46,257 nt of DNA, taken from the IMG/VR virus record IMGVR_UViG_3300020180_000818, positions 1 to 46,257 of that record; one strand, given 5' to 3'. Shown here in pieces: positions 1-46,257 of this stretch. Made by a program: the position numbers and the translations under genes. The notes under the pieces are model-generated. The model was not told where the DNA came from and ran no database searches. It saw only the letters and a list, made by a program, of their open reading frames with translations. The stretch's first letter is position 1. Each line of letters starts with the position of its first letter. This stretch comes from a virus.

Positions 1-833
1 AGACCGCTGCCGTCGATTTGCTCTTCACTCCTGAAAAGTTTTGGCAATCATCTTCTGACGAGTGGGACTATATCCAGAACCACCGGCACTTGCTCCTGCA
101 CTCGGGGGTCAGCGCATTCGTTGGTTATTGCCAAACCCAAGCAGCAAAGTACGGGATCAAAGGATCGCGAGTAAGCGCCGTTAAGAGCACCATTGAGTTC
201 CTAAAAGCAGAGCCGAACTATGAGATCAAGCTGCTTGAGGTTTGGGATAAAGTGGAAGACTTCATCAAGGAGCATACGACCGACAAATACTCCGGCGTGA
301 ACAAAGAAGGCAGCAAAGAAAACTTTATCAAGCTGACTATGTGCAAAGGCCCTAACGCGGCTATAGGAGAAGTCCCTCACCTTGAAGTATGCGGGAGAAA
401 AATAGCCCAGCATGTTACGGTGAAATATGCCCTCTCTACTCTCCAAAAGATTTATGACAACTACGGGCACCGCGCCAAACAGGCTGAATCAAATGAAGGA
501 GTTGACTGGAAGGCACTCATGCACGCCGTTCGTGTTTGTGGCGAGGCGAAAGAACTTCTTCTCACTGGCCACGTTACTTTCCCTCGTCCTGATGCCGAGA
601 GTCTTCTTAAGATCCGCCAGGGCCTATTGCCATACGCCGTGGTAGCAGAAATAATTGAAGCCGGAGTCCAAGAAATCTCGGAGATCCAGCCTCAATCAAC
701 GCTCCCCAAAAGCATCGATAAAGAGTTTTGGGAGCGTTTTATCTGCGACGTTTATAGCGCAGAGATTAGTTTACTGCCTTCAAGGCGTTTACACGACCAT
801 TTGACACAGACTTCCCAGTCAGAGAGTCAATAA
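1..833 (+). CDS. RlaP-like nucleotidyltransferase, 5' end cut by the window
   Basis: The reading frame is open from the first bases of the window and ends with TAA at 831-833, so the true N-terminus lies outside. The visible part reads LLFTPEKFWQ, then FVGYCQTQAAKYGIKGSR, which resembles the core of the RlaP / predicted DNA-polymerase-beta-superfamily nucleotidyltransferases found in many large phages. These are thought to transfer a nucleotide to an unknown acceptor. The catalytic GS...D.D segment would be upstream and cannot be checked. The last 68 bases overlap the end of the convergent protease gene. The family call is from recall of the motif pattern and is moderately sure. Confidence 0.6.
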   Translation, partial: TAAVDLLFTPEKFWQSSSDEWDYIQNHRHLLLHSGVSAFVGYCQTQAAKYGIKGSRVSAVKSTIEFLKAEPNYEIKLLEVWDKVEDFIKEHTTDKYSGVNKEGSKENFIKLTMCKGPNAAIGEVPHLEVCGRKIAQHVTVKYALSTLQKIYDNYGHRAKQAESNEGVDWKALMHAVRVCGEAKELLLTGHVTFPRPDAESLLKIRQGLLPYAVVAEIIEAGVQEISEIQPQSTLPKSIDKEFWERFICDVYSAEISLLPSRRLHDHLTQTSQSESQ

Positions 834-1911
834 GATCGCTTGAATCGATGAGCTTCTGCTTTACTTCTGCCGCAGGGATTCCTTTGGAAAGAAGTAGGGC
901 AGACATACCAGCTACGTGCGGGCACGCCATCGAAGTTCCCGAGTAAGAAGCGTATTTTCCATCGATCACGGTGGAATAGATTTTTACGCCAGGAGCTGCC
1001 ACTGCAACTTTCGTAGCGCCCCAGTTCGAGAAAGAAGCCTTAGCATCTTTATCGTCGGTAGCAGCCACCGCGATTACACCGTCATAGGTAGCGGGGTAAG
1101 TCGGGCGCTTATCGTTGTCATTGTATTCATTGCCAGCAGCGGCCACAAAAACAATACCGGCATCTTGAGCTTTCTTAATTGCATCCGCCATGGTTTGCGA
1201 GAAACCACCGCCGCCCCAAGAATTGCTCATTACGTTAGCCTTCATCAGGGTAGCGTAGTTGATCGCTTCAACAGCAGCCGCCAAGGTTCCAGATCCGTTC
1301 TTATCGAGGAACTTGATTGCCATGATCTTAGCTTTAGGAGCTACGCCAACTTTATCTCCAACAATGGTGCCAGAGCAGTGCGTGCCGTGAGAATGGTCGT
1401 CTTTAGGATCTCCATCTTTATTGGCAAAGTCATAACCGTAAACGTCATCGATAAAACCGTTGCCGTCATCGTCAAGATTATTACCGGCAATTTCCTTTTC
1501 GTTCATCCATACTTTTCCAGCAAGAGCGGGATGCGTGTAATCTACGCCAGTATCAATAACAGCGACAACCACCCCTTCACCCTTTACGCCGGTCTTCCAT
1601 GCTTCTGGAGCCTGGATCTTAGAGACACCCCAAGCCCCGGCTTCTGGTGCTGGTTCTTCTTCTGTCACAAGAGCGTGCAGAATATAGTTTGGCTCAGCAT
1701 AAAGAACCGCAGAGTTGATCTGGAGGTCTTTAAGGTTCCCCTCTACTACAAAAGTCTGCTCCGAACCCCGTACTTCTTTAATAAACTTAACATCCATGGA
1801 GCTGATCGCCATAAGGCTCACATTATCTCTCATGCGAACAATAACTTCTTCTGCGCTTGCAAAAACAGGAAACAATACCGAAAGCATCATCCCCAACACT
1901 AGCTTTTTCAT
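766..1911 (-). CDS. Secreted subtilisin-like serine protease (S8 family)
   Basis: A 381-residue protein with a clear Sec signal peptide (hydrophobic residues 4-18, ASA cleavage site at 18-20). Residues 22-80 look like an I9-type propeptide, followed by a complete S8 catalytic domain. Asp120 lies in AVIDTGVDY, His175 in HSHGTHCSGT, the oxyanion Asn261 in AAAGNEY and Ser327 in YSGTSMACPHVAGM. All catalytic residues are present, so it should be active once exported to the periplasm or outside. A GAAGGA ribosome site precedes the ATG. It overlaps the upstream membrane-protein gene by 4 bases, so the two are translationally coupled. An exported subtilase is unusual for a phage; a role in lysis, envelope remodelling or attack on host surface proteins is inference. 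Confidence 0.9.
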   Translation of the reverse strand: MKKLVLGMMLSVLFPVFASAEEVIVRMRDNVSLMAISSMDVKFIKEVRGSEQTFVVEGNLKDLQINSAVLYAEPNYILHALVTEEEPAPEAGAWGVSKIQAPEAWKTGVKGEGVVVAVIDTGVDYTHPALAGKVWMNEKEIAGNNLDDDGNGFIDDVYGYDFANKDGDPKDDHSHGTHCSGTIVGDKVGVAPKAKIMAIKFLDKNGSGTLAAAVEAINYATLMKANVMSNSWGGGGFSQTMADAIKKAQDAGIVFVAAAGNEYNDNDKRPTYPATYDGVIAVAATDDKDAKASFSNWGATKVAVAAPGVKIYSTVIDGKYASYSGTSMACPHVAGMSALLLSKGIPAAEVKQKLIDSSDLIDSLTGKSVSNGRVNALKAVN

Positions 1912-2198
1912 TCTTTTTTTCCTTCGCGTTCTTTGATGGCCTTTTCGATATCATCTTCCGCCTTTTTTGCGGCATCGTCGAGGTCACGGTTTTCCGGCTC
2001 AACACCGGCTTGGTCCTTGTTACGGCCTTCTTCTGTCTTTTTATGGGCAGCTTCGGCCAGTTTTTTGTTGATCCAATTCTTTATGAAAAAGAACGCGATC
2101 CCACCAAACACCAGTAGAGCGATTCGGATGATCGCTCCAGTCGTGCTCATGGTGGCTATGTTAAAAATTGCGTCTAGTATTTGGCTTACTGTATCCAT
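1908..2198 (-). CDS. Small single-span membrane protein with charged tail
   Basis: Ninety-six residues. Residues about 20-40 form one hydrophobic span (IIRIALLVFGGIAFFFI), followed by a highly charged, helical tail rich in Lys and Glu that could form a coiled coil. The start is fixed by AAGGAAGG upstream. It overlaps the lipoprotein gene before it by 13 bases and the protease gene after it by 4, so the three are one translation unit. A holin or spanin-like role is possible because it sits with a lipoprotein and a protease, but nothing in the sequence proves it. Confidence 0.7.
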   Translation of the reverse strand: MDTVSQILDAIFNIATMSTTGAIIRIALLVFGGIAFFFIKNWINKKLAEAAHKKTEEGRNKDQAGVEPENRDLDDAAKKAEDDIEKAIKEREGKKE

Positions 2199-3130
2199 GT
2201 GACCCTTCCTTTAGAGAAAACACCAACGATGTTTCGACCACGAACGGTAAGGGCTCTGATCAAATAAGATTTTGTGGGGTCGATTGTGAACTTTTCCGTA
2301 TTAGAAACAACCATGGAGCTTCCCACGCCAACGGCGGCTACGGAGTTCTCAGCGACAATCGTAAGATTATTTCCGCTAACAGAAACCGTTGGGATAGCCA
2401 GAGTTATAAAAGTCCTAGAGTATCCGTCGATAAAGATCGTCATTCGAGTAGGGCGACCATCAATAAAGAAAACTCCAGATACGGGGCAGGTCTTAAGAGG
2501 AACCACTCTCATGAAGTCTTTTACTCTGATGGAAAACTTGCCATTCACAATCTGATGAGTCGCCTTATAGTCCACGCCACAAGAAGCATCTTTTAATTGA
2601 ACCTCCGCCTCACGCCCATCCGCCTTGATAGCAATAGTCTCTGATGCGTTCGTGCCTTCTTTTATCTTTAAGTGCTTATTAAAGGTTTTCCATCCACGCT
2701 CTACGACCTTGATATACAAGTGCCCCTTAAGAGAAGAGATTTCCACGGGCTGGTTCTTTTCATCTGGATATTCAGGAGAAACAAGAACGGTAAAAATACA
2801 GGTATCCGTAGCGTCTCCGCTTAGCGGAACCGTATATCTTGCAGATTTTTGGTAACGAACTTTACTTGGAAGCCTTCGATCAACGGCACAAGAAGCTGCC
2901 ATTGTAATGGCACCGTCAAAGTATCCTTGAACCTTAATATTTAAAGATGAAAGATCTTTTCCTTTTTCAATCTCACAAATACCAATACCGTTAAATACCT
3001 GCCCACAAGCCGTGAACTCAGCCGAAAGATAGTTTGCATCTATCGTTGGTTCAGAAGGATCGGTATGTATAGGAGGTGTCCCACATGCGGTGAGCAGAAA
3101 AAGAAATAGAAAATAAAAGTAATTTATCAT
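2186..3130 (-). CDS. Lipoprotein of unknown function
   Basis: A 314-residue protein whose N-terminus is a lipoprotein signal: a hydrophobic run followed by the lipobox LLTAC, with Cys16 as the lipidated residue. The mature part is rich in beta-forming stretches and holds several cysteines (near residues 42, 52, 81, 110, 184 and 215) that may form disulphides in the periplasm. I do not recognise the family. It lies between a small membrane protein (3133-3300) and a second one (1908-2198) in a tightly packed envelope operon. Confidence 0.75.
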   Translation of the reverse strand: MINYFYFLFLFLLTACGTPPIHTDPSEPTIDANYLSAEFTACGQVFNGIGICEIEKGKDLSSLNIKVQGYFDGAITMAASCAVDRRLPSKVRYQKSARYTVPLSGDATDTCIFTVLVSPEYPDEKNQPVEISSLKGHLYIKVVERGWKTFNKHLKIKEGTNASETIAIKADGREAEVQLKDASCGVDYKATHQIVNGKFSIRVKDFMRVVPLKTCPVSGVFFIDGRPTRMTIFIDGYSRTFITLAIPTVSVSGNNLTIVAENSVAAVGVGSSMVVSNTEKFTIDPTKSYLIRALTVRGRNIVGVFSKGRVTWIQ

Positions 3131-3132
3131 CT

Positions 3133-3300
3133 TTATTTCTTAAAGGAGAACTTGGAGATGATATCTACAATCTTACGAAGGGTCGCTTCTGGCTCTTCAC
3201 CAGGCACTAGCATGAAGATACCGATCAGGCTGGTAAGGATCGCAGCCACATAACCGATGACCTGAGCCCAGTTAAGAAGTAGCCAACTAGCAATTTCCAT
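3133..3300 (-). CDS. Small membrane protein, holin-like in size
   Basis: Fifty-five residues beginning MEIASWLLLN, with one long hydrophobic segment (about residues 6-32) and a charged C-terminus ending FSFKK. An ATG six codons upstream exists, but a strong GGAGG site eight bases before 3300 selects this start. It is the first gene of the envelope operon that continues with the lipoprotein and protease. Size and single membrane span would fit a holin or an antiholin, but this is only a guess from context. Confidence 0.6.
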   Translation of the reverse strand: MEIASWLLLNWAQVIGYVAAILTSLIGIFMLVPGEEPEATLRKIVDIISKFSFKK

Positions 3301-3401
3301 AAATACCTCCAACACCATTGTCAGGACTAAACGCTAGACATGACTCAGTGTGGCCTGTAGAAATGAAATGTTTGTTTATTTTAAAGCCTGAACTTTTTAC
3401 T

Positions 3402-3476
3402 TGGTGGGGCTGGTCAGTATCGCGCTGACCTCTCATGTTCTTCAAACACGCGCTAATCTTTCTCAGCTACAACCCC
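3402..3476 (-). tRNA. tRNA-Phe (GAA)
   Basis: The acceptor stem GGGGTTG/CAGCCCC, A73 and an encoded CCA are present. The anticodon loop is TTGAAGA, giving GAA. The T stem GTCAG/CTGAC is good, but its loop reads CGCGATA instead of TTCRANN, which is abnormal. It is the last tRNA of the array that starts at attenuator 1 (4669-4817). Confidence 0.8.
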
Positions 3477-3482
3477 ATAAAA

Positions 3483-3558
3483 TGGTCAGGTAGGCGGGAG
3501 TCGAACCCGCAATCCCGTGCTTCCAAGGCACGTAAGTTACCAACAACTCTTCTACCTG
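3483..3558 (-). tRNA. tRNA-Pro (TGG), copy 1
   Basis: Seventy-six bases with acceptor CAGGTAG/CTACCTG, A73 and encoded CCA. The anticodon stem CGTGC/GCACG closes loop CTTGGAA, giving anticodon TGG. C1:G72 and A73 agree with proline identity. Position 37 is A rather than the usual G. It is six bases from the next tRNA. Confidence 0.85.
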
Positions 3559-3564
3559 TTAAAT

Positions 3565-3644
3565 TGGTCGGGGAGGTGGGACTTGAACCCACACAATGTC
3601 CTGGTTCCAAACCAGACGACCTATTCCAATTGGTCTACTCCCCG
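3565..3644 (-). tRNA. tRNA-Pro (TGG), copy 2
   Basis: Eighty bases with acceptor CGGGGAG/CTCCCCG, A73 and CCA. The anticodon arm TCTGG-TTTGGAA-CCAGG closely matches known proline tRNAs. The variable loop is seven bases. It is a second gene with the same anticodon but a clearly different sequence from copy 1. Confidence 0.88.
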
Positions 3645-3650
3645 TAAATA

Positions 3651-3741
3651 TGGAGGAAGACTGTGTACTCGAAACACACCCCACTTACGCGGAGCAGCAC
3701 GATTAGCAATCGGCTATAGCGCCCTGGCTATGTAGTCTTCC
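3651..3741 (-). tRNA. tRNA-Ser (GCT)
   Basis: Ninety-one bases with acceptor GGAAGAC/GTCTTCC, T73, CCA and a long variable arm (CTCCGC/GTGGGG), as in class II tRNAs. The loop TTGCTAA gives GCT. The anticodon stem has mismatches outside three good pairs, so folding is weaker than in the other genes. Confidence 0.75.
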
Positions 3742-3760
3742 TAAAATGTCGAACGGTTAA

Positions 3761-4150
3761 TTATTTTCCCAAACTGGGAAAGTGACTAAAGAGTGTCGGC
3801 TCGCGAAAATACTTGGCGTATTCAAGCGAGTCGTCCAGGTGAAGATGAATGCCTACTTCTTTGCAGTATTCGGCTTTCGTCTTATCCCAGATTCTTGGTG
3901 AAAAGCATGGGCGACCTTCTTCAAGGTGTGTTTTCTCGGTGCCCATAAGGATGTGATGGTCGGTAATAGAGAACAAGTGCGAGTATTCGATTCCATAATC
4001 GGCCAGCTCTTTACGGGCGTGGTCTAATGCGGAACCAGTGATGACATGAACCTCGTGACCAGCATCCAATAGAGTGCGACTAAACACAGCAAACATTTCA
4101 GGTTTGCGGCTAATCACTCCATGGATATCTAATCCGATTTTAAGTTTCAT
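3761..4150 (-). CDS. HAD-superfamily phosphatase
   Basis: A 129-residue HAD protein beginning MKLKIGLDIHGV. Motif I is DIHGV, with His in place of the usual second Asp. Motif II is VITGS, a motif-III lysine lies near KTKAEYC, and motif IV is the acidic pair in HLHLDDS. The probable activity is hydrolysis of a small phosphate ester such as a nucleotide; the His substitution makes the substrate unclear. The -10 box ends seven bases before this ATG, so the mRNA is probably leaderless. An ATG two codons upstream would lie directly against the -10 box. It sits within the tRNA array. Confidence 0.75.
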   Translation of the reverse strand: MKLKIGLDIHGVISRKPEMFAVFSRTLLDAGHEVHVITGSALDHARKELADYGIEYSHLFSITDHHILMGTEKTHLEEGRPCFSPRIWDKTKAEYCKEVGIHLHLDDSLEYAKYFREPTLFSHFPSLGK

Positions 4151-4156
4151 GAACAT

Positions 4157-4172
4157 ATTATACTCTTTTTAA
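4157..4172 (-). promoter_or_regulatory. Promoter for the HAD gene
   Basis: Minus-strand TTTAAAAAGAGTATAAT, with the -10 at 4157-4162. Six bases separate the -10 from the ATG at 4150, the same spacing as at other leaderless starts in this genome. Confidence 0.6.
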
Positions 4173-4174
4173 AT

Positions 4175-4265
4175 TGGAGGAGAGTTATGGTGTCGATCCA
4201 TCATGCAGTTCCCCACATGTATGACAGTTTTCAAGACTGTGTGCTAGGCCGCTAGCAAACTCTCC
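4175..4265 (-). tRNA. tRNA-Ser (TGA)
   Basis: Ninety-one bases with acceptor GGAGAGT/ACTCTCC, T73, CCA and a long variable arm. The anticodon stem ACAGT/ACTGT is perfect around loop CTTGAAA, giving TGA. Confidence 0.9.
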
Positions 4266-4271
4266 ATTGGA

Positions 4272-4490
4272 CTATTTTAGCTTCTTTGCCATTTCCTTTC
4301 GGGCACGGTCTTCAAATTCAAGGGCCTTGGAAGTCATGCGAGTCCAGACCTGCGTGATCTTCCACACAAGTCCATTGTCATCGTCTTCATCACGAACATG
4401 CTTGCCGACTTTCGCCAACGCCTCGTCAATCCATCCGACTCGAACAGCATTTCCAGACTTCATTTCTACTTGTCGCATAAAACTATCCAT
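4272..4490 (-). CDS. Small protein of unknown function inside the tRNA array
   Basis: Seventy-two residues beginning MDSFMRQVEM and ending EMAKKLK, with an amber stop. TAGGAG eight bases upstream fixes the start at 4490; a longer reading would run into tRNA-Ala. The protein is mostly helical and charged. I do not recognise it. It lies between tRNA-Ala and tRNA-Ser(TGA), so it is co-transcribed with them. Confidence 0.6.
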   Translation of the reverse strand: MDSFMRQVEMKSGNAVRVGWIDEALAKVGKHVRDEDDDNGLVWKITQVWTRMTSKALEFEDRARKEMAKKLK

Positions 4491-4504
4491 AACTACTCCT
4501 AAAA

Positions 4505-4580
4505 TGGTGGACACATAGGGAGTTGCACCCTACACACAGTCCTTGCAAAGGATCATCGCCACTACGGAACATGTGTGCCC
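4505..4580 (-). tRNA. tRNA-Ala (TGC)
   Basis: Acceptor GGGCACA/TGTGTCC contains the G3:U70 pair, the alanine identity element. A73 and CCA are present. The anticodon loop TTTGCAA gives TGC. Confidence 0.92.
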
Positions 4581-4586
4581 ATAAAC

Positions 4587-4661
4587 TGGAGCCTCCGTCG
4601 GGTAAACACCCGCTACCTCTGATTGGAAGTCAGACGTGTATCTGTAAACACCCCCTGAGGC
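4587..4661 (-). tRNA. tRNA-Gly (TCC)
   Basis: Acceptor GCCTCAG/CGGAGGC with one mismatch, T73 as expected for glycine, and CCA. The anticodon arm TCTGA-CTTCCAA-TCAGA gives TCC. It is the first tRNA after terminator 1, only eight bases beyond the U-tract. Confidence 0.9.
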
Positions 4662-4668
4662 TTTCCCC

Positions 4669-4703
4669 AAAAACAAAAACCCCCAGCTTTTGTGAGCTAG
4701 GGG
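4669..4703 (-). terminator. Intrinsic terminator of attenuator 1
   Basis: Minus-strand CCCCTAGC-TCACAAAA-GCTGGGGG followed by TTTTTGTTTTT. It lies between the leader ORF (4740-4817) and tRNA-Gly. Its 5' arm (CACCCCT, 4705-4699) can instead pair with the end of the leader ORF. Confidence 0.9.
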
Positions 4704-4739
4704 TGATTCGTTCTAAGGTTTTAAATCTCTTGAACGTCG

Positions 4740-4817
4740 TTACACCCCTGCGTACACGGCGGCACCTGCTCCGAAGGAGCCTGGGCTAACCGATACTGAG
4801 GGGCTAAATACGTTCAT
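4740..4817 (-). CDS. Attenuator 1 leader peptide, 25 residues
   Basis: The ATG lies six bases after the TATAAT box, exactly at the expected transcription start, so it is leaderless. Of residues 2-25, five are Ser (5, 7, 9, 11, 14), four Gly (13, 16, 18, 24), four Ala (17, 19, 20, 23), two Pro (6, 12) and two Phe (4, 15). These five amino acids are exactly those of the downstream tRNAs (Gly, Ala, Ser, Ser, Pro, Pro, Phe). The other seven are five Val, one Asn and one Tyr. The TAA at 4742-4740 follows directly on segment 2 of the attenuator. Its role as a sensor is inference from composition and structure. Confidence 0.7.
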   Translation of the reverse strand: MNVFSPSVSVSPGSFGAGAAVYAGV

Positions 4818-4822
4818 ATTTC

Positions 4823-4839
4823 TATTATACACATTTGTC
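4823..4839 (-). promoter_or_regulatory. Promoter of tRNA array 1
   Basis: Minus-strand GACAAATGTGTATAATA, a good match to the phage motif ACAAAnGnGTATAATA. No -35 hexamer is seen at the normal distance. Confidence 0.8.
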
Positions 4840-4883
4840 ATAGACTGGAAACATTTGTTTTTGTTTTTCTTCTACGGAAGTGG

Positions 4884-4951
4884 TGGCACCACCACTCAGG
4901 ATCGCACTGAGCCACACGGATTTGGAGTTCGCGTTCCTCACTAGAGGTGGT
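4884..4951 (-). tRNA. tRNA-Trp (CCA), lacking a normal D arm
   Basis: Only 68 bases. Acceptor ACCACCT/TGGTGGT (one mismatch), G73 and CCA fit tryptophan (A1:U72, G73), and the loop CTCCAAA gives CCA. About ten bases replace the usual D arm, and the T loop is TGCGATC. It is either a truncated but functional tRNA or a decaying gene. Confidence 0.65.
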
Positions 4952-4958
4952 GATAAAA

Positions 4959-5044
4959 TGGTGTGCCGAGATGGATTTGAACCATCGAACCCTTGCGAGA
5001 ACAGCTTTACAGGCTGCGTGCTTTAACCGCTTGCATACCGACAC
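4959..5044 (-). tRNA. tRNA-Tyr (GTA)
   Basis: Eighty-six bases, class II with a long variable arm. Acceptor GTGTCGG/TCGGCAC, A73 and CCA are present. The arm GCAGC-CTGTAAA-GCTGT gives GTA. Confidence 0.92.
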
Positions 5045-5051
5045 ATAAAAA

Positions 5052-5129
5052 TGGCTGCGGGAGTGTGAATCGAACACACCTCTATATTGATTAACAGTCA
5101 ATCGCATTCACCCTGATTGCTATCCCGCA
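5052..5129 (-). tRNA. tRNA-Asn (GTT)
   Basis: Acceptor TGCGGGA/TCCCGCA, with T1:A72 and G73 as in bacterial Asn tRNAs, and CCA. The loop CTGTTAA gives GTT. Its 5' end directly follows the U-tract of terminator 2. Confidence 0.92.
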
Positions 5130-5162
5130 AAAACAAAAAACCCCGTGGTTTGCACCACGAGG
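5130..5162 (-). terminator. Intrinsic terminator of attenuator 2
   Basis: Minus-strand CCTCGTGG-TGCAAA-CCACGGGG, then TTTTTTGTTTTT, ending immediately at the 5' end of tRNA-Asn. Its 5' arm can alternatively pair with the end of the leader ORF. Confidence 0.9.
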
Positions 5163-5192
5163 TTCTTGAGAAAACTTGTTGAAGTGATCCCT

Positions 5193-5261
5193 TTACCTCA
5201 TGGCGCAGTTGTTCCAATTATAATTGGCATAAGCGTTAAGGTTTAGGGCTACAGACTTCAT
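5193..5261 (-). CDS. Attenuator 2 leader peptide, 22 residues
   Basis: A leaderless ATG lies six bases after the -10 box. Six of the residues are Asn (7, 9, 13, 15, 17, 18), two are Tyr (11, 14) and one is Trp (16). Residues 13-18 read NYNWNN, with every codon decoded by one of the three downstream tRNAs (Asn, Tyr, Trp). A ribosome paused in this run would cover segment 1 and leave segment 2 free, giving read-through into the tRNAs. The stop TAA is at 5195-5193, at the end of segment 2. Confidence 0.75.
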   Translation of the reverse strand: MKSVALNLNAYANYNWNNCAMR

Positions 5262-5266
5262 ATCCC

Positions 5267-5283
5267 TATTATACACATTTTGC
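5267..5283 (-). promoter_or_regulatory. Promoter of tRNA array 2
   Basis: Minus-strand GCAAAATGTGTATAATA, same motif and spacing as the promoter at 4823-4839. Confidence 0.8.
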
Positions 5284-5304
5284 TTAGGTTGAAAAGGGGC
5301 TGCA

Positions 5305-5321
5305 AACAAAAAGGTATAATA
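5305..5321 (+). promoter_or_regulatory. Promoter of the NAD+ salvage genes
   Basis: Plus-strand AACAAAAAGGTATAATA, the phage motif in the opposite direction to the tRNA promoter 22 bases away. The transcription start should be near 5327. Confidence 0.75.
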
Positions 5322-5377
5322 GATGCGTAACGTAGGTTCTCAGAGAGAGAACTGAATTGAAAGATAGAGAGACTATC

Positions 5378-6388
5378 ATGCCCTATGACAATTGCGTCCT
5401 AATTGGACGCTTCCAGCCATTCCATAATGAGCACCTCCGCCTCATTAAAAAATCCCTCGAAGAAGCCAAAAAAGTAATAATCCTTCTCGGTAGCTATAAA
5501 GCTGCTCCAAACTTCCGTAACCCATGGACGTTTTCTGAGCGCGTCACCATGATCCAAGACGCCCTACCGGAAGATATTCTTAAGCGTGTTTCATTCGTTC
5601 CGATCCGTGATTACTTATATAACGACAACAGATGGATCGCCCAAGTTCAGCACAAAGTAAAAGAGGCCGTTAAGCACGGTGAGTCAGTCTGCTTAGGTGG
5701 AACCGAGAAAGACGCCACTAGCTACTATCTCAAGCTCTTTCCTCAGTGGAGAAAAGTAGGGACTTGTCTGATTAACCCCTTGAACGCCACAGACATTCGC
5801 CATTCTTATTTCTCGGGCGGAGATGAGTGGCGCAATATGGTTCCATCGCAAACTGCCACATATCTTGAAGAGTTCATGGCAGAAGATCGCTACAAAAACA
5901 TCGCAGAAGAACGAGAGTTCGTGAGGGGCTATAAAAAGCTCTGGGAAGCAGCCCCCTTCCCCCCAACTTTTGTAACCACCGATGTAATGGTTGAACAGGG
6001 CGGGCACGTTCTGGTTATTAAGCGAGGCCATAACCCAGGCAAGGGGCTCTTCGCTTTACCTGGCGGATTCATTAATCAAGGCGAATCTATTCAAGCATCA
6101 GCCCTTCGAGAGCTATATGAAGAAACTCATATCACTTTACCAAAGGGCCTTGTTGAAGACTCAATCAAAGAGTGTCGGGTATTCGATCACCCATTAAGAT
6201 CTCTTCGTGGACGAACGATCACTCACGCATATCACATCAAATTAGAAGATCGAGATCTTCCAAACGTAAAAGCGGGAGACGATGCTGCGGAAGCCCACTG
6301 GCTATCGCTATCAGATCTCGCAGAATACGAAGACCGATTCTTCGAGGATCATCTTCACATCATCAACCATTTCGTAAGCAAGGAATAA
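5378..6388 (+). CDS. Bifunctional NMN adenylyltransferase / Nudix hydrolase
   Basis: A 336-residue protein. Residues 10-19 read GRFQPFHNEH, the HxxH nucleotide-binding motif of NadM-type adenylyltransferases, with a second conserved block near residues 135-165. The C-terminal half holds a complete Nudix box from about Gly230 (GFINQGE, then RELYEE at 244-249). The first domain makes NAD+ from NMN and ATP; the Nudix domain in such fusions usually cleaves ADP-ribose or related products. A TTG at 5357 would add seven residues, but the ATG at 5378 starts the conserved fold. It is followed by the NMN-making enzyme, forming a two-step salvage route. Confidence 0.9.
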   Translation: MPYDNCVLIGRFQPFHNEHLRLIKKSLEEAKKVIILLGSYKAAPNFRNPWTFSERVTMIQDALPEDILKRVSFVPIRDYLYNDNRWIAQVQHKVKEAVKHGESVCLGGTEKDATSYYLKLFPQWRKVGTCLINPLNATDIRHSYFSGGDEWRNMVPSQTATYLEEFMAEDRYKNIAEEREFVRGYKKLWEAAPFPPTFVTTDVMVEQGGHVLVIKRGHNPGKGLFALPGGFINQGESIQASALRELYEETHITLPKGLVEDSIKECRVFDHPLRSLRGRTITHAYHIKLEDRDLPNVKAGDDAAEAHWLSLSDLAEYEDRFFEDHLHIINHFVSKE

Positions 6389-6438
6389 TACAGTCAATAA
6401 CCCCATCCCTAAAGGGCGGGGCTTGGAAGGAAAATTAG

Positions 6439-7827
6439 ATGAATATCGACTTTAACATTCTACTCGACACTGACTCTTATAAAGCATCTCACTGGCTACA
6501 ATACCCGCCAGGAACTACGGCGATGTACTCCTACCTTGAAAGCCGTGGTGGTAAATATAAAAAGACCACGTTCTTCGGGCTGCAATACATCATGAAGCGC
6601 TATCTCACCACCAAGATCACCGAAGAAATGGTGGAAGAAGCTAAGGCTTTTTGGGAAGCACATGGTGAGCCCTTCAATTACGAGGGCTGGATGTATATTG
6701 CCAAGAACCTTGCGGGCCGTATCCCTATGCGTATCCGCGCAGTGCCAGAAGGAACTGCCGTTACTGCTCGCAACGTGTTGATGGATTGTGAATCAACCGA
6801 CGAAAAATGCTTTTGGGTAGAGTCTTGGTTTGAGACCATGCTCATGCGTGTTTGGTATCCGACTACTGTAGCTACGTTATCTTTGCACTGCCGCGAGATC
6901 ATCATGGCTGCTTTAGAGAAAAGCTCGGACAATCCCGCAGCAGAACAGCCATTCAAGCACCACGACTTTGGTAGCCGTGGCGTGTCTTCTTTAGAGAGCG
7001 CAATGATTGGAGGAGCCGCTCACCTAGTTCACTCGATGGGTAGCGATACAGCTCCTGGCGTGTGGATGGCGAACAAGTTCTACGGATGCAAAGGTGGTAT
7101 GGCCGGTTACTCCATCCCTGCGGCTGAGCATTCGACGATTACTTCTTGGGGTAAGCGCCGCGAATCCGAAGCCTACCGCAACATGCTAAAACAGTATGGT
7201 GGCACCGGCAAGATCCTGGCAGTTGTTTCAGACTCCTACGATTACTTCAATGCAGTCGGAAATATCTGGGGCAAAGAGCTGATCACAGAGGTTCTCGATG
7301 CGAACTGCACTCTCGTGATCCGTCCAGACTCTGGAGATCCTGTAGAGATGATCATCAAGGGCCTACGGCTGCTTGAGCACTCTTTTGGAGCGACACTTAA
7401 TACCAAGGGCTACAAAATAATCAACCACAACGTGCGCCTTATCCAAGGTGACGGTATCGATATCGAAGTAATGGCAGATATTCTCAACGAAGTAATGTGG
7501 GCCGGTTACTCCGCGACCAACGTAGCGTTTGGTATGGGCGGAGGTCTCCTTCAAAAGGTTGATCGTGATACTCAGAAGTTCGCCTACAAGTGCTCGGAGA
7601 TCACCATCGATGGCGAGCACATCCCGGTGTTCAAAGATCCTGTTACCGATCCTGGAAAGAAATCCAAGGCCGGTCGCTTGATGCTGGTTCATGATGGAGT
7701 GACATTCACCACCATGCAGCAAGGGGATCTTGCTCCTGAGTTCGATCAGCTAAAAGTGGTGTACGAAGACGGTATTGTAGTGAAGGAGTACAACTTTGAT
7801 GAAGTCAGAGCGAACGCGGCTCTCTAA
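6439..7827 (+). CDS. nadV: Nicotinamide phosphoribosyltransferase (NAMPT)
   Basis: A 462-residue protein of normal NAMPT length. Conserved blocks are DTDSYKASHW at the N-terminus, FGSRGVSSLESAMIGGAAH, AAEHSTITSWG, VSDSYDYFN, the phosphate-binding VIRPDSGDP and IQGDGID. It converts nicotinamide and phosphoribosyl pyrophosphate to NMN, which the upstream gene turns into NAD+. GGAAGG precedes the ATG, and a short hairpin (6401-6421) lies between the two genes. Together they match the phage NAD+ reconstitution pathway 2 (NARP2) known to counter NAD+-depleting defences. Confidence 0.93.
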   Translation: MNIDFNILLDTDSYKASHWLQYPPGTTAMYSYLESRGGKYKKTTFFGLQYIMKRYLTTKITEEMVEEAKAFWEAHGEPFNYEGWMYIAKNLAGRIPMRIRAVPEGTAVTARNVLMDCESTDEKCFWVESWFETMLMRVWYPTTVATLSLHCREIIMAALEKSSDNPAAEQPFKHHDFGSRGVSSLESAMIGGAAHLVHSMGSDTAPGVWMANKFYGCKGGMAGYSIPAAEHSTITSWGKRRESEAYRNMLKQYGGTGKILAVVSDSYDYFNAVGNIWGKELITEVLDANCTLVIRPDSGDPVEMIIKGLRLLEHSFGATLNTKGYKIINHNVRLIQGDGIDIEVMADILNEVMWAGYSATNVAFGMGGGLLQKVDRDTQKFAYKCSEITIDGEHIPVFKDPVTDPGKKSKAGRLMLVHDGVTFTTMQQGDLAPEFDQLKVVYEDGIVVKEYNFDEVRANAAL

Positions 7828-8053
7828 GGTTACACAAGAGATAAGGGTCGGAGGAGAAATCTTCCGGCCTTACTTTTGTTGGCAAGACTATGGCGTTGAA
7901 AGACACCTCGTTACAGCCGAAGAGCAAGCTAATCAATATCTTTTAGAACACTCATCGCCACCCAGTAGTTGTAAACGCAAAAGAAAAGCGTCGGCAAAAG
8001 GTGATACCAAACGATCTCGCCGTTTGCCCGGTAAGCGATCAAAGAAAGCGTAA
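7799..8053 (+). CDS. Small protein of unknown function, overlaps two genes
   Basis: Eighty-four residues. AAGGAG ten bases before the ATG, inside the end of nadV, suggests translational coupling. Residues 15-50 (GEIFRPYFCWQDYG, then VTAEEQANQYL) look like real protein. The Lys/Arg-rich last 30 residues fall over the convergent glycosyltransferase gene (125-base overlap) and may not be selected. I do not recognise it. Confidence 0.5.
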   Translation: MKSERTRLSKVTQEIRVGGEIFRPYFCWQDYGVERHLVTAEEQANQYLLEHSSPPSSCKRKRKASAKGDTKRSRRLPGKRSKKA

Positions 8054-9416
8054 TAGCAGAAATAATAGAGTTCCAATAGAAGGTGAGCGTTTTGTAGGAA
8101 ACAAAGCGTTTCACCTTTTTTACTGCGCCCGAAGGAACCCACGGAGCCATCGTTCCGAAGAGCTTGTCCCACAAAGCAAATAGGTGAGCATAATAAGCCA
8201 CTGCACGAGCACGAATTGCATACATACCAAACGGGGCCTTAGACCAAGCGCCGATCATCAAAGTCCCATAAATAAAACTAGGAACACTAAACAGGCAGTT
8301 ATACCACATGATGCTTTGTGGCTTCATCGATAGAACCAGCATAGCAGGAAGCGGCGTAAGGAATATCCCGAGCCCTGTGGTGATGTAGTAAAGCATACCG
8401 GAAAGATAACAAATCTTTTGCATCACAGTCAGGCGTGACTTCCAGAACTCTTTGTTCAAGAATAAAGTGATAGAGCCCATCGCCCATCGATACTGTTGAA
8501 TGAAAAATCCAGGCAAGTTATCAGGACAAATACCAGCCGCCAGGCAGAGCGGCATGTATTTAATATTCCACCCATCAGTCATAATGTTAAATCCAGTATG
8601 AACGTCTTCTGAGTAGTCGATGAGAGCTGTTCCACCAAACGGTTCGAGAGCCTCACGTCGATAAACGGCATTAGTTCCTACACAAATTGCCCCACCAAAC
8701 TTCTGGCGGTTTACCTGAATAAGACGATAGAAAAGCTCCTGAATATAACCAGCTCCTTTTTCTACCCATGTTTGATCTGGCAACACCCGAAAGAACTGCG
8801 GGGTCTGGACAATAGCGACGGTATGATCCTCAAGAAAGCTCGGGATGGTTTCTTTTAAGAAGTCTGGTCTTGGGCAAAAATCTGCGTCCAATACAAGAAT
8901 GAAGTCACCATGCGTTAACTGGAATGCATAGCGCATGTTTCCGGCTTTTTTATTAACCCCTCGATTCGGGCGAACATAATAATTGAACCCATAATCTTCG
9001 GCTAAATGCTTTGCCTCTACCGAACAGCCGTCATCTAGCACGTATACATTAAGATTAACCCAATCAAGAGCACGAACGTGTTTCCAGGTATTTTCTATTA
9101 CCTCGATTGGCTCTCCGCAAATCGGAAGAAAAACGTCTACAGATCTCTGATTCTTTGGTTCTATTTCTTTTGGCTTAACGTATTTATAATCACGACCAAA
9201 AAGGCCGATTACGAAAGACACCGACAAATAAAACGTCATGATCGCTGCGGCTATTCCGTAGGCGTAAAAACCTGGATGCGCCATAACGAAGATCCACATG
9301 CCCACCATCAGGGCCAATAGAGATAAGGAGCCAAAGCTATAAAGAAAAAGCCTCCCCGATTTAAGGTAAGAGGCTTTTTCAATATCACTTGGTGTTGTTG
9401 GTAGGATTAATCCCAC
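7929..9416 (-). CDS. Membrane family-2 glycosyltransferase, cellulose-synthase-like
   Basis: A 495-residue protein with two N-terminal membrane spans (about 22-45 and 50-74), a GT-A catalytic domain and several C-terminal spans. Catalytic features are VLDDG (128-130), the DAD motif (177-179), SEDVHTG (269-275) and QQYRW (307-311), the signature of processive beta-glycosyltransferases. It should polymerise or add sugars at the inner membrane. The start is GTG at 9416, overlapping the upstream gene by ten bases. A perfect terminator-like hairpin lies within its first codons (9344-9380). A synthase-type GT2 is rare in phages; surface polysaccharide change or exclusion of other phages is inference. 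Confidence 0.88.
   Translation of the reverse strand: MGLILPTTPSDIEKASYLKSGRLFLYSFGSLSLLALMVGMWIFVMAHPGFYAYGIAAAIMTFYLSVSFVIGLFGRDYKYVKPKEIEPKNQRSVDVFLPICGEPIEVIENTWKHVRALDWVNLNVYVLDDGCSVEAKHLAEDYGFNYYVRPNRGVNKKAGNMRYAFQLTHGDFILVLDADFCPRPDFLKETIPSFLEDHTVAIVQTPQFFRVLPDQTWVEKGAGYIQELFYRLIQVNRQKFGGAICVGTNAVYRREALEPFGGTALIDYSEDVHTGFNIMTDGWNIKYMPLCLAAGICPDNLPGFFIQQYRWAMGSITLFLNKEFWKSRLTVMQKICYLSGMLYYITTGLGIFLTPLPAMLVLSMKPQSIMWYNCLFSVPSFIYGTLMIGAWSKAPFGMYAIRARAVAYYAHLFALWDKLFGTMAPWVPSGAVKKVKRFVSYKTLTFYWNSIISAITLSLIAYRANGEIVWYHLLPTLFFCVYNYWVAMSVLKDID
9344..9380. terminator. Terminator-like hairpin inside the glycosyltransferase start
   Basis: The 11-base stem GAAAAAGCCTC / GAGGCTTTTTC is perfect, with a T-rich arm in either direction. 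It sits 27 bases past the stop of the upstream gene, so it may limit transcription into the glycosyltransferase even though it is coding sequence. Confidence 0.6.
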
Positions 9417-9763
9417 AACCTGTAACCAATCTTCAAGAAAAGGCTGTCGTGGATTTGTTTGTCCATTTTGCCGTATTCAAGTTGAAAACCGCCAGCAAGA
9501 GTAAACTTGCCGATATAGCCTTCAATCGATTGTTTGGTTGATGCCCACTGAAAGCCTTGGTTGTAGTAGCCTTCGCCAACTCCAGTCCAAGAATTGTAGG
9601 CGAGAACTCCAGGAACAAGGGTCTCGTAAATAGCGATACCAACTGTAGGCCGAAGGTCTTTCTCCTTCTTATAGTAGTTTCCAGTTAGCGTTAGTGTACC
9701 CTTTGCTTCGGCAAAAGGTGTTGCTGCCAACATGGCCAGCAATAAAGTCAAGATAAGTTTCAT
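9407..9763 (-). CDS. Exported small protein, possible outer-membrane barrel
   Basis: A 118-residue protein with a Sec signal peptide (MKLILTLLLAMLAATPFAEA). The mature part alternates polar and hydrophobic residues with many Gly, Tyr and Phe, and ends FLKIGYRLWD, like the closing strand of small outer-membrane beta barrels. AAGGAG fixes the start at 9763; a longer reading would begin upstream of the promoter. The next gene overlaps it by ten bases. Family unknown. Confidence 0.65.
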   Translation of the reverse strand: MKLILTLLLAMLAATPFAEAKGTLTLTGNYYKKEKDLRPTVGIAIYETLVPGVLAYNSWTGVGEGYYNQGFQWASTKQSIEGYIGKFTLAGGFQLEYGKMDKQIHDSLFLKIGYRLWD

Positions 9764-9781
9764 TATAGGTCTCCTTGTTTC

Positions 9782-9800
9782 AATTATACGCAATTGAAAC
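9782..9800 (-). promoter_or_regulatory. Promoter of the exported protein gene
   Basis: Minus-strand TTTCAATTGCGTATAATTG. The -10 is at 9783-9788, with an ordinary short leader carrying AAGGAG. Confidence 0.5.
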
Positions 9801-9840
9801 GAAGGAGTTAGCCGCAGAAGGAGTTAGCCGCAGAAGCCGC
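9801..9840. repeat. Tandem 16-base repeat
   Basis: The unit GAAGGAGTTAGCCGCA occurs twice head to tail (9801-9816, 9817-9832) with a partial third. It lies between the exported-protein promoter and the tmRNA. No gene is seen in 9841-10023. Confidence 0.8.
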
Positions 9841-10023
9841 TGTGCAGCACTGCTTTAAAAAGCATCGCAGCCAAGATCATACCGGAACCGAAACAAATTT
9901 TTGTTTTATGGAGCCCCGATAGCCGTTTTTATCTCGGCCCATATAGCTTGCGCCATACCCAGTTGTTATCTTCGTTCGGTCACGCGCCCTTACAAAGACA
10001 CTCCCTGGCTTCGGGACATAAAT

Positions 10024-10433
10024 TGGTGGATATGGCGGGAATCGAACCCGCGTCCAAACTAATTCAATTACGTGCTCTACAAGCTTATTCGGTGATAAAT
10101 CCACCGACAGATAGGGGCTCCGAGGAACCCTCCACCAAGCAGTTTTAAGTTCTGCCAAACTTGAGGCCCTTTTTTCACTGGGCTAAGGCTCCTGGCTGTT
10201 TAAGTGCCCAAGGTCACTGATCCCGAGATTATTTTACAGGGCTCTCGGTGGCCCCGGCTTCACTCTTTTCTTAGGAGAGTTAGGCTGCCATGCTTACAGC
10301 GCGAGCGCCGAAAGCAGGACGTACAACATTGCTGTTATCACGTATTTTTTGATCACTTTTTAACGAGGTCCATTGAGATCATCCCCGGCTTGCACACGGA
10401 ATCTACCTAGCCTGTCGAAACCAGGTCATACCC
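10024..10433 (-). ncRNA. ssrA: tmRNA (one-piece)
   Basis: A 410-base RNA. The 5' end GGGTATG pairs with CATATCC before A73 and CCA, including a G3:U70 pair for alanine charging. The T arm is GCGGGTTCGATTCCCGC, and the 5' region reads GACCTGGTTTCGACAGG as in bacterial tmRNAs. The likely resume codon is GAT at 10339-10337, giving the tag DNSNVVRPAFGARAVSMAA, whose end fits protease-targeting tags; TAA is at 10282-10280. It rescues ribosomes stalled on broken mRNA. The promoter lies directly upstream. Confidence 0.93.
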
Positions 10434-10440
10434 GTAGACC

Positions 10441-10457
10441 TATTATACACATCTAGC
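10441..10457 (-). promoter_or_regulatory. tmRNA promoter
   Basis: Minus-strand GCTAGATGTGTATAATA. The -10 is at 10442-10447 and the transcription start should be about 10434, at the mature 5' end. It overlaps the amber stop of the upstream gene. Confidence 0.7.
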
Positions 10458-10968
10458 CCAGAGACGCAAATCTTTGAGAAAGACCACTGATGGTAGATTT
10501 CTTTTTAGGCGCATTGTGCGGCGTGTAGTTGTTGTCGATTTTATACACGGCGAACGTGATTGTTTTTTCGGTGAACTTATCTACTTTGTTGCTGTCATTT
10601 CGGTAAGTAACCCACTGCTCGGGACGCTTTGATATTTGCCAGCGAACAAGACAGCCCAGAGTCATCCTTTCATACTTAGAGCGAAGGTCAGGGTCTTTTT
10701 CACCCTTAAAGATTTCGCTAATCACCATCCAAAGGTGTCGAACCTCTGCGTGGGGAAGGGGTGAGTTCTCACCAAAAAGAGAAGCTACGCGCATCCAAGA
10801 GGCCGGTCCACCCTCTCTAACCAGGTGATCTATACCGTCAGAAACAATGCGCTCGCACTTAGCGAATCGACGGCCAGCGTTACGAATGAAAGCCTGAACG
10901 TATTCATATTCTTCCGTCTCTTGAATCGTGATTAAATCTTTCTTTCTGAACGGGTCATATAGCGGCAT
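10453..10968 (-). CDS. Protein of unknown function
   Basis: A 171-residue soluble protein beginning MPLYDPFRKKD, with a Lys-rich C-terminus (NAPKKKSTISG) and an amber stop. AAGGAG six bases upstream fixes the start. No motif recognised. It is preceded by a very small membrane-protein ORF that overlaps its start by 14 bases. Confidence 0.7.
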   Translation of the reverse strand: MPLYDPFRKKDLITIQETEEYEYVQAFIRNAGRRFAKCERIVSDGIDHLVREGGPASWMRVASLFGENSPLPHAEVRHLWMVISEIFKGEKDPDLRSKYERMTLGCLVRWQISKRPEQWVTYRNDSNKVDKFTEKTITFAVYKIDNNYTPHNAPKKKSTISGLSQRFASLG

Positions 10969-11071
10969 TGGTAGCTCCTTTTCGGGATCTACAGTATGCC
11001 ACAAAAGCAGCCACTATTAAAGGCCCGTTAATCGCCACCATAATGCATATAAACACTTTTAAAATCACCAC
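10955..11071 (-). CDS. Very small membrane protein, 38 residues
   Basis: Starts at GTG with GGAGG eight bases upstream. Almost the whole length is one hydrophobic span (VFICIMVAINGPLIVAAFVA) followed by a basic tail. It overlaps the next gene by 14 bases, consistent with coupling. It is too short for routine gene calling, but start signal and composition support it. Confidence 0.5.
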   Translation of the reverse strand: MVILKVFICIMVAINGPLIVAAFVAYCRSRKGATNAAI

Positions 11072-11127
11072 AATTCATCCCTCCAGATACGTGTTTTTAC
11101 ACAGCTTTTATTGTAAGTCAATATCTC

Positions 11128-11156
11128 TTGACTCGGTGGGTCTAAATATGTAGAAT
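11128..11156 (+). promoter_or_regulatory. Host-like early promoter, copy 1
   Basis: TTGACT (11128-11133), 17-base spacer, TAGAAT (11151-11156), then AAAGAG and the ATG of the next gene. Similar promoters are at 12391 and 13966. Confidence 0.85.
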
Positions 11157-11162
11157 AAAGAG

Positions 11163-12371
11163 ATGGAAGTAAAAACTATTCGCACCGAGTTTCAGATCCC
11201 CGCCGAGAACATGGTTTCTTTGCGTGAGCGTATTAAGAAGCTCAATGGCCGCGCCAAGCGTCTTAAGTGTGCCCCCATCACCATGGTAGAAGGCGCGTCA
11301 TTTAAAAAAGCTGTTCGCATTCAAATTGGCGAAGACGACTACGGCAATCCCATAATCGGTGACGCAATGGTGACTTACGTAAACGTGGTTATCGAGGGCG
11401 AATCCCCTAAGATTCCTGGCTTTACCTTTATCGGCACCATTGACCATTTGCCCACCGGCAAAAACGTGCTGCGCATTATCCAAGGCTTCAATGCCGAAGA
11501 GCGTTTTCGTGAGATCGCCCAAATTTGTGAACACTGCGCCACCAAGCGTAACCGTAAAGATACTTATATTGTTCAAGATGACGCTGGCGTTCAAAAACAA
11601 ATCGGTCGTAATTGCTTGAAGGATTTTACCGGCCACGCTTCTCCTGAAAAAATCGCTTCAATGGCCGAGCTTCTTGCTGAGTTCCTTGGTGAGATGGGTG
11701 GATTTTCTGAAATCGGTGGCGGTCAAGATCGTTTTGGCGTCAACCTTGAAGAACACCTTGCTTGGGCTTCGTTTTCTATCCGTAAGTACGGCTGGACTTC
11801 TGGTAAAGCCGCTTATGAGTTCCATACTGTTTCTACCAACGGCTCAATCGGAAGCCTTAAGAGCGCCTATAGGAAGAGTGGAGAAATCGAAGACATTTAT
11901 ACCGATAAAGATATTGCTGTAGCCAAAGAAGTGATCGCCTGGGTTCGCGGCGTTGATGCCACTGGCTCTGACTACCTTCAAAACCTTAAAGCGATTTTTG
12001 AGATGGACAACATCGAGCAGCGTTCGACCGGCCTGGCCGTTAGCGCCGTTCCCCAATACCACCGCGCCCTCGAAAAAGAGATGGAAGAAAAGAAACGCAT
12101 CTCGCAAAAAGGCTCCAAGCACATTGGCGAGATCGGTAAGCGCACTATCTTCACTGTAACCGTGCTCGGCATAAGCCACGTTGACAGCCAGTTTGGCACC
12201 ATGAACATCCACCGCATGATCACTGGCGAAGGCAACGTGCTGGTAGCCTTCTCGATGCCCGAAGACCTCACCGTGGGCCAGGAATACGCCATAAAGGCCA
12301 CCGTGAAGCGCCATGACGTGTTTAAAGAGATCAGCCAAACGGTTGTAAATAGACCCAAGATTATCAAGTAG
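11163..12371 (+). CDS. Conserved phage protein with Cys/His cluster
   Basis: A 402-residue protein. A likely metal site is formed by Cys122, His124 and Cys125 (ICEHCATKRNRK) and Cys151 in IGRNCLKDF, a pattern shared by proteins of unknown role in phages and plasmids. The ATG lies exactly six bases after the -10 box and there is no ribosome site, so the gene is probably leaderless. It ends with an amber codon. Its position before ArdC suggests an early or anti-host function; this is inference. Confidence 0.75.
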   Translation: MEVKTIRTEFQIPAENMVSLRERIKKLNGRAKRLKCAPITMVEGASFKKAVRIQIGEDDYGNPIIGDAMVTYVNVVIEGESPKIPGFTFIGTIDHLPTGKNVLRIIQGFNAEERFREIAQICEHCATKRNRKDTYIVQDDAGVQKQIGRNCLKDFTGHASPEKIASMAELLAEFLGEMGGFSEIGGGQDRFGVNLEEHLAWASFSIRKYGWTSGKAAYEFHTVSTNGSIGSLKSAYRKSGEIEDIYTDKDIAVAKEVIAWVRGVDATGSDYLQNLKAIFEMDNIEQRSTGLAVSAVPQYHRALEKEMEEKKRISQKGSKHIGEIGKRTIFTVTVLGISHVDSQFGTMNIHRMITGEGNVLVAFSMPEDLTVGQEYAIKATVKRHDVFKEISQTVVNRPKIIK

Positions 12372-12390
12372 TTAGAAAGAATTAAATATC

Positions 12391-12419
12391 TTGACTCGTA
12401 GCGCCATTGTTTGTAGAAT
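12391..12419 (+). promoter_or_regulatory. Host-like early promoter, copy 2
   Basis: TTGACT (12391-12396), 17-base spacer, TAGAAT (12414-12419), then AAAGAG as in copy 1. Here a GGAGG site and a longer leader precede the gene. Confidence 0.85.
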
Positions 12420-12453
12420 AAAGAGATAGAAGATTTATCACCTGGAGGTTTAG

Positions 12454-13011
12454 ATGGTTAAATTAATCTTGAAAAATTTTTTAGTTCAGTACAAAGGCGG
12501 CGGTTACGACGGCTGCTTTTGGGAATGGAACTTCTTTTACTTCGACTCCAAGGGCGAGTTTCATAACCTCATGTCTACCGGCCATAGCGGCATCAAAACC
12601 AAAGCCGAGGCCGTCGAGATCCTCACCAAAAAAGATACCAGTAGTTGGGGCGGCAAAGAACACTACACCTACAACTTAAAATCCACCGCCAAGCTCAAAG
12701 AATTTGAAAAAGAAACGTCTGAGAGTCTAGTGGCGTCCATCGTGGGCAAAGTAAATGAAATTGAGAAAAAGCCCGTGATGTACTGGAAGTGCGATGGCTG
12801 TCTCGATAAGCAGCACGACTCAAATATGTTTCATGACGGAAATACCGGCAATGGCGGCATCGGCGTGACCATGAAGGGCAAGCTTTGCCAAGATTGCTAT
12901 TCTATTGATTCCTGCTGCTATTGCGGCGAGTACGAGAACGGACTCAGCGAGACCTTTACAGAAGATGGCCACTGCAAATATTGCAAAAAAGAAGAAAAGG
13001 AAACTGCCTAA
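12454..13011 (+). CDS. Cysteine-rich zinc-ribbon-like protein
   Basis: A 185-residue protein. The C-terminal third has four closely spaced Cys pairs: 113/116 (CDGC), 145/148 (CQDC), 154-157 (CCYC) and 174/177 (CKYC), typical of tandem zinc sites. The N-terminal part is rich in Phe, Trp and Tyr. GGAGG precedes the ATG. Its stop overlaps the start of ArdC (TAATG), so the two are coupled. Function unknown. Confidence 0.7.
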   Translation: MVKLILKNFLVQYKGGGYDGCFWEWNFFYFDSKGEFHNLMSTGHSGIKTKAEAVEILTKKDTSSWGGKEHYTYNLKSTAKLKEFEKETSESLVASIVGKVNEIEKKPVMYWKCDGCLDKQHDSNMFHDGNTGNGGIGVTMKGKLCQDCYSIDSCCYCGEYENGLSETFTEDGHCKYCKKEEKETA

Positions 13012-13934
13012 TGAAAAAGTCATATTCCAAGCGCCCTCAAACCAGCAAGATTGACATTCAACAAGAGATCACCGACCGGATCATTAAAGATCTCGGTGCT
13101 GGTAAGCTTCCTTGGGATAAACCGTGGATGAGTTCCTTGCCAAGGAACATTCTCACGAAGAAGCCATATCGCGGAGTGAACGTGCTGGTGCTCATGTCGG
13201 AAGCCGACCAGCGTGGATTCAAATCCCCTTACTGGCTCACCTTCAAACAAGCAGTAGAACTTGGTGGTATGGTTCGCAAGGGCGAGACTGGCACCCACGT
13301 AGTTTTCAACCAGCCCTTTGTGAAAGAAACTGAAAACAAAGACGGCGAGAAGAAAGAACGCAAGCTTTGGCTCATGCGCTACTACACCGTTTTTAATGCC
13401 GAGCAAATCGATGGTATAGCCGAGAAGCTTGAAGAGTCTAAAATCGAAGCGATTGAAGACCACCTTGACGCCGAGAAAACAATCAAGGCGACCAAAGCTC
13501 GTATCGAGTTCGGCGGCGACCGCGCTTGTTATACTCCATCCCTCGACTACATCTTGATGCCTCAAAAGGCTAAGTTCAAAACGCAAATCGGCTACTACGG
13601 AACCATATTCCACGAGCTGGTTCACTGGACTGGCCACGAGAGCCGACTTGATCGAGAAGTGATGAACCAATTCGGTAGCGAGAAGTACGCCGCCGAAGAG
13701 TTGGTAGCGGAAATGGGTGCGGCCTTCATTTGCGCTGCCCATAAGATCGCCTACAGTGCCCAGCACGCCGCTTACGTATCCCAATGGCTCAAGGTGCTCA
13801 AAGACGACAAGAGAGCCATCTTTAAGGCCGCAGGGATGGCCCAGAAAGCCATGGATCTAATCCTCAACACGAAAGTAGAGATAGCTGAGGCACAGAAGGT
13901 AAAAGGGGAAGAGCCGTTGGTAGCAAGTGGTTGA
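13011..13934 (+). CDS. ArdC-like anti-restriction protein
   Basis: A 307-residue protein with the two-part ArdC layout. The N-terminal ssDNA-binding domain has IDIQQEITDRIIKDL, LPWDKPW and YRGVNVLVL. A C-terminal zincin-like peptidase domain has HELVHWTGH (His201, Glu202, His205) and a downstream EELVAEMGAAF helix. ArdC proteins protect incoming DNA from restriction. Translation is coupled to the preceding gene by a TAATG overlap. Early expression would fit the host-like promoters here. Confidence 0.88.
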   Translation: MKKSYSKRPQTSKIDIQQEITDRIIKDLGAGKLPWDKPWMSSLPRNILTKKPYRGVNVLVLMSEADQRGFKSPYWLTFKQAVELGGMVRKGETGTHVVFNQPFVKETENKDGEKKERKLWLMRYYTVFNAEQIDGIAEKLEESKIEAIEDHLDAEKTIKATKARIEFGGDRACYTPSLDYILMPQKAKFKTQIGYYGTIFHELVHWTGHESRLDREVMNQFGSEKYAAEELVAEMGAAFICAAHKIAYSAQHAAYVSQWLKVLKDDKRAIFKAAGMAQKAMDLILNTKVEIAEAQKVKGEEPLVASG

Positions 13935-13965
13935 TATCAAAGGATATCTTTTATTAAAATAATAG

Positions 13966-13994
13966 TTGACCACTACCCTCGGTTTATGTAGAAT
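13966..13994 (+). promoter_or_regulatory. Host-like early promoter, copy 3
   Basis: TTGACC (13966-13971), 17-base spacer, TAGAAT (13989-13994), then AAATAT and an ATG at 14001. Confidence 0.85.
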
Positions 13995-14000
13995 AAATAT

Positions 14001-14429
14001 ATGGGAGACACGATGAATTTTAAAAACGGCACTTACCTGACTGCGGCGGATAAAGAGAAGATCGCCAAGACTTTTGAGCGTTTCTTGAAGAGCGGCTTAA
14101 ACCGCAACATCTTCACCAAGGCGCTCTACAGTCACTTGAGCTTGAACTTTAGCTTCATCGCTCACTACAACATCGATGGCTTTTACCAGGCGCGTTTCGG
14201 GGGCTACAAAATGGGCCATCTGACGATCCAAAGCATCATTAACGCTTCCAACTGGAACTTTAATGATGACAACACCTCGGGCAACGCCGACCTCAATAAG
14301 GCCATCCGGGAAATCGCTCTTAAGTATAATGATCAGATTTTTGAAAAAGGAAAGATCGAGCACATCAGGGCTCTCGGGACGGCGAAAGAAAAGATTGAAC
14401 TAGAACTTAAACTTTTAGGGGGAATATGA
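14001..14429 (+). CDS. Protein of unknown function
   Basis: A 142-residue protein if started at the ATG six bases after the -10 box (leaderless), or 138 residues from the ATG at 14013, which has GGGAG six bases upstream. Both are plausible. The sequence (LTAADKEKIAKTFERFL, then ASNWNFNDDN) is soluble and unrecognised. It overlaps the next gene by four bases. Confidence 0.65.
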   Translation: MGDTMNFKNGTYLTAADKEKIAKTFERFLKSGLNRNIFTKALYSHLSLNFSFIAHYNIDGFYQARFGGYKMGHLTIQSIINASNWNFNDDNTSGNADLNKAIREIALKYNDQIFEKGKIEHIRALGTAKEKIELELKLLGGI

Positions 14430-14707
14430 AAACTTTATTAATTTACCTAGCAGTAGACGCAATCGCAACGGTGGCCGTATTGGCCGCAGCTCGTAGGAAC
14501 CCGGTATTGAAGCGCCGCCTAGTGCAAGCGTTCAAGCTCCTGGTAGGCGATGCTCACATCAGCATTCACGATCACCAAGAATGCACTCGCAATCATTACG
14601 ATCATTCACAAGATGAAGAGATCGAAGAAGAAGAATTTGAAGATGAACGGGATGGGATGCGTCCCGAAGATGACGGGGAAGAAACTAACAGTAACGAAAC
14701 TCACTAA
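14426..14707 (+). CDS. Small membrane protein with acidic tail
   Basis: Ninety-three residues with one N-terminal hydrophobic segment (about 3-21), a short basic stretch, then a His-containing and strongly acidic tail (EEIEEEEFEDERD). The first gene's ATGA overlap implies coupling. Function unknown. Confidence 0.6.
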   Translation: MKTLLIYLAVDAIATVAVLAAARRNPVLKRRLVQAFKLLVGDAHISIHDHQECTRNHYDHSQDEEIEEEEFEDERDGMRPEDDGEETNSNETH

Positions 14708-14717
14708 GGGGATAATA

Positions 14718-15257
14718 ATGAAAAAGTTAAACATGATTACGACTGCTGTTTTTGTACTTACTGGCCTGGCCCTTGTTGGTTGTGGATCTTCCACTCCCCG
14801 CTATGAGCGAATGAGAACTGTTGAAGAGCATTTGGAAGCAGATGGCGGTCAAATCCCTAAGAGCGGGATGGCCATCACCAAAAAAGGCAATGTTCTTGAT
14901 ATCACCGTGGAAGAAGTTCAGATCCAGAAGAAGCGTTTGGAGTTCGAGCTTCATGCTGCGAAAAGCAAGATGAACTATCTTGAAACCGAGAACGCTGAGC
15001 TGACTCAGAAAAACCGCGAGCTACGCCTCTTGGTCGGCCTGAGCCCTAAAGAACAGGTCCGTAAAGTTACTGGCTACAACGCAATGGGTGCCCCCCGTTT
15101 CGGAGACCCCGTTCCTAGCCACGAAGAAGAAGTAACCGTTATTCGTGAACAGCTCAAAACTGGTCTCCCTTTCGAGAACGGTCGCGGAGCTGAGGCCACT
15201 ACGGTTAGCGAAGAATTGCCCCGCGATGTGAAACGCAGCCTTGCTTCGGAACAATAA
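14718..15257 (+). CDS. Lipoprotein with coiled coil
   Basis: A 179-residue protein whose signal ends in the lipobox ALVGC, with the lipidated Cys at about residue 22. Residues 75-115 form a likely coiled coil (VQIQKKRLEFELHAAKSK). AAGGGG precedes the ATG at 14718; a longer reading upstream overlaps the previous gene and lacks a site. Its stop overlaps the next start. Role unknown; a spanin or superinfection-exclusion protein would be possible. Confidence 0.75.
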   Translation: MKKLNMITTAVFVLTGLALVGCGSSTPRYERMRTVEEHLEADGGQIPKSGMAITKKGNVLDITVEEVQIQKKRLEFELHAAKSKMNYLETENAELTQKNRELRLLVGLSPKEQVRKVTGYNAMGAPRFGDPVPSHEEEVTVIREQLKTGLPFENGRGAEATTVSEELPRDVKRSLASEQ

Positions 15258-15499
15258 TGTACGGTTTACGAGTACAAAATAACCGCGTGTATCGTGGCCT
15301 TGAATCGGAAACGCCGGAGGAACTCCGCTCCAGACTCCGGCGTATCCGACAAACTATAAAAATAAAATGTGGTGAGTTAAGGCTGGTAAAAGAAAACCCT
15401 CTGCTTCACTGCATTATTTACCAGTATGAAAGCGAGATCCGGGCTTCCTTTCGGGCCAGGAACAAGATAAAGAAACATTTAAATGCCATTGACCTGTGA
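15257..15499 (+). CDS. Small basic protein of unknown function
   Basis: Eighty residues, rich in Arg and Lys (ELRSRLRRIRQTIKIK), probably helical. It starts inside the stop of the lipoprotein gene (TAATG) and ends four bases before the convergent HNH gene, with no terminator between. Confidence 0.55.
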   Translation: MYGLRVQNNRVYRGLESETPEELRSRLRRIRQTIKIKCGELRLVKENPLLHCIIYQYESEIRASFRARNKIKKHLNAIDL

Positions 15500-15503
15500 C
15501 CAC

Positions 15504-15914
15504 TCAATCAGGACAATCCCAGTCAACTTTCAGATCGTACTTTGCCTTCTTCACAATCCAAATAGCACACGCCTGGTCGATTCGATTATCTCTTAGCTCC
15601 ACGTAAAGCTCTCGCTCTAAATCCGGGCGCAGGGCTTTTACCTTTTTGTGCTCCGGCCAAAGGTTCTCTGCTTCGTTCGATCCACCAATCGCCAGCGGTA
15701 TGATGTGATCTATCGTGTACTCATCGCGCTCTTTCATCGGCACGCCACTACGCTCGTAGATCCATGCTTTGGTCTCACGGCTTACGTTGCGCTCACAATA
15801 AGGAATCCTCTCTTGGTAGCGGTATTCAATAAAGTCTGGATTATTAATGGAACAAAGATGCCCAGGAACCGATGGCGTTAGGGCATAAGACAAAGCAAGG
15901 AGGAGCTTGATCAT
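15504..15914 (-). CDS. HNH endonuclease with possible export signal
   Basis: A 136-residue protein. Residues 66-90 carry the HNH core: YTIDHIIPLAIGGSN, then NLWPEHK, with His70 as the likely general base and His89 as a metal ligand. The first 20 residues are hydrophobic (MIKLLLALSYALTPSVPG), resembling a signal peptide. The ATG lies five bases after a TATAAT box, so the mRNA is probably leaderless. It is read from its own promoter because a terminator separates it from the capsid operon. Confidence 0.8.
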   Translation of the reverse strand: MIKLLLALSYALTPSVPGHLCSINNPDFIEYRYQERIPYCERNVSRETKAWIYERSGVPMKERDEYTIDHIIPLAIGGSNEAENLWPEHKKVKALRPDLERELYVELRDNRIDQACAIWIVKKAKYDLKVDWDCPD

Positions 15915-15919
15915 CCCCC

Positions 15920-15925
15920 ATTATA
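15920..15925 (-). promoter_or_regulatory. -10 box of the HNH gene
   Basis: Minus-strand TATAAT five bases before the ATG and just after the terminator at 15933-15966. No clear upstream element. Confidence 0.45.
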
Positions 15926-15932
15926 AGGCAAT

Positions 15933-15966
15933 AAAAAAGGACCGGGCCTAAACCCAGTCCTTTTCT
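15933..15966. terminator. Terminator after the capsid gene
   Basis: The stem AAAAGGACcGGG / CCCaGTCCTTTT has a 6-base loop and a T-rich minus-strand 3' side. It ends the structural transcript 20 bases after the capsid stop. Confidence 0.9.
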
Positions 15967-15986
15967 TAATCAAAAACCAGACTAGC

Positions 15987-17501
15987 TTACGCTTGTCCGA
16001 TGTTCTCGATGATACCGCTCTTACGAGGAGCGAATACGATCAGTGTACCAGCAAGCCAGAGCAAGAACTCTTTAGCAGTGCTGATAGCAGCCAAGTTGAT
16101 CTTGAGAAGGGGAGCGAGTTGCTTCCAAACCATGATCTCAGGGCGCATATCGGCCATGTACGCTACACCAGCTCCAGCGAACTTGTTACCAAGGTCGGTG
16201 TATTTGGATTTAGCGCCAGTGCGAGCTACGTAGCCAACAAACTTGCGAACACCAGTTCCAGCTTTCGCAGTGCGGTAAACCGCGTAGTGCGTAGGCAAGT
16301 TACCAGCAGCAGGATCGAGGATGAAGAAGCTCGTTCCGTTACCGTCAGCCGAAAGCGTTACCGCTACGGAAACTACGGAAGCGTTACCTTCACCTTGTTC
16401 GTTCACAGCCGTCACTTCGTAAACGTAGACTTCGGCAGCTTTTAGCTTAGAGCTAAGAGCAGCTTGATCCATTGCGTTACCAGAACCCGCGATAAGCGAG
16501 GCAGTAGCGGCGTTCTCAAGACCAGCAGGAGCGGCGGGAACACCGGCACGATCCATGTTGGACTTTTTGCCTTCTTTAGGCTTCAAGAACACGTTAGCAC
16601 GAAGAGCAACGTCACCAGCAGTAGTGGTCATCGTCTTAACGATGTAACCAGCACGACCATCCGCGATACCGAGTTGGTTAACTCGCTCTTTTGGATAGAA
16701 TTGCTTGATGAAGTCAGACAAGTTCTTTGGAGAAACGTGTAGCTCGTTAGGACGGCCAAAGTTTTCTACAAGGATGTTTGCTTCGGTTTCGATATCGCTT
16801 TCGTTGATGATATCATCATCTTTGGAAAGGATAACAGTTTGGGCTCCACCGAAACCATCGAATGCACGGCTTTGGGCAGTGTAGTCGGAGTCTCCAGCGC
16901 GGATTTGTTGTTCCATACCCATCAAGTTCAAGTTTTGAACTTTCATGGGGATAGCAGACATATTGCCGTCGAACTTACCGGCGTTGCTGAAATCAGCAGA
17001 ACCTTTGTAAAGTTCGCGCTCAAGACGCTCAAGCATCCAAAGCGTTCCGCTATTGGTTTCACGCCCTTCGATATCTCCACCGAAGTTTTGCTTAACAAGA
17101 GTAGAGGCCAAGCTCACACCACGACGGGTAGAGAAGAACACTACTTTGCTTGCATGACGGTTGTACTCGGAGTCGTTCATCACTGGGCTTCCGCTCTCAG
17201 GAATGTACGGCGAACCGGCGTCACCATAGCTGTTAGTACGAACGTACTGCTCTACAAGAGAGTAAGCACGGTCTTGGGCAATCGAAGGCCACATTACGAG
17301 GTTGGTAGCATCATACGTCACGCTCTTAAGCGTTCCATCGATACTCTCAACACCAAGCGCACCACCACCAACTAAGCTGGTAGGCGAACCAAGATAACCA
17401 TGACCAACCTGGAGAGTCTTTAACAACTCTTCGGCTTGCTGGCTATCCATTACCTGAGAAGCGTCAGCCCCTACAGACACATTAAATAGATCGTCAAACA
17501 T
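15987..17501 (-). CDS. Major capsid protein (HK97 fold) with inserted Ig/FN3-like domain
   Basis: A 504-residue protein directly downstream of a scaffold-like gene and the prohead protease. It has a helical N-terminus, then ARR-type elements and beta-rich segments; residues 240-310 and 450-504 would complete an HK97-type fold. Residues about 320-440 look like an inserted fibronectin-type-III domain (VYEVTAVNEQGEGNAS, then THYAVYRT), probably displayed on the capsid surface. It is the last gene before a strong terminator. The call rests on gene order, length and this insertion. Confidence 0.85.
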   Translation of the reverse strand: MFDDLFNVSVGADASQVMDSQQAEELLKTLQVGHGYLGSPTSLVGGGALGVESIDGTLKSVTYDATNLVMWPSIAQDRAYSLVEQYVRTNSYGDAGSPYIPESGSPVMNDSEYNRHASKVVFFSTRRGVSLASTLVKQNFGGDIEGRETNSGTLWMLERLERELYKGSADFSNAGKFDGNMSAIPMKVQNLNLMGMEQQIRAGDSDYTAQSRAFDGFGGAQTVILSKDDDIINESDIETEANILVENFGRPNELHVSPKNLSDFIKQFYPKERVNQLGIADGRAGYIVKTMTTTAGDVALRANVFLKPKEGKKSNMDRAGVPAAPAGLENAATASLIAGSGNAMDQAALSSKLKAAEVYVYEVTAVNEQGEGNASVVSVAVTLSADGNGTSFFILDPAAGNLPTHYAVYRTAKAGTGVRKFVGYVARTGAKSKYTDLGNKFAGAGVAYMADMRPEIMVWKQLAPLLKINLAAISTAKEFLLWLAGTLIVFAPRKSGIIENIGQA

Positions 17502-17533
17502 TTTTATTTCCTCCTAATCAAAAGTCAAAGGGA

Positions 17534-18253
17534 TTAACCGATGAGTCCTTTGATCCTTTCATAGTCAGACTTGATCAGACGGCCAGTTTCAACACGGTTG
17601 ATCAAAGTAGAGTCAACGCGAGCATCGCCAGATTTTCTGAGTTCAAGAAGTTTACCGATAACTTCGCTCTTCTTAAGTTGAGGAGCCTGTTCGGTCTCAT
17701 CATTCTTCTTAAGAGGTTGGTATCCAGCTACGCCTTTACGGGGAGCAGGTTGTGCGGCAAGTTTTTTGATTGCTTCGCTGATGCCACCAAGGGTCTTATT
17801 AAGACCTTCAAAGCGTTCATCAACAGATTTACGAAGAGATTCAACTTCGGCTTTAGGGGCAGTAAGAGCAGCAGGAGCCTTTTCAGACTTCTTCATTTCT
17901 TTCTTATCCATTTTTGCCATGAGACCTTTTTTCTCCATTTTGGCAACGACAGACTTATAAGTGTCCATCAGCTTTTCGTCGTCTTCTTCTTCTTCGTCTT
18001 CTTTGCCTTCCTCGTCGTCTTTGTCTTCGGGCTTCATTTCAGGATCTTCTTTAGCCATCCCGTCTTTAGTGCCTTCGCCAACGATCATAGGTCCAGCGCC
18101 TTTTTTGTCATCTACAGCTTGTGCGAAATCGATACCTTCATTTTTATTGAGGGTATTCCACTCTTCAAGAGCGGTGTCGATAACGTCAGCGATAGCCTTC
18201 ATCAGGTCTTCTGTCTTCGGTTCTTCTTTAGTAACTTCGGTTTTGTTAGCCAT
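17534..18253 (-). CDS. Scaffolding-like acidic protein
   Basis: A 239-residue protein with a very acidic middle (DDEEGKEDEEEEDDEK), a helical Lys-rich region and a predicted coiled coil (ESLRKSVDERFEGLNKTL). It lies between the prohead protease/decoration genes and the capsid gene, where scaffold genes normally are. No firm sequence family is recognised. Confidence 0.65.
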   Translation of the reverse strand: MANKTEVTKEEPKTEDLMKAIADVIDTALEEWNTLNKNEGIDFAQAVDDKKGAGPMIVGEGTKDGMAKEDPEMKPEDKDDEEGKEDEEEEDDEKLMDTYKSVVAKMEKKGLMAKMDKKEMKKSEKAPAALTAPKAEVESLRKSVDERFEGLNKTLGGISEAIKKLAAQPAPRKGVAGYQPLKKNDETEQAPQLKKSEVIGKLLELRKSGDARVDSTLINRVETGRLIKSDYERIKGLIG

Positions 18254-18280
18254 TTGTAATTCTCCTTCTTATTAGTTAAA

Positions 18281-18712
18281 TTACTGACCAACAGCGCCGT
18301 AACGGCCACTATTAGCGATTTCGATAGCCACGTTAGCGTCGGTAAGATCCGCAGCGGTAATGGTTGACATGAAACCGAGTTTCGTCGAGCTGCATCCGAG
18401 AGTGAATGCGTAGATCGACAGTTTTGCCTTCACAGCGTTTGCTTCATCAGAATCGATTAGCATGTAGCAAATGTGCTCAGGCAATCCTTCTGCGGCAGAC
18501 GATGAGAGTTCAGCTACTACGTTAAAGCCACTGAAAGATCGGCGAGCGATATTTGCATAAGCGATTACGGTTCCTGCGGCGTTTTTAATCGTCAGCAAAG
18601 GGTCTCCGGCAGCGGTCGAACCGAGATCGGCCACATAGCCAGCCTCACGGATTTCGATATCAGCCTTTAGACGCTTAGCCAACTGTTCACGAGTGTTGCT
18701 TGCTAAAGCCAT
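18281..18712 (-). CDS. Virion structural protein, possibly head decoration
   Basis: A 143-residue protein with small-residue-rich, beta-type composition (SAAEGLPEHICYMLIDSDEANA). It sits between the prohead protease and the scaffold-like gene. Decoration or head-stabilising proteins are common at this position; this is inferred from context. Confidence 0.5.
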   Translation of the reverse strand: MALASNTREQLAKRLKADIEIREAGYVADLGSTAAGDPLLTIKNAAGTVIAYANIARRSFSGFNVVAELSSSAAEGLPEHICYMLIDSDEANAVKAKLSIYAFTLGCSSTKLGFMSTITAADLTDANVAIEIANSGRYGAVGQ

Positions 18713-18716
18713 TTTA

Positions 18717-19451
18717 CTATTCCTCCAACTTGGCGGTTTTTAAACTCTTGAAACGATCAAGCATCAATTGACACTTAAGCTTTTCACCAGGCCCACCTTC
18801 ATTTTTTTGTAAAGCCTTGGCGCTCTTAATGAGTTCCTTAGCCGTTAAAACTAAATCAAGAACTCTTTCGAGAGCGCCTTGACTTCTGCTTTCAATAAAG
18901 AACGGAACAATATCGCTCTCACTCTTCACTAAACTGTCTGGAGCACCGGCACTCTTCACGAGTCCGACTACATCCGTTTTGGTTGTGCGATTCGCGGGAT
19001 GAACGGTCAGGGCAATGCCTCTGATCTCTGTGCGCTTTAATACGCCGTTCTTGCCACGCTCCAAGGTTTTACCCTCTACGCTAATCTTAATCGGCGAATC
19101 TTCGCCCTTTGTTCGATAATGATTATAGATTGAGCCGATAGCATCGGCTTCTTTATGACCATGACCATCCCAAAGCTCCAGTTTCGTCCAAAGGAACGGC
19201 TTCTGGTGGTCGGTCATGTATTTTACTTGAGTGGGAGTTTCGCAATCTTTAACTGAATAAATCTTCTTGGCATCCATCACGCGGCCAACGAGATGCTCGA
19301 AACGGCCCGAGTGGTCTGAATTAACAAAACCGCGCCCATCAAGGAGCGCGGAAATGTCAGCACCATCTAAGTCTAAAGACTCGCCTTGGGAATCGCGAGC
19401 AGTGGTGCTCGCAATGCCTTCGATGATCGTGGATTTTTTCAGTTCTCCCAT
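18717..19451 (-). CDS. Prohead maturation protease
   Basis: A 244-residue protein with the layout of HK97-type prohead proteases. Catalytic His47 lies in FVNSDHSG, Ser124 in PIKISVEGK and the conserved strand is IALTVHPAN. It should cleave scaffold and capsid precursors. The helical C-terminal 80 residues may be a delivery segment. It ends with a tandem TAG-TAA, notable because the phage has an amber-decoding tRNA. Confidence 0.88.
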   Translation of the reverse strand: MGELKKSTIIEGIASTTARDSQGESLDLDGADISALLDGRGFVNSDHSGRFEHLVGRVMDAKKIYSVKDCETPTQVKYMTDHQKPFLWTKLELWDGHGHKEADAIGSIYNHYRTKGEDSPIKISVEGKTLERGKNGVLKRTEIRGIALTVHPANRTTKTDVVGLVKSAGAPDSLVKSESDIVPFFIESRSQGALERVLDLVLTAKELIKSAKALQKNEGGPGEKLKCQLMLDRFKSLKTAKLEE

Positions 19452-19496
19452 AAGCAGAGAGCTTGACTGAATAAGTGTAGATCGGAACGCCGCAGC

Positions 19497-19796
19497 TTAA
19501 ATAATCTCGTTTGTGTCCGTGACCTTGAAGAGATTTGGAACCTTGCGTCGAAAGGATTGGATCACCCTTTTTACTTCCGAATCATCAATCATGAGCAAAT
19601 GAGCAATCCGATGAGCGGGGATTGCCCGACCATCATCGGCCATTAATTTAAAAAAGCAATAGCAGGAACTAGCCTCAGCTACGAACCAAGGACAGCCTTG
19701 GTTTTCGCCTTTTCTCGTTGACTCCATTGCTTTTTTCCCCTCTGAGCAAGGTGAATCTGGGTAGTTTTTTAGTTTTCTTGGGCAGCGTTTGTCCAT
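19497..19796 (-). CDS. Small Cys-containing helix-turn-helix-like protein
   Basis: Ninety-nine residues. The N-terminal part has spaced cysteines (residues 5, 17, 35, 45, 47). The C-terminal part, IPAHRIAHLLMIDDSEVKRVIQSF, resembles a helix-turn-helix. A GAGG site precedes the ATG and a promoter lies about 75 bases upstream. It shares 122 bases with another ORF in a different frame. Function unknown. Confidence 0.6.
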   Translation of the reverse strand: MDKRCPRKLKNYPDSPCSEGKKAMESTRKGENQGCPWFVAEASSCYCFFKLMADDGRAIPAHRIAHLLMIDDSEVKRVIQSFRRKVPNLFKVTDTNEII

Positions 19797-19995
19797 AACG
19801 GATATCCTCTACATCTTTGGTCAGTTGCGATATGAGGTGCTTCGTTTGTTTGAACGCTAGGAGTGATACGATTATTATACCCTTTTGTCTCAACGTGTTG
19901 AGATTGTCTGTAAGGGCGGTCAAAGCCGATGTTAGTTCTTCTAACGAGTGTTTATTTCGGCATTTGCCGATCTTATAGTCGATCACGGAATCCAC
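19675..19995 (-). CDS. Possible small protein overlapping its neighbours
   Basis: A 106-residue frame starting at GTG inside the end of the zinc-ribbon gene. Residues 15-65 (SLEELTSALTALTDNLNTL) look like helical protein. The last 40 residues overlap the better-supported gene at 19497-19796, and a promoter motif lies inside it, so it may be partly spurious. Confidence 0.35.
   Translation of the reverse strand: MDSVIDYKIGKCRNKHSLEELTSALTALTDNLNTLRQKGIIIVSLLAFKQTKHLISQLTKDVEDIRYGQTLPKKTKKLPRFTLLRGEKSNGVNEKRRKPRLSLVRS
19873..19889 (-). promoter_or_regulatory. Promoter before the 19497-19796 gene
   Basis: Minus-strand GACAAAAGGGTATAATA, an excellent match to the phage promoter motif. Confidence 0.75.
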
Positions 19996-20272
19996 AACTT
20001 GGGCACGTCAAATAAACGTAGCGGCCAAGGTTCAGCTCCTTACCTTGTTTATTGCACTTAGGACATTCCAAGCGCAGATCTATTGTGGGCTCCACTTCGG
20101 GTAGGGGATCAGCCTCTACGTCGTCAGGATCAGGCGGCGAACGTAATCCAAACTCATTAATGAGCCGATTAAGGCGCTGCACTTGCTTTCTAAGACGGTT
20201 GTTTTCGCGCCTCAATTGGTTATTGGCAGCAAATGTTTTACGCCCGTCGCTTCGCTTAGTGCCTTCGCTCAA
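19973..20272 (-). CDS. Zinc-ribbon protein with coiled coil
   Basis: Ninety-nine residues from a TTG start preceded by GGGGGT. Residues 18-40 form a basic coiled coil (RRENNRLRKQVQRLNRL). The C-terminus has a four-Cys zinc ribbon (CPKC, then CPSC). It is probably nucleic-acid binding; role unknown. Confidence 0.6.
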   Translation of the reverse strand: MSEGTKRSDGRKTFAANNQLRRENNRLRKQVQRLNRLINEFGLRSPPDPDDVEADPLPEVEPTIDLRLECPKCNKQGKELNLGRYVYLTCPSCGFRDRL

Positions 20273-20319
20273 GAAGCACCCCCCGCAATAGTTCTTACTA
20301 TTATTGTAGGGGTTGGGGG

Positions 20320-20463
20320 TTAGGCGGTGGATTTGGCTTTGCGAAGTTGAAGAATAGCTTGCACCGCTACTTTTATTTCCTCAACGGTAAGACGATCTCC
20401 GCGCAGATTATTACAGTCTTTACAACATGGGATAATATTGTCCACAGAATACCCCAGCGTTCT
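20320..20463 (-). pseudogene. C-terminal fragment of an HNH endonuclease
   Basis: Forty-seven codons directly after, and in frame with, the amber stop of the phosphoesterase gene. The translation contains GYSVDNIIPCCKDCNN and RGDRLTVEE, the second half of phage HNH homing nucleases, and ends with TAA. The first half (the DRID-type part) is missing. It is most simply a remnant left by recombination. A GTG at 20445 could start a 41-residue peptide, and read-through of the amber codon would fuse it to the phosphoesterase. Confidence 0.65.
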
Positions 20464-21519
20464 CTATTTTCCGTTAAATATTTTTCCATAAAAAGAAAAC
20501 TTGCCATCGATCATAATTGGGACATAACGAGTATAAGCCCCATCATATCTATACTCGAACACACCAAAAGCATGAACCCAGTTACTGGGCTTTCCCTTCA
20601 AAAAAGGGGCATTAAGGTCTCGCAAGCATCCGAGGCTCATCGCCTCATGTAATCCTTTTACGGATACACTAGAGTGAGACTGCACATCATGAACATGGCC
20701 ATAGTACAGATTGCATCCAAATACGGATAAGTGCTTTGATGCGTGATGGGTTCCAGTATAGTAGCCATGGATAAAGTTTGCCTGACCGAGACTTAAGATA
20801 TCGTTTACAGGAACAGATTCATACCCGCGCTTACTAAGACCAAGAAGAGAGTCTACATCGATCTTTATTCCAAGCTCTTCTGCTCCGTCGATGATTTCTG
20901 GAATACGCTGAACCAAATACTGCTCAATCCAATCCTCATGGTTCCCCATTAAGAATCTCTTGTATTTACATTGCTTGCCAGCGGCTGAATCTATCCTGTC
21001 AAGAATCTGACGAGCTACTTTCATTTCAGGAACGAGCCGTTTTGCTTTTGCTGAATGCGATGGCCAGTGAGAGACAGATTCATTTTCTAAGAAATCACCA
21101 AGGTTAATAATGCCGTGCGGCTTATACCAACCAAGGAACTCACAAAAAGCATTTATAGCAGCAACATCGATCTCGGGACAGTGAGTATCCGGCTGAACAA
21201 CAACGCGAAGAACCCCCTCACGACCAACACCACACAGCTTAAACACATCGGCGATGTTGTCTTCTTTAACATTAAAAGCCTCAAGCTTGCGCTGAGTAAA
21301 CTTAACGGCCTTTTCACCCTTGGGTGGCTTTTCTTGAGGCCAAAACTGTTTCTTAATATTAGTAAGACCGCCATTCTTGCGAATATCCCACTCTTTTAGA
21401 ACTGTTTTTACAGTCCAAAACTGAGTCGGGGTAACGAGATATGGCTCGGTCTTAAACTTTTTCGCCGCTTGGATCAACGATGACTTCGCTAGGTCCAGTA
21501 CGTTCATTGGTGCTTTCAT
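20464..21519 (-). CDS. Calcineurin-like metallophosphoesterase
   Basis: A 351-residue protein. Metal-binding motifs are PDTHCP (Asp111, His113), NLGDFLE (Asp142), MGNHED (Asn193, His194), a later FIHGYY and YYGHVHD. The first 100 residues are an extra N-terminal region of unknown role. The substrate could be a nucleic acid or nucleotide. AAGGA precedes the ATG. It overlaps the FKBP-like gene by 68 bases. The stop is an in-frame TAG followed by an HNH fragment. Confidence 0.82.
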   Translation of the reverse strand: MKAPMNVLDLAKSSLIQAAKKFKTEPYLVTPTQFWTVKTVLKEWDIRKNGGLTNIKKQFWPQEKPPKGEKAVKFTQRKLEAFNVKEDNIADVFKLCGVGREGVLRVVVQPDTHCPEIDVAAINAFCEFLGWYKPHGIINLGDFLENESVSHWPSHSAKAKRLVPEMKVARQILDRIDSAAGKQCKYKRFLMGNHEDWIEQYLVQRIPEIIDGAEELGIKIDVDSLLGLSKRGYESVPVNDILSLGQANFIHGYYTGTHHASKHLSVFGCNLYYGHVHDVQSHSSVSVKGLHEAMSLGCLRDLNAPFLKGKPSNWVHAFGVFEYRYDGAYTRYVPIMIDGKFSFYGKIFNGK

Positions 21520-22135
21520 TCTTATCGTCCTTGGTTACTTTTTTCTGTCTAAGCTTAAGAAGGGAAATTTCCATTTCATCAGAATCATTTGCGATAACAA
21601 ACGGAACCCGCTTTACTTCGCCGACTTTCATCCCAACAATAAGAGCATCTAATTCAGGGAAAACTTCTTGCTTGCCCATCTCTAACTTGCGGCGAACAAC
21701 CTCCCCCTCGGGAATCTCCTTGCCATTTTTATACATTTTCAAATTAAGCACGGAGAACATGCCATCAGCAGCTACCGCGCCATCCGATACAGGCTCAAGC
21801 CCACGAAGAAGGTCGTCGTTCGGATCACCTTTTTCAAAGTCTTCCGCGTACATATTCTTCATTTGCTCTTCGATTTCTTTTTCAGTTACACCAAGACGGC
21901 TGATAACCTTTGCGATTGAGTGGGAGCGATACTCACCATCAAGAGCCGCAGGATACATAATGCGATTGCTCTTCTCCATATCCACAATCCGCTTATTCAA
22001 ACCGATCACCATGGCCAGGATCTGATGAAGGCTCGCCTCGATATCCTTAACCCGCTGCGACACATCAACTTCATTGATCTGCTCTAGCTTCTTCTTGCGG
22101 TTTCTAAACTCGATTGCTTTTTTATTTCCACTCAT
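21452..22135 (-). CDS. FKBP-like peptidyl-prolyl isomerase domain protein
   Basis: A 227-residue protein. Residues 15-60 are helical or coiled, and residues about 120-195 resemble an FKBP domain: VLNLKMYKNGKEIPEGE, then FPELDALIVGMKVGEVKRV, the conserved core loop of FKBP and trigger-factor isomerases. It may assist folding of virion proteins, since it sits among head genes. A phage promoter motif lies 85 bases upstream inside the previous gene. Confidence 0.7.
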   Translation of the reverse strand: MSGNKKAIEFRNRKKKLEQINEVDVSQRVKDIEASLHQILAMVIGLNKRIVDMEKSNRIMYPAALDGEYRSHSIAKVISRLGVTEKEIEEQMKNMYAEDFEKGDPNDDLLRGLEPVSDGAVAADGMFSVLNLKMYKNGKEIPEGEVVRRKLEMGKQEVFPELDALIVGMKVGEVKRVPFVIANDSDEMEISLLKLRQKKVTKDDKNESTNERTGPSEVIVDPSGEKV

Positions 22136-22147
22136 TAAAATCTTCCT

Positions 22148-22603
22148 TTAAAATTCTGGGCCGGAGCGATCCATCTCGGCTAATCGCTGAACCTCTGCCA
22201 ATATGCGCCTCTGCTGTTCATTATACGCTTTTGTATCGAGTGATGGCTTTAAGGGGCTCGGCGCTTCTCTGGGAGCATTAACGGTCTGACCAGCCGTGGG
22301 TGTTGGGGTAGGCGTAATCTTTTTATTCCGCTCTTTAAGCTGAGCGATAAAGCCTTTTAAAATCTCAACGTCTTCGGCGGAGATATCTAAGATGTGAGTA
22401 GGAACAACGAAGGCAGGTTCGAGGGCCAGCTTCTTGCCCATTAGTTCCAAGATGCGGTCGTTTACCCAATCATGAAACTCTTTATTTACTGCTTCTTCCA
22501 CTTCCGAAGAAGTAGAGCGCATTCCTAAATGTTTTTTAGCTAATTGACGGTAGGCGTTAAGCTTCTCGATCTCAAGATCTAAAGCCGTTGGTTTTTCTTC
22601 CAT
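22148..22603 (-). CDS. Protein of unknown function
   Basis: A 151-residue protein beginning MEEKPTALDLEIEKL. It is helical, with a Pro/Thr-rich linker (TPTPTPTAG) before a C-terminal helix. A longer frame reaches 22897 but runs over two better genes. The start is chosen because it overlaps the zinc-ribbon gene end by only 25 bases. Probably a virion or assembly protein from context. Confidence 0.55.
   Translation of the reverse strand: MEEKPTALDLEIEKLNAYRQLAKKHLGMRSTSSEVEEAVNKEFHDWVNDRILELMGKKLALEPAFVVPTHILDISAEDVEILKGFIAQLKERNKKITPTPTPTAGQTVNAPREAPSPLKPSLDTKAYNEQQRRILAEVQRLAEMDRSGPEF
22219..22236 (-). promoter_or_regulatory. Internal promoter motif
   Basis: Minus-strand ATACAAAAGCGTATAATG, inside coding sequence and 85 bases before the FKBP-like gene start. 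Confidence 0.5.
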
Positions 22604-22782
22604 GCTCTTAATACTTTTCTGTAATCGTTCATCATTGTCTGCTGGAGTACGTTGTTGCACTCGGGACAATTGTGGTCGTCGAACATCGTTTCCTGTGGGA
22701 TCATTGTCTCTTCGCAGGTCGGACAAACCACCTTCGGGCCGATCTCCACGTCTTCCATCATTACCAGCAACTGCCTCGCCAC
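22579..22782 (-). CDS. Small zinc-ribbon protein
   Basis: Sixty-seven residues with CPTC and CPEC separated by 18 residues, a clear four-Cys zinc site. The start is GTG overlapping the amber stop of the head-morphogenesis gene, with AGAGGA six bases upstream. Role unknown. Confidence 0.6.
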   Translation of the reverse strand: MARQLLVMMEDVEIGPKVVCPTCEETMIPQETMFDDHNCPECNNVLQQTMMNDYRKVLRAWKKNQRL

Positions 22783-23627
22783 TATCTAAATCCTCTCTGT
22801 TTTTCGTACTCATTGTGATCCTTTCCAATGTATTGCATACCGCCGTTTTGCCCGAACCCATATCCATCGCGAAGCTCCACCAAAACGTGTCGCTCATGCG
22901 GATGCGTTATATCGATAGTGGGTTTCCACTCTTTGGCCTTGCGACCAATGTTTGAGCCATTAGCGATCAGCTCACTTAATTTATACACTTTTGGTGTAAT
23001 GCCATCATCGGAGAACCAGAAGCTCATGCAGTATTTACAGGTAATATCGTCATGCGGCCCGGTCTTGTAAACCAGAACCTCGTGGGGCGAGCGGTCTTTA
23101 TTGTTGTGAAGTATCGCGTCCACAGCGCCATAATTAGAGGCCCTGGCTAGTTCCGTATTCACGATCATCTTCCAGCGATGCTGCCAGTTCTCAACTTTAT
23201 CCTTAAGGATATTGCCTAGATATTTTTTATGAACGTCTTTATCGCGAAGAACGTCGTAAATGGCCGCACCCTCTCGGCGATCCACGAATGGCATAATAGC
23301 CGACTCAAGTTGACCAGATATATCGGTCTCAAGCTGGCTTCCGGCTTTATCCATGTAACGCTCAAACATCCGCTCCAAGAAATCGATAGATCCTTCTCTT
23401 GTCGATTTTGGCGCGACCTCCGCAGCGTATTGCTGGTGAGTTTTTAAGTAAGCCCTAGCGATAGCCGTCTTTGGCGGTTTTGATGAGGTTATGTAGCCAG
23501 CGCGAACAAGATCCTTAAGATCCTGCTTCGTTAGCACATGCGGGCCTACTGTCTGATACTTCATGTAATTAACGAAGCGTCGAGACAGTAGACTAATTAT
23601 CTTTAGGGTCTTCTTCTTTAGTGCCAT
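22782..23627 (-). CDS. Head morphogenesis protein (SPP1 gp7 / Mu gpF type)
   Basis: A 281-residue protein. The conserved C-terminal half has MIVNTELARASNYGA, then DITCKYC and HPHERH, the pattern of the phage head-morphogenesis family, whose members join capsid assembly next to the portal. It overlaps the portal end by 35 bases, the normal neighbour of this family. Amber stop. Confidence 0.82.
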   Translation of the reverse strand: MALKKKTLKIISLLSRRFVNYMKYQTVGPHVLTKQDLKDLVRAGYITSSKPPKTAIARAYLKTHQQYAAEVAPKSTREGSIDFLERMFERYMDKAGSQLETDISGQLESAIMPFVDRREGAAIYDVLRDKDVHKKYLGNILKDKVENWQHRWKMIVNTELARASNYGAVDAILHNNKDRSPHEVLVYKTGPHDDITCKYCMSFWFSDDGITPKVYKLSELIANGSNIGRKAKEWKPTIDITHPHERHVLVELRDGYGFGQNGGMQYIGKDHNEYEKQRGFR

Positions 23628-25701
23628 CGTTTTTCTTTACTGCAACGTCTACCTGGTGATCTTCGTGAGATTCATCGCGATCAGCTAGGTCGTCTGCCAC
23701 TGCTTTAAAAATATCCTTGATCAACCGCTCAGAGGCTTTGCTAAATTCAGCCTCAAGATCCGTTCGCATTTTCTCTGCGTGATCGATATAGTCGTTTGAT
23801 TTACGCAGGTTTTCCTTGCCGCTCTTAAACAGCTCCGGGTTCATCTGCATGTAGCGATCAATGCCAGTTGCTTGGGCTTGCGCCATCATTTGTTGCTGCG
23901 CAGCCAAGTCTGCTTGAGCCTCTGGATTATCGTCTCCGCCTTCTTGTGGTGGGGCCTTTTTATCCTCACCCCCACCAGAATCGCCGTCATCACCACCGCC
24001 ACCTTGAGGATCGTTAGGATCTCCACCTTCTTCTCCCATTTGCCCCTGCTCAGCCATGGCCTGTTGCTGCATCATTTGCATTTGCAATTGCTGCCACTGG
24101 AACCACATAGGATCAGGAATGTACTGGAGGTCTGGTCGCTGAGCAGCTCCCTTAACGCCAAGGAACTTCTCCATAAACTCGCCCTTAAACATATTCGCCT
24201 GTAGGGTGGCGAGCAATAGGGGGTTCAGGATCAATCCGCCGCCAACCTCAATCGGCTCTAGGTCGGATTGCTCTCTTGCCTCATCGATAGTCGTGTGAAC
24301 TTGAACCTCGGCTTGAAGTCGCTCCACCTCTTGCATTCTATCTTCGGCATCAAGACCGACAAATACGAACTTGTACTTTTCTGAGTAACTTTTCTTCCAA
24401 GCGGGCATGATCTGCTCGTTGATGATCGCCTCAATACGACCAAGCAAGGGGCGAAGACCGCGATCTCGTGATGCAGTAACCTTCCATTCGTTCGAGCTTT
24501 CAGAAAGAGACTTTTGTGATTGCCCCTTCGAGAGATAGCCAAAGCCAGTTTCTTCTGGGTCAATGGCAAAGCAAGCGTGAATAACGCGCAAAACGTGATC
24601 TTGGTAAGCTGCGTATTCCATATCGCGGTTAGCGATAGTGAGAGGCTCCCACTGAACACCCTTGATACCGGCGAGGATCGGGGTTCTCCATGCGCTAGCC
24701 GCACCAGTTACCTGGTTCGTCCACTGAGCTTGCAGCTCGCGAAGCTTATTAGGAGTTACGTCACCTTGAATAACAAGCAATCCACGAGAGGCCACACCGT
24801 GAGTAAAGAACATCTTTTGATGGTTCTCGATTTGAAGGTGAGCAGTAATCATACTTACAGCACGCTCAAGAGGCCCCATCGCATAACCGGAAAGATCGAT
24901 CTCGGTTAAGTCGTAAATCTTGGCGAATACCATCTCATCGCCGTAGAAACCCTCAACCACTTTACCGTTGATTACTTGTAAATATTCGTAATCATCATCG
25001 TGGCGATATTCTGACTCTTCTTTTTTAGTTCCGACATTAGCTCTCTCGATTACGTCCTGGTAAGTCTGCACAGCAGCATCGATTTGATCTTTAGAGAGCA
25101 TCGCCTTGTTGGCGTAATAAATAGATTCAGCGGGAAGCGGCAAGAAAGCATGAAGACCGTCTCCACGGTTCCTTACAAGCTCAATGGCCGCGTGGCCATA
25201 GGAAAGCATGTCGTGGCCGACCATGTAGGCCCATCTTTCAAACGTAAGCTTATCTTCTTCCGAGCGCCCTTCTTTATCACCGCAGTTAAGGAAGAACTCT
25301 TCGATTTCTTTTACTTCTTCTTCATCAGGATCAAAGCCATCGTTTGCAATAACCCTAAACCCGGTATCGAATCTGTTTCCTGGGCGGTGACAAAAGGAAG
25401 CGATCTGGTTAGAAATAATGTGTAGGATCGTCGATACTACTGGATCTCGGCGACCGATGATCTTGAGAAGGAAGTTCGAGATGAATCCAGAGCCCGCACC
25501 TTTAGCGCGGAACATCCCGCCCGAATACCCCTGCTCGGAGAATGGGTCAAACATAAGACCTTTACGGCCATATCCATCTTCCTTCATCGCCTTTTCAAGT
25601 GGCTCTGCCAGCATTGGAGTCTGAGGAGTTGCGCCGTAGTTCTCAAGCCTACGATCAAGAGCTGTCTTAATTAAATCTTTAGTAGTGTCGTATATACCCA
25701 T
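23593..25701 (-). CDS. Portal protein
   Basis: A 702-residue protein of portal length located between terminase and head-morphogenesis genes. The core (about 60-480) includes VSTILHIISNQIASF, YGHAAIELVRNRGDG and LGRIEAIINEQIMPAWK, typical of the large portals of siphophages and myophages. The C-terminal 200 residues are low-complexity (Gln/Met-rich, then Gly/Asp-rich, then a charged helical tail). It forms the dodecameric ring for DNA entry and exit. Confidence 0.88.
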   Translation of the reverse strand: MGIYDTTKDLIKTALDRRLENYGATPQTPMLAEPLEKAMKEDGYGRKGLMFDPFSEQGYSGGMFRAKGAGSGFISNFLLKIIGRRDPVVSTILHIISNQIASFCHRPGNRFDTGFRVIANDGFDPDEEEVKEIEEFFLNCGDKEGRSEEDKLTFERWAYMVGHDMLSYGHAAIELVRNRGDGLHAFLPLPAESIYYANKAMLSKDQIDAAVQTYQDVIERANVGTKKEESEYRHDDDYEYLQVINGKVVEGFYGDEMVFAKIYDLTEIDLSGYAMGPLERAVSMITAHLQIENHQKMFFTHGVASRGLLVIQGDVTPNKLRELQAQWTNQVTGAASAWRTPILAGIKGVQWEPLTIANRDMEYAAYQDHVLRVIHACFAIDPEETGFGYLSKGQSQKSLSESSNEWKVTASRDRGLRPLLGRIEAIINEQIMPAWKKSYSEKYKFVFVGLDAEDRMQEVERLQAEVQVHTTIDEAREQSDLEPIEVGGGLILNPLLLATLQANMFKGEFMEKFLGVKGAAQRPDLQYIPDPMWFQWQQLQMQMMQQQAMAEQGQMGEEGGDPNDPQGGGGDDGDSGGGEDKKAPPQEGGDDNPEAQADLAAQQQMMAQAQATGIDRYMQMNPELFKSGKENLRKSNDYIDHAEKMRTDLEAEFSKASERLIKDIFKAVADDLADRDESHEDHQVDVAVKKNDGTKEEDPKDN

Positions 25702-26324
25702 TACAGTGTCCCACCATCAGTTGTGCCATCACAAACTGGTGCTCCTTTTATGAACGCTAGGCCGATAAGGGCAGCTTCACACGCATCCTCCATTTTTTTA
25801 TGGAGTTGGATGCCAAATTGTTCTTTGAATGCCCTGATGGCATAATCTTTTTTGTCAAGCTTGCGGGTTAACTCCCCGTCTACTCTCACGCGGGTTTTAT
25901 CGCCTTTAACTTTCTTCTTTTTCGCAGCGCGATACCTTGCGTTATGCTTCTTCTCTTCATCATTCTGGTTCGCCCCGGTCAGCTTGCGCCATACTCCAGT
26001 ACGAACATAAGCCACGCTCTTGTATTCTTTTTTATTAAGCTGTCTGATCACTTCAAAGTGAATAAACTCCAGTATCTTCTGCGAGTAATTATTGCGGCCA
26101 GCCGTTGTCTCTTCAATTACGATTTTATCGAAGTTCATTTGGTCAATCACTTCATTGAACAGCCGCTCAGCAACAGATTCAGCGCATTTCAAAAAACTAA
26201 AAGGATAGATACCGAACTCCGCTACGTTTCTATCGAGGAATAGCGTGTCGTATTCCTTAAGAACACCATCCTCAAAAATGGCATAGCCAGGCTTAGTGGA
26301 TAAATCGAGAGAAAGAATCACCAT
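25701..26324 (-). CDS. RuvC-like Holliday junction resolvase
   Basis: A 207-residue RNase-H-fold nuclease. Acidic residues are Asp7 in LSLDLSTKPGYA, Glu71 in IVIEETTAG and Asp180/Glu183 in MEDACEAALIG. A Lys/Arg-rich insertion (about 120-155) may bind DNA. It probably resolves branched DNA before or during packaging, fitting its place between terminase and portal. One-base overlaps join it to both neighbours. Confidence 0.8.
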   Translation of the reverse strand: MVILSLDLSTKPGYAIFEDGVLKEYDTLFLDRNVAEFGIYPFSFLKCAESVAERLFNEVIDQMNFDKIVIEETTAGRNNYSQKILEFIHFEVIRQLNKKEYKSVAYVRTGVWRKLTGANQNDEEKKHNARYRAAKKKKVKGDKTRVRVDGELTRKLDKKDYAIRAFKEQFGIQLHKKMEDACEAALIGLAFIKGAPVCDGTTDGGTL

Positions 26325-27244
26325 TACTCAGATAAAAGAACAACGCCCTCAACTACGTCCAATCCAGGATTGGTCAAAGTAAGTTCGTAAACTTTTCCTC
26401 TCTTTAGAAGAACCCCTGGCTGACCTTGAAAGTCGCCATTTACTGGCGGCTCAACTTCACAACCAGTAGAAGAGTCTGAGTTAAATACCACCAATACTCG
26501 GTGCTCTACGGCCAGAAGCATCCACTTATAAGAATCGGAATAAATAGTAAGGCCGGTAGTTACGCCAGTGATCGCGCTTTCAGGAACTGCGTTGGCATTA
26601 GAGAACTCAACATAAGAGTCAGTCACGCCAGTAATTCCAAACTGCCCGCGATTTGGGTAGGCGAACTGAGCTGACTGTAGATCAAGAATATCTCCAATTT
26701 GAACCGGAGTTGCAGAATAAATCTCAACTTGACCAGTAACTGTTTCGGCAGAAGCAATTGCATTTACGAATTGAACATAATTAACGCCGACCTTTACCAC
26801 TTGGAACGAACCCCAGTTGAGTGGGCTGAATGATCCACCAATGGCGATGCCGTCTCCTGCGACCATGCCGCCAAAAGTAGGAGCTGTTCCGGTGCCGGTG
26901 TGCGTAAGAGTTACGAGCTTATTGGAAACCGTAAGCGCCCACTCGGTGGTTCCGTCGCCATCAGCCCTGGCAGTGCGAGCCCCGAAGCTACCAACGAGAC
27001 GAGCCTTTACTCCATCTGCCTGAACTATCGAGAAAGAAGTCGCTCCGTTAAACGTGAGAATTCTCGACATGGAAACAATCTGTCTGGTTTCACCAGGAGC
27101 CAGGGAGATATTCACCTGCTTGGGGATTTTTGTAGGAAGCCCGAGCATCGACCAAGAAAGATCGGCGAACTTTACCTGTGGATTGGTTGTCTTGGGCTCA
27201 TCCGCATAAGCGGTAACATTCAACGATACGTTAATTAAACTCAT
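26324..27244 (-). CDS. Virion structural protein of unknown function
   Basis: A 306-residue beta-rich protein with many Thr, Gly and Val residues and repeated strand-like segments (VKVGVNYVQFVNAIASAE). It lies between the terminase and RuvC-like genes with its own promoter. Composition fits a virion surface or adaptor protein. GGAG precedes the ATG. Confidence 0.55.
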   Translation of the reverse strand: MSLINVSLNVTAYADEPKTTNPQVKFADLSWSMLGLPTKIPKQVNISLAPGETRQIVSMSRILTFNGATSFSIVQADGVKARLVGSFGARTARADGDGTTEWALTVSNKLVTLTHTGTGTAPTFGGMVAGDGIAIGGSFSPLNWGSFQVVKVGVNYVQFVNAIASAETVTGQVEIYSATPVQIGDILDLQSAQFAYPNRGQFGITGVTDSYVEFSNANAVPESAITGVTTGLTIYSDSYKWMLLAVEHRVLVVFNSDSSTGCEVEPPVNGDFQGQPGVLLKRGKVYELTLTNPGLDVVEGVVLLSE

Positions 27245-27260
27245 TTTATCTCCATGAAAG

Positions 27261-27274
27261 TATTATACAAAAGC
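27261..27274 (-). promoter_or_regulatory. Promoter of the structural protein gene
   Basis: Minus-strand GCTTTTGTATAATA, resembling the element at 44665. The -10 is at 27262-27267. Confidence 0.5.
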
Positions 27275-27275
27275 A

Positions 27276-27377
27276 TTATAGATCCTTGCTCCTAGCCTTC
27301 GCTTCTTTAGATCTAAGACCTATTAAAGTTTTAGTCGCCTCTGAGTGTTTTCTTCCAATAATCAGGTCCAGCTCCAA
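27276..27377 (-). CDS. Possible 33-residue peptide, NUMOD3-like
   Basis: It starts at TTG in the end of the terminase gene. The translation contains GRKHSEATKTLIGLRSKEAK, close to the GKKHSEETK pattern of NUMOD3 DNA-binding modules of homing nucleases. Either a remnant of a mobile nuclease or a chance frame. Confidence 0.25.
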   Translation of the reverse strand: MELDLIIGRKHSEATKTLIGLRSKEAKARSKDL

Positions 27378-29230
27378 ATTGCACCGCCCGGCCTACCGCC
27401 ATCATCTGGGTCATCAGGGCCTTTATTGGGTTCGTCCAGAACGTGCCTGTTATCCGTATATTGAATGCCATGCTGTAGGGAGATCTGGTCCAGGGTTGGA
27501 ATATTTGAGCGGTCGCCAGAAAAAGGATCTACTTGGTCAGGGAGCATGTAATCGGTTCCGACCTTCATCCTCATGCGACCAAAGAGCCAATAAACGCAAT
27601 AACGCAAGGCATCCATGTAGTGGTTATGGGAATCGTGTGGGTCGTCGTTGTCCAGAATGCGGTTCGTGGCATCCATTTTCTTATGGTAAAGCTCGAACTC
27701 CTCAAGCATCCCGGCGTGACCAGCGTTACTTGAAGCAATATCTGGGGCGAAGAAAAGACGGCTAGCCCCATTCGTTCCAGGAACCCTCAAGAGCCCCTTC
27801 ACCAGGTTCACTCCCATATTGATCTTCTTATCGATCTCATCGGTCGTAGGGAGATCCGCTTGCCTTAAAAGAGAGTTCCCTGATCCGTTAGCCAAGTCAG
27901 GGCAATACATTTGGATATCGTATTTGCGATGAAGGGTGGTGCGAACCAGTTCGATGAACTCAGGATCACTGGTTAATGTCCGACCCATCGTGTCGATTAC
28001 ATAAACCATTTCGCGGCGATCAACGGCGAGAACCACGCAAGTAGAAGGCGAAGACCAACCCCAGTCGATTCCGGCATAAAACAAAGCGCCACGTTTTTTT
28101 AATTCAGCGGTAAATGTCTCTCGGTTCACGGGCTCTGTTGGTTTTTGGCCCGTAAGCGAAATCCACATCGCGTCCCATCCAGGAACGTGAACCTGCCTAT
28201 CAAACTCAAAGTACACCAATCCTTCACTCGAAGGCTTCATTGACATAATTTGCGCCACGCCCCAGTCCCAAGAACCGGAAAGACGAATCTTATTGATTAC
28301 GTCATCGATAGTACGAAGGAGCGGGCTATTCGATTCTTGCTTCTTTAAATCCCCACAGCAAAATGCAGCGATAGGGCATGTGCGACACTTATCAAAAGTA
28401 TCGGTAGAATAAAGGAACCCCTCTTTACGGGCAGCGGCTAGGTGCTTATACTCCTCGTCGGTATATTTTTCATCCCGCAGAGGATTGATCCAAAGGGGCT
28501 GCTTAATAGTCCCGCTTCTTTCATCTGGGCATCGCTCTGTTGCGTCAAGCGTCGTCCACTTGTGAATAACAAGGCCAGACTTCGCGGCGTTACGAAGCTC
28601 TTCTTCGGCGAGTGAGTAACCGGCCTGGCGGCTCGTAATCTTTACAATAACGGCGGGCTTGCCCTTTTCAGAAGATCCCAAAATCCCGTGAGCATCTCGG
28701 TAAGCCTGTACGTTTTTAGGTTCCATCGACGAGGCAACTTCATCGAAGGTAAGAAGGGCGCAGTGCGCTCCTTGTACGGCCTTGGGAGTAGCGGGCAAGA
28801 TTTCCATGCCCACATTCTGGCCACCAATATTAAGGGATATCTCACGAGTGTTTTGCTTCACTACAGCATTCCGAAGTAAGTCAATGCGGTTGATATAGCG
28901 GTCTAAGTAGTTACGAGCACGAGATCCTTGCTGCGTCGTCATGGCGATGTGAACAGTATGGCGAGCGTCGTGAAGGAATGAAAGTAAATCGAGAATAGAA
29001 AGAGCGAGGGTCTTGAAAGAGTCTCGACCGGCTAGCCCCAAGGAAGCGTATGGTCTGCCATCCATGATGGCCGAATAGTTATTCCAAATAAAATCTGTAG
29101 GATTGGATGTGCTGAACCTGGAAACGGTTTTCTTGGGAAAATCTAGGCCAGTAAACTTTAAAATCCATGCGTGCAAATGATCAATATCACCAGCAGGGGT
29201 CATCAGCAGTTGTGTTTCGGTTAGGGCCAT
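27362..29230 (-). CDS. Terminase large subunit
   Basis: A 622-residue packaging motor. A variant Walker A is GLAGRDSFKT (65-74), Walker B with catalytic Glu is LLTFDEVAS (Asp163, Glu164), and a coupling motif follows. The RNase-H nuclease domain has GIDWGWSS (Asp388), a second acidic block CPDLANG and HDSHNHYMDALRY. Between the domains is a Cys cluster (CRTCPIAAFCCG, 281-292), which may bind metal. It cuts and pumps DNA into heads through the portal. Confidence 0.93.
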   Translation of the reverse strand: MALTETQLLMTPAGDIDHLHAWILKFTGLDFPKKTVSRFSTSNPTDFIWNNYSAIMDGRPYASLGLAGRDSFKTLALSILDLLSFLHDARHTVHIAMTTQQGSRARNYLDRYINRIDLLRNAVVKQNTREISLNIGGQNVGMEILPATPKAVQGAHCALLTFDEVASSMEPKNVQAYRDAHGILGSSEKGKPAVIVKITSRQAGYSLAEEELRNAAKSGLVIHKWTTLDATERCPDERSGTIKQPLWINPLRDEKYTDEEYKHLAAARKEGFLYSTDTFDKCRTCPIAAFCCGDLKKQESNSPLLRTIDDVINKIRLSGSWDWGVAQIMSMKPSSEGLVYFEFDRQVHVPGWDAMWISLTGQKPTEPVNRETFTAELKKRGALFYAGIDWGWSSPSTCVVLAVDRREMVYVIDTMGRTLTSDPEFIELVRTTLHRKYDIQMYCPDLANGSGNSLLRQADLPTTDEIDKKINMGVNLVKGLLRVPGTNGASRLFFAPDIASSNAGHAGMLEEFELYHKKMDATNRILDNDDPHDSHNHYMDALRYCVYWLFGRMRMKVGTDYMLPDQVDPFSGDRSNIPTLDQISLQHGIQYTDNRHVLDEPNKGPDDPDDGGRPGGAIWSWT

Positions 29231-29883
29231 TACTCTTTATCCTGGCCCACTTCCGCCAGAAGTGCGGCTTTGATCTCTTGCTGGGTAGCATCACTAATAA
29301 CAACCTCGTTGCCACCATTGCCGTTCGATTGAACAGTAACAGATACCAAAGGAACGCCAGAACCCACTGCTTGCCCTTGGTTTGAGCTGCCTTTGCCGTT
29401 GCTTCCAGGGGGAGCCATGAGGGTCTGTAGGATGTTTACCACCTGCCCATACCCCATCACGCTCTTTGGAATGCAGTCTGGAGCCTTCTCCTTTTCAGGA
29501 TTAGCGATGTAGGTCATGATCTCTTTACGCCACTTGATATGCGTTGCGGCCACCAGCTCGGAAAGGAACTTAATCGATTCAAGGCGAGCAGTTAGAGCCT
29601 TTTCTAGCGTATTGTTTTGGATCTCTTTACGGTAAGCGTCACGCAGCTTGTCCCAGTCGTAGTGCGCCCGTGCAAACAGAAGCATCTCCAGCGAATACTC
29701 GGGGAACATCTTGTGGATCTCTTGGCAGGTATATCCAAGCAAGTAGATCTCACCAAAACGATCAGCGCGAAGCTTCGATAGCCCAGGCTTTCCGTTTTCA
29801 AGCCAGTTCGTCAGCAAGGCGACCTCTTCTTCGTTAAGCCCCTTCTCCGCAAGCTCTGGGTATTTTACGATCTCATCGCTCAT
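29230..29883 (-). CDS. Probable small terminase subunit
   Basis: A 217-residue protein just upstream of and overlapping the large subunit by one base. The N-terminal part, with YLLGYTCQEIHKMFPEYSLEML, looks like a DNA-binding helix-turn-helix, followed by helices and a flexible Gly/Ser-rich tail. This matches the position and build of small terminase subunits. Confidence 0.65.
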   Translation of the reverse strand: MSDEIVKYPELAEKGLNEEEVALLTNWLENGKPGLSKLRADRFGEIYLLGYTCQEIHKMFPEYSLEMLLFARAHYDWDKLRDAYRKEIQNNTLEKALTARLESIKFLSELVAATHIKWRKEIMTYIANPEKEKAPDCIPKSVMGYGQVVNILQTLMAPPGSNGKGSSNQGQAVGSGVPLVSVTVQSNGNGGNEVVISDATQQEIKAALLAEVGQDKE

Positions 29884-30398
29884 ACAATCTCGATTGATAA
29901 ATTAAAGTTTCCTGGCAAATAGGTCTTGGCGAGTGAAATAATCGCATCATCGACTCCTACTGGAGCCCCCATCCAGGCCCACCAAAGCATCCTGATGCGC
30001 TTCCAAACTTCACCGCTAGATTCTTTTGCGGATTTGTATTTCTTCCAGCGAAAAGAATAATAAGGGCTTAGTGATATTTTATATTTGATACCAGCGGCGG
30101 CGTTATGCTGATCAACCTCAAGGGCCACTTTCGTAACTCCCTTTTGGGCGTAGCCGTACATCATGAGCGTTTGCACGGAAGTTTCCGGCAATACACCAGC
30201 CGATAAAAGCCAGTTCTCCGCTAAATACCTTTCGGTGCTCTCATTTAGTGAAGATAGCTCCTGCGGCAGCGAGTACGATATCGGTGGAACATCTCCAATT
30301 TCTTGACTTAATGAACGATTCAAGTTTCTCTCTCTTATCTCCGCGTTCTCTAAAGAGTTCGTGCGGGACTTCTCCCCTTTCAGGAATGAGCCCATCAA
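29880..30398 (-). CDS. Protein of unknown function, start uncertain
   Basis: The longest frame is 172 residues. Its first 50 codons lie over the end of the SbcD-like gene in another frame and lack a ribosome site. Residues from about 51 (STERYLAENWLLSAGVL onward) look like real protein. A TTG at 30191 is the only standard start in the non-overlapping part. It overlaps the next gene by four bases. Unrecognised. Confidence 0.45.
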   Translation of the reverse strand: MMGSFLKGEKSRTNSLENAEIRERNLNRSLSQEIGDVPPISYSLPQELSSLNESTERYLAENWLLSAGVLPETSVQTLMMYGYAQKGVTKVALEVDQHNAAAGIKYKISLSPYYSFRWKKYKSAKESSGEVWKRIRMLWWAWMGAPVGVDDAIISLAKTYLPGNFNLSIEIV

Positions 30399-31245
30399 CC
30401 ACTCTACGGACCTTCTTACGAAAGTCCTTTACCCTTTGATCCTTCCAAAATGCGGCGATTTCAGATGGAGTTCCCTTGGACACAAACTTATAGCTGGTCG
30501 TTGGGCTGGGACTCGGAAGCTCATCGGCCAAAGAGCCAATGCCACCCGTAACTATTTCATATCTAGGCATTCCTAGATCATGCTCTTCTATTAATTGATA
30601 ACCTGTGGAAGTCAGATCGACCGTAAAAACACTGGTTTGATATCCAGCATCAGCAAAAGAGTGCTGAAAGGGAACTCCTGGATACCAGACATTACCAAAT
30701 TCCTGACGTTTATGGATGTGCCCGGAAACTACCGAAGCAAGGTGTCGTATGCACTCAGTGTCAGCGCCATGAGGGTCAAGATAACCACTACCAAACTCAG
30801 CCCCGTGGAAAGACTGATGGCAAACAAGAGTGCTATTCGCAGGGATACTTTTGCATATTTTTTCAAATTCATCGTTGTTCCTAATGAACGGAAGATAGTA
30901 GATGCCGTTACGAACCGTAAGCTTATCCACTATGGTCTTCGAGTTCTCTTCTGGCTTAATATATCTCAAGGGCTCCAGAGCATGACTTCCACCGCTTTGA
31001 CCTGCATAGTCATGGTTCCCGACCAAAGCGATAATTGGGGTATTAACTTCACGAAAAAAGTTACACCAAGCCTCAAGAACCTCGGAGCGAATGACCGAAA
31101 ACGTATGAAAGAGGTCGCCCAAAAGAACGACTTCTTCAATATCATTTTTACGAGAAAGCGCGGCCAGGCGCTTCAAGAACGCCCGACCGTCTTCAATTCG
31201 TTGAATAGTGATGTGGGGGTCGCCCACAATCAAGCATCTAGGCAC
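30241..31245 (-). CDS. SbcD/Mre11-like recombination nuclease subunit
   Basis: A 334-residue metallophosphoesterase nuclease. Motifs: VGDPH (Asp9, His11), LLGDLFH (Asp44), VGNHD (Asn77, His78), VCHQS (His143) and SGHIH (His176, His178). It is related to T4 gp47 and SbcD, which process DNA ends with an ATPase partner; no SbcC-like partner is in this window. It follows RecA with an 8-base overlap. Confidence 0.87.
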   Translation of the reverse strand: MPRCLIVGDPHITIQRIEDGRAFLKRLAALSRKNDIEEVVLLGDLFHTFSVIRSEVLEAWCNFFREVNTPIIALVGNHDYAGQSGGSHALEPLRYIKPEENSKTIVDKLTVRNGIYYLPFIRNNDEFEKICKSIPANSTLVCHQSFHGAEFGSGYLDPHGADTECIRHLASVVSGHIHKRQEFGNVWYPGVPFQHSFADAGYQTSVFTVDLTSTGYQLIEEHDLGMPRYEIVTGGIGSLADELPSPSPTTSYKFVSKGTPSEIAAFWKDQRVKDFRKKVRRVVDGLIPERGEVPHELFRERGDKREKLESFIKSRNWRCSTDIVLAAAGAIFTK

Positions 31246-32398
31246 TAATGCCCTCGCGCCTAAAGATCTCCGTCATTATTTTCTTTTGAAGATCAGGGTT
31301 TTGCTCAAGAGCCACAACTAACGCATCGAAACCGTGGAACTTCTCTTCACCAAACTCCCAGTACGCAATCGATGGCTTCATCTCTTTGGTCTTCTTATCC
31401 TCAATCATAGGATGAACGACTACGCCCTGGTTCGTTGCAAGCATCGCCACTTCGTAGCCAGTATCCACAATACCTCTACGGTAATTTACGCGGAGTTCTG
31501 CTTCACGGAATGGAGATCCAAGGTTGTCTTTATCCACTTTAACGCGGATGGTATGACCCTCTTGAACAGGAATCTCACGAATCGACTTGAGATCAGTAGA
31601 GAAAAGCTTAGCGTCTTTTTTCTCCACTCGCTCAACCAGCATCATTACTTCGCAGAAGTGCTTCAATGCCTGACCGCTAGGGACAACCCATTTTTTATTC
31701 TGATACTTCACTTCATCTGGGTTCATGTTCATGTTTACTTGTTGAACCAAGAACGTGGTAATGTCGTGAGTGCGGATCAATGGCAAGATCGAGCGCAGGG
31801 CCGGGTTAAGATACTTGGACAAATCGCCCATGATATCTTTCTCGACAGTTCCTGCGGCCACCTCTTTAGCTCCTTGAATACCCTTGATGGAGTCGATCAC
31901 AAGCCCGCGAATGGGTGCGCCCTGCTCAATCATATACGCCATGCCGGGGCCACCCTTAGATCCATCACTGTTAGTGAATACGGAATCCATCGAGGTAATC
32001 CAATCGAATACGTCGTGAAGACTATTCACCTGACGAATCAAAAGGCGCTTAGGATCTACTCCGAGAGGGAGAAGTCTAGCGGGCGTAGGCGGGCGAAACT
32101 CAGTCGTGATCAGAACACAAAAGGCTTCTGGATCTTCTTGATGGATAGCAGCTACGCCAACCATCGAGATAAAAGACTTACCGCTACCTTCTGGTCCATA
32201 CAAACACGCAGCCATACCCTTACGGAAACCGCCAGACAAGGCCCAGTTCAGCGTCGGGCTCTTGGTCGTTACGTGCCCCTTTGAGACAACGCCTTCCGCG
32301 ATGATGTTCTTTTCATCTTTCGCAAACATTGAAAGCCAATCGGTCTTCTTCTTTTTATCGTCATTATCATCTTTTTTCATAACTACTTGTGCTTCCAT
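31238..32398 (-). CDS. RecA/UvsX-like recombinase
   Basis: A 386-residue protein. Walker A is GPEGSGKS (68-75). A Walker-B-like strand is IRGLVIDSI, and the L2-type segment is VVPSGQALKHFCEVMMLVER. A Lys/Asp-rich N-terminus precedes the ATPase core. It should form filaments on ssDNA and pair homologous strands. Neighbours are the SbcD-like nuclease and an ssDNA-binding protein, a standard recombination-replication module. Amber stop. Confidence 0.9.
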   Translation of the reverse strand: MEAQVVMKKDDNDDKKKKTDWLSMFAKDEKNIIAEGVVSKGHVTTKSPTLNWALSGGFRKGMAACLYGPEGSGKSFISMVGVAAIHQEDPEAFCVLITTEFRPPTPARLLPLGVDPKRLLIRQVNSLHDVFDWITSMDSVFTNSDGSKGGPGMAYMIEQGAPIRGLVIDSIKGIQGAKEVAAGTVEKDIMGDLSKYLNPALRSILPLIRTHDITTFLVQQVNMNMNPDEVKYQNKKWVVPSGQALKHFCEVMMLVERVEKKDAKLFSTDLKSIREIPVQEGHTIRVKVDKDNLGSPFREAELRVNYRRGIVDTGYEVAMLATNQGVVVHPMIEDKKTKEMKPSIAYWEFGEEKFHGFDALVVALEQNPDLQKKIMTEIFRREGISA

Positions 32399-32944
32399 TT
32401 ATTGTCCATTCGGGCCGCTCGATAGAGCAGTCGCTGATCCGCGAGGATCTTTGGTTTGGTCGTATATTCTTCTTGTGGCGTCGTAAGCAGATTGAAAGCT
32501 GAACACTAGATTGTTGAAATATTCTCTCAAGCTCATCCAGTACGCTTCTTGCTCAGACGCTTTAATGTATTCGAGATCCATATCAGCGTAAGCACCACCA
32601 GCCGCATCACTGTACTTGATGCCGCGAGCCCTTAAGAAATCAGGAGCGCGGTCAAACTTAGCGATTGCGTGTTGCATCTTTCGATCACGATGGGCCGTCT
32701 CAAAGCGATAGTTAGCATTCGAGTAGAATCTCGAAGCCAGCTCCTTCGCCTTTAAGAAGTCCGACATAAACGTAGGAGCATTCATGGAGTTTACTGTTGG
32801 CAGCATCTCGATTAACACCAGATAAGACTTAAGTGCTTCTTGACCTTTTAAGATCGAAGGAAGCACATCAGTCAAGTCGGTGTTTTGGAAAAAAGGGTCT
32901 GGGGAATAAACCCCAGACCCAGAGGCATCACTCTTCACCTGCAT
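32399..32944 (-). CDS. Protein of unknown function in the recombination module
   Basis: A 181-residue, mostly helical protein (SEQEAYWMSLREYFNNLVFSF near the C-terminus). It lies between the ssDNA-binding protein and RecA-like genes and could be a mediator, in the position of T4 UvsY, but no motif proves it. Confidence 0.55.
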   Translation of the reverse strand: MQVKSDASGSGVYSPDPFFQNTDLTDVLPSILKGQEALKSYLVLIEMLPTVNSMNAPTFMSDFLKAKELASRFYSNANYRFETAHRDRKMQHAIAKFDRAPDFLRARGIKYSDAAGGAYADMDLEYIKASEQEAYWMSLREYFNNLVFSFQSAYDATRRIYDQTKDPRGSATALSSGPNGQ

Positions 32945-32955
32945 ATCTATTGCCT

Positions 32956-33888
32956 CTAACCTTTTTGCTGAGCCTCAAGCGAACGAAGTCGCTCCATCTC
33001 AGCGGAAATATTTGGAGCACTGAATTTTGGAATATCATCTTCTACTGCTGGAGCAGAAGCGATAGGAGCAGCAGCTGCGGCGGGAACCGTCGATCCACCA
33101 ACCGCCTTAGCTTTTTGAGGAACAGGCTTGCCATCAAGATACCCTTGCAACTCAGCAGCCGTGCGCGACTCATAAAGACTGTGGATGTCGTACAGAGGGC
33201 CGGTGGCCCCATTGAGCTGAGCCTGGATGCGCTTAGCTAGATCAGCATTGATCGGAGTGCGGTCAATCTTCTCAAGTTGCTCACCTTCAACCATCACGGT
33301 AACTCGCTTGAAGTCTACTTTGTAAGTAGTATCCAAACCTTTTCCATCACGACTGAACTGATACCAAACTGGAGCAGCTAAGTTACAAGGATCGATTCCT
33401 TTTTGATTCACAGTCTCGGCGATCTTCTTACGAAGCTCGTCATGCGCAGTTACACCAATCTCAAGAATAACAACGCGACCATCAACGGTCACAGCGTTAT
33501 ACAAGAAATTGTTCTTGCGCTTAAAGTCGATAACAAACTTGGTTAGACCTTCGATCTCCTCTTTAGATCCGCCAGTGTCTTTTAGGCGCTTGATACGATC
33601 TTCCGCCTCAAACACGCGCTTGCAGATTGGACAAAATTTTTCTTCTGGGTAGGAGCAAGATACAGGCTTTGGCTTTCCATTCTCACCAATCAATCCCCAG
33701 TGGATTACAAACTTGTGATGGAGAGCGCCACCGTGATCTTTTCCGTAAGGTGGCATGATCGCATAAGATTGAACCCCTTTGATTCGCTCTTTTACGATGT
33801 TGTTTTCAGATCCTTGCTGGGCTTTATCATCCAGGGTTCCAAGGTCGAAACTAAGGGTAGGCATTTGTGTTGTCATTTTATTTTCCAT
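32956..33888 (-). CDS. Single-stranded DNA-binding protein, gp32-like
   Basis: A 310-residue protein. A zinc site is suggested by His63, Cys78, Cys86 and Cys89 (HHKFVIHWG, then FCPICKRV), as in T4 gp32. The OB-type core contains FLYNAVTVDGRVVILEIG. A Pro/Ala-rich linker and acidic, helical tail follow, as expected for partner binding. It overlaps the previous gene by 16 bases. Amber stop. Confidence 0.75.
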   Translation of the reverse strand: MENKMTTQMPTLSFDLGTLDDKAQQGSENNIVKERIKGVQSYAIMPPYGKDHGGALHHKFVIHWGLIGENGKPKPVSCSYPEEKFCPICKRVFEAEDRIKRLKDTGGSKEEIEGLTKFVIDFKRKNNFLYNAVTVDGRVVILEIGVTAHDELRKKIAETVNQKGIDPCNLAAPVWYQFSRDGKGLDTTYKVDFKRVTVMVEGEQLEKIDRTPINADLAKRIQAQLNGATGPLYDIHSLYESRTAAELQGYLDGKPVPQKAKAVGGSTVPAAAAAPIASAPAVEDDIPKFSAPNISAEMERLRSLEAQQKG

Positions 33889-34487
33889 TTCTCTTTCAAT
33901 TCGCTCATTACTTTAATTGTTTCTTCATTTACATTGTCCGTTTTCTGAGCCAATACATCTGCCACATCAGAGATACTCTCATCGCCCTCAGCCACTTGAA
34001 CAACCGCGAGCATGTCTCCATACACCGCCTTCAATGCTTCGAGATCGTTGAGTGTTACATCTTTGACTAGATAGACACCTCGACCAGAATTGACCATTCG
34101 CTCTAAGAGAAGGCTTTTCAACCATCCCTCACCGTATGCTTTCGCGCCGACCTTCTTCTCGAAGAACTCCAGTAGTTCTCTCGGGGTCTGAAACGTAGCT
34201 CCAACAAACTCGCTAACTCCAAAAACTCCGCGTCCCATTTTTGAATAAAATGTGCGGGGCTCGTGGGCCGTTATTGTGATTGCCGAAGGAAACTTTTCAT
34301 CACTCGAAAGAGACTCAAAACTGAGATCCCTCTTGAATATTTCCGACAGGTTTTCATACAAGACCGAATACGAAGATAGTACGCCAGAAATGGCAGAGTG
34401 GGCCTTCATCACTTCTTCCATTTCCTTAATAAATTCAGTCGGTTGACCTACTATCGATATAAATCTTTTAAATGTGTTTTGCGTCAT
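33873..34487 (-). CDS. Protein of unknown function
   Basis: A 204-residue soluble protein (FISIVGQPTEFIKEMEEV near the start, WKIK at the end), with no motif I recognise. It is located between the polymerase-side genes and the ssDNA-binding protein. Confidence 0.6.
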   Translation of the reverse strand: MTQNTFKRFISIVGQPTEFIKEMEEVMKAHSAISGVLSSYSVLYENLSEIFKRDLSFESLSSDEKFPSAITITAHEPRTFYSKMGRGVFGVSEFVGATFQTPRELLEFFEKKVGAKAYGEGWLKSLLLERMVNSGRGVYLVKDVTLNDLEALKAVYGDMLAVVQVAEGDESISDVADVLAQKTDNVNEETIKVMSELKEKWKIK

Positions 34488-34910
34488 TTATTCCTCACAA
34501 AAGTCCAGGTAAGAGACCTGGCTTTTTTCATCAATACGAGCCACTGGTGGCCAATACATCTTGTTCTTTTTTACAAACTTCTCGTTACGCCCAACCACGC
34601 TATATGCATGAGCCTCGTCATCGTATTGAACAATGTCCGTTTCAATTTTTCTTAGGTTGAGAAATAGGTTTTTAACTTCTCGTTGAAACCAAGGCTCGCA
34701 AGAGTTCATTTCTGTTTCTCGCTGTCCTTCGGTTTCGCAGTAAGTTCTTCGGCTGAGCCGATAGAAGTGTTTCGATCCGTCCATCAGGGGAACGCGAACA
34801 AAAATATAAGATTCAACTTCCTTTGATAAAACATCTACCGTATGCTGAATACACGCAGATACCTGCGTCTCGGCTAGAGTTCCTTTATCACATCGACGTT
34901 CATGCTCCAT
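34488..34910 (-). CDS. Protein of unknown function
   Basis: A 140-residue protein beginning MEHERRCDKG. It has scattered cysteines and a YWPPVARID segment. A phage promoter motif 60 bases upstream (34970-34987) lies in the polymerase gene, which it overlaps by 37 bases. Confidence 0.6.
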   Translation of the reverse strand: MEHERRCDKGTLAETQVSACIQHTVDVLSKEVESYIFVRVPLMDGSKHFYRLSRRTYCETEGQRETEMNSCEPWFQREVKNLFLNLRKIETDIVQYDDEAHAYSVVGRNEKFVKKNKMYWPPVARIDEKSQVSYLDFCEE

Positions 34911-37900
34911 TTACCTGGCTCCCTAGCGGGCTGTACGGAGCCCACACAAAATAAAATCGTGTTCTCCTTTATTGTACGCTTTTGTTCATACAGCCTCGGC
35001 CAGAGCACGCACTCCACGGTGTCACCATCATTAGTCAAGTAAATCTTCAAAGCCTTCACGTTTTTCTTGGTCTTTTTATCTCGATACTCAAACTCTTCTA
35101 TTTTTTGAACCAAGCCAGCCCAGCCAGCCTGAAACTTCCGACCATTCTCTTGCGAAAATTTATAAAGAGTCTCTACTTTATAAATATTACGCACCACGAC
35201 AGGACTACCGATCTTTTCATCGCGGTATGTCACAACGCCAGGCTTTGGCCCGAACATGAATTGATGCTGCTCGAATAGCTTTTGAAACGAGTCATACACA
35301 TCGATGCGATAGATTGGCAGAGAGCGCATCTTGATGATCTCGTGCTCCAGGGAGTCCATGTAGAGCTGTGGGATCTCCAGGGTAGGCTCGATAAGCATTT
35401 GCTCTTCCGCCGCAAGGCGAAGGGCCTCGCCCCTCTTAGGCATACCGCTTTCGTCTTTCCCTATTTTTAAAGACATAGCCCGCTTTAGGTAATGATACTG
35501 CCTCATGAGATCCACCGGCTTTTTGGTGGGCTCCACTTGAGAAAACATCCCGCAAATAATAAGCGAGTGCATCACAGATTGATTTACCTGCTGGCGATTA
35601 ATGCGGTCAAAGAAGTCCTGGAAGCTGAGGAAGTCGCCCTTAATGCGCTCTTTTTGAATCGCAGCACAAGCCGAATCCCCAATGCCGTCAATGAGGTAAA
35701 GAGGTGAGTGGATATTTCCATCATCACGCAGCTCAAACGCATCCGATGGCCCATTAATATGAGGCATGATCAAAACGTCTTTTACGGCTGCGGCGTAACC
35801 CTTTTCTTTAATATCTTCCACCTTGGCGTTTTGGAGTACAGCCGTCCACCACTCAAGCGGATAGTAGTGCTTCAAGAACATGCACTGATAGGCGACGGTC
35901 GCGTAGCTCGCAGAGTGGGCGCGGTTGAACGAATAAGAGGCAGAGGCGATACATAGGTTCACAAACACTTCAACCTGGTTCTCTGTCCATCCTCGTGAGC
36001 GTAATCGCTCTTTGAGTTCGGGGATCAGCTTCTCCATGTCGTTACGTTTCTTTTTACCAACCATCTCCCGAACCTGATCGGCTTCTTCTGGAGAATACCC
36101 AGCGAGATCAGAAAACATTTGCTGTAACTGCTCCTGGAATACGGCCACCCCATAAGTGTCTTTTAGAATGGGCTCCATATCTGGGTGGGCATAAGTAACC
36201 GGCATCGTTCCATTCTTACGGCGAATGTACGCCTCGGTCATCGTTGTTTTTCCATCTTCAATTTTTGCCCCAAGAGGGCCTGGGCGAACAAGGGCCACCA
36301 CGGCGCTACCGTCATTAAGATTGCGCGGCTTGATACGAATACAGTGTTCTGTAAGCAAGGGCGTATTCATTTGAAACACCGCTTCGGTAAGCCCTAAATC
36401 GAAGTTTTTATAAACGTCTTCTTCATCGGGAAGCGAATACATATCAAGCATTCGCCCGTCTTTCATCGGCAATGTCTCTACCGCAAGATCTCCTTGCCAG
36501 ATATTGAACTCCTGCTTATTAAAAACAAACTTCTCTTTCCAAATATTATGGCCCAGGCGCTTTTGCACCAAGCGGATACAGTTCGAGATATCGAGAAGAG
36601 TATTCACTCGGAGAAGATCGAACTTGATCAGCCCGGCTTTCTCGGCATTGTTCGCAGTAAATTGAGTACAGACGTGCCCGCTAATCGTACAGGTAGGAGA
36701 AGAATCAGAAATTGGGCGATCCGAAATAAAATAAGCAGAAGCATGGCGACTTACAGAACGAGGAACGCCAAGAAGCTTCTGAACCATGTCGAATACTTCT
36801 GGGTTTGCATCAAAGAACTTCTTGAGCGCAGCGTCACGATCTAGGTAGCCTTCGTGCTCGTTGCCGTCGTCATCCGTATAGCCCAAGAGAAACTTGATAT
36901 CCGAAACGCCCTGTGGGGTCTGTTCGATATTTTTGGTGAGCTTATTAATAACCTCATCGCCAGAGTTAACCTTTAAGATTACTCGGCAAGCATCCTTAAT
37001 GGCGCTTTTTACTTTGAGAGTGCCGTGCGTAGAGCACTGTGCGAAACGGTCGCCATAAACCTCAGAGAGCTTCGCAATAAGGGGGTCACGCTCCCCCAAA
37101 TCCCAGTCAATATCGGGAAACTTTCCGCGTTTGAGACGCCCCATCGAGAGGAATCGAGAGAATGGTAGCTTATGAAGAAAGGGATCAAGATGGGTAATCT
37201 TAAGCAGGTAGCAAAGCAAAGATCCTGCTCCCGAACCCCTACCAGGAGCGGAAAGAATAGAATGTTGTCTTGACCATGCCCCCCACTGTTCGAGGAACAA
37301 GAAGTATTTGGAGAAGTCATGGATGCCGTTGTCGCAAATGACCTTAAGCTCTTCCGCCAATCTCTTTTCATAATCTGGATTTCCCCATTTCATGCGCCCG
37401 TGAACCTGAATAGCTCGCATGATCTGAATCTTGAGCTTATCTCCTTCTGGGATATTCGCAACAATAATGTCTTTGTCGATCTTTACTTCCGGCTGTTGCA
37501 GGGAGTCTTTGATCGTAAAGCCCTTGGCGAGATCCGCGATGGCATGATTATTTTCAACAGCATCGGCAAATATAAGTCTTTGCTGCTTGTCTTCACCGTG
37601 AACTGAGCGCCAATGATCCCACGCATCTTGGGTCGTGAGCATGTGATATGAATTGTAGAAGTGCCATCCATCGGGATTACCGTTTTGAAGTAGGACTTTT
37701 TGTGTTTCATATTGCTCTTTCTTAACAAAGTGACTATCCACCGTCATCAGAAGTGGTAGTTTATACTTCTCGGCGATGGCGATGGACAGTATGTTGCAAC
37801 TTTTTTGAACGTCTCCGTCTGGAGAAAAATCTGTACACTCGTTGTGCTTAAATCCCTTGCTGGTGCGATCCCAGTCATGAGTAACCTTATGGGGCATGAC

Positions 37901-38506
37901 CTCTACATAAAGGCGACCACGAAAAACTTCGAGTAGGCGATTTAGGTTTTTTTCAGCGCCTTCTTTTTCTCCGAAGAGGAATGCTTTATTTAAAGCGCCA
38001 ATCAGACACCCAGATCCAAGGATCAATCCCTCGCTGTGCTTAAACAGCTCCTCAAAGCGGATTCTTGGCTTCAACTGTTTTCCACCAAAATAACTAACGA
38101 CTCTTTTTTTAGGAATCCCCTTTTCGGTATACCCCCACACCCCGCCTTCTTCTTCGCCAAAAGAAATAGATCCCAACTTTAATAAATTGCGATACCCCTT
38201 CTCATTGATGGCCCACGCGGTAAGGTGGTAATAATCATAAGGCTTATCTGCGAATTGGTAATCCGCCTCTGGAGATAAATAGAACTCGCATCCAGGCAAA
38301 GGAATAACGCCAGCCTTGTTGGCCTTGTGCATTAGCTCGTTAGCACCAATAGTCCACCCATGATCAGTTACGCCAAGGGCGCTTGCTCCATTCTCCTTAC
38401 ACCACACCAAATACTCGTCAATGGTCGATGCCCCGTCGAGCACAGAGTAAACGGTATGAACGTGGAGTGGGAGGATCTGTTTATTCGTCGGTGCCTGGCT
38501 CATCAT
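34874..38506 (-). CDS. Replicative DNA polymerase, DnaE (Pol III alpha) type
   Basis: A 1210-residue family C polymerase. The N-terminal PHP domain has HVHTVYS (15-21) and TDHG (47-50). The palm has PGRGSGAGS (421-429) and PDIDWD (464-469) with two catalytic Asp residues. Finger and helix-hairpin-helix regions follow (VREMVGKKKRNDMEKL, then FDRINRQQVNQS), and a C-terminal OB-type domain. No exonuclease insertion is seen. It copies the phage genome with the adjacent primase, RecA and ssDNA-binding protein. Amber stop. Confidence 0.93.
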   Translation of the reverse strand: MMSQAPTNKQILPLHVHTVYSVLDGASTIDEYLVWCKENGASALGVTDHGWTIGANELMHKANKAGVIPLPGCEFYLSPEADYQFADKPYDYYHLTAWAINEKGYRNLLKLGSISFGEEEGGVWGYTEKGIPKKRVVSYFGGKQLKPRIRFEELFKHSEGLILGSGCLIGALNKAFLFGEKEGAEKNLNRLLEVFRGRLYVEVMPHKVTHDWDRTSKGFKHNECTDFSPDGDVQKSCNILSIAIAEKYKLPLLMTVDSHFVKKEQYETQKVLLQNGNPDGWHFYNSYHMLTTQDAWDHWRSVHGEDKQQRLIFADAVENNHAIADLAKGFTIKDSLQQPEVKIDKDIIVANIPEGDKLKIQIMRAIQVHGRMKWGNPDYEKRLAEELKVICDNGIHDFSKYFLFLEQWGAWSRQHSILSAPGRGSGAGSLLCYLLKITHLDPFLHKLPFSRFLSMGRLKRGKFPDIDWDLGERDPLIAKLSEVYGDRFAQCSTHGTLKVKSAIKDACRVILKVNSGDEVINKLTKNIEQTPQGVSDIKFLLGYTDDDGNEHEGYLDRDAALKKFFDANPEVFDMVQKLLGVPRSVSRHASAYFISDRPISDSSPTCTISGHVCTQFTANNAEKAGLIKFDLLRVNTLLDISNCIRLVQKRLGHNIWKEKFVFNKQEFNIWQGDLAVETLPMKDGRMLDMYSLPDEEDVYKNFDLGLTEAVFQMNTPLLTEHCIRIKPRNLNDGSAVVALVRPGPLGAKIEDGKTTMTEAYIRRKNGTMPVTYAHPDMEPILKDTYGVAVFQEQLQQMFSDLAGYSPEEADQVREMVGKKKRNDMEKLIPELKERLRSRGWTENQVEVFVNLCIASASYSFNRAHSASYATVAYQCMFLKHYYPLEWWTAVLQNAKVEDIKEKGYAAAVKDVLIMPHINGPSDAFELRDDGNIHSPLYLIDGIGDSACAAIQKERIKGDFLSFQDFFDRINRQQVNQSVMHSLIICGMFSQVEPTKKPVDLMRQYHYLKRAMSLKIGKDESGMPKRGEALRLAAEEQMLIEPTLEIPQLYMDSLEHEIIKMRSLPIYRIDVYDSFQKLFEQHQFMFGPKPGVVTYRDEKIGSPVVVRNIYKVETLYKFSQENGRKFQAGWAGLVQKIEEFEYRDKKTKKNVKALKIYLTNDGDTVECVLWPRLYEQKRTIKENTILFCVGSVQPAREPGKWSMNVDVIKEL
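34970..34987 (-). promoter_or_regulatory. Internal promoter motif
   Basis: Minus-strand GAACAAAAGCGTACAATA (one base off the -10 consensus), near the end of the polymerase gene and before the 34488-34910 gene. Confidence 0.4.
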
Positions 38507-38837
38507 CGGATACTACTTCCAGTTTAGGGCGTTTGGGTTCTGCGATCACTTTACCGTCTTCGATCTCCACCTCTCCGGACTCATTCCTGGAATCCTGGGT
38601 AAGATCCTTTGCGATATCCAGCATAATGTCTGCTGGCTTCTTCCTATAGATCATCGCCAAATTGGTAATGATGGAAGACATAAAAACAACGCCGTGGTTA
38701 TAGTCTCCAGTAAAGGCGCTCTCGACACAAATCTCTTTAGTGTCAACGCCTAAGTCTAAGAAACAAATAAGTAACGGAGAATCGGCGGGATGCTCTTCGT
38801 AGAATATCTCCACCATTTTTTTACTTGTGTCATCCAC
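38481..38837 (-). CDS. Acidic protein of unknown function
   Basis: A 118-residue protein ending in an acidic tail (DDEPGTDE). It overlaps the polymerase start by 26 bases and could be a small replication accessory protein. No motif recognised. Confidence 0.6.
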   Translation of the reverse strand: MDDTSKKMVEIFYEEHPADSPLLICFLDLGVDTKEICVESAFTGDYNHGVVFMSSIITNLAMIYRKKPADIMLDIAKDLTQDSRNESGEVEIEDGKVIAEPKRPKLEVVSDDEPGTDE

Positions 38838-39144
38838 CCGTTACCTCTTTCTGAATGATTGAGGCGATAGTTGGATTCGCCATCACGGCCACTTTGCGCT
38901 CTTGATTGAAACGCATCTGAATCTTTCCGTCTTCTCCACGGAAGTAATCATAGCCAGGGCTATTTACGTATCGGCCAGTAGGAACCAGGTGAGTCCCCTT
39001 GGCCATGGCATCACGATGCTTGGAGACTTCGCCCTTGAGGAGCAACTCGGCTTCTTCCGCCGTGTTTCCTATTGCGCTGAGCAGAGTGCTCGTCTGCTTC
39101 ATTAATCTCGTCGCCTCGTACTTCCCGTCTTCCAGTTTCTTCAT
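38830..39144 (-). CDS. Protein of unknown function
   Basis: A 104-residue protein beginning MKKLEDGKYEATRL, chosen because GAGGAAAAAA directly precedes this ATG; the frame is open further upstream over the sigma-like gene. It is helical at the start and more basic after. It overlaps its upstream neighbour by 134 bases and its downstream one by 8. Confidence 0.55.
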   Translation of the reverse strand: MKKLEDGKYEATRLMKQTSTLLSAIGNTAEEAELLLKGEVSKHRDAMAKGTHLVPTGRYVNSPGYDYFRGEDGKIQMRFNQERKVAVMANPTIASIIQKEVTGG

Positions 39145-39982
39145 TTTTTTCCTCGTCTTTTTTCCTTGCCGCAATTTCTGAGTATCCACGAATGTTTTGT
39201 TCAGACCGGCGAAGGCTGGCCACAATCGCCTCACGCTCTTCATCGGGAAGCATAGCGAACAAAGCCTTTGCTTCGGCCTCACCCCTGTCTTCCATAACTT
39301 CGATCAAAAGGTTCTTAATCTTGAGCACGGAAGAAAGTTCTTCTTCGGGCTGCGTGAAGATCCCCTTTTTATATTCATTAGGGCTATAGGAAAGGGAAGA
39401 CGGGCTGTCACTTGGACGAGCATCCATTGGCTTCAAGATATACTCCAGGCTGCCCGTGATCCCGCCGCGTTGGTCAGGATGGAACTTCCAAGAAGTGCGG
39501 CGCAAGAAGCCCTTCAAGCGACCATACACGATACTCTTCTCAGAGTTATCTAGGGTCGCTTCTGGGTTAGCCAGCTTTGCGGCCACCTTTTCAGCGTGAA
39601 GGATTGGATCTTTCTCGTTCGAGGTCATGGCCTTCACTGGATCAAATCCATTAAGGAGAGCCAAGAAAACTTCAATACGACAAAACATCACGATATCGTC
39701 ATAGGTATAAGCGGCCTCATTAACCATGAGGGCCGGGAAAAACTTGCGAGCAAGCTTGTGGCACATTGCTTCGTACTTGGTAACGCGCTCTGGAGTAATT
39801 GAGCGACCGGCCTTGCAGTAAAAAATACCCTCTTTGTACCGGCCTAAAGCCCTGTACTTTTTGAGGCGGCGGTATTTCTTGGCCATGCTGATGCCACGAG
39901 ATTTTCCGTAGCGATGGCAAAAGAAATTAACAACCTTTTGGCGGGAAAACTTGTCTCTTTTTTTAACTTCCGTGTTCTTCAT
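39011..39982 (-). CDS. Divergent sigma-factor-like protein
   Basis: A 323-residue protein. Residues about 69-116 (YEAMCHKLARKFFPAL, then YDDIVMFCRIEVFLAL and NGFDP) resemble sigma region 2, where polymerase binding and -10 recognition occur. Residues 236-275 (MLPDEEREAIV, then GYSEIAARK) resemble the start of region 4. The last 40 residues overlap another gene and may be unselected. If real, it would direct host RNA polymerase to phage promoters such as the ACAAAnGnGTATAATA motif. AAGGAAG precedes the ATG; its start overlaps the primase stop. Confidence 0.5.
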   Translation of the reverse strand: MKNTEVKKRDKFSRQKVVNFFCHRYGKSRGISMAKKYRRLKKYRALGRYKEGIFYCKAGRSITPERVTKYEAMCHKLARKFFPALMVNEAAYTYDDIVMFCRIEVFLALLNGFDPVKAMTSNEKDPILHAEKVAAKLANPEATLDNSEKSIVYGRLKGFLRRTSWKFHPDQRGGITGSLEYILKPMDARPSDSPSSLSYSPNEYKKGIFTQPEEELSSVLKIKNLLIEVMEDRGEAEAKALFAMLPDEEREAIVASLRRSEQNIRGYSEIAARKKDEEKNEETGRREVRGDEINEADEHSAQRNRKHGGRSRVAPQGRSLQAS

Positions 39983-40944
39983 TTTTCTTCCTTAAAATAT
40001 AGTTCTAAAAACGGGGCCGTCGTGGATGCCGCTCTTCCAATTGACTCTCGCACCTCATCGGCGGTGCATTCCCCAAAATCCTTCTTAGACTTTGGAGGTG
40101 TGATCCTAAAAACAGTCTTACTCATGCCTAAATCATCAATAACGTCATAAACCTCATTGAATGCATCTCTATCTAGCCCCAGATAAATCTCATCTGCGTC
40201 ACTATCTAAAAGAATCTTGATCTGCTCCTGACTTACCGCCTTGCCCAAACTTGCGAGTCCGTAGAACTCATCAACGCAGACATGAAGACAATCAAAAGGC
40301 CCTTCAACCAAGACAAGCTTCTTCTTTCCAATTATACCCTTTTGTCCAAGCAGAAATTTTGACTTATCGAACCCACTCATCGTGAGCATCCTCAGTCCAC
40401 CGGGAGCAACTTCAATCTTTCTCGCTTGCCACCCATAAATATTTTCTCCATTCATCACAGGGAAAACGACAGCGTTCATCATCGCCTGGTATCGAAGATC
40501 AAAAGAATCCATAAGGCGCTCATCTGTAACGCCTCGCTTCCTTAAATATTCAACAGCAGCTTCTGCTCTTTTGTAAGGAACGAAGTCTGGGCCAAGCATT
40601 ATCGGCTTTGGTTTTGCGATCATCCTGTCGAGTTCTTCTTCCCCCTCTGAAAGAATAAACTTGAGGTCTAGCGCGTTTTCAATTACATCTCCCGCACCCT
40701 CACCATGAAGAACCCTATACGCATCACGATACGGAACGCCCGCAATACGACCAACCAGCATTCGCCAGTTCCAGGTCTCACCACACTTGAAGCAAATGGT
40801 CTGCCCATCATTCTTGCGAATGTAGAGCTTGTCTTCTTTGCCACAAGCGGGGTTAATGCAATTTGAAATAAAGCTCTTTTTACCAAGCTGAAACGATACG
40901 CCTTGCTTGGACAAAAAGCCTTTGAGCTTCCGCTCTAGGCTCAT
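39979..40944 (-). CDS. DnaG-type primase
   Basis: A 321-residue protein. The N-terminal zinc-binding domain has Cys29, Cys34, Cys51 and Cys54. The Toprim domain has VLVEGPFDC (Glu214) and LGLDRDA (Asp258, Asp260). It lacks a helicase domain, so it is a primase only. It makes RNA primers for the DnaE-type polymerase. Confidence 0.87.
   Translation of the reverse strand: MSLERKLKGFLSKQGVSFQLGKKSFISNCINPACGKEDKLYIRKNDGQTICFKCGETWNWRMLVGRIAGVPYRDAYRVLHGEGAGDVIENALDLKFILSEGEEELDRMIAKPKPIMLGPDFVPYKRAEAAVEYLRKRGVTDERLMDSFDLRYQAMMNAVVFPVMNGENIYGWQARKIEVAPGGLRMLTMSGFDKSKFLLGQKGIIGKKKLVLVEGPFDCLHVCVDEFYGLASLGKAVSQEQIKILLDSDADEIYLGLDRDAFNEVYDVIDDLGMSKTVFRITPPKSKKDFGECTADEVRESIGRAASTTAPFLELYFKEEK
40330..40347 (-). 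promoter_or_regulatory. Promoter motif inside the primase gene
   Basis: Minus-strand GGACAAAAGGGTATAATT, 340 bases before the sigma-like gene. Confidence 0.5.
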
Positions 40945-41005
40945 ACAACCTCCGTGTATCTATTTGTAAAAGTCTGCGGAAGATTGTCGCGAAAGGCAAA
41001 GTCTT

Positions 41006-41449
41006 TTAGTTAGAAAAGTAGCTTTGCCATTCTCTTTTATTCATGCGCAGCGGGTCAATCTCAGCCTTCGCTTGCTCTTCGGTTTGCTGCCAATACGCTT
41101 GCAGCGTGTCAATGGCCCACTTTGCCGCAATGCCATCAGCAGACTCGCCAAGCTCAGAAAGATTTTCCACGAGATCTTGTTCTGAACCAGTCCACTGAGC
41201 AATGCCCTTGCCGTGAAACAGATCATACTTATCGTCGCTGGTAAGAAGAACGTGGCCCACGCTAAACAGCATGAGGTTCACAGCCTCTTTGATCGGGGTG
41301 CCTTCGCCAATCTCAATCGTTTTCTTTTTTAGGTCTAGCGCGTACTCTCCAGAGGGAAGATTGTTTGTAGCGAGAGTGCGGAACTCTGGAGCCACTGCCC
41401 GCAAGATCCTACGAATTTGGTGAAAGTCTTGAAGCTGCTCGATGCTCAT
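41006..41449 (-). CDS. Protein of unknown function
   Basis: A 147-residue soluble protein (FHQIRRILRAVAPEFRTL near the start, NKREWQSYFSN at the end). The stretch EAVNLMLFSVGHVLLTSDDKY is hydrophobic but short. One-base overlap with the upstream coiled-coil gene. No family recognised. Confidence 0.6.
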   Translation of the reverse strand: MSIEQLQDFHQIRRILRAVAPEFRTLATNNLPSGEYALDLKKKTIEIGEGTPIKEAVNLMLFSVGHVLLTSDDKYDLFHGKGIAQWTGSEQDLVENLSELGESADGIAAKWAIDTLQAYWQQTEEQAKAEIDPLRMNKREWQSYFSN

Positions 41450-41727
41450 TAGATTGCTCCAATGTCACGCATACGTTGCAACACATACTTATTGCGGTTC
41501 TTGAGATGCTTGATGGTTTCGCGGGGGCCAGCGAGGGCGTACTTGAGATCTTCTTTCGCCTTCACGATTTCATCCTTGGTTTTCATAAAAACCTCGGACT
41601 CTTCGATCTGGTTCTGGATCGTGATCACTTTTTCTTTTAGCTGCTCGCGGGAATAGCCATCGACCTCTTGTTTAAAAACATCATCGATACCTGCGGGTTC
41701 TTTTTTTGCTCTGAATTTCCTAGCCAT
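41449..41727 (-). CDS. Small coiled-coil protein
   Basis: Ninety-two residues, mostly one long charged helix (EQLKEKVITIQNQIEESEVF). GGAGG precedes the ATG, and a strong promoter motif lies about 30 bases upstream. Function unknown. Confidence 0.6.
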   Translation of the reverse strand: MARKFRAKKEPAGIDDVFKQEVDGYSREQLKEKVITIQNQIEESEVFMKTKDEIVKAKEDLKYALAGPRETIKHLKNRNKYVLQRMRDIGAI

Positions 41728-41754
41728 AATACCTCCGTGATTTGGTTATGTGGG

Positions 41755-41772
41755 TATTATACACTTTTGTCA
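41755..41772 (-). promoter_or_regulatory. Promoter of the 41006-41727 genes
   Basis: Minus-strand TGACAAAAGTGTATAATA, a near-perfect match to the phage motif. It covers the stop codon of the upstream gene. Confidence 0.8.
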
Positions 41773-42096
41773 GCGAGCTTTTCCGTCCTCATCGATGAAG
41801 CCATTTTGACGCGCATGATCTTCACCATGCTCTTCGATCATTCTCTTAACTTCAACTCTCTTAAAGTGCTCCTGAGAACGCTCTAGGATGAGCGAGGAGA
41901 TACCCTCAAAGGATTTCTTTCCGCGATCTTCATCCAGGGTTTCGTAGCCTTGGGTATCGGGCTTCCCGAGAGTTTGAACGATTGGCATTCCGCAAATATT
42001 GCAAGCCCCGGAAAACCCTTGCGCTGCCTTTTCATCTCGCAGAAGTTTTTTTATTGGAGCCTCACAGGCCGTGCATGTAAAAATAAAAAATGGCAT
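41770..42096 (-). CDS. FmdB-like zinc-ribbon protein
   Basis: A 108-residue protein. Cys8/Cys11 and Cys32/Cys35 form a four-Cys ribbon typical of the FmdB-type regulators (FTCTACE, then CNICG). The rest is charged and helical. A binding role is likely; the target is unknown. Confidence 0.65.
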   Translation of the reverse strand: MPFFIFTCTACEAPIKKLLRDEKAAQGFSGACNICGMPIVQTLGKPDTQGYETLDEDRGKKSFEGISSLILERSQEHFKRVEVKRMIEEHGEDHARQNGFIDEDGKAR

Positions 42097-42302
42097 TACC
42101 TATTGATAATAGTCCCTACAACCAAGGCTAGAACGAAAAAAATGCCCGCAATTGCTAAGCCACCGAAAATAAAAGCAAATGGAAGCCAAATGGGGCAAAG
42201 CACCCACACCCAAGACCAATCTATAACGTGAGTTAGTTTAAGTACGATGAATACCAGTGCCAGGGGCATTGGTATTACTACTTGGATCGACTTGTTCTTC
42301 AC
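42096..42302 (-). CDS. Two-span membrane protein
   Basis: Sixty-eight residues with two hydrophobic segments (about 8-25 and 30-66, the second long enough to be one or two spans). It overlaps the zinc-ribbon gene by one base. Possibly a holin or an exclusion protein, but nothing shows which. Confidence 0.6.
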   Translation of the reverse strand: MKNKSIQVVIPMPLALVFIVLKLTHVIDWSWVWVLCPIWLPFAFIFGGLAIAGIFFVLALVVGTIINR

Positions 42303-42331
42303 TTTTGTTGAATTAATTGTCGCGTTAATTG

Positions 42332-44044
42332 CTACTCCATAGCCTGTTGATTAATGGCCTTCATTAAACCATCTTGCATCGACTGAATCTTCTCAGCGTC
42401 TTCATTGGACTCTTCCACGATCAATCCACCAAGTGTCATCAAAAGTTGCGCAACTGACAAGGCATTTTCTAAAGCAGTAATCGTAACCTTTGCCGGATCT
42501 AAGATCCCAGCATCCCACCACTCCACATACTCGCCAGTAAGGGCATTATACACCTTGAACGGCGGCGACTTATTGAGCACTGCGCTAATGCCGATATCGT
42601 CAGGATCTACGTCATCCGACATGCCCGCGTTATCTAAGATCTGCCAAAATGGTTTTTCCAAAGCGTCGGCAAAAATCTCCGCAGCCCCCTCTTGACGGGA
42701 AAGCGCCCGAGAAATACTAAGGAGCGTACAGCCACCCCCAGGAACAACGCCCATGTCCATAGCCGAACGAACAGCAGATACTGCATCGACCACCCGAGCG
42801 TATCTTTCTTTTGCTTCAAGAGCCGTTGCTCCTCCTGCATAAATCGTAGCAACGCCGCCCGTGAGGCGTCCAACGCGATAACGAATCTTAGATCGATCAA
42901 ACTCCGACGCCCCTTCCATCTGAGCCTTTAGTTCTGCAATCCGGGTTTCAACTTTTTCTTGTTCTGGCTCACCCATCATAATGGTTTGGTGGGAGCCAAC
43001 CTTAATCGACTCAACGAACCCTAAAGAGCCAATGCTCGCCGACTGCAAGGGAGATCCTTGCGAATCATGAACAACGCCGCCAACATAAGCTGCGAGATCA
43101 TGCAGGAACTGAGATCGTCCAAGATTTTGCCCATTAGCCGCTGACTTGATGGGAATCATCGTCAAGATGCCCTGACGGAAGTTCTGGGCCATCATCTTGA
43201 GAACCTGATCAGAAAAACCGTGAGCCACGATAGCCACCGGACACTTTAAGCTGTGTCCTTCGCCATCTTTTTCCATGACGATCTTATTTAAAAGAGGCGC
43301 TATGGTATTTACGTCAAGGATCTCTCCATCATAAAGAGCAACGTATGAGCCCTCGATAAAACAATCGCCTTTGTCTTTGCGGTTTACAAAAGACGCGGCT
43401 GCGGCGCTACCTAGCTGCTCCAATCCAGAGTCAAACGGAAAGCCCATCTCGTGAACAACCTTCGTTTCGGCTCCGGTTCCTTCTTCTGAATTTACCATGC
43501 CGTCTTCACCGACAAGACCAACAGCCTCAGACACCGCATACGCGATTTGCTCATCATGGTTAGCTGACACCAAGGCCACTCGGCGAATAACCTCTTTGCC
43601 TTCTCCAAGCGGTAGATTTTTAATTGGGCGAGCGAGATCCTTGATGCGTGGAAGAACCTCATTGTCAAAAACAGACTTAAGATCCCTCGCGAGCCTTTGA
43701 GGAGACTGCCCCGGATTATTTGACAGCCACTCTTGGCCAGCGTCTACGAGAGCCGCCGCAAGAACGATAGCCGTGGTCGTCCCGTCTCCACAAGATCGGT
43801 TGGTGCGTTCGCAAACTTCTTTCGCAGCGTCAACTACGAGATTCTCAATATCCCCACGGGCCTTATAAAAACGAGCCACGGTTACGCCGTCTTTGGTGGA
43901 GAGTGGTGGGCGGTTTTCTTGATGCAAAAGAATCGGGCGACCACCTGGGCCTAGAGTTTTACCAACAATGCCAGCCAAGTCCTGGATTCCCTTAAGAACC
44001 CTGCGCTGTGTTTCTTCCGTGTCCAGATAAGTCTTCTTCGCCAT
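42332..44044 (-). CDS. groEL: Phage GroEL chaperonin
   Basis: A 570-residue group I chaperonin. ATP-site motifs LGPGGR (31-36), TKDGVT (50-55) with Asp52, and CGDGTTT (85-91) are intact, and the equatorial, intermediate and apical regions are all present. It lacks the Gly-Gly-Met tail and ends QQAME. No GroES partner is seen here, so it may work alone, as reported for some phage chaperonins, or with host GroES. AAGGAAAAAGAAG precedes the ATG. Confidence 0.93.
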   Translation of the reverse strand: MAKKTYLDTEETQRRVLKGIQDLAGIVGKTLGPGGRPILLHQENRPPLSTKDGVTVARFYKARGDIENLVVDAAKEVCERTNRSCGDGTTTAIVLAAALVDAGQEWLSNNPGQSPQRLARDLKSVFDNEVLPRIKDLARPIKNLPLGEGKEVIRRVALVSANHDEQIAYAVSEAVGLVGEDGMVNSEEGTGAETKVVHEMGFPFDSGLEQLGSAAAASFVNRKDKGDCFIEGSYVALYDGEILDVNTIAPLLNKIVMEKDGEGHSLKCPVAIVAHGFSDQVLKMMAQNFRQGILTMIPIKSAANGQNLGRSQFLHDLAAYVGGVVHDSQGSPLQSASIGSLGFVESIKVGSHQTIMMGEPEQEKVETRIAELKAQMEGASEFDRSKIRYRVGRLTGGVATIYAGGATALEAKERYARVVDAVSAVRSAMDMGVVPGGGCTLLSISRALSRQEGAAEIFADALEKPFWQILDNAGMSDDVDPDDIGISAVLNKSPPFKVYNALTGEYVEWWDAGILDPAKVTITALENALSVAQLLMTLGGLIVEESNEDAEKIQSMQDGLMKAINQQAME

Positions 44045-44657
44045 CTTCTTTTTCCTTCTTAAAATTGCCGTTTACAAAGTTCCACTTCATTAATTTGCAA
44101 GCATCAGCCACTCCCACGTTTCCGTAGGGGTCGTAGATGCTATCACCGCTCTGAATGTCTCCGAGCTGAGCGCAATTAAGAACAACACCACCAGGCAAAA
44201 AACGGCGATCTCGTCGGTCGTTACGAACCGGCCAATGGTCTCCAATGCACGTTTGAAACTCTTCTTCATCGAATGCTCCCTCGCGACCTTCAAAACCTTT
44301 TTTGATCTTGGTTACAGCTTCGCGGTTGATCACGTAGCTCTTTGACTTGGAGAAAATAGCGAGCGGCTCCCAGGTATTGGTGAGTCGTTTAGATCGGGTT
44401 GTTACGATGTGGCGGTCTCGATACCAGCAAATCTTGGCCACCAAAAAGAGCCCGGCGTCTTCCAATTCACAAATTAGTCGCCCACCGTTATTTGGGGCCT
44501 CAATATGAACGGGCATCGAGAGGCATATAAGACCTCTTTCATCAATATTTTCAGCGGCCTTTAGAATAACGTCAGCTCGATAACGCTTAGCGTAAGGCAG
44601 CCTGGTAATCAAGATCGGATAGGTCTGGGCCGATGGCACCAGTGGATTCTTCTTCAT
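43992..44657 (-). CDS. Degenerate DNA methyltransferase-like protein
   Basis: A 221-residue protein. The middle and end (WYRDRHIVTT, TNTWEPLAIFSKSK, IGDHWPV, then GDSIYDPYGNVGVADAC) follow the order of N4/N6-type methyltransferases. The usual DPPY catalytic motif is not seen (the matching place reads TRLPYAKRY), and the FxGxG site is altered. It may be an inactive DNA-binding relative. The ATG is nine bases after the -10 box, so nearly leaderless. It overlaps groEL by 53 bases. Confidence 0.55.
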   Translation of the reverse strand: MKKNPLVPSAQTYPILITRLPYAKRYRADVILKAAENIDERGLICLSMPVHIEAPNNGGRLICELEDAGLFLVAKICWYRDRHIVTTRSKRLTNTWEPLAIFSKSKSYVINREAVTKIKKGFEGREGAFDEEEFQTCIGDHWPVRNDRRDRRFLPGGVVLNCAQLGDIQSGDSIYDPYGNVGVADACKLMKWNFVNGNFKKEKEDGEEDLSGHGRNTAQGS

Positions 44658-44664
44658 TACTTGA

Positions 44665-44680
44665 TATTATACAAAAAGCG
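44665..44680 (-). promoter_or_regulatory. Promoter of the methyltransferase-like gene and groEL
   Basis: Minus-strand CGCTTTTTGTATAATA, similar to the element at 27261-27274. Confidence 0.55.
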
Positions 44681-44723
44681 AAAATGAAAACTGCAATCTA
44701 CCCTGGCTCGTTCAGAAAATAAA

Positions 44724-44802
44724 TGGTGCGGGCACTGGGGGTCGAACCCAGGACTGACGTAGATTTAGAATCTACCGCTCTAACCAACTGAGCTATGCCC
44801 GC
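44724..44802 (-). tRNA. Amber suppressor tRNA (CTA anticodon)
   Basis: All stems are perfect: acceptor GCGGGCA/TGCCCGC, D arm GCTC/GAGC, anticodon arm GTAGA-TTCTAAA-TCTAC, T arm CTGGG-TTCGACC-CCCAG. A73 and CCA are encoded. The seven-base loop puts CTA at 34-36, which reads UAG. The amino acid cannot be told: no long variable arm (not Leu, Ser or Tyr), no G3:U70 (not Ala), and A73 argues against Gln. It lies 12 bases after the PTH2-like gene. Confidence 0.85.
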
Positions 44803-44814
44803 ATCCAAAAAACT

Positions 44815-45087
44815 TTAAATGAGAGGTAAACCTTTCACAAGCTCATTTATCCCAAGAGCCGCGATAGCCGTAACGCGGTTATTCAAGTCTGGCTCACGAA
44901 AAACAGCTTGTGCATAGCGCATATAAGGCTGGAGGTTTTCCGCCTTCAATACCACGAGCGTCCCGTTCATCCATGGAGTCTTTACCGTCAGACAATACTC
45001 AGCCACCGCATGGGCGGCTTGCACCGCCTGGTGGCTCATTGAGAGCTTCGAGTCCACGATCACGTAAAGCTTTTGATTAGGCATCAT
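44815..45087 (-). CDS. PTH2-like protein (peptidyl-tRNA hydrolase II family)
   Basis: Ninety residues beginning MMPNQKLYVIVDSKLSMSHQ, followed by AVQAAHAVAEY, close to the QaaHA core of PTH2 enzymes, which free tRNAs from stalled peptides. The first start overlaps the previous gene. It sits directly before the suppressor tRNA, so a role in tRNA recycling is attractive but inferred. Length is at the lower limit of the family. Confidence 0.6.
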   Translation of the reverse strand: MMPNQKLYVIVDSKLSMSHQAVQAAHAVAEYCLTVKTPWMNGTLVVLKAENLQPYMRYAQAVFREPDLNNRVTAIAALGINELVKGLPLI

Positions 45088-45388
45088 GCTTCTCGCTTTC
45101 AAGAAGTCGTTCAGCTCGCTCTTTTTCCAGTGCTTCGGTAAACTCCCGAAGTAGGGCCTCGTATTTCTTTTGGTTTGGCGCATTATTTCTTTCTCCAAGC
45201 TTATTATACCCAGGCGTCTCAATTTGCTCTAGCGTGCGCCCACGGGCGAGGCAGTAAGCGATGTGACGATGGCGGTATTCCTGGCAAAGAGAATAGGGCT
45301 TGTGCTTCCAATCCTTGCGGTATTCCCTGATGCGAGTGACCAGGGCTTTGTTTTCTTCTTTGATACGGGCAATAACTTTCGATTTCAT
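45077..45388 (-). CDS. Protein of unknown function
   Basis: A 103-residue, very basic and helical protein beginning MKSKVIARIKEENKAL. AAAGGAATATTT precedes the ATG. The C-terminal half is a charged helix (REFTEALEKERAERLLESE). It overlaps the PTH2-like gene by eleven bases. Confidence 0.6.
   Translation of the reverse strand: MKSKVIARIKEENKALVTRIREYRKDWKHKPYSLCQEYRHRHIAYCLARGRTLEQIETPGYNKLGERNNAPNQKKYEALLREFTEALEKERAERLLESEKHDA
45202..45218 (-). promoter_or_regulatory. Possible promoter before the PTH2-like gene
   Basis: Minus-strand GACGCCTGGGTATAATA. The -10 half is perfect, the upstream half weak. Confidence 0.4.
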
Positions 45389-45454
45389 AAATATTCCTTT
45401 GTTAGACGTTTTGTTTTGGATCTTGAACAAGGATATTTATGGTGGTGGGCGTAT

Positions 45455-45598
45455 CTACGACATGGAGATCCTCCTTCTTTTACTGGCTCTTTTGTGATCA
45501 GGAACGGGGTCTAAAGGGTTAATACTGACCACTGGGGCTATGGATAAAAGCCAGCCTTCTTTCCCCAAAGCCTTTAGAACCTTTATTAAGCTACGCAC
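45455..45598 (-). CDS. Leaderless small protein, 47 residues
   Basis: GTG at 45598 lies six bases after the -10 box, as in other leaderless starts here. The translation begins MRSLIKVLKALGKEGWLL and ends in a basic tail (KRASKRRRISMS) with an amber stop. The same frame stays open through the upstream tRNAs, but this start uses its own promoter. Function unknown. Confidence 0.45.
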   Translation of the reverse strand: MRSLIKVLKALGKEGWLLSIAPVVSINPLDPVPDHKRASKRRRISMS

Positions 45599-45603
45599 CG
45601 TCC

Positions 45604-45622
45604 CATTATACGATTTTTTGCA
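45604..45622 (-). promoter_or_regulatory. Promoter of the 47-residue gene
   Basis: Minus-strand TGCAAAAAATCGTATAATG, -10 at 45605-45610. Confidence 0.55.
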
Positions 45623-45666
45623 ATGCAGGTTATTGACTCCAGTGTCAATTTCGTGTGTTATTGAAT

Positions 45667-45740
45667 TGGCTCCCTCGGCTGGACTCGCACCAGCGTCGCA
45701 CGGCTTCAAAGACCGGCATCCTGCTTTAGACGACAAGGGA
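45667..45740 (-). tRNA. tRNA-Gln (TTG)
   Basis: Acceptor TCCCTTG/CGAGGGA with T1:A72 and G73, as required for glutamine. Anticodon loop CTTTGAA gives TTG. The T loop is TGCGAGT and the D stem is three pairs. Confidence 0.88.
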
Positions 45741-45748
45741 ATATAAAA

Positions 45749-45834
45749 TGGTGCGGATAGAGGGAATCGAACCCCCACGCTTTTAAGGGCACTGCGTTCT
45801 AAGCGCAGCATGGCTACCGTTACATCATATCCGC
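45749..45834 (-). tRNA. tRNA-Leu (TAG)
   Basis: Eighty-six bases with a long variable region, acceptor GCGGATA/TATCCGC, A73 and CCA. The arm CTGCG-CTTAGAA-CGCAG gives TAG. Confidence 0.88.
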
Positions 45835-45835
45835 G

Positions 45836-45912
45836 TGGTATCCCGAGCGAGACTCGAACTCGCAAATTACAGATTTTAAGTCTGCTGCCTATACCAATTC
45901 GGCTACCGGGAT
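45836..45912 (-). tRNA. tRNA-Leu (TAA) with a short variable loop
   Basis: Acceptor ATCCCGG/TCGGGAT, A73, CCA and arm GCAGA-CTTAAAA-TCTGT give TAA, which reads UUA. The variable loop is only five bases, unlike normal bacterial leucine tRNAs, so charging with leucine is uncertain. Confidence 0.8.
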
Positions 45913-46018
45913 TCAAATTTTTGGGAGAGTCCGTTTTACAAAAAGGACAAAAGAATGTTTTTGCTCTCTACGAGAGCTGTAACTGGAGGGCTAGACGTAA
46001 GCTAAAAGCGTTGGTCAT
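45913..46018 (-). promoter_or_regulatory. Leader RNA of the Leu-Leu-Gln tRNA array
   Basis: It starts with a 16-codon leaderless ORF and ends at tRNA-Leu. A hairpin GCTCTC-GTA-GAGAGC (45977-45963) contains the amber stop. GAGAG (45968-45964) can instead pair with CTCTC (45929-45925), and GTCC/GGAC forms another stem. No intrinsic terminator with a U-tract is seen, so how it would attenuate is unclear. Confidence 0.5.
45968..46018 (-). CDS. Leader peptide 3 (Leu/Gln-rich, amber stop)
   Basis: The ATG lies six bases after the -10 box. The peptide is MTNAFSLRLALQLQLS, with five Leu (codons TTA, CTA, CTC, TTA, CTC) and two Gln (CAG), just upstream of two tRNA-Leu and tRNA-Gln. The stop is TAG, the codon of the phage suppressor tRNA. 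Beyond it the frame continues with RAKTFFCPFCKTD, so read-through would be long. Confidence 0.6.
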   Translation of the reverse strand: MTNAFSLRLALQLQLS

Positions 46019-46023
46019 GTGCT

Positions 46024-46041
46024 TATTATACACATTTGTCG
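46024..46041 (-). promoter_or_regulatory. Promoter of tRNA array 3
   Basis: Minus-strand CGACAAATGTGTATAATA, nearly identical to the array 1 promoter. Confidence 0.85.
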
Positions 46042-46079
46042 TAGAACGGTATGATAGAGTAGGATGAGGTACTATATTA

Positions 46080-46223
46080 TCAATATGATAAACGAACCTC
46101 TTTCACGTGCCAGCCCAAAAGGTTCCGCGACGCCCACGAACGGGCCTCGTAAAAATCAGGGAAGGAAACCAGGTCATGGATTTCGCCTCGGAGATTAATC
46201 TGTTGAACAACAAAAATTATCAT
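46080..46223 (-). CDS. Small protein of unknown function, 47 residues
   Basis: The ATG at 46223 is preceded by AGAGGT at seven bases. The translation (IIFVVQQINLRGEIHDL, then FYEARSWASRNLLGW) has normal protein composition and ends VRLSY. It is preferred over an open plus-strand frame in the same DNA. No family recognised. Confidence 0.55.
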   Translation of the reverse strand: MIIFVVQQINLRGEIHDLVSFPDFYEARSWASRNLLGWHVKEVRLSY

Positions 46224-46257
46224 AAAATCTACCTCTTTATCTATTTTACCTTAAACC

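Follow-up and report, generated by a model that had tools for sequence, protein, structure and literature searches.

Leader ORFs matched to the tRNA arrays that follow them suggest ribosome-mediated attenuation of tRNA genes in a family of large tailed phages

What governs a phage tRNA array that is preceded by a promoter, a short ORF rich in the codons that its tRNAs read, and an intrinsic terminator? Such an array lies in a virus record of 46,257 bases (47% G+C; the whole of this stretch is referred to here as the window), a fragment of the genome of a large tailed phage with genes for a DnaE-type DNA polymerase, portal, terminase, major capsid protein, GroEL, NAMPT and NadM-Nudix. An initial annotation had described a single unit of promoter, leader and tRNAs. 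That unit is real, but the window holds three (W1, W2 and W3; Table 1). The -10 context AATGTGTATAAT is common to all three leaders, and the pattern TGTGTATAAT-N6-ATG has three matches in the window, each of them on the minus strand and at the head of a tRNA array; the reversed pattern, used as a control, has none.

Table 1. Features of the tRNA arrays in the window (W1–W3) and in its relatives (LA1, LA2, GA, GB, GC). Positions are those of the window.
Array	Feature	Positions	Strand	Remarks
W1	Promoter TTTTCA-16-TATAAT	5268..5295	-	-10 TATAAT 5273-5268; weak -35 TTTTCA 5295-5290
W1	Leader ORF, 22 codons, MKSVALNLNAYANYNWNNCAMR	5193..5261	-	predicted leaderless
W1	Possible protector ACCTTA	5237..5242	-	may pair with ORF end absent a ribosome
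W1	Antiterminator segment GCCATGAGGT, in ORF end	5195..5204	-	pairs with terminator 5' arm ACCTCGTGGT
W1	Intrinsic terminator	5136..5167	-	14 pairs + T-run
W1	tRNA-Asn(GTT)	5052..5129	-	
W1	tRNA-Tyr(GTA)	4959..5044	-	
W1	Degenerate tRNA, probably Trp(CCA)	4880..4951 (about)	-	from sequence; ARAGORN at 70% threshold only
W2	Promoter TTTCCA-16-TATAAT	4824..4851	-	
W2	Leader ORF, 25 codons, MNVFSPSVSVSPGSFGAGAAVYAGV (Ser5 Gly4 Ala4 Pro2 Phe2)	4740..4817	-	predicted leaderless
W2	Antiterminator AGGGGTG	4743..4749	-	pairs with terminator 5' arm CACCCCT
W2	Intrinsic terminator	4679..4704	-	
W2	Degenerate tRNA-Gly(TCC)	4588..4661	-	anticodon arm intact, T arm short; no ARAGORN or Rfam call
W2	tRNA-Ala(TGC)	4505..4578	-	ARAGORN 85% threshold
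W2	tRNA-Ser(TGA)	4175..4265	-	
W2	tRNA-Ser(GCT)	3651..3741	-	ARAGORN 85% threshold
W2	tRNA-Pro(TGG), first	3565..3644	-	
W2	tRNA-Pro(TGG), second	3483..3558	-	
W2	tRNA-Phe(GAA)	3402..3476	-	
W3	Leader ORF, 16 codons + TAG, MTNAFSLRLALQLQLS (Leu5 Gln2)	45968..46018	-	-10 at 46030-46025; predicted leaderless
W3	tRNA-Leu(TAA)	45836..45912	-	
W3	tRNA-Leu(TAG)	45749..45834	-	
W3	tRNA-Gln(TTG)	45667..45740	-	
LA1 (L001/L172)	Leader MNIMNTAKNNAKYNGAGWVSGQVFV			tRNAs Asn, Tyr, Lys, Trp, Gly, Ala
LA2 (L001/L172)	Leader MKRFSSPSSFSPSSTPNGSGFSMS			antiterminator GGGTCAGGGTTTT; tRNAs Ser, then Pro (contig end cuts array)
GA (G001)	Leader MNKNYFAYNFKNNATNWVARGVKSFL			antiterminator GCGGGGT; tRNAs Asn, Lys, Lys, Tyr, Ala, Phe, Trp
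GB (G001)	Leader MSKFITNTITGTGTDGDTNLPGVIV			antiterminator CCTGGGGT; tRNAs Asp, Gly, Gly, Thr, Thr, Thr
GC (G001)	Leader MNTMRRSSVVMISRSMIIESTGVCA			antiterminator CGGGGGT; tRNAs Arg, Met, Ile, Val

The W1 leader contains six Asn, two Tyr and one Trp, with the run NYNWNN at codons 13-18, just as annotated. With called tRNAs only, its match to the array has a binomial p of 1.7e-4, and 645 other short ORFs include none that fits the Asn/Tyr/Trp set equally well. Its ATG, at 5261, lies exactly 6 nt past the -10 element, which would place the transcription start at the A of the ATG; on promoter spacing only, leaderless initiation is likewise suggested for several of the leaders. The annotated order of promoter, leader, terminator and tRNAs stands for tRNA-Asn and tRNA-Tyr, which are both called, but the third tRNA is degenerate and called by neither ARAGORN nor Rfam. 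At the 70% ARAGORN threshold it appears as a tRNA with a shifted anticodon; by eye the loop CUCCAAA reads CCA, like that of the called tRNA-Trp of the relative G001.

Arrays of this type are, we think very probably, ribosome-mediated transcription attenuators that together form a self-correcting tRNA homeostat, in which the sensed molecule is also the product. Each array would be transcribed from its own sigma-70-like promoter through the leader ORF and the intrinsic terminator, the leader serving as a test strip that carries codons for the tRNAs of the downstream array. A ribosome reaching the stop codon would cover the segment at the end of the ORF; were any tRNA of the array scarce, the ribosome would halt earlier, on the sensor codons, and the exposed ORF end would pair with the 5' arm of the terminator, allowing RNA polymerase to read through into the tRNAs. 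The result would be an OR gate with negative feedback, shortage of any member releasing the whole set. Translation of the leader, stalling and readthrough are steps that we infer. The physiological trigger is likely to be dilution of rare tRNAs by phage mRNA or cleavage of tRNAs by host defence; destruction of host tRNAs by defence nucleases is discussed in PMC10264068.

For the initial annotation, related phages in which neither a leader ORF nor a terminator is conserved would refute attenuation. Searches of viral contigs with the capsid and NadM proteins found relatives, two of them with tRNA arrays: G001 (IMGVR_UViG_3300049215_000686), whose capsid protein is 76% identical to that of the window phage, and L001 (contig IMGVR_UViG_3300009788_003357; capsid 74% identical). 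In L001/L172 NadM is 54% identical, and nadM and array diverge as they do in the window, where the NAD salvage pair NadM-Nudix and NAMPT (5378-7827, plus strand) is divergent from W1. The two relatives add five arrays, bringing the total to eight, and the five leaders are each matched to their own set and accompanied by terminators and co-varying antiterminators; the comparison thus does not refute the reading. The 5' leader of LA1 is longer and includes a purine-rich stretch. A weak tRNA-like match (34 bits) lies outside the arrays at G001:122546-122644 (L169 around 1047-1145, plus strand).

Elsewhere among the relatives, no tRNAs were recognised in G010 or G011, and the single tRNA of G002 lacks a leader. 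Among cultured phages the nearest relative is Myxococcus phage Mx1 (capsid 27% and polymerase 32% identical), which carries many tRNAs and no such leader; its sole candidate was rejected, being the end of a gene. The shared promoter AATGTGTATAATN6ATG, used as a query against viral contigs, gave matches that are mostly due to chance. The phage-encoded GroEL (44044-42332, minus strand; phrog_5725), used as bait, found no close relative among viral contigs, and a capsid search of bacterial and archaeal genomes gave no match.

To quantify the correspondence between leaders and tRNAs, a score was computed for how far each leader is enriched in the amino acids that its downstream tRNAs carry. All eight are enriched, with p values for single leaders ranging from 2e-3 to 6e-8. 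When leaders were permuted among arrays, the true assignment alone, of 40,320, attained the observed total score, and the outcome is the same with ARAGORN-called tRNAs alone (85% threshold). Under strict wobble rules every one of the 35 called tRNAs has a readable codon in its own leader, compared to a permutation mean of 17.4; this coverage is equalled in 2 of the 40,320 permutations, the true one included. The match extends to isoacceptors: the Thr anticodons CGT, TGT and GGT correspond to ACG, ACA and ACC/ACT, the Leu anticodons TAA and TAG to TTA and CTA, and the Lys anticodon CTT to AAG. Each leader is nonetheless partly unaccounted for by the tRNAs of its array, as are the five Val of the W2 leader.

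The annotation had named scarcity of charged tRNAs as the signal. The same attenuator could respond to amino-acid starvation, that is, to low charging, as it does in biosynthetic operons, and slow reading of the codons from any cause would trip the switch (the mechanism is treated in PMC1183508). Yet the genes being switched are tRNAs, and making tRNA cannot cure amino-acid starvation; the isoacceptor-level match for Thr, Leu and Lys, moreover, suits the sensing of tRNA species. Starvation is for these reasons an unlikely signal: scarcity is better read mainly as shortage of the tRNAs themselves, and a homeostat fits better than an amino-acid sensor. It is also improbable that the leaders are non-specific sensors of translation rate, responding to shut-off, antibiotics or defence, with codon identity hardly mattering. 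The fold would indeed be set by the position of the ribosome, whatever the cause of the stall, and possible leaders in jumbo phages (below) contain 19-20 different amino acids, but the leaders of the window family fit their own arrays and are not exchangeable.

Besides matched composition and codon coverage, ribosome-mediated attenuation calls for terminators and covarying ORF ends. Seven of the eight arrays (W1, W2, LA1, LA2, GA, GB and GC) have an intrinsic terminator, a G+C-rich hairpin with a T-run, 25-35 nt past the stop codon of the leader. In six of these seven, a stretch of 7-13 nt near the end of the ORF can base-pair with the terminator's 5' arm, whose 3' partner it nearly repeats; in W1 the pairing had been annotated as eight bases, and it is present with ten. 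The LA1 antiterminator is interrupted, and no better than those of synonymous recodings. G-rich arms form pairs readily, which makes nucleotide shuffling of ORF tails a poor null; permutation and synonymous recoding therefore served as null models. The fit between tail and arm covaries: of 5,040 pairings, the true one alone scores as high. Synonymous recoding of the seven leaders destroys much of this fit (Fisher p = 4.3e-5), so selection appears to act on the leader RNA, beyond the peptide alone. Constraint from the antiterminator on the end of the ORF accounts for the Gly-Val at or near the end of the W2, GA, GB and GC peptides, which has no match among the tRNAs.

Predicted folding agrees with such a switch, and in W1 it reproduces the three-state attenuator that the initial annotation had claimed. 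At equilibrium the full-length W1 RNA has a terminator probability of 0.91 when naked, about 0.03 when one of codons 6-14 is in the A site, and above 0.9 from A-site codon 15 to near the stop; just 3 of 200 synonymous recodings reproduce this behaviour. The ACCTTA segment is present where it had been annotated, and in W1, given the values for naked and stalled RNA, it may act as a 1:2 protector, which would promote termination when the leader is not translated; for the other leaders no protector emerged consistently. Only W1 shows a clear switch at equilibrium. The other terminators are stabler than their antiterminators, so the switch in those arrays must be kinetic, dependent on co-transcriptional folding, which is how classical attenuators are modelled (PMC1183508). 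Folding before the 3' arm of the terminator has been transcribed is the more fitting test. When the RNA is folded in this way with the A site no further than about codon 15, all seven arrays have the 5' arm paired to the ORF end; with the ribosome at the stop, the arm is unpaired in all seven. In most of the seven the antiterminator nests an inner helix, which in LA1, LA2 and GA makes use of the stop-codon region of the ORF. We predict, strongly in six of the seven, an antiterminator that cannot form together with the terminator and that a ribosome at the stop codon would conceal.

W3 departs from this plan. Its leader is matched to its tRNAs, but no canonical or otherwise recognisable terminator follows the ORF, and its control may be of a different mode. 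Within 46018-45913 (minus strand) the stop codon lies inside a hairpin, GCTCTC-GTA-GAGAGC, whose GAGAG could alternatively pair with CTCTC just 5' of tRNA-Leu.

That the leader ORFs encode functional small proteins (toxin- or antitoxin-like, for example) which merely happen to precede tRNAs is hard to credit. A comparable start (TATAAT-6-ATG) at 4150 does head an ordinary gene of 129 codons, predicted to be leaderless, that lies between the two tRNA-Ser genes of W2 (4150-3761, minus strand; phrog_13623, a family of unknown function). The leaders, by contrast, span 16-26 codons, their composition tracks the local array, and by eye the eight peptides have no similarity beyond tRNA-matched residues and the RNA-constrained end.

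Other genes of the window also touch on translation. A phage-encoded tmRNA (10433-10024, minus strand; Rfam 132 bits) has an unusual tag, DNSNVVRPAFGARAVSMAA, quite unlike the tags of the tmRNAs in relatives L001, L131 and L132. Between W3 and a tRNA with a CTA anticodon (44802-44724, minus strand; of amber suppressor type, labelled Pyl by ARAGORN) sits a gene for a small PTH2-like protein (45081-44815, minus strand), which matches the hydrolase family phrog_3668 at E 7.6e-8 and Pfam PTH2 only at E 0.13; in Mx1 an annotated peptidyl-tRNA hydrolase is also found amid the tRNAs. Recoding of TAG, suggested by the CTA tRNA, is ruled out, since TAG terminates 12 of the 42 genes of the window; TAG is also the stop codon of the W3 leader, upstream of this tRNA. 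The tmRNA and the PTH2-like protein would fit a phage life that includes stalled ribosomes.

As a control, a blind scan for a short ORF, terminator and tRNA in succession covered other phages with about 730 tRNAs in all (386 + 213 + 130, the loci being partly redundant), with thresholds of at least 2.5 for the composition z and 12 or more for complementarity. No unrelated ORF passed both, and complementarity of 18 or more occurred in two jumbo phages only. The scanned stretches of Listeria LPJP1, Streptomyces Faust, Xanthomonas XacN1 and Enterobacter EnC15, and of the jumbo phages G015, G016, G023, G027, G032, G034 and G035, contained no leaders. Short ORFs and terminator-like hairpins are common, and a single match has a p of only ~2e-3 to 6e-8, but the notion that short ORFs between promoter and first tRNA, and terminators of unrelated transcripts, coincide by chance is statistically refuted by the match in all eight arrays, attained once in 40,320 permutations, the covarying complementarity and the negative controls.

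Possible leaders in jumbo phages are longer, with 45-48 codons and 19-20 different amino acids, and head large tRNA arrays. In G008 (360 kb, 44 tRNAs), G009 and the fragment G038, an ORF of 46-48 codons at the head of the array has every one of the 20 amino acids; G008 and G009 have a terminator 27-31 nt downstream, G038 ending before that point, and the end of the G008 ORF holds a 7-bp complement to the 5' arm. Because the three ORFs are homologous, and because 1.6-1.9% of random 47-residue protein stretches contain all 20 amino acids, the pattern is suggestive only. A third lineage, G028, has a 46-codon ORF with 19 different amino acids and a 10-bp antiterminator, whose complementarity is matched by 9% of synonymous recodings. 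In this ORF the amino acids of the upstream tRNAs are under-represented (9 observed against an expected 17, p = 0.007) and those of the downstream tRNAs mildly over-represented. We regard these ORFs as possible weaker counterparts of the codon-matched leaders in unrelated jumbo phages, as leads rather than proof. Directly after the leader terminator, G008 and G009 also carry a structured-looking conserved RNA, AGTGCAAGTCGGAACGAG..CTGCAAAGCACTATAAAAAAAG (L173, about 13500-13300, and L178, about 4820-4650, both minus strand), for which the G007/G008 copy gave no convincing Rfam match.

The nearest known systems are the attenuators of amino-acid operons (trp, his, ilv, leu), which likewise combine a short ORF holding regulatory codons with a terminator and an exclusive antiterminator; there the position of the ribosome is the switch, and folding predicts the same ON and OFF states here. 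The differences are that the regulated genes here are the tRNAs themselves, in a phage, that one leader would sense several amino acids and isoacceptors, and that several leaders are predicted to be leaderless. In the trp layout the antiterminator strand lies past the stop codon, whereas here it lies within the end of the ORF. T-box riboswitches (RF00230) also attenuate transcription before translation-related genes in response to the state of tRNA; there, uncharged tRNA is bound by the RNA itself, without any need for a leader ORF. A T-box or other known regulatory RNA family was rejected: T-box matches are absent from the window at the gathering threshold and from the array loci up to an E of 1. 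Peptide leaders ahead of aminoacyl-tRNA synthetase genes, of which pheST is a further example, likewise control part of the translation machinery, there an enzyme and here tRNA genes. In bacilli a His leader precedes hisS/hisZ (PMC2965389), and that survey mentions prophages just as a source of terminators.

Phage tRNA arrays have been discussed as counter-defence (PMC10264068), their tRNAs being thought, as here, to replace host tRNAs depleted or cleaved in infection. The topic of that work is tRNA sequence rather than regulation; 'leader peptide', 'attenuation', 'promoter' and 'terminator' are absent from its main text. We found no literature report of leader-type control of phage tRNA genes, in a search that barely covered subscription journals. 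As far as we found, then, phage tRNA genes under a circuit of the amino-acid-operon type are apparently undescribed before, and this would be the first attenuator in which the ribosome senses the same tRNA that the circuit produces.

A codon-matched leader, a terminator and a complement at the end of the ORF make up a signature for genome searches, and the arrays may find use as compact multi-input sensors in synthetic biology. A wider picture can be drawn, tentatively and with more doubt than confidence, in which tRNA arrays of several unrelated phage lineages are feedback-controlled counter-defence, the leader codons inventorying the array, up to leaders with all 20 amino acids before some 44 tRNAs, such that any loss of tRNA, for example to host anticodon nucleases, releases replacements. 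Why and when phages express tRNAs is a question decades old; the homeostat offers a concrete and falsifiable circuit, one that would tie phage tRNAs to real-time shortage during infection.
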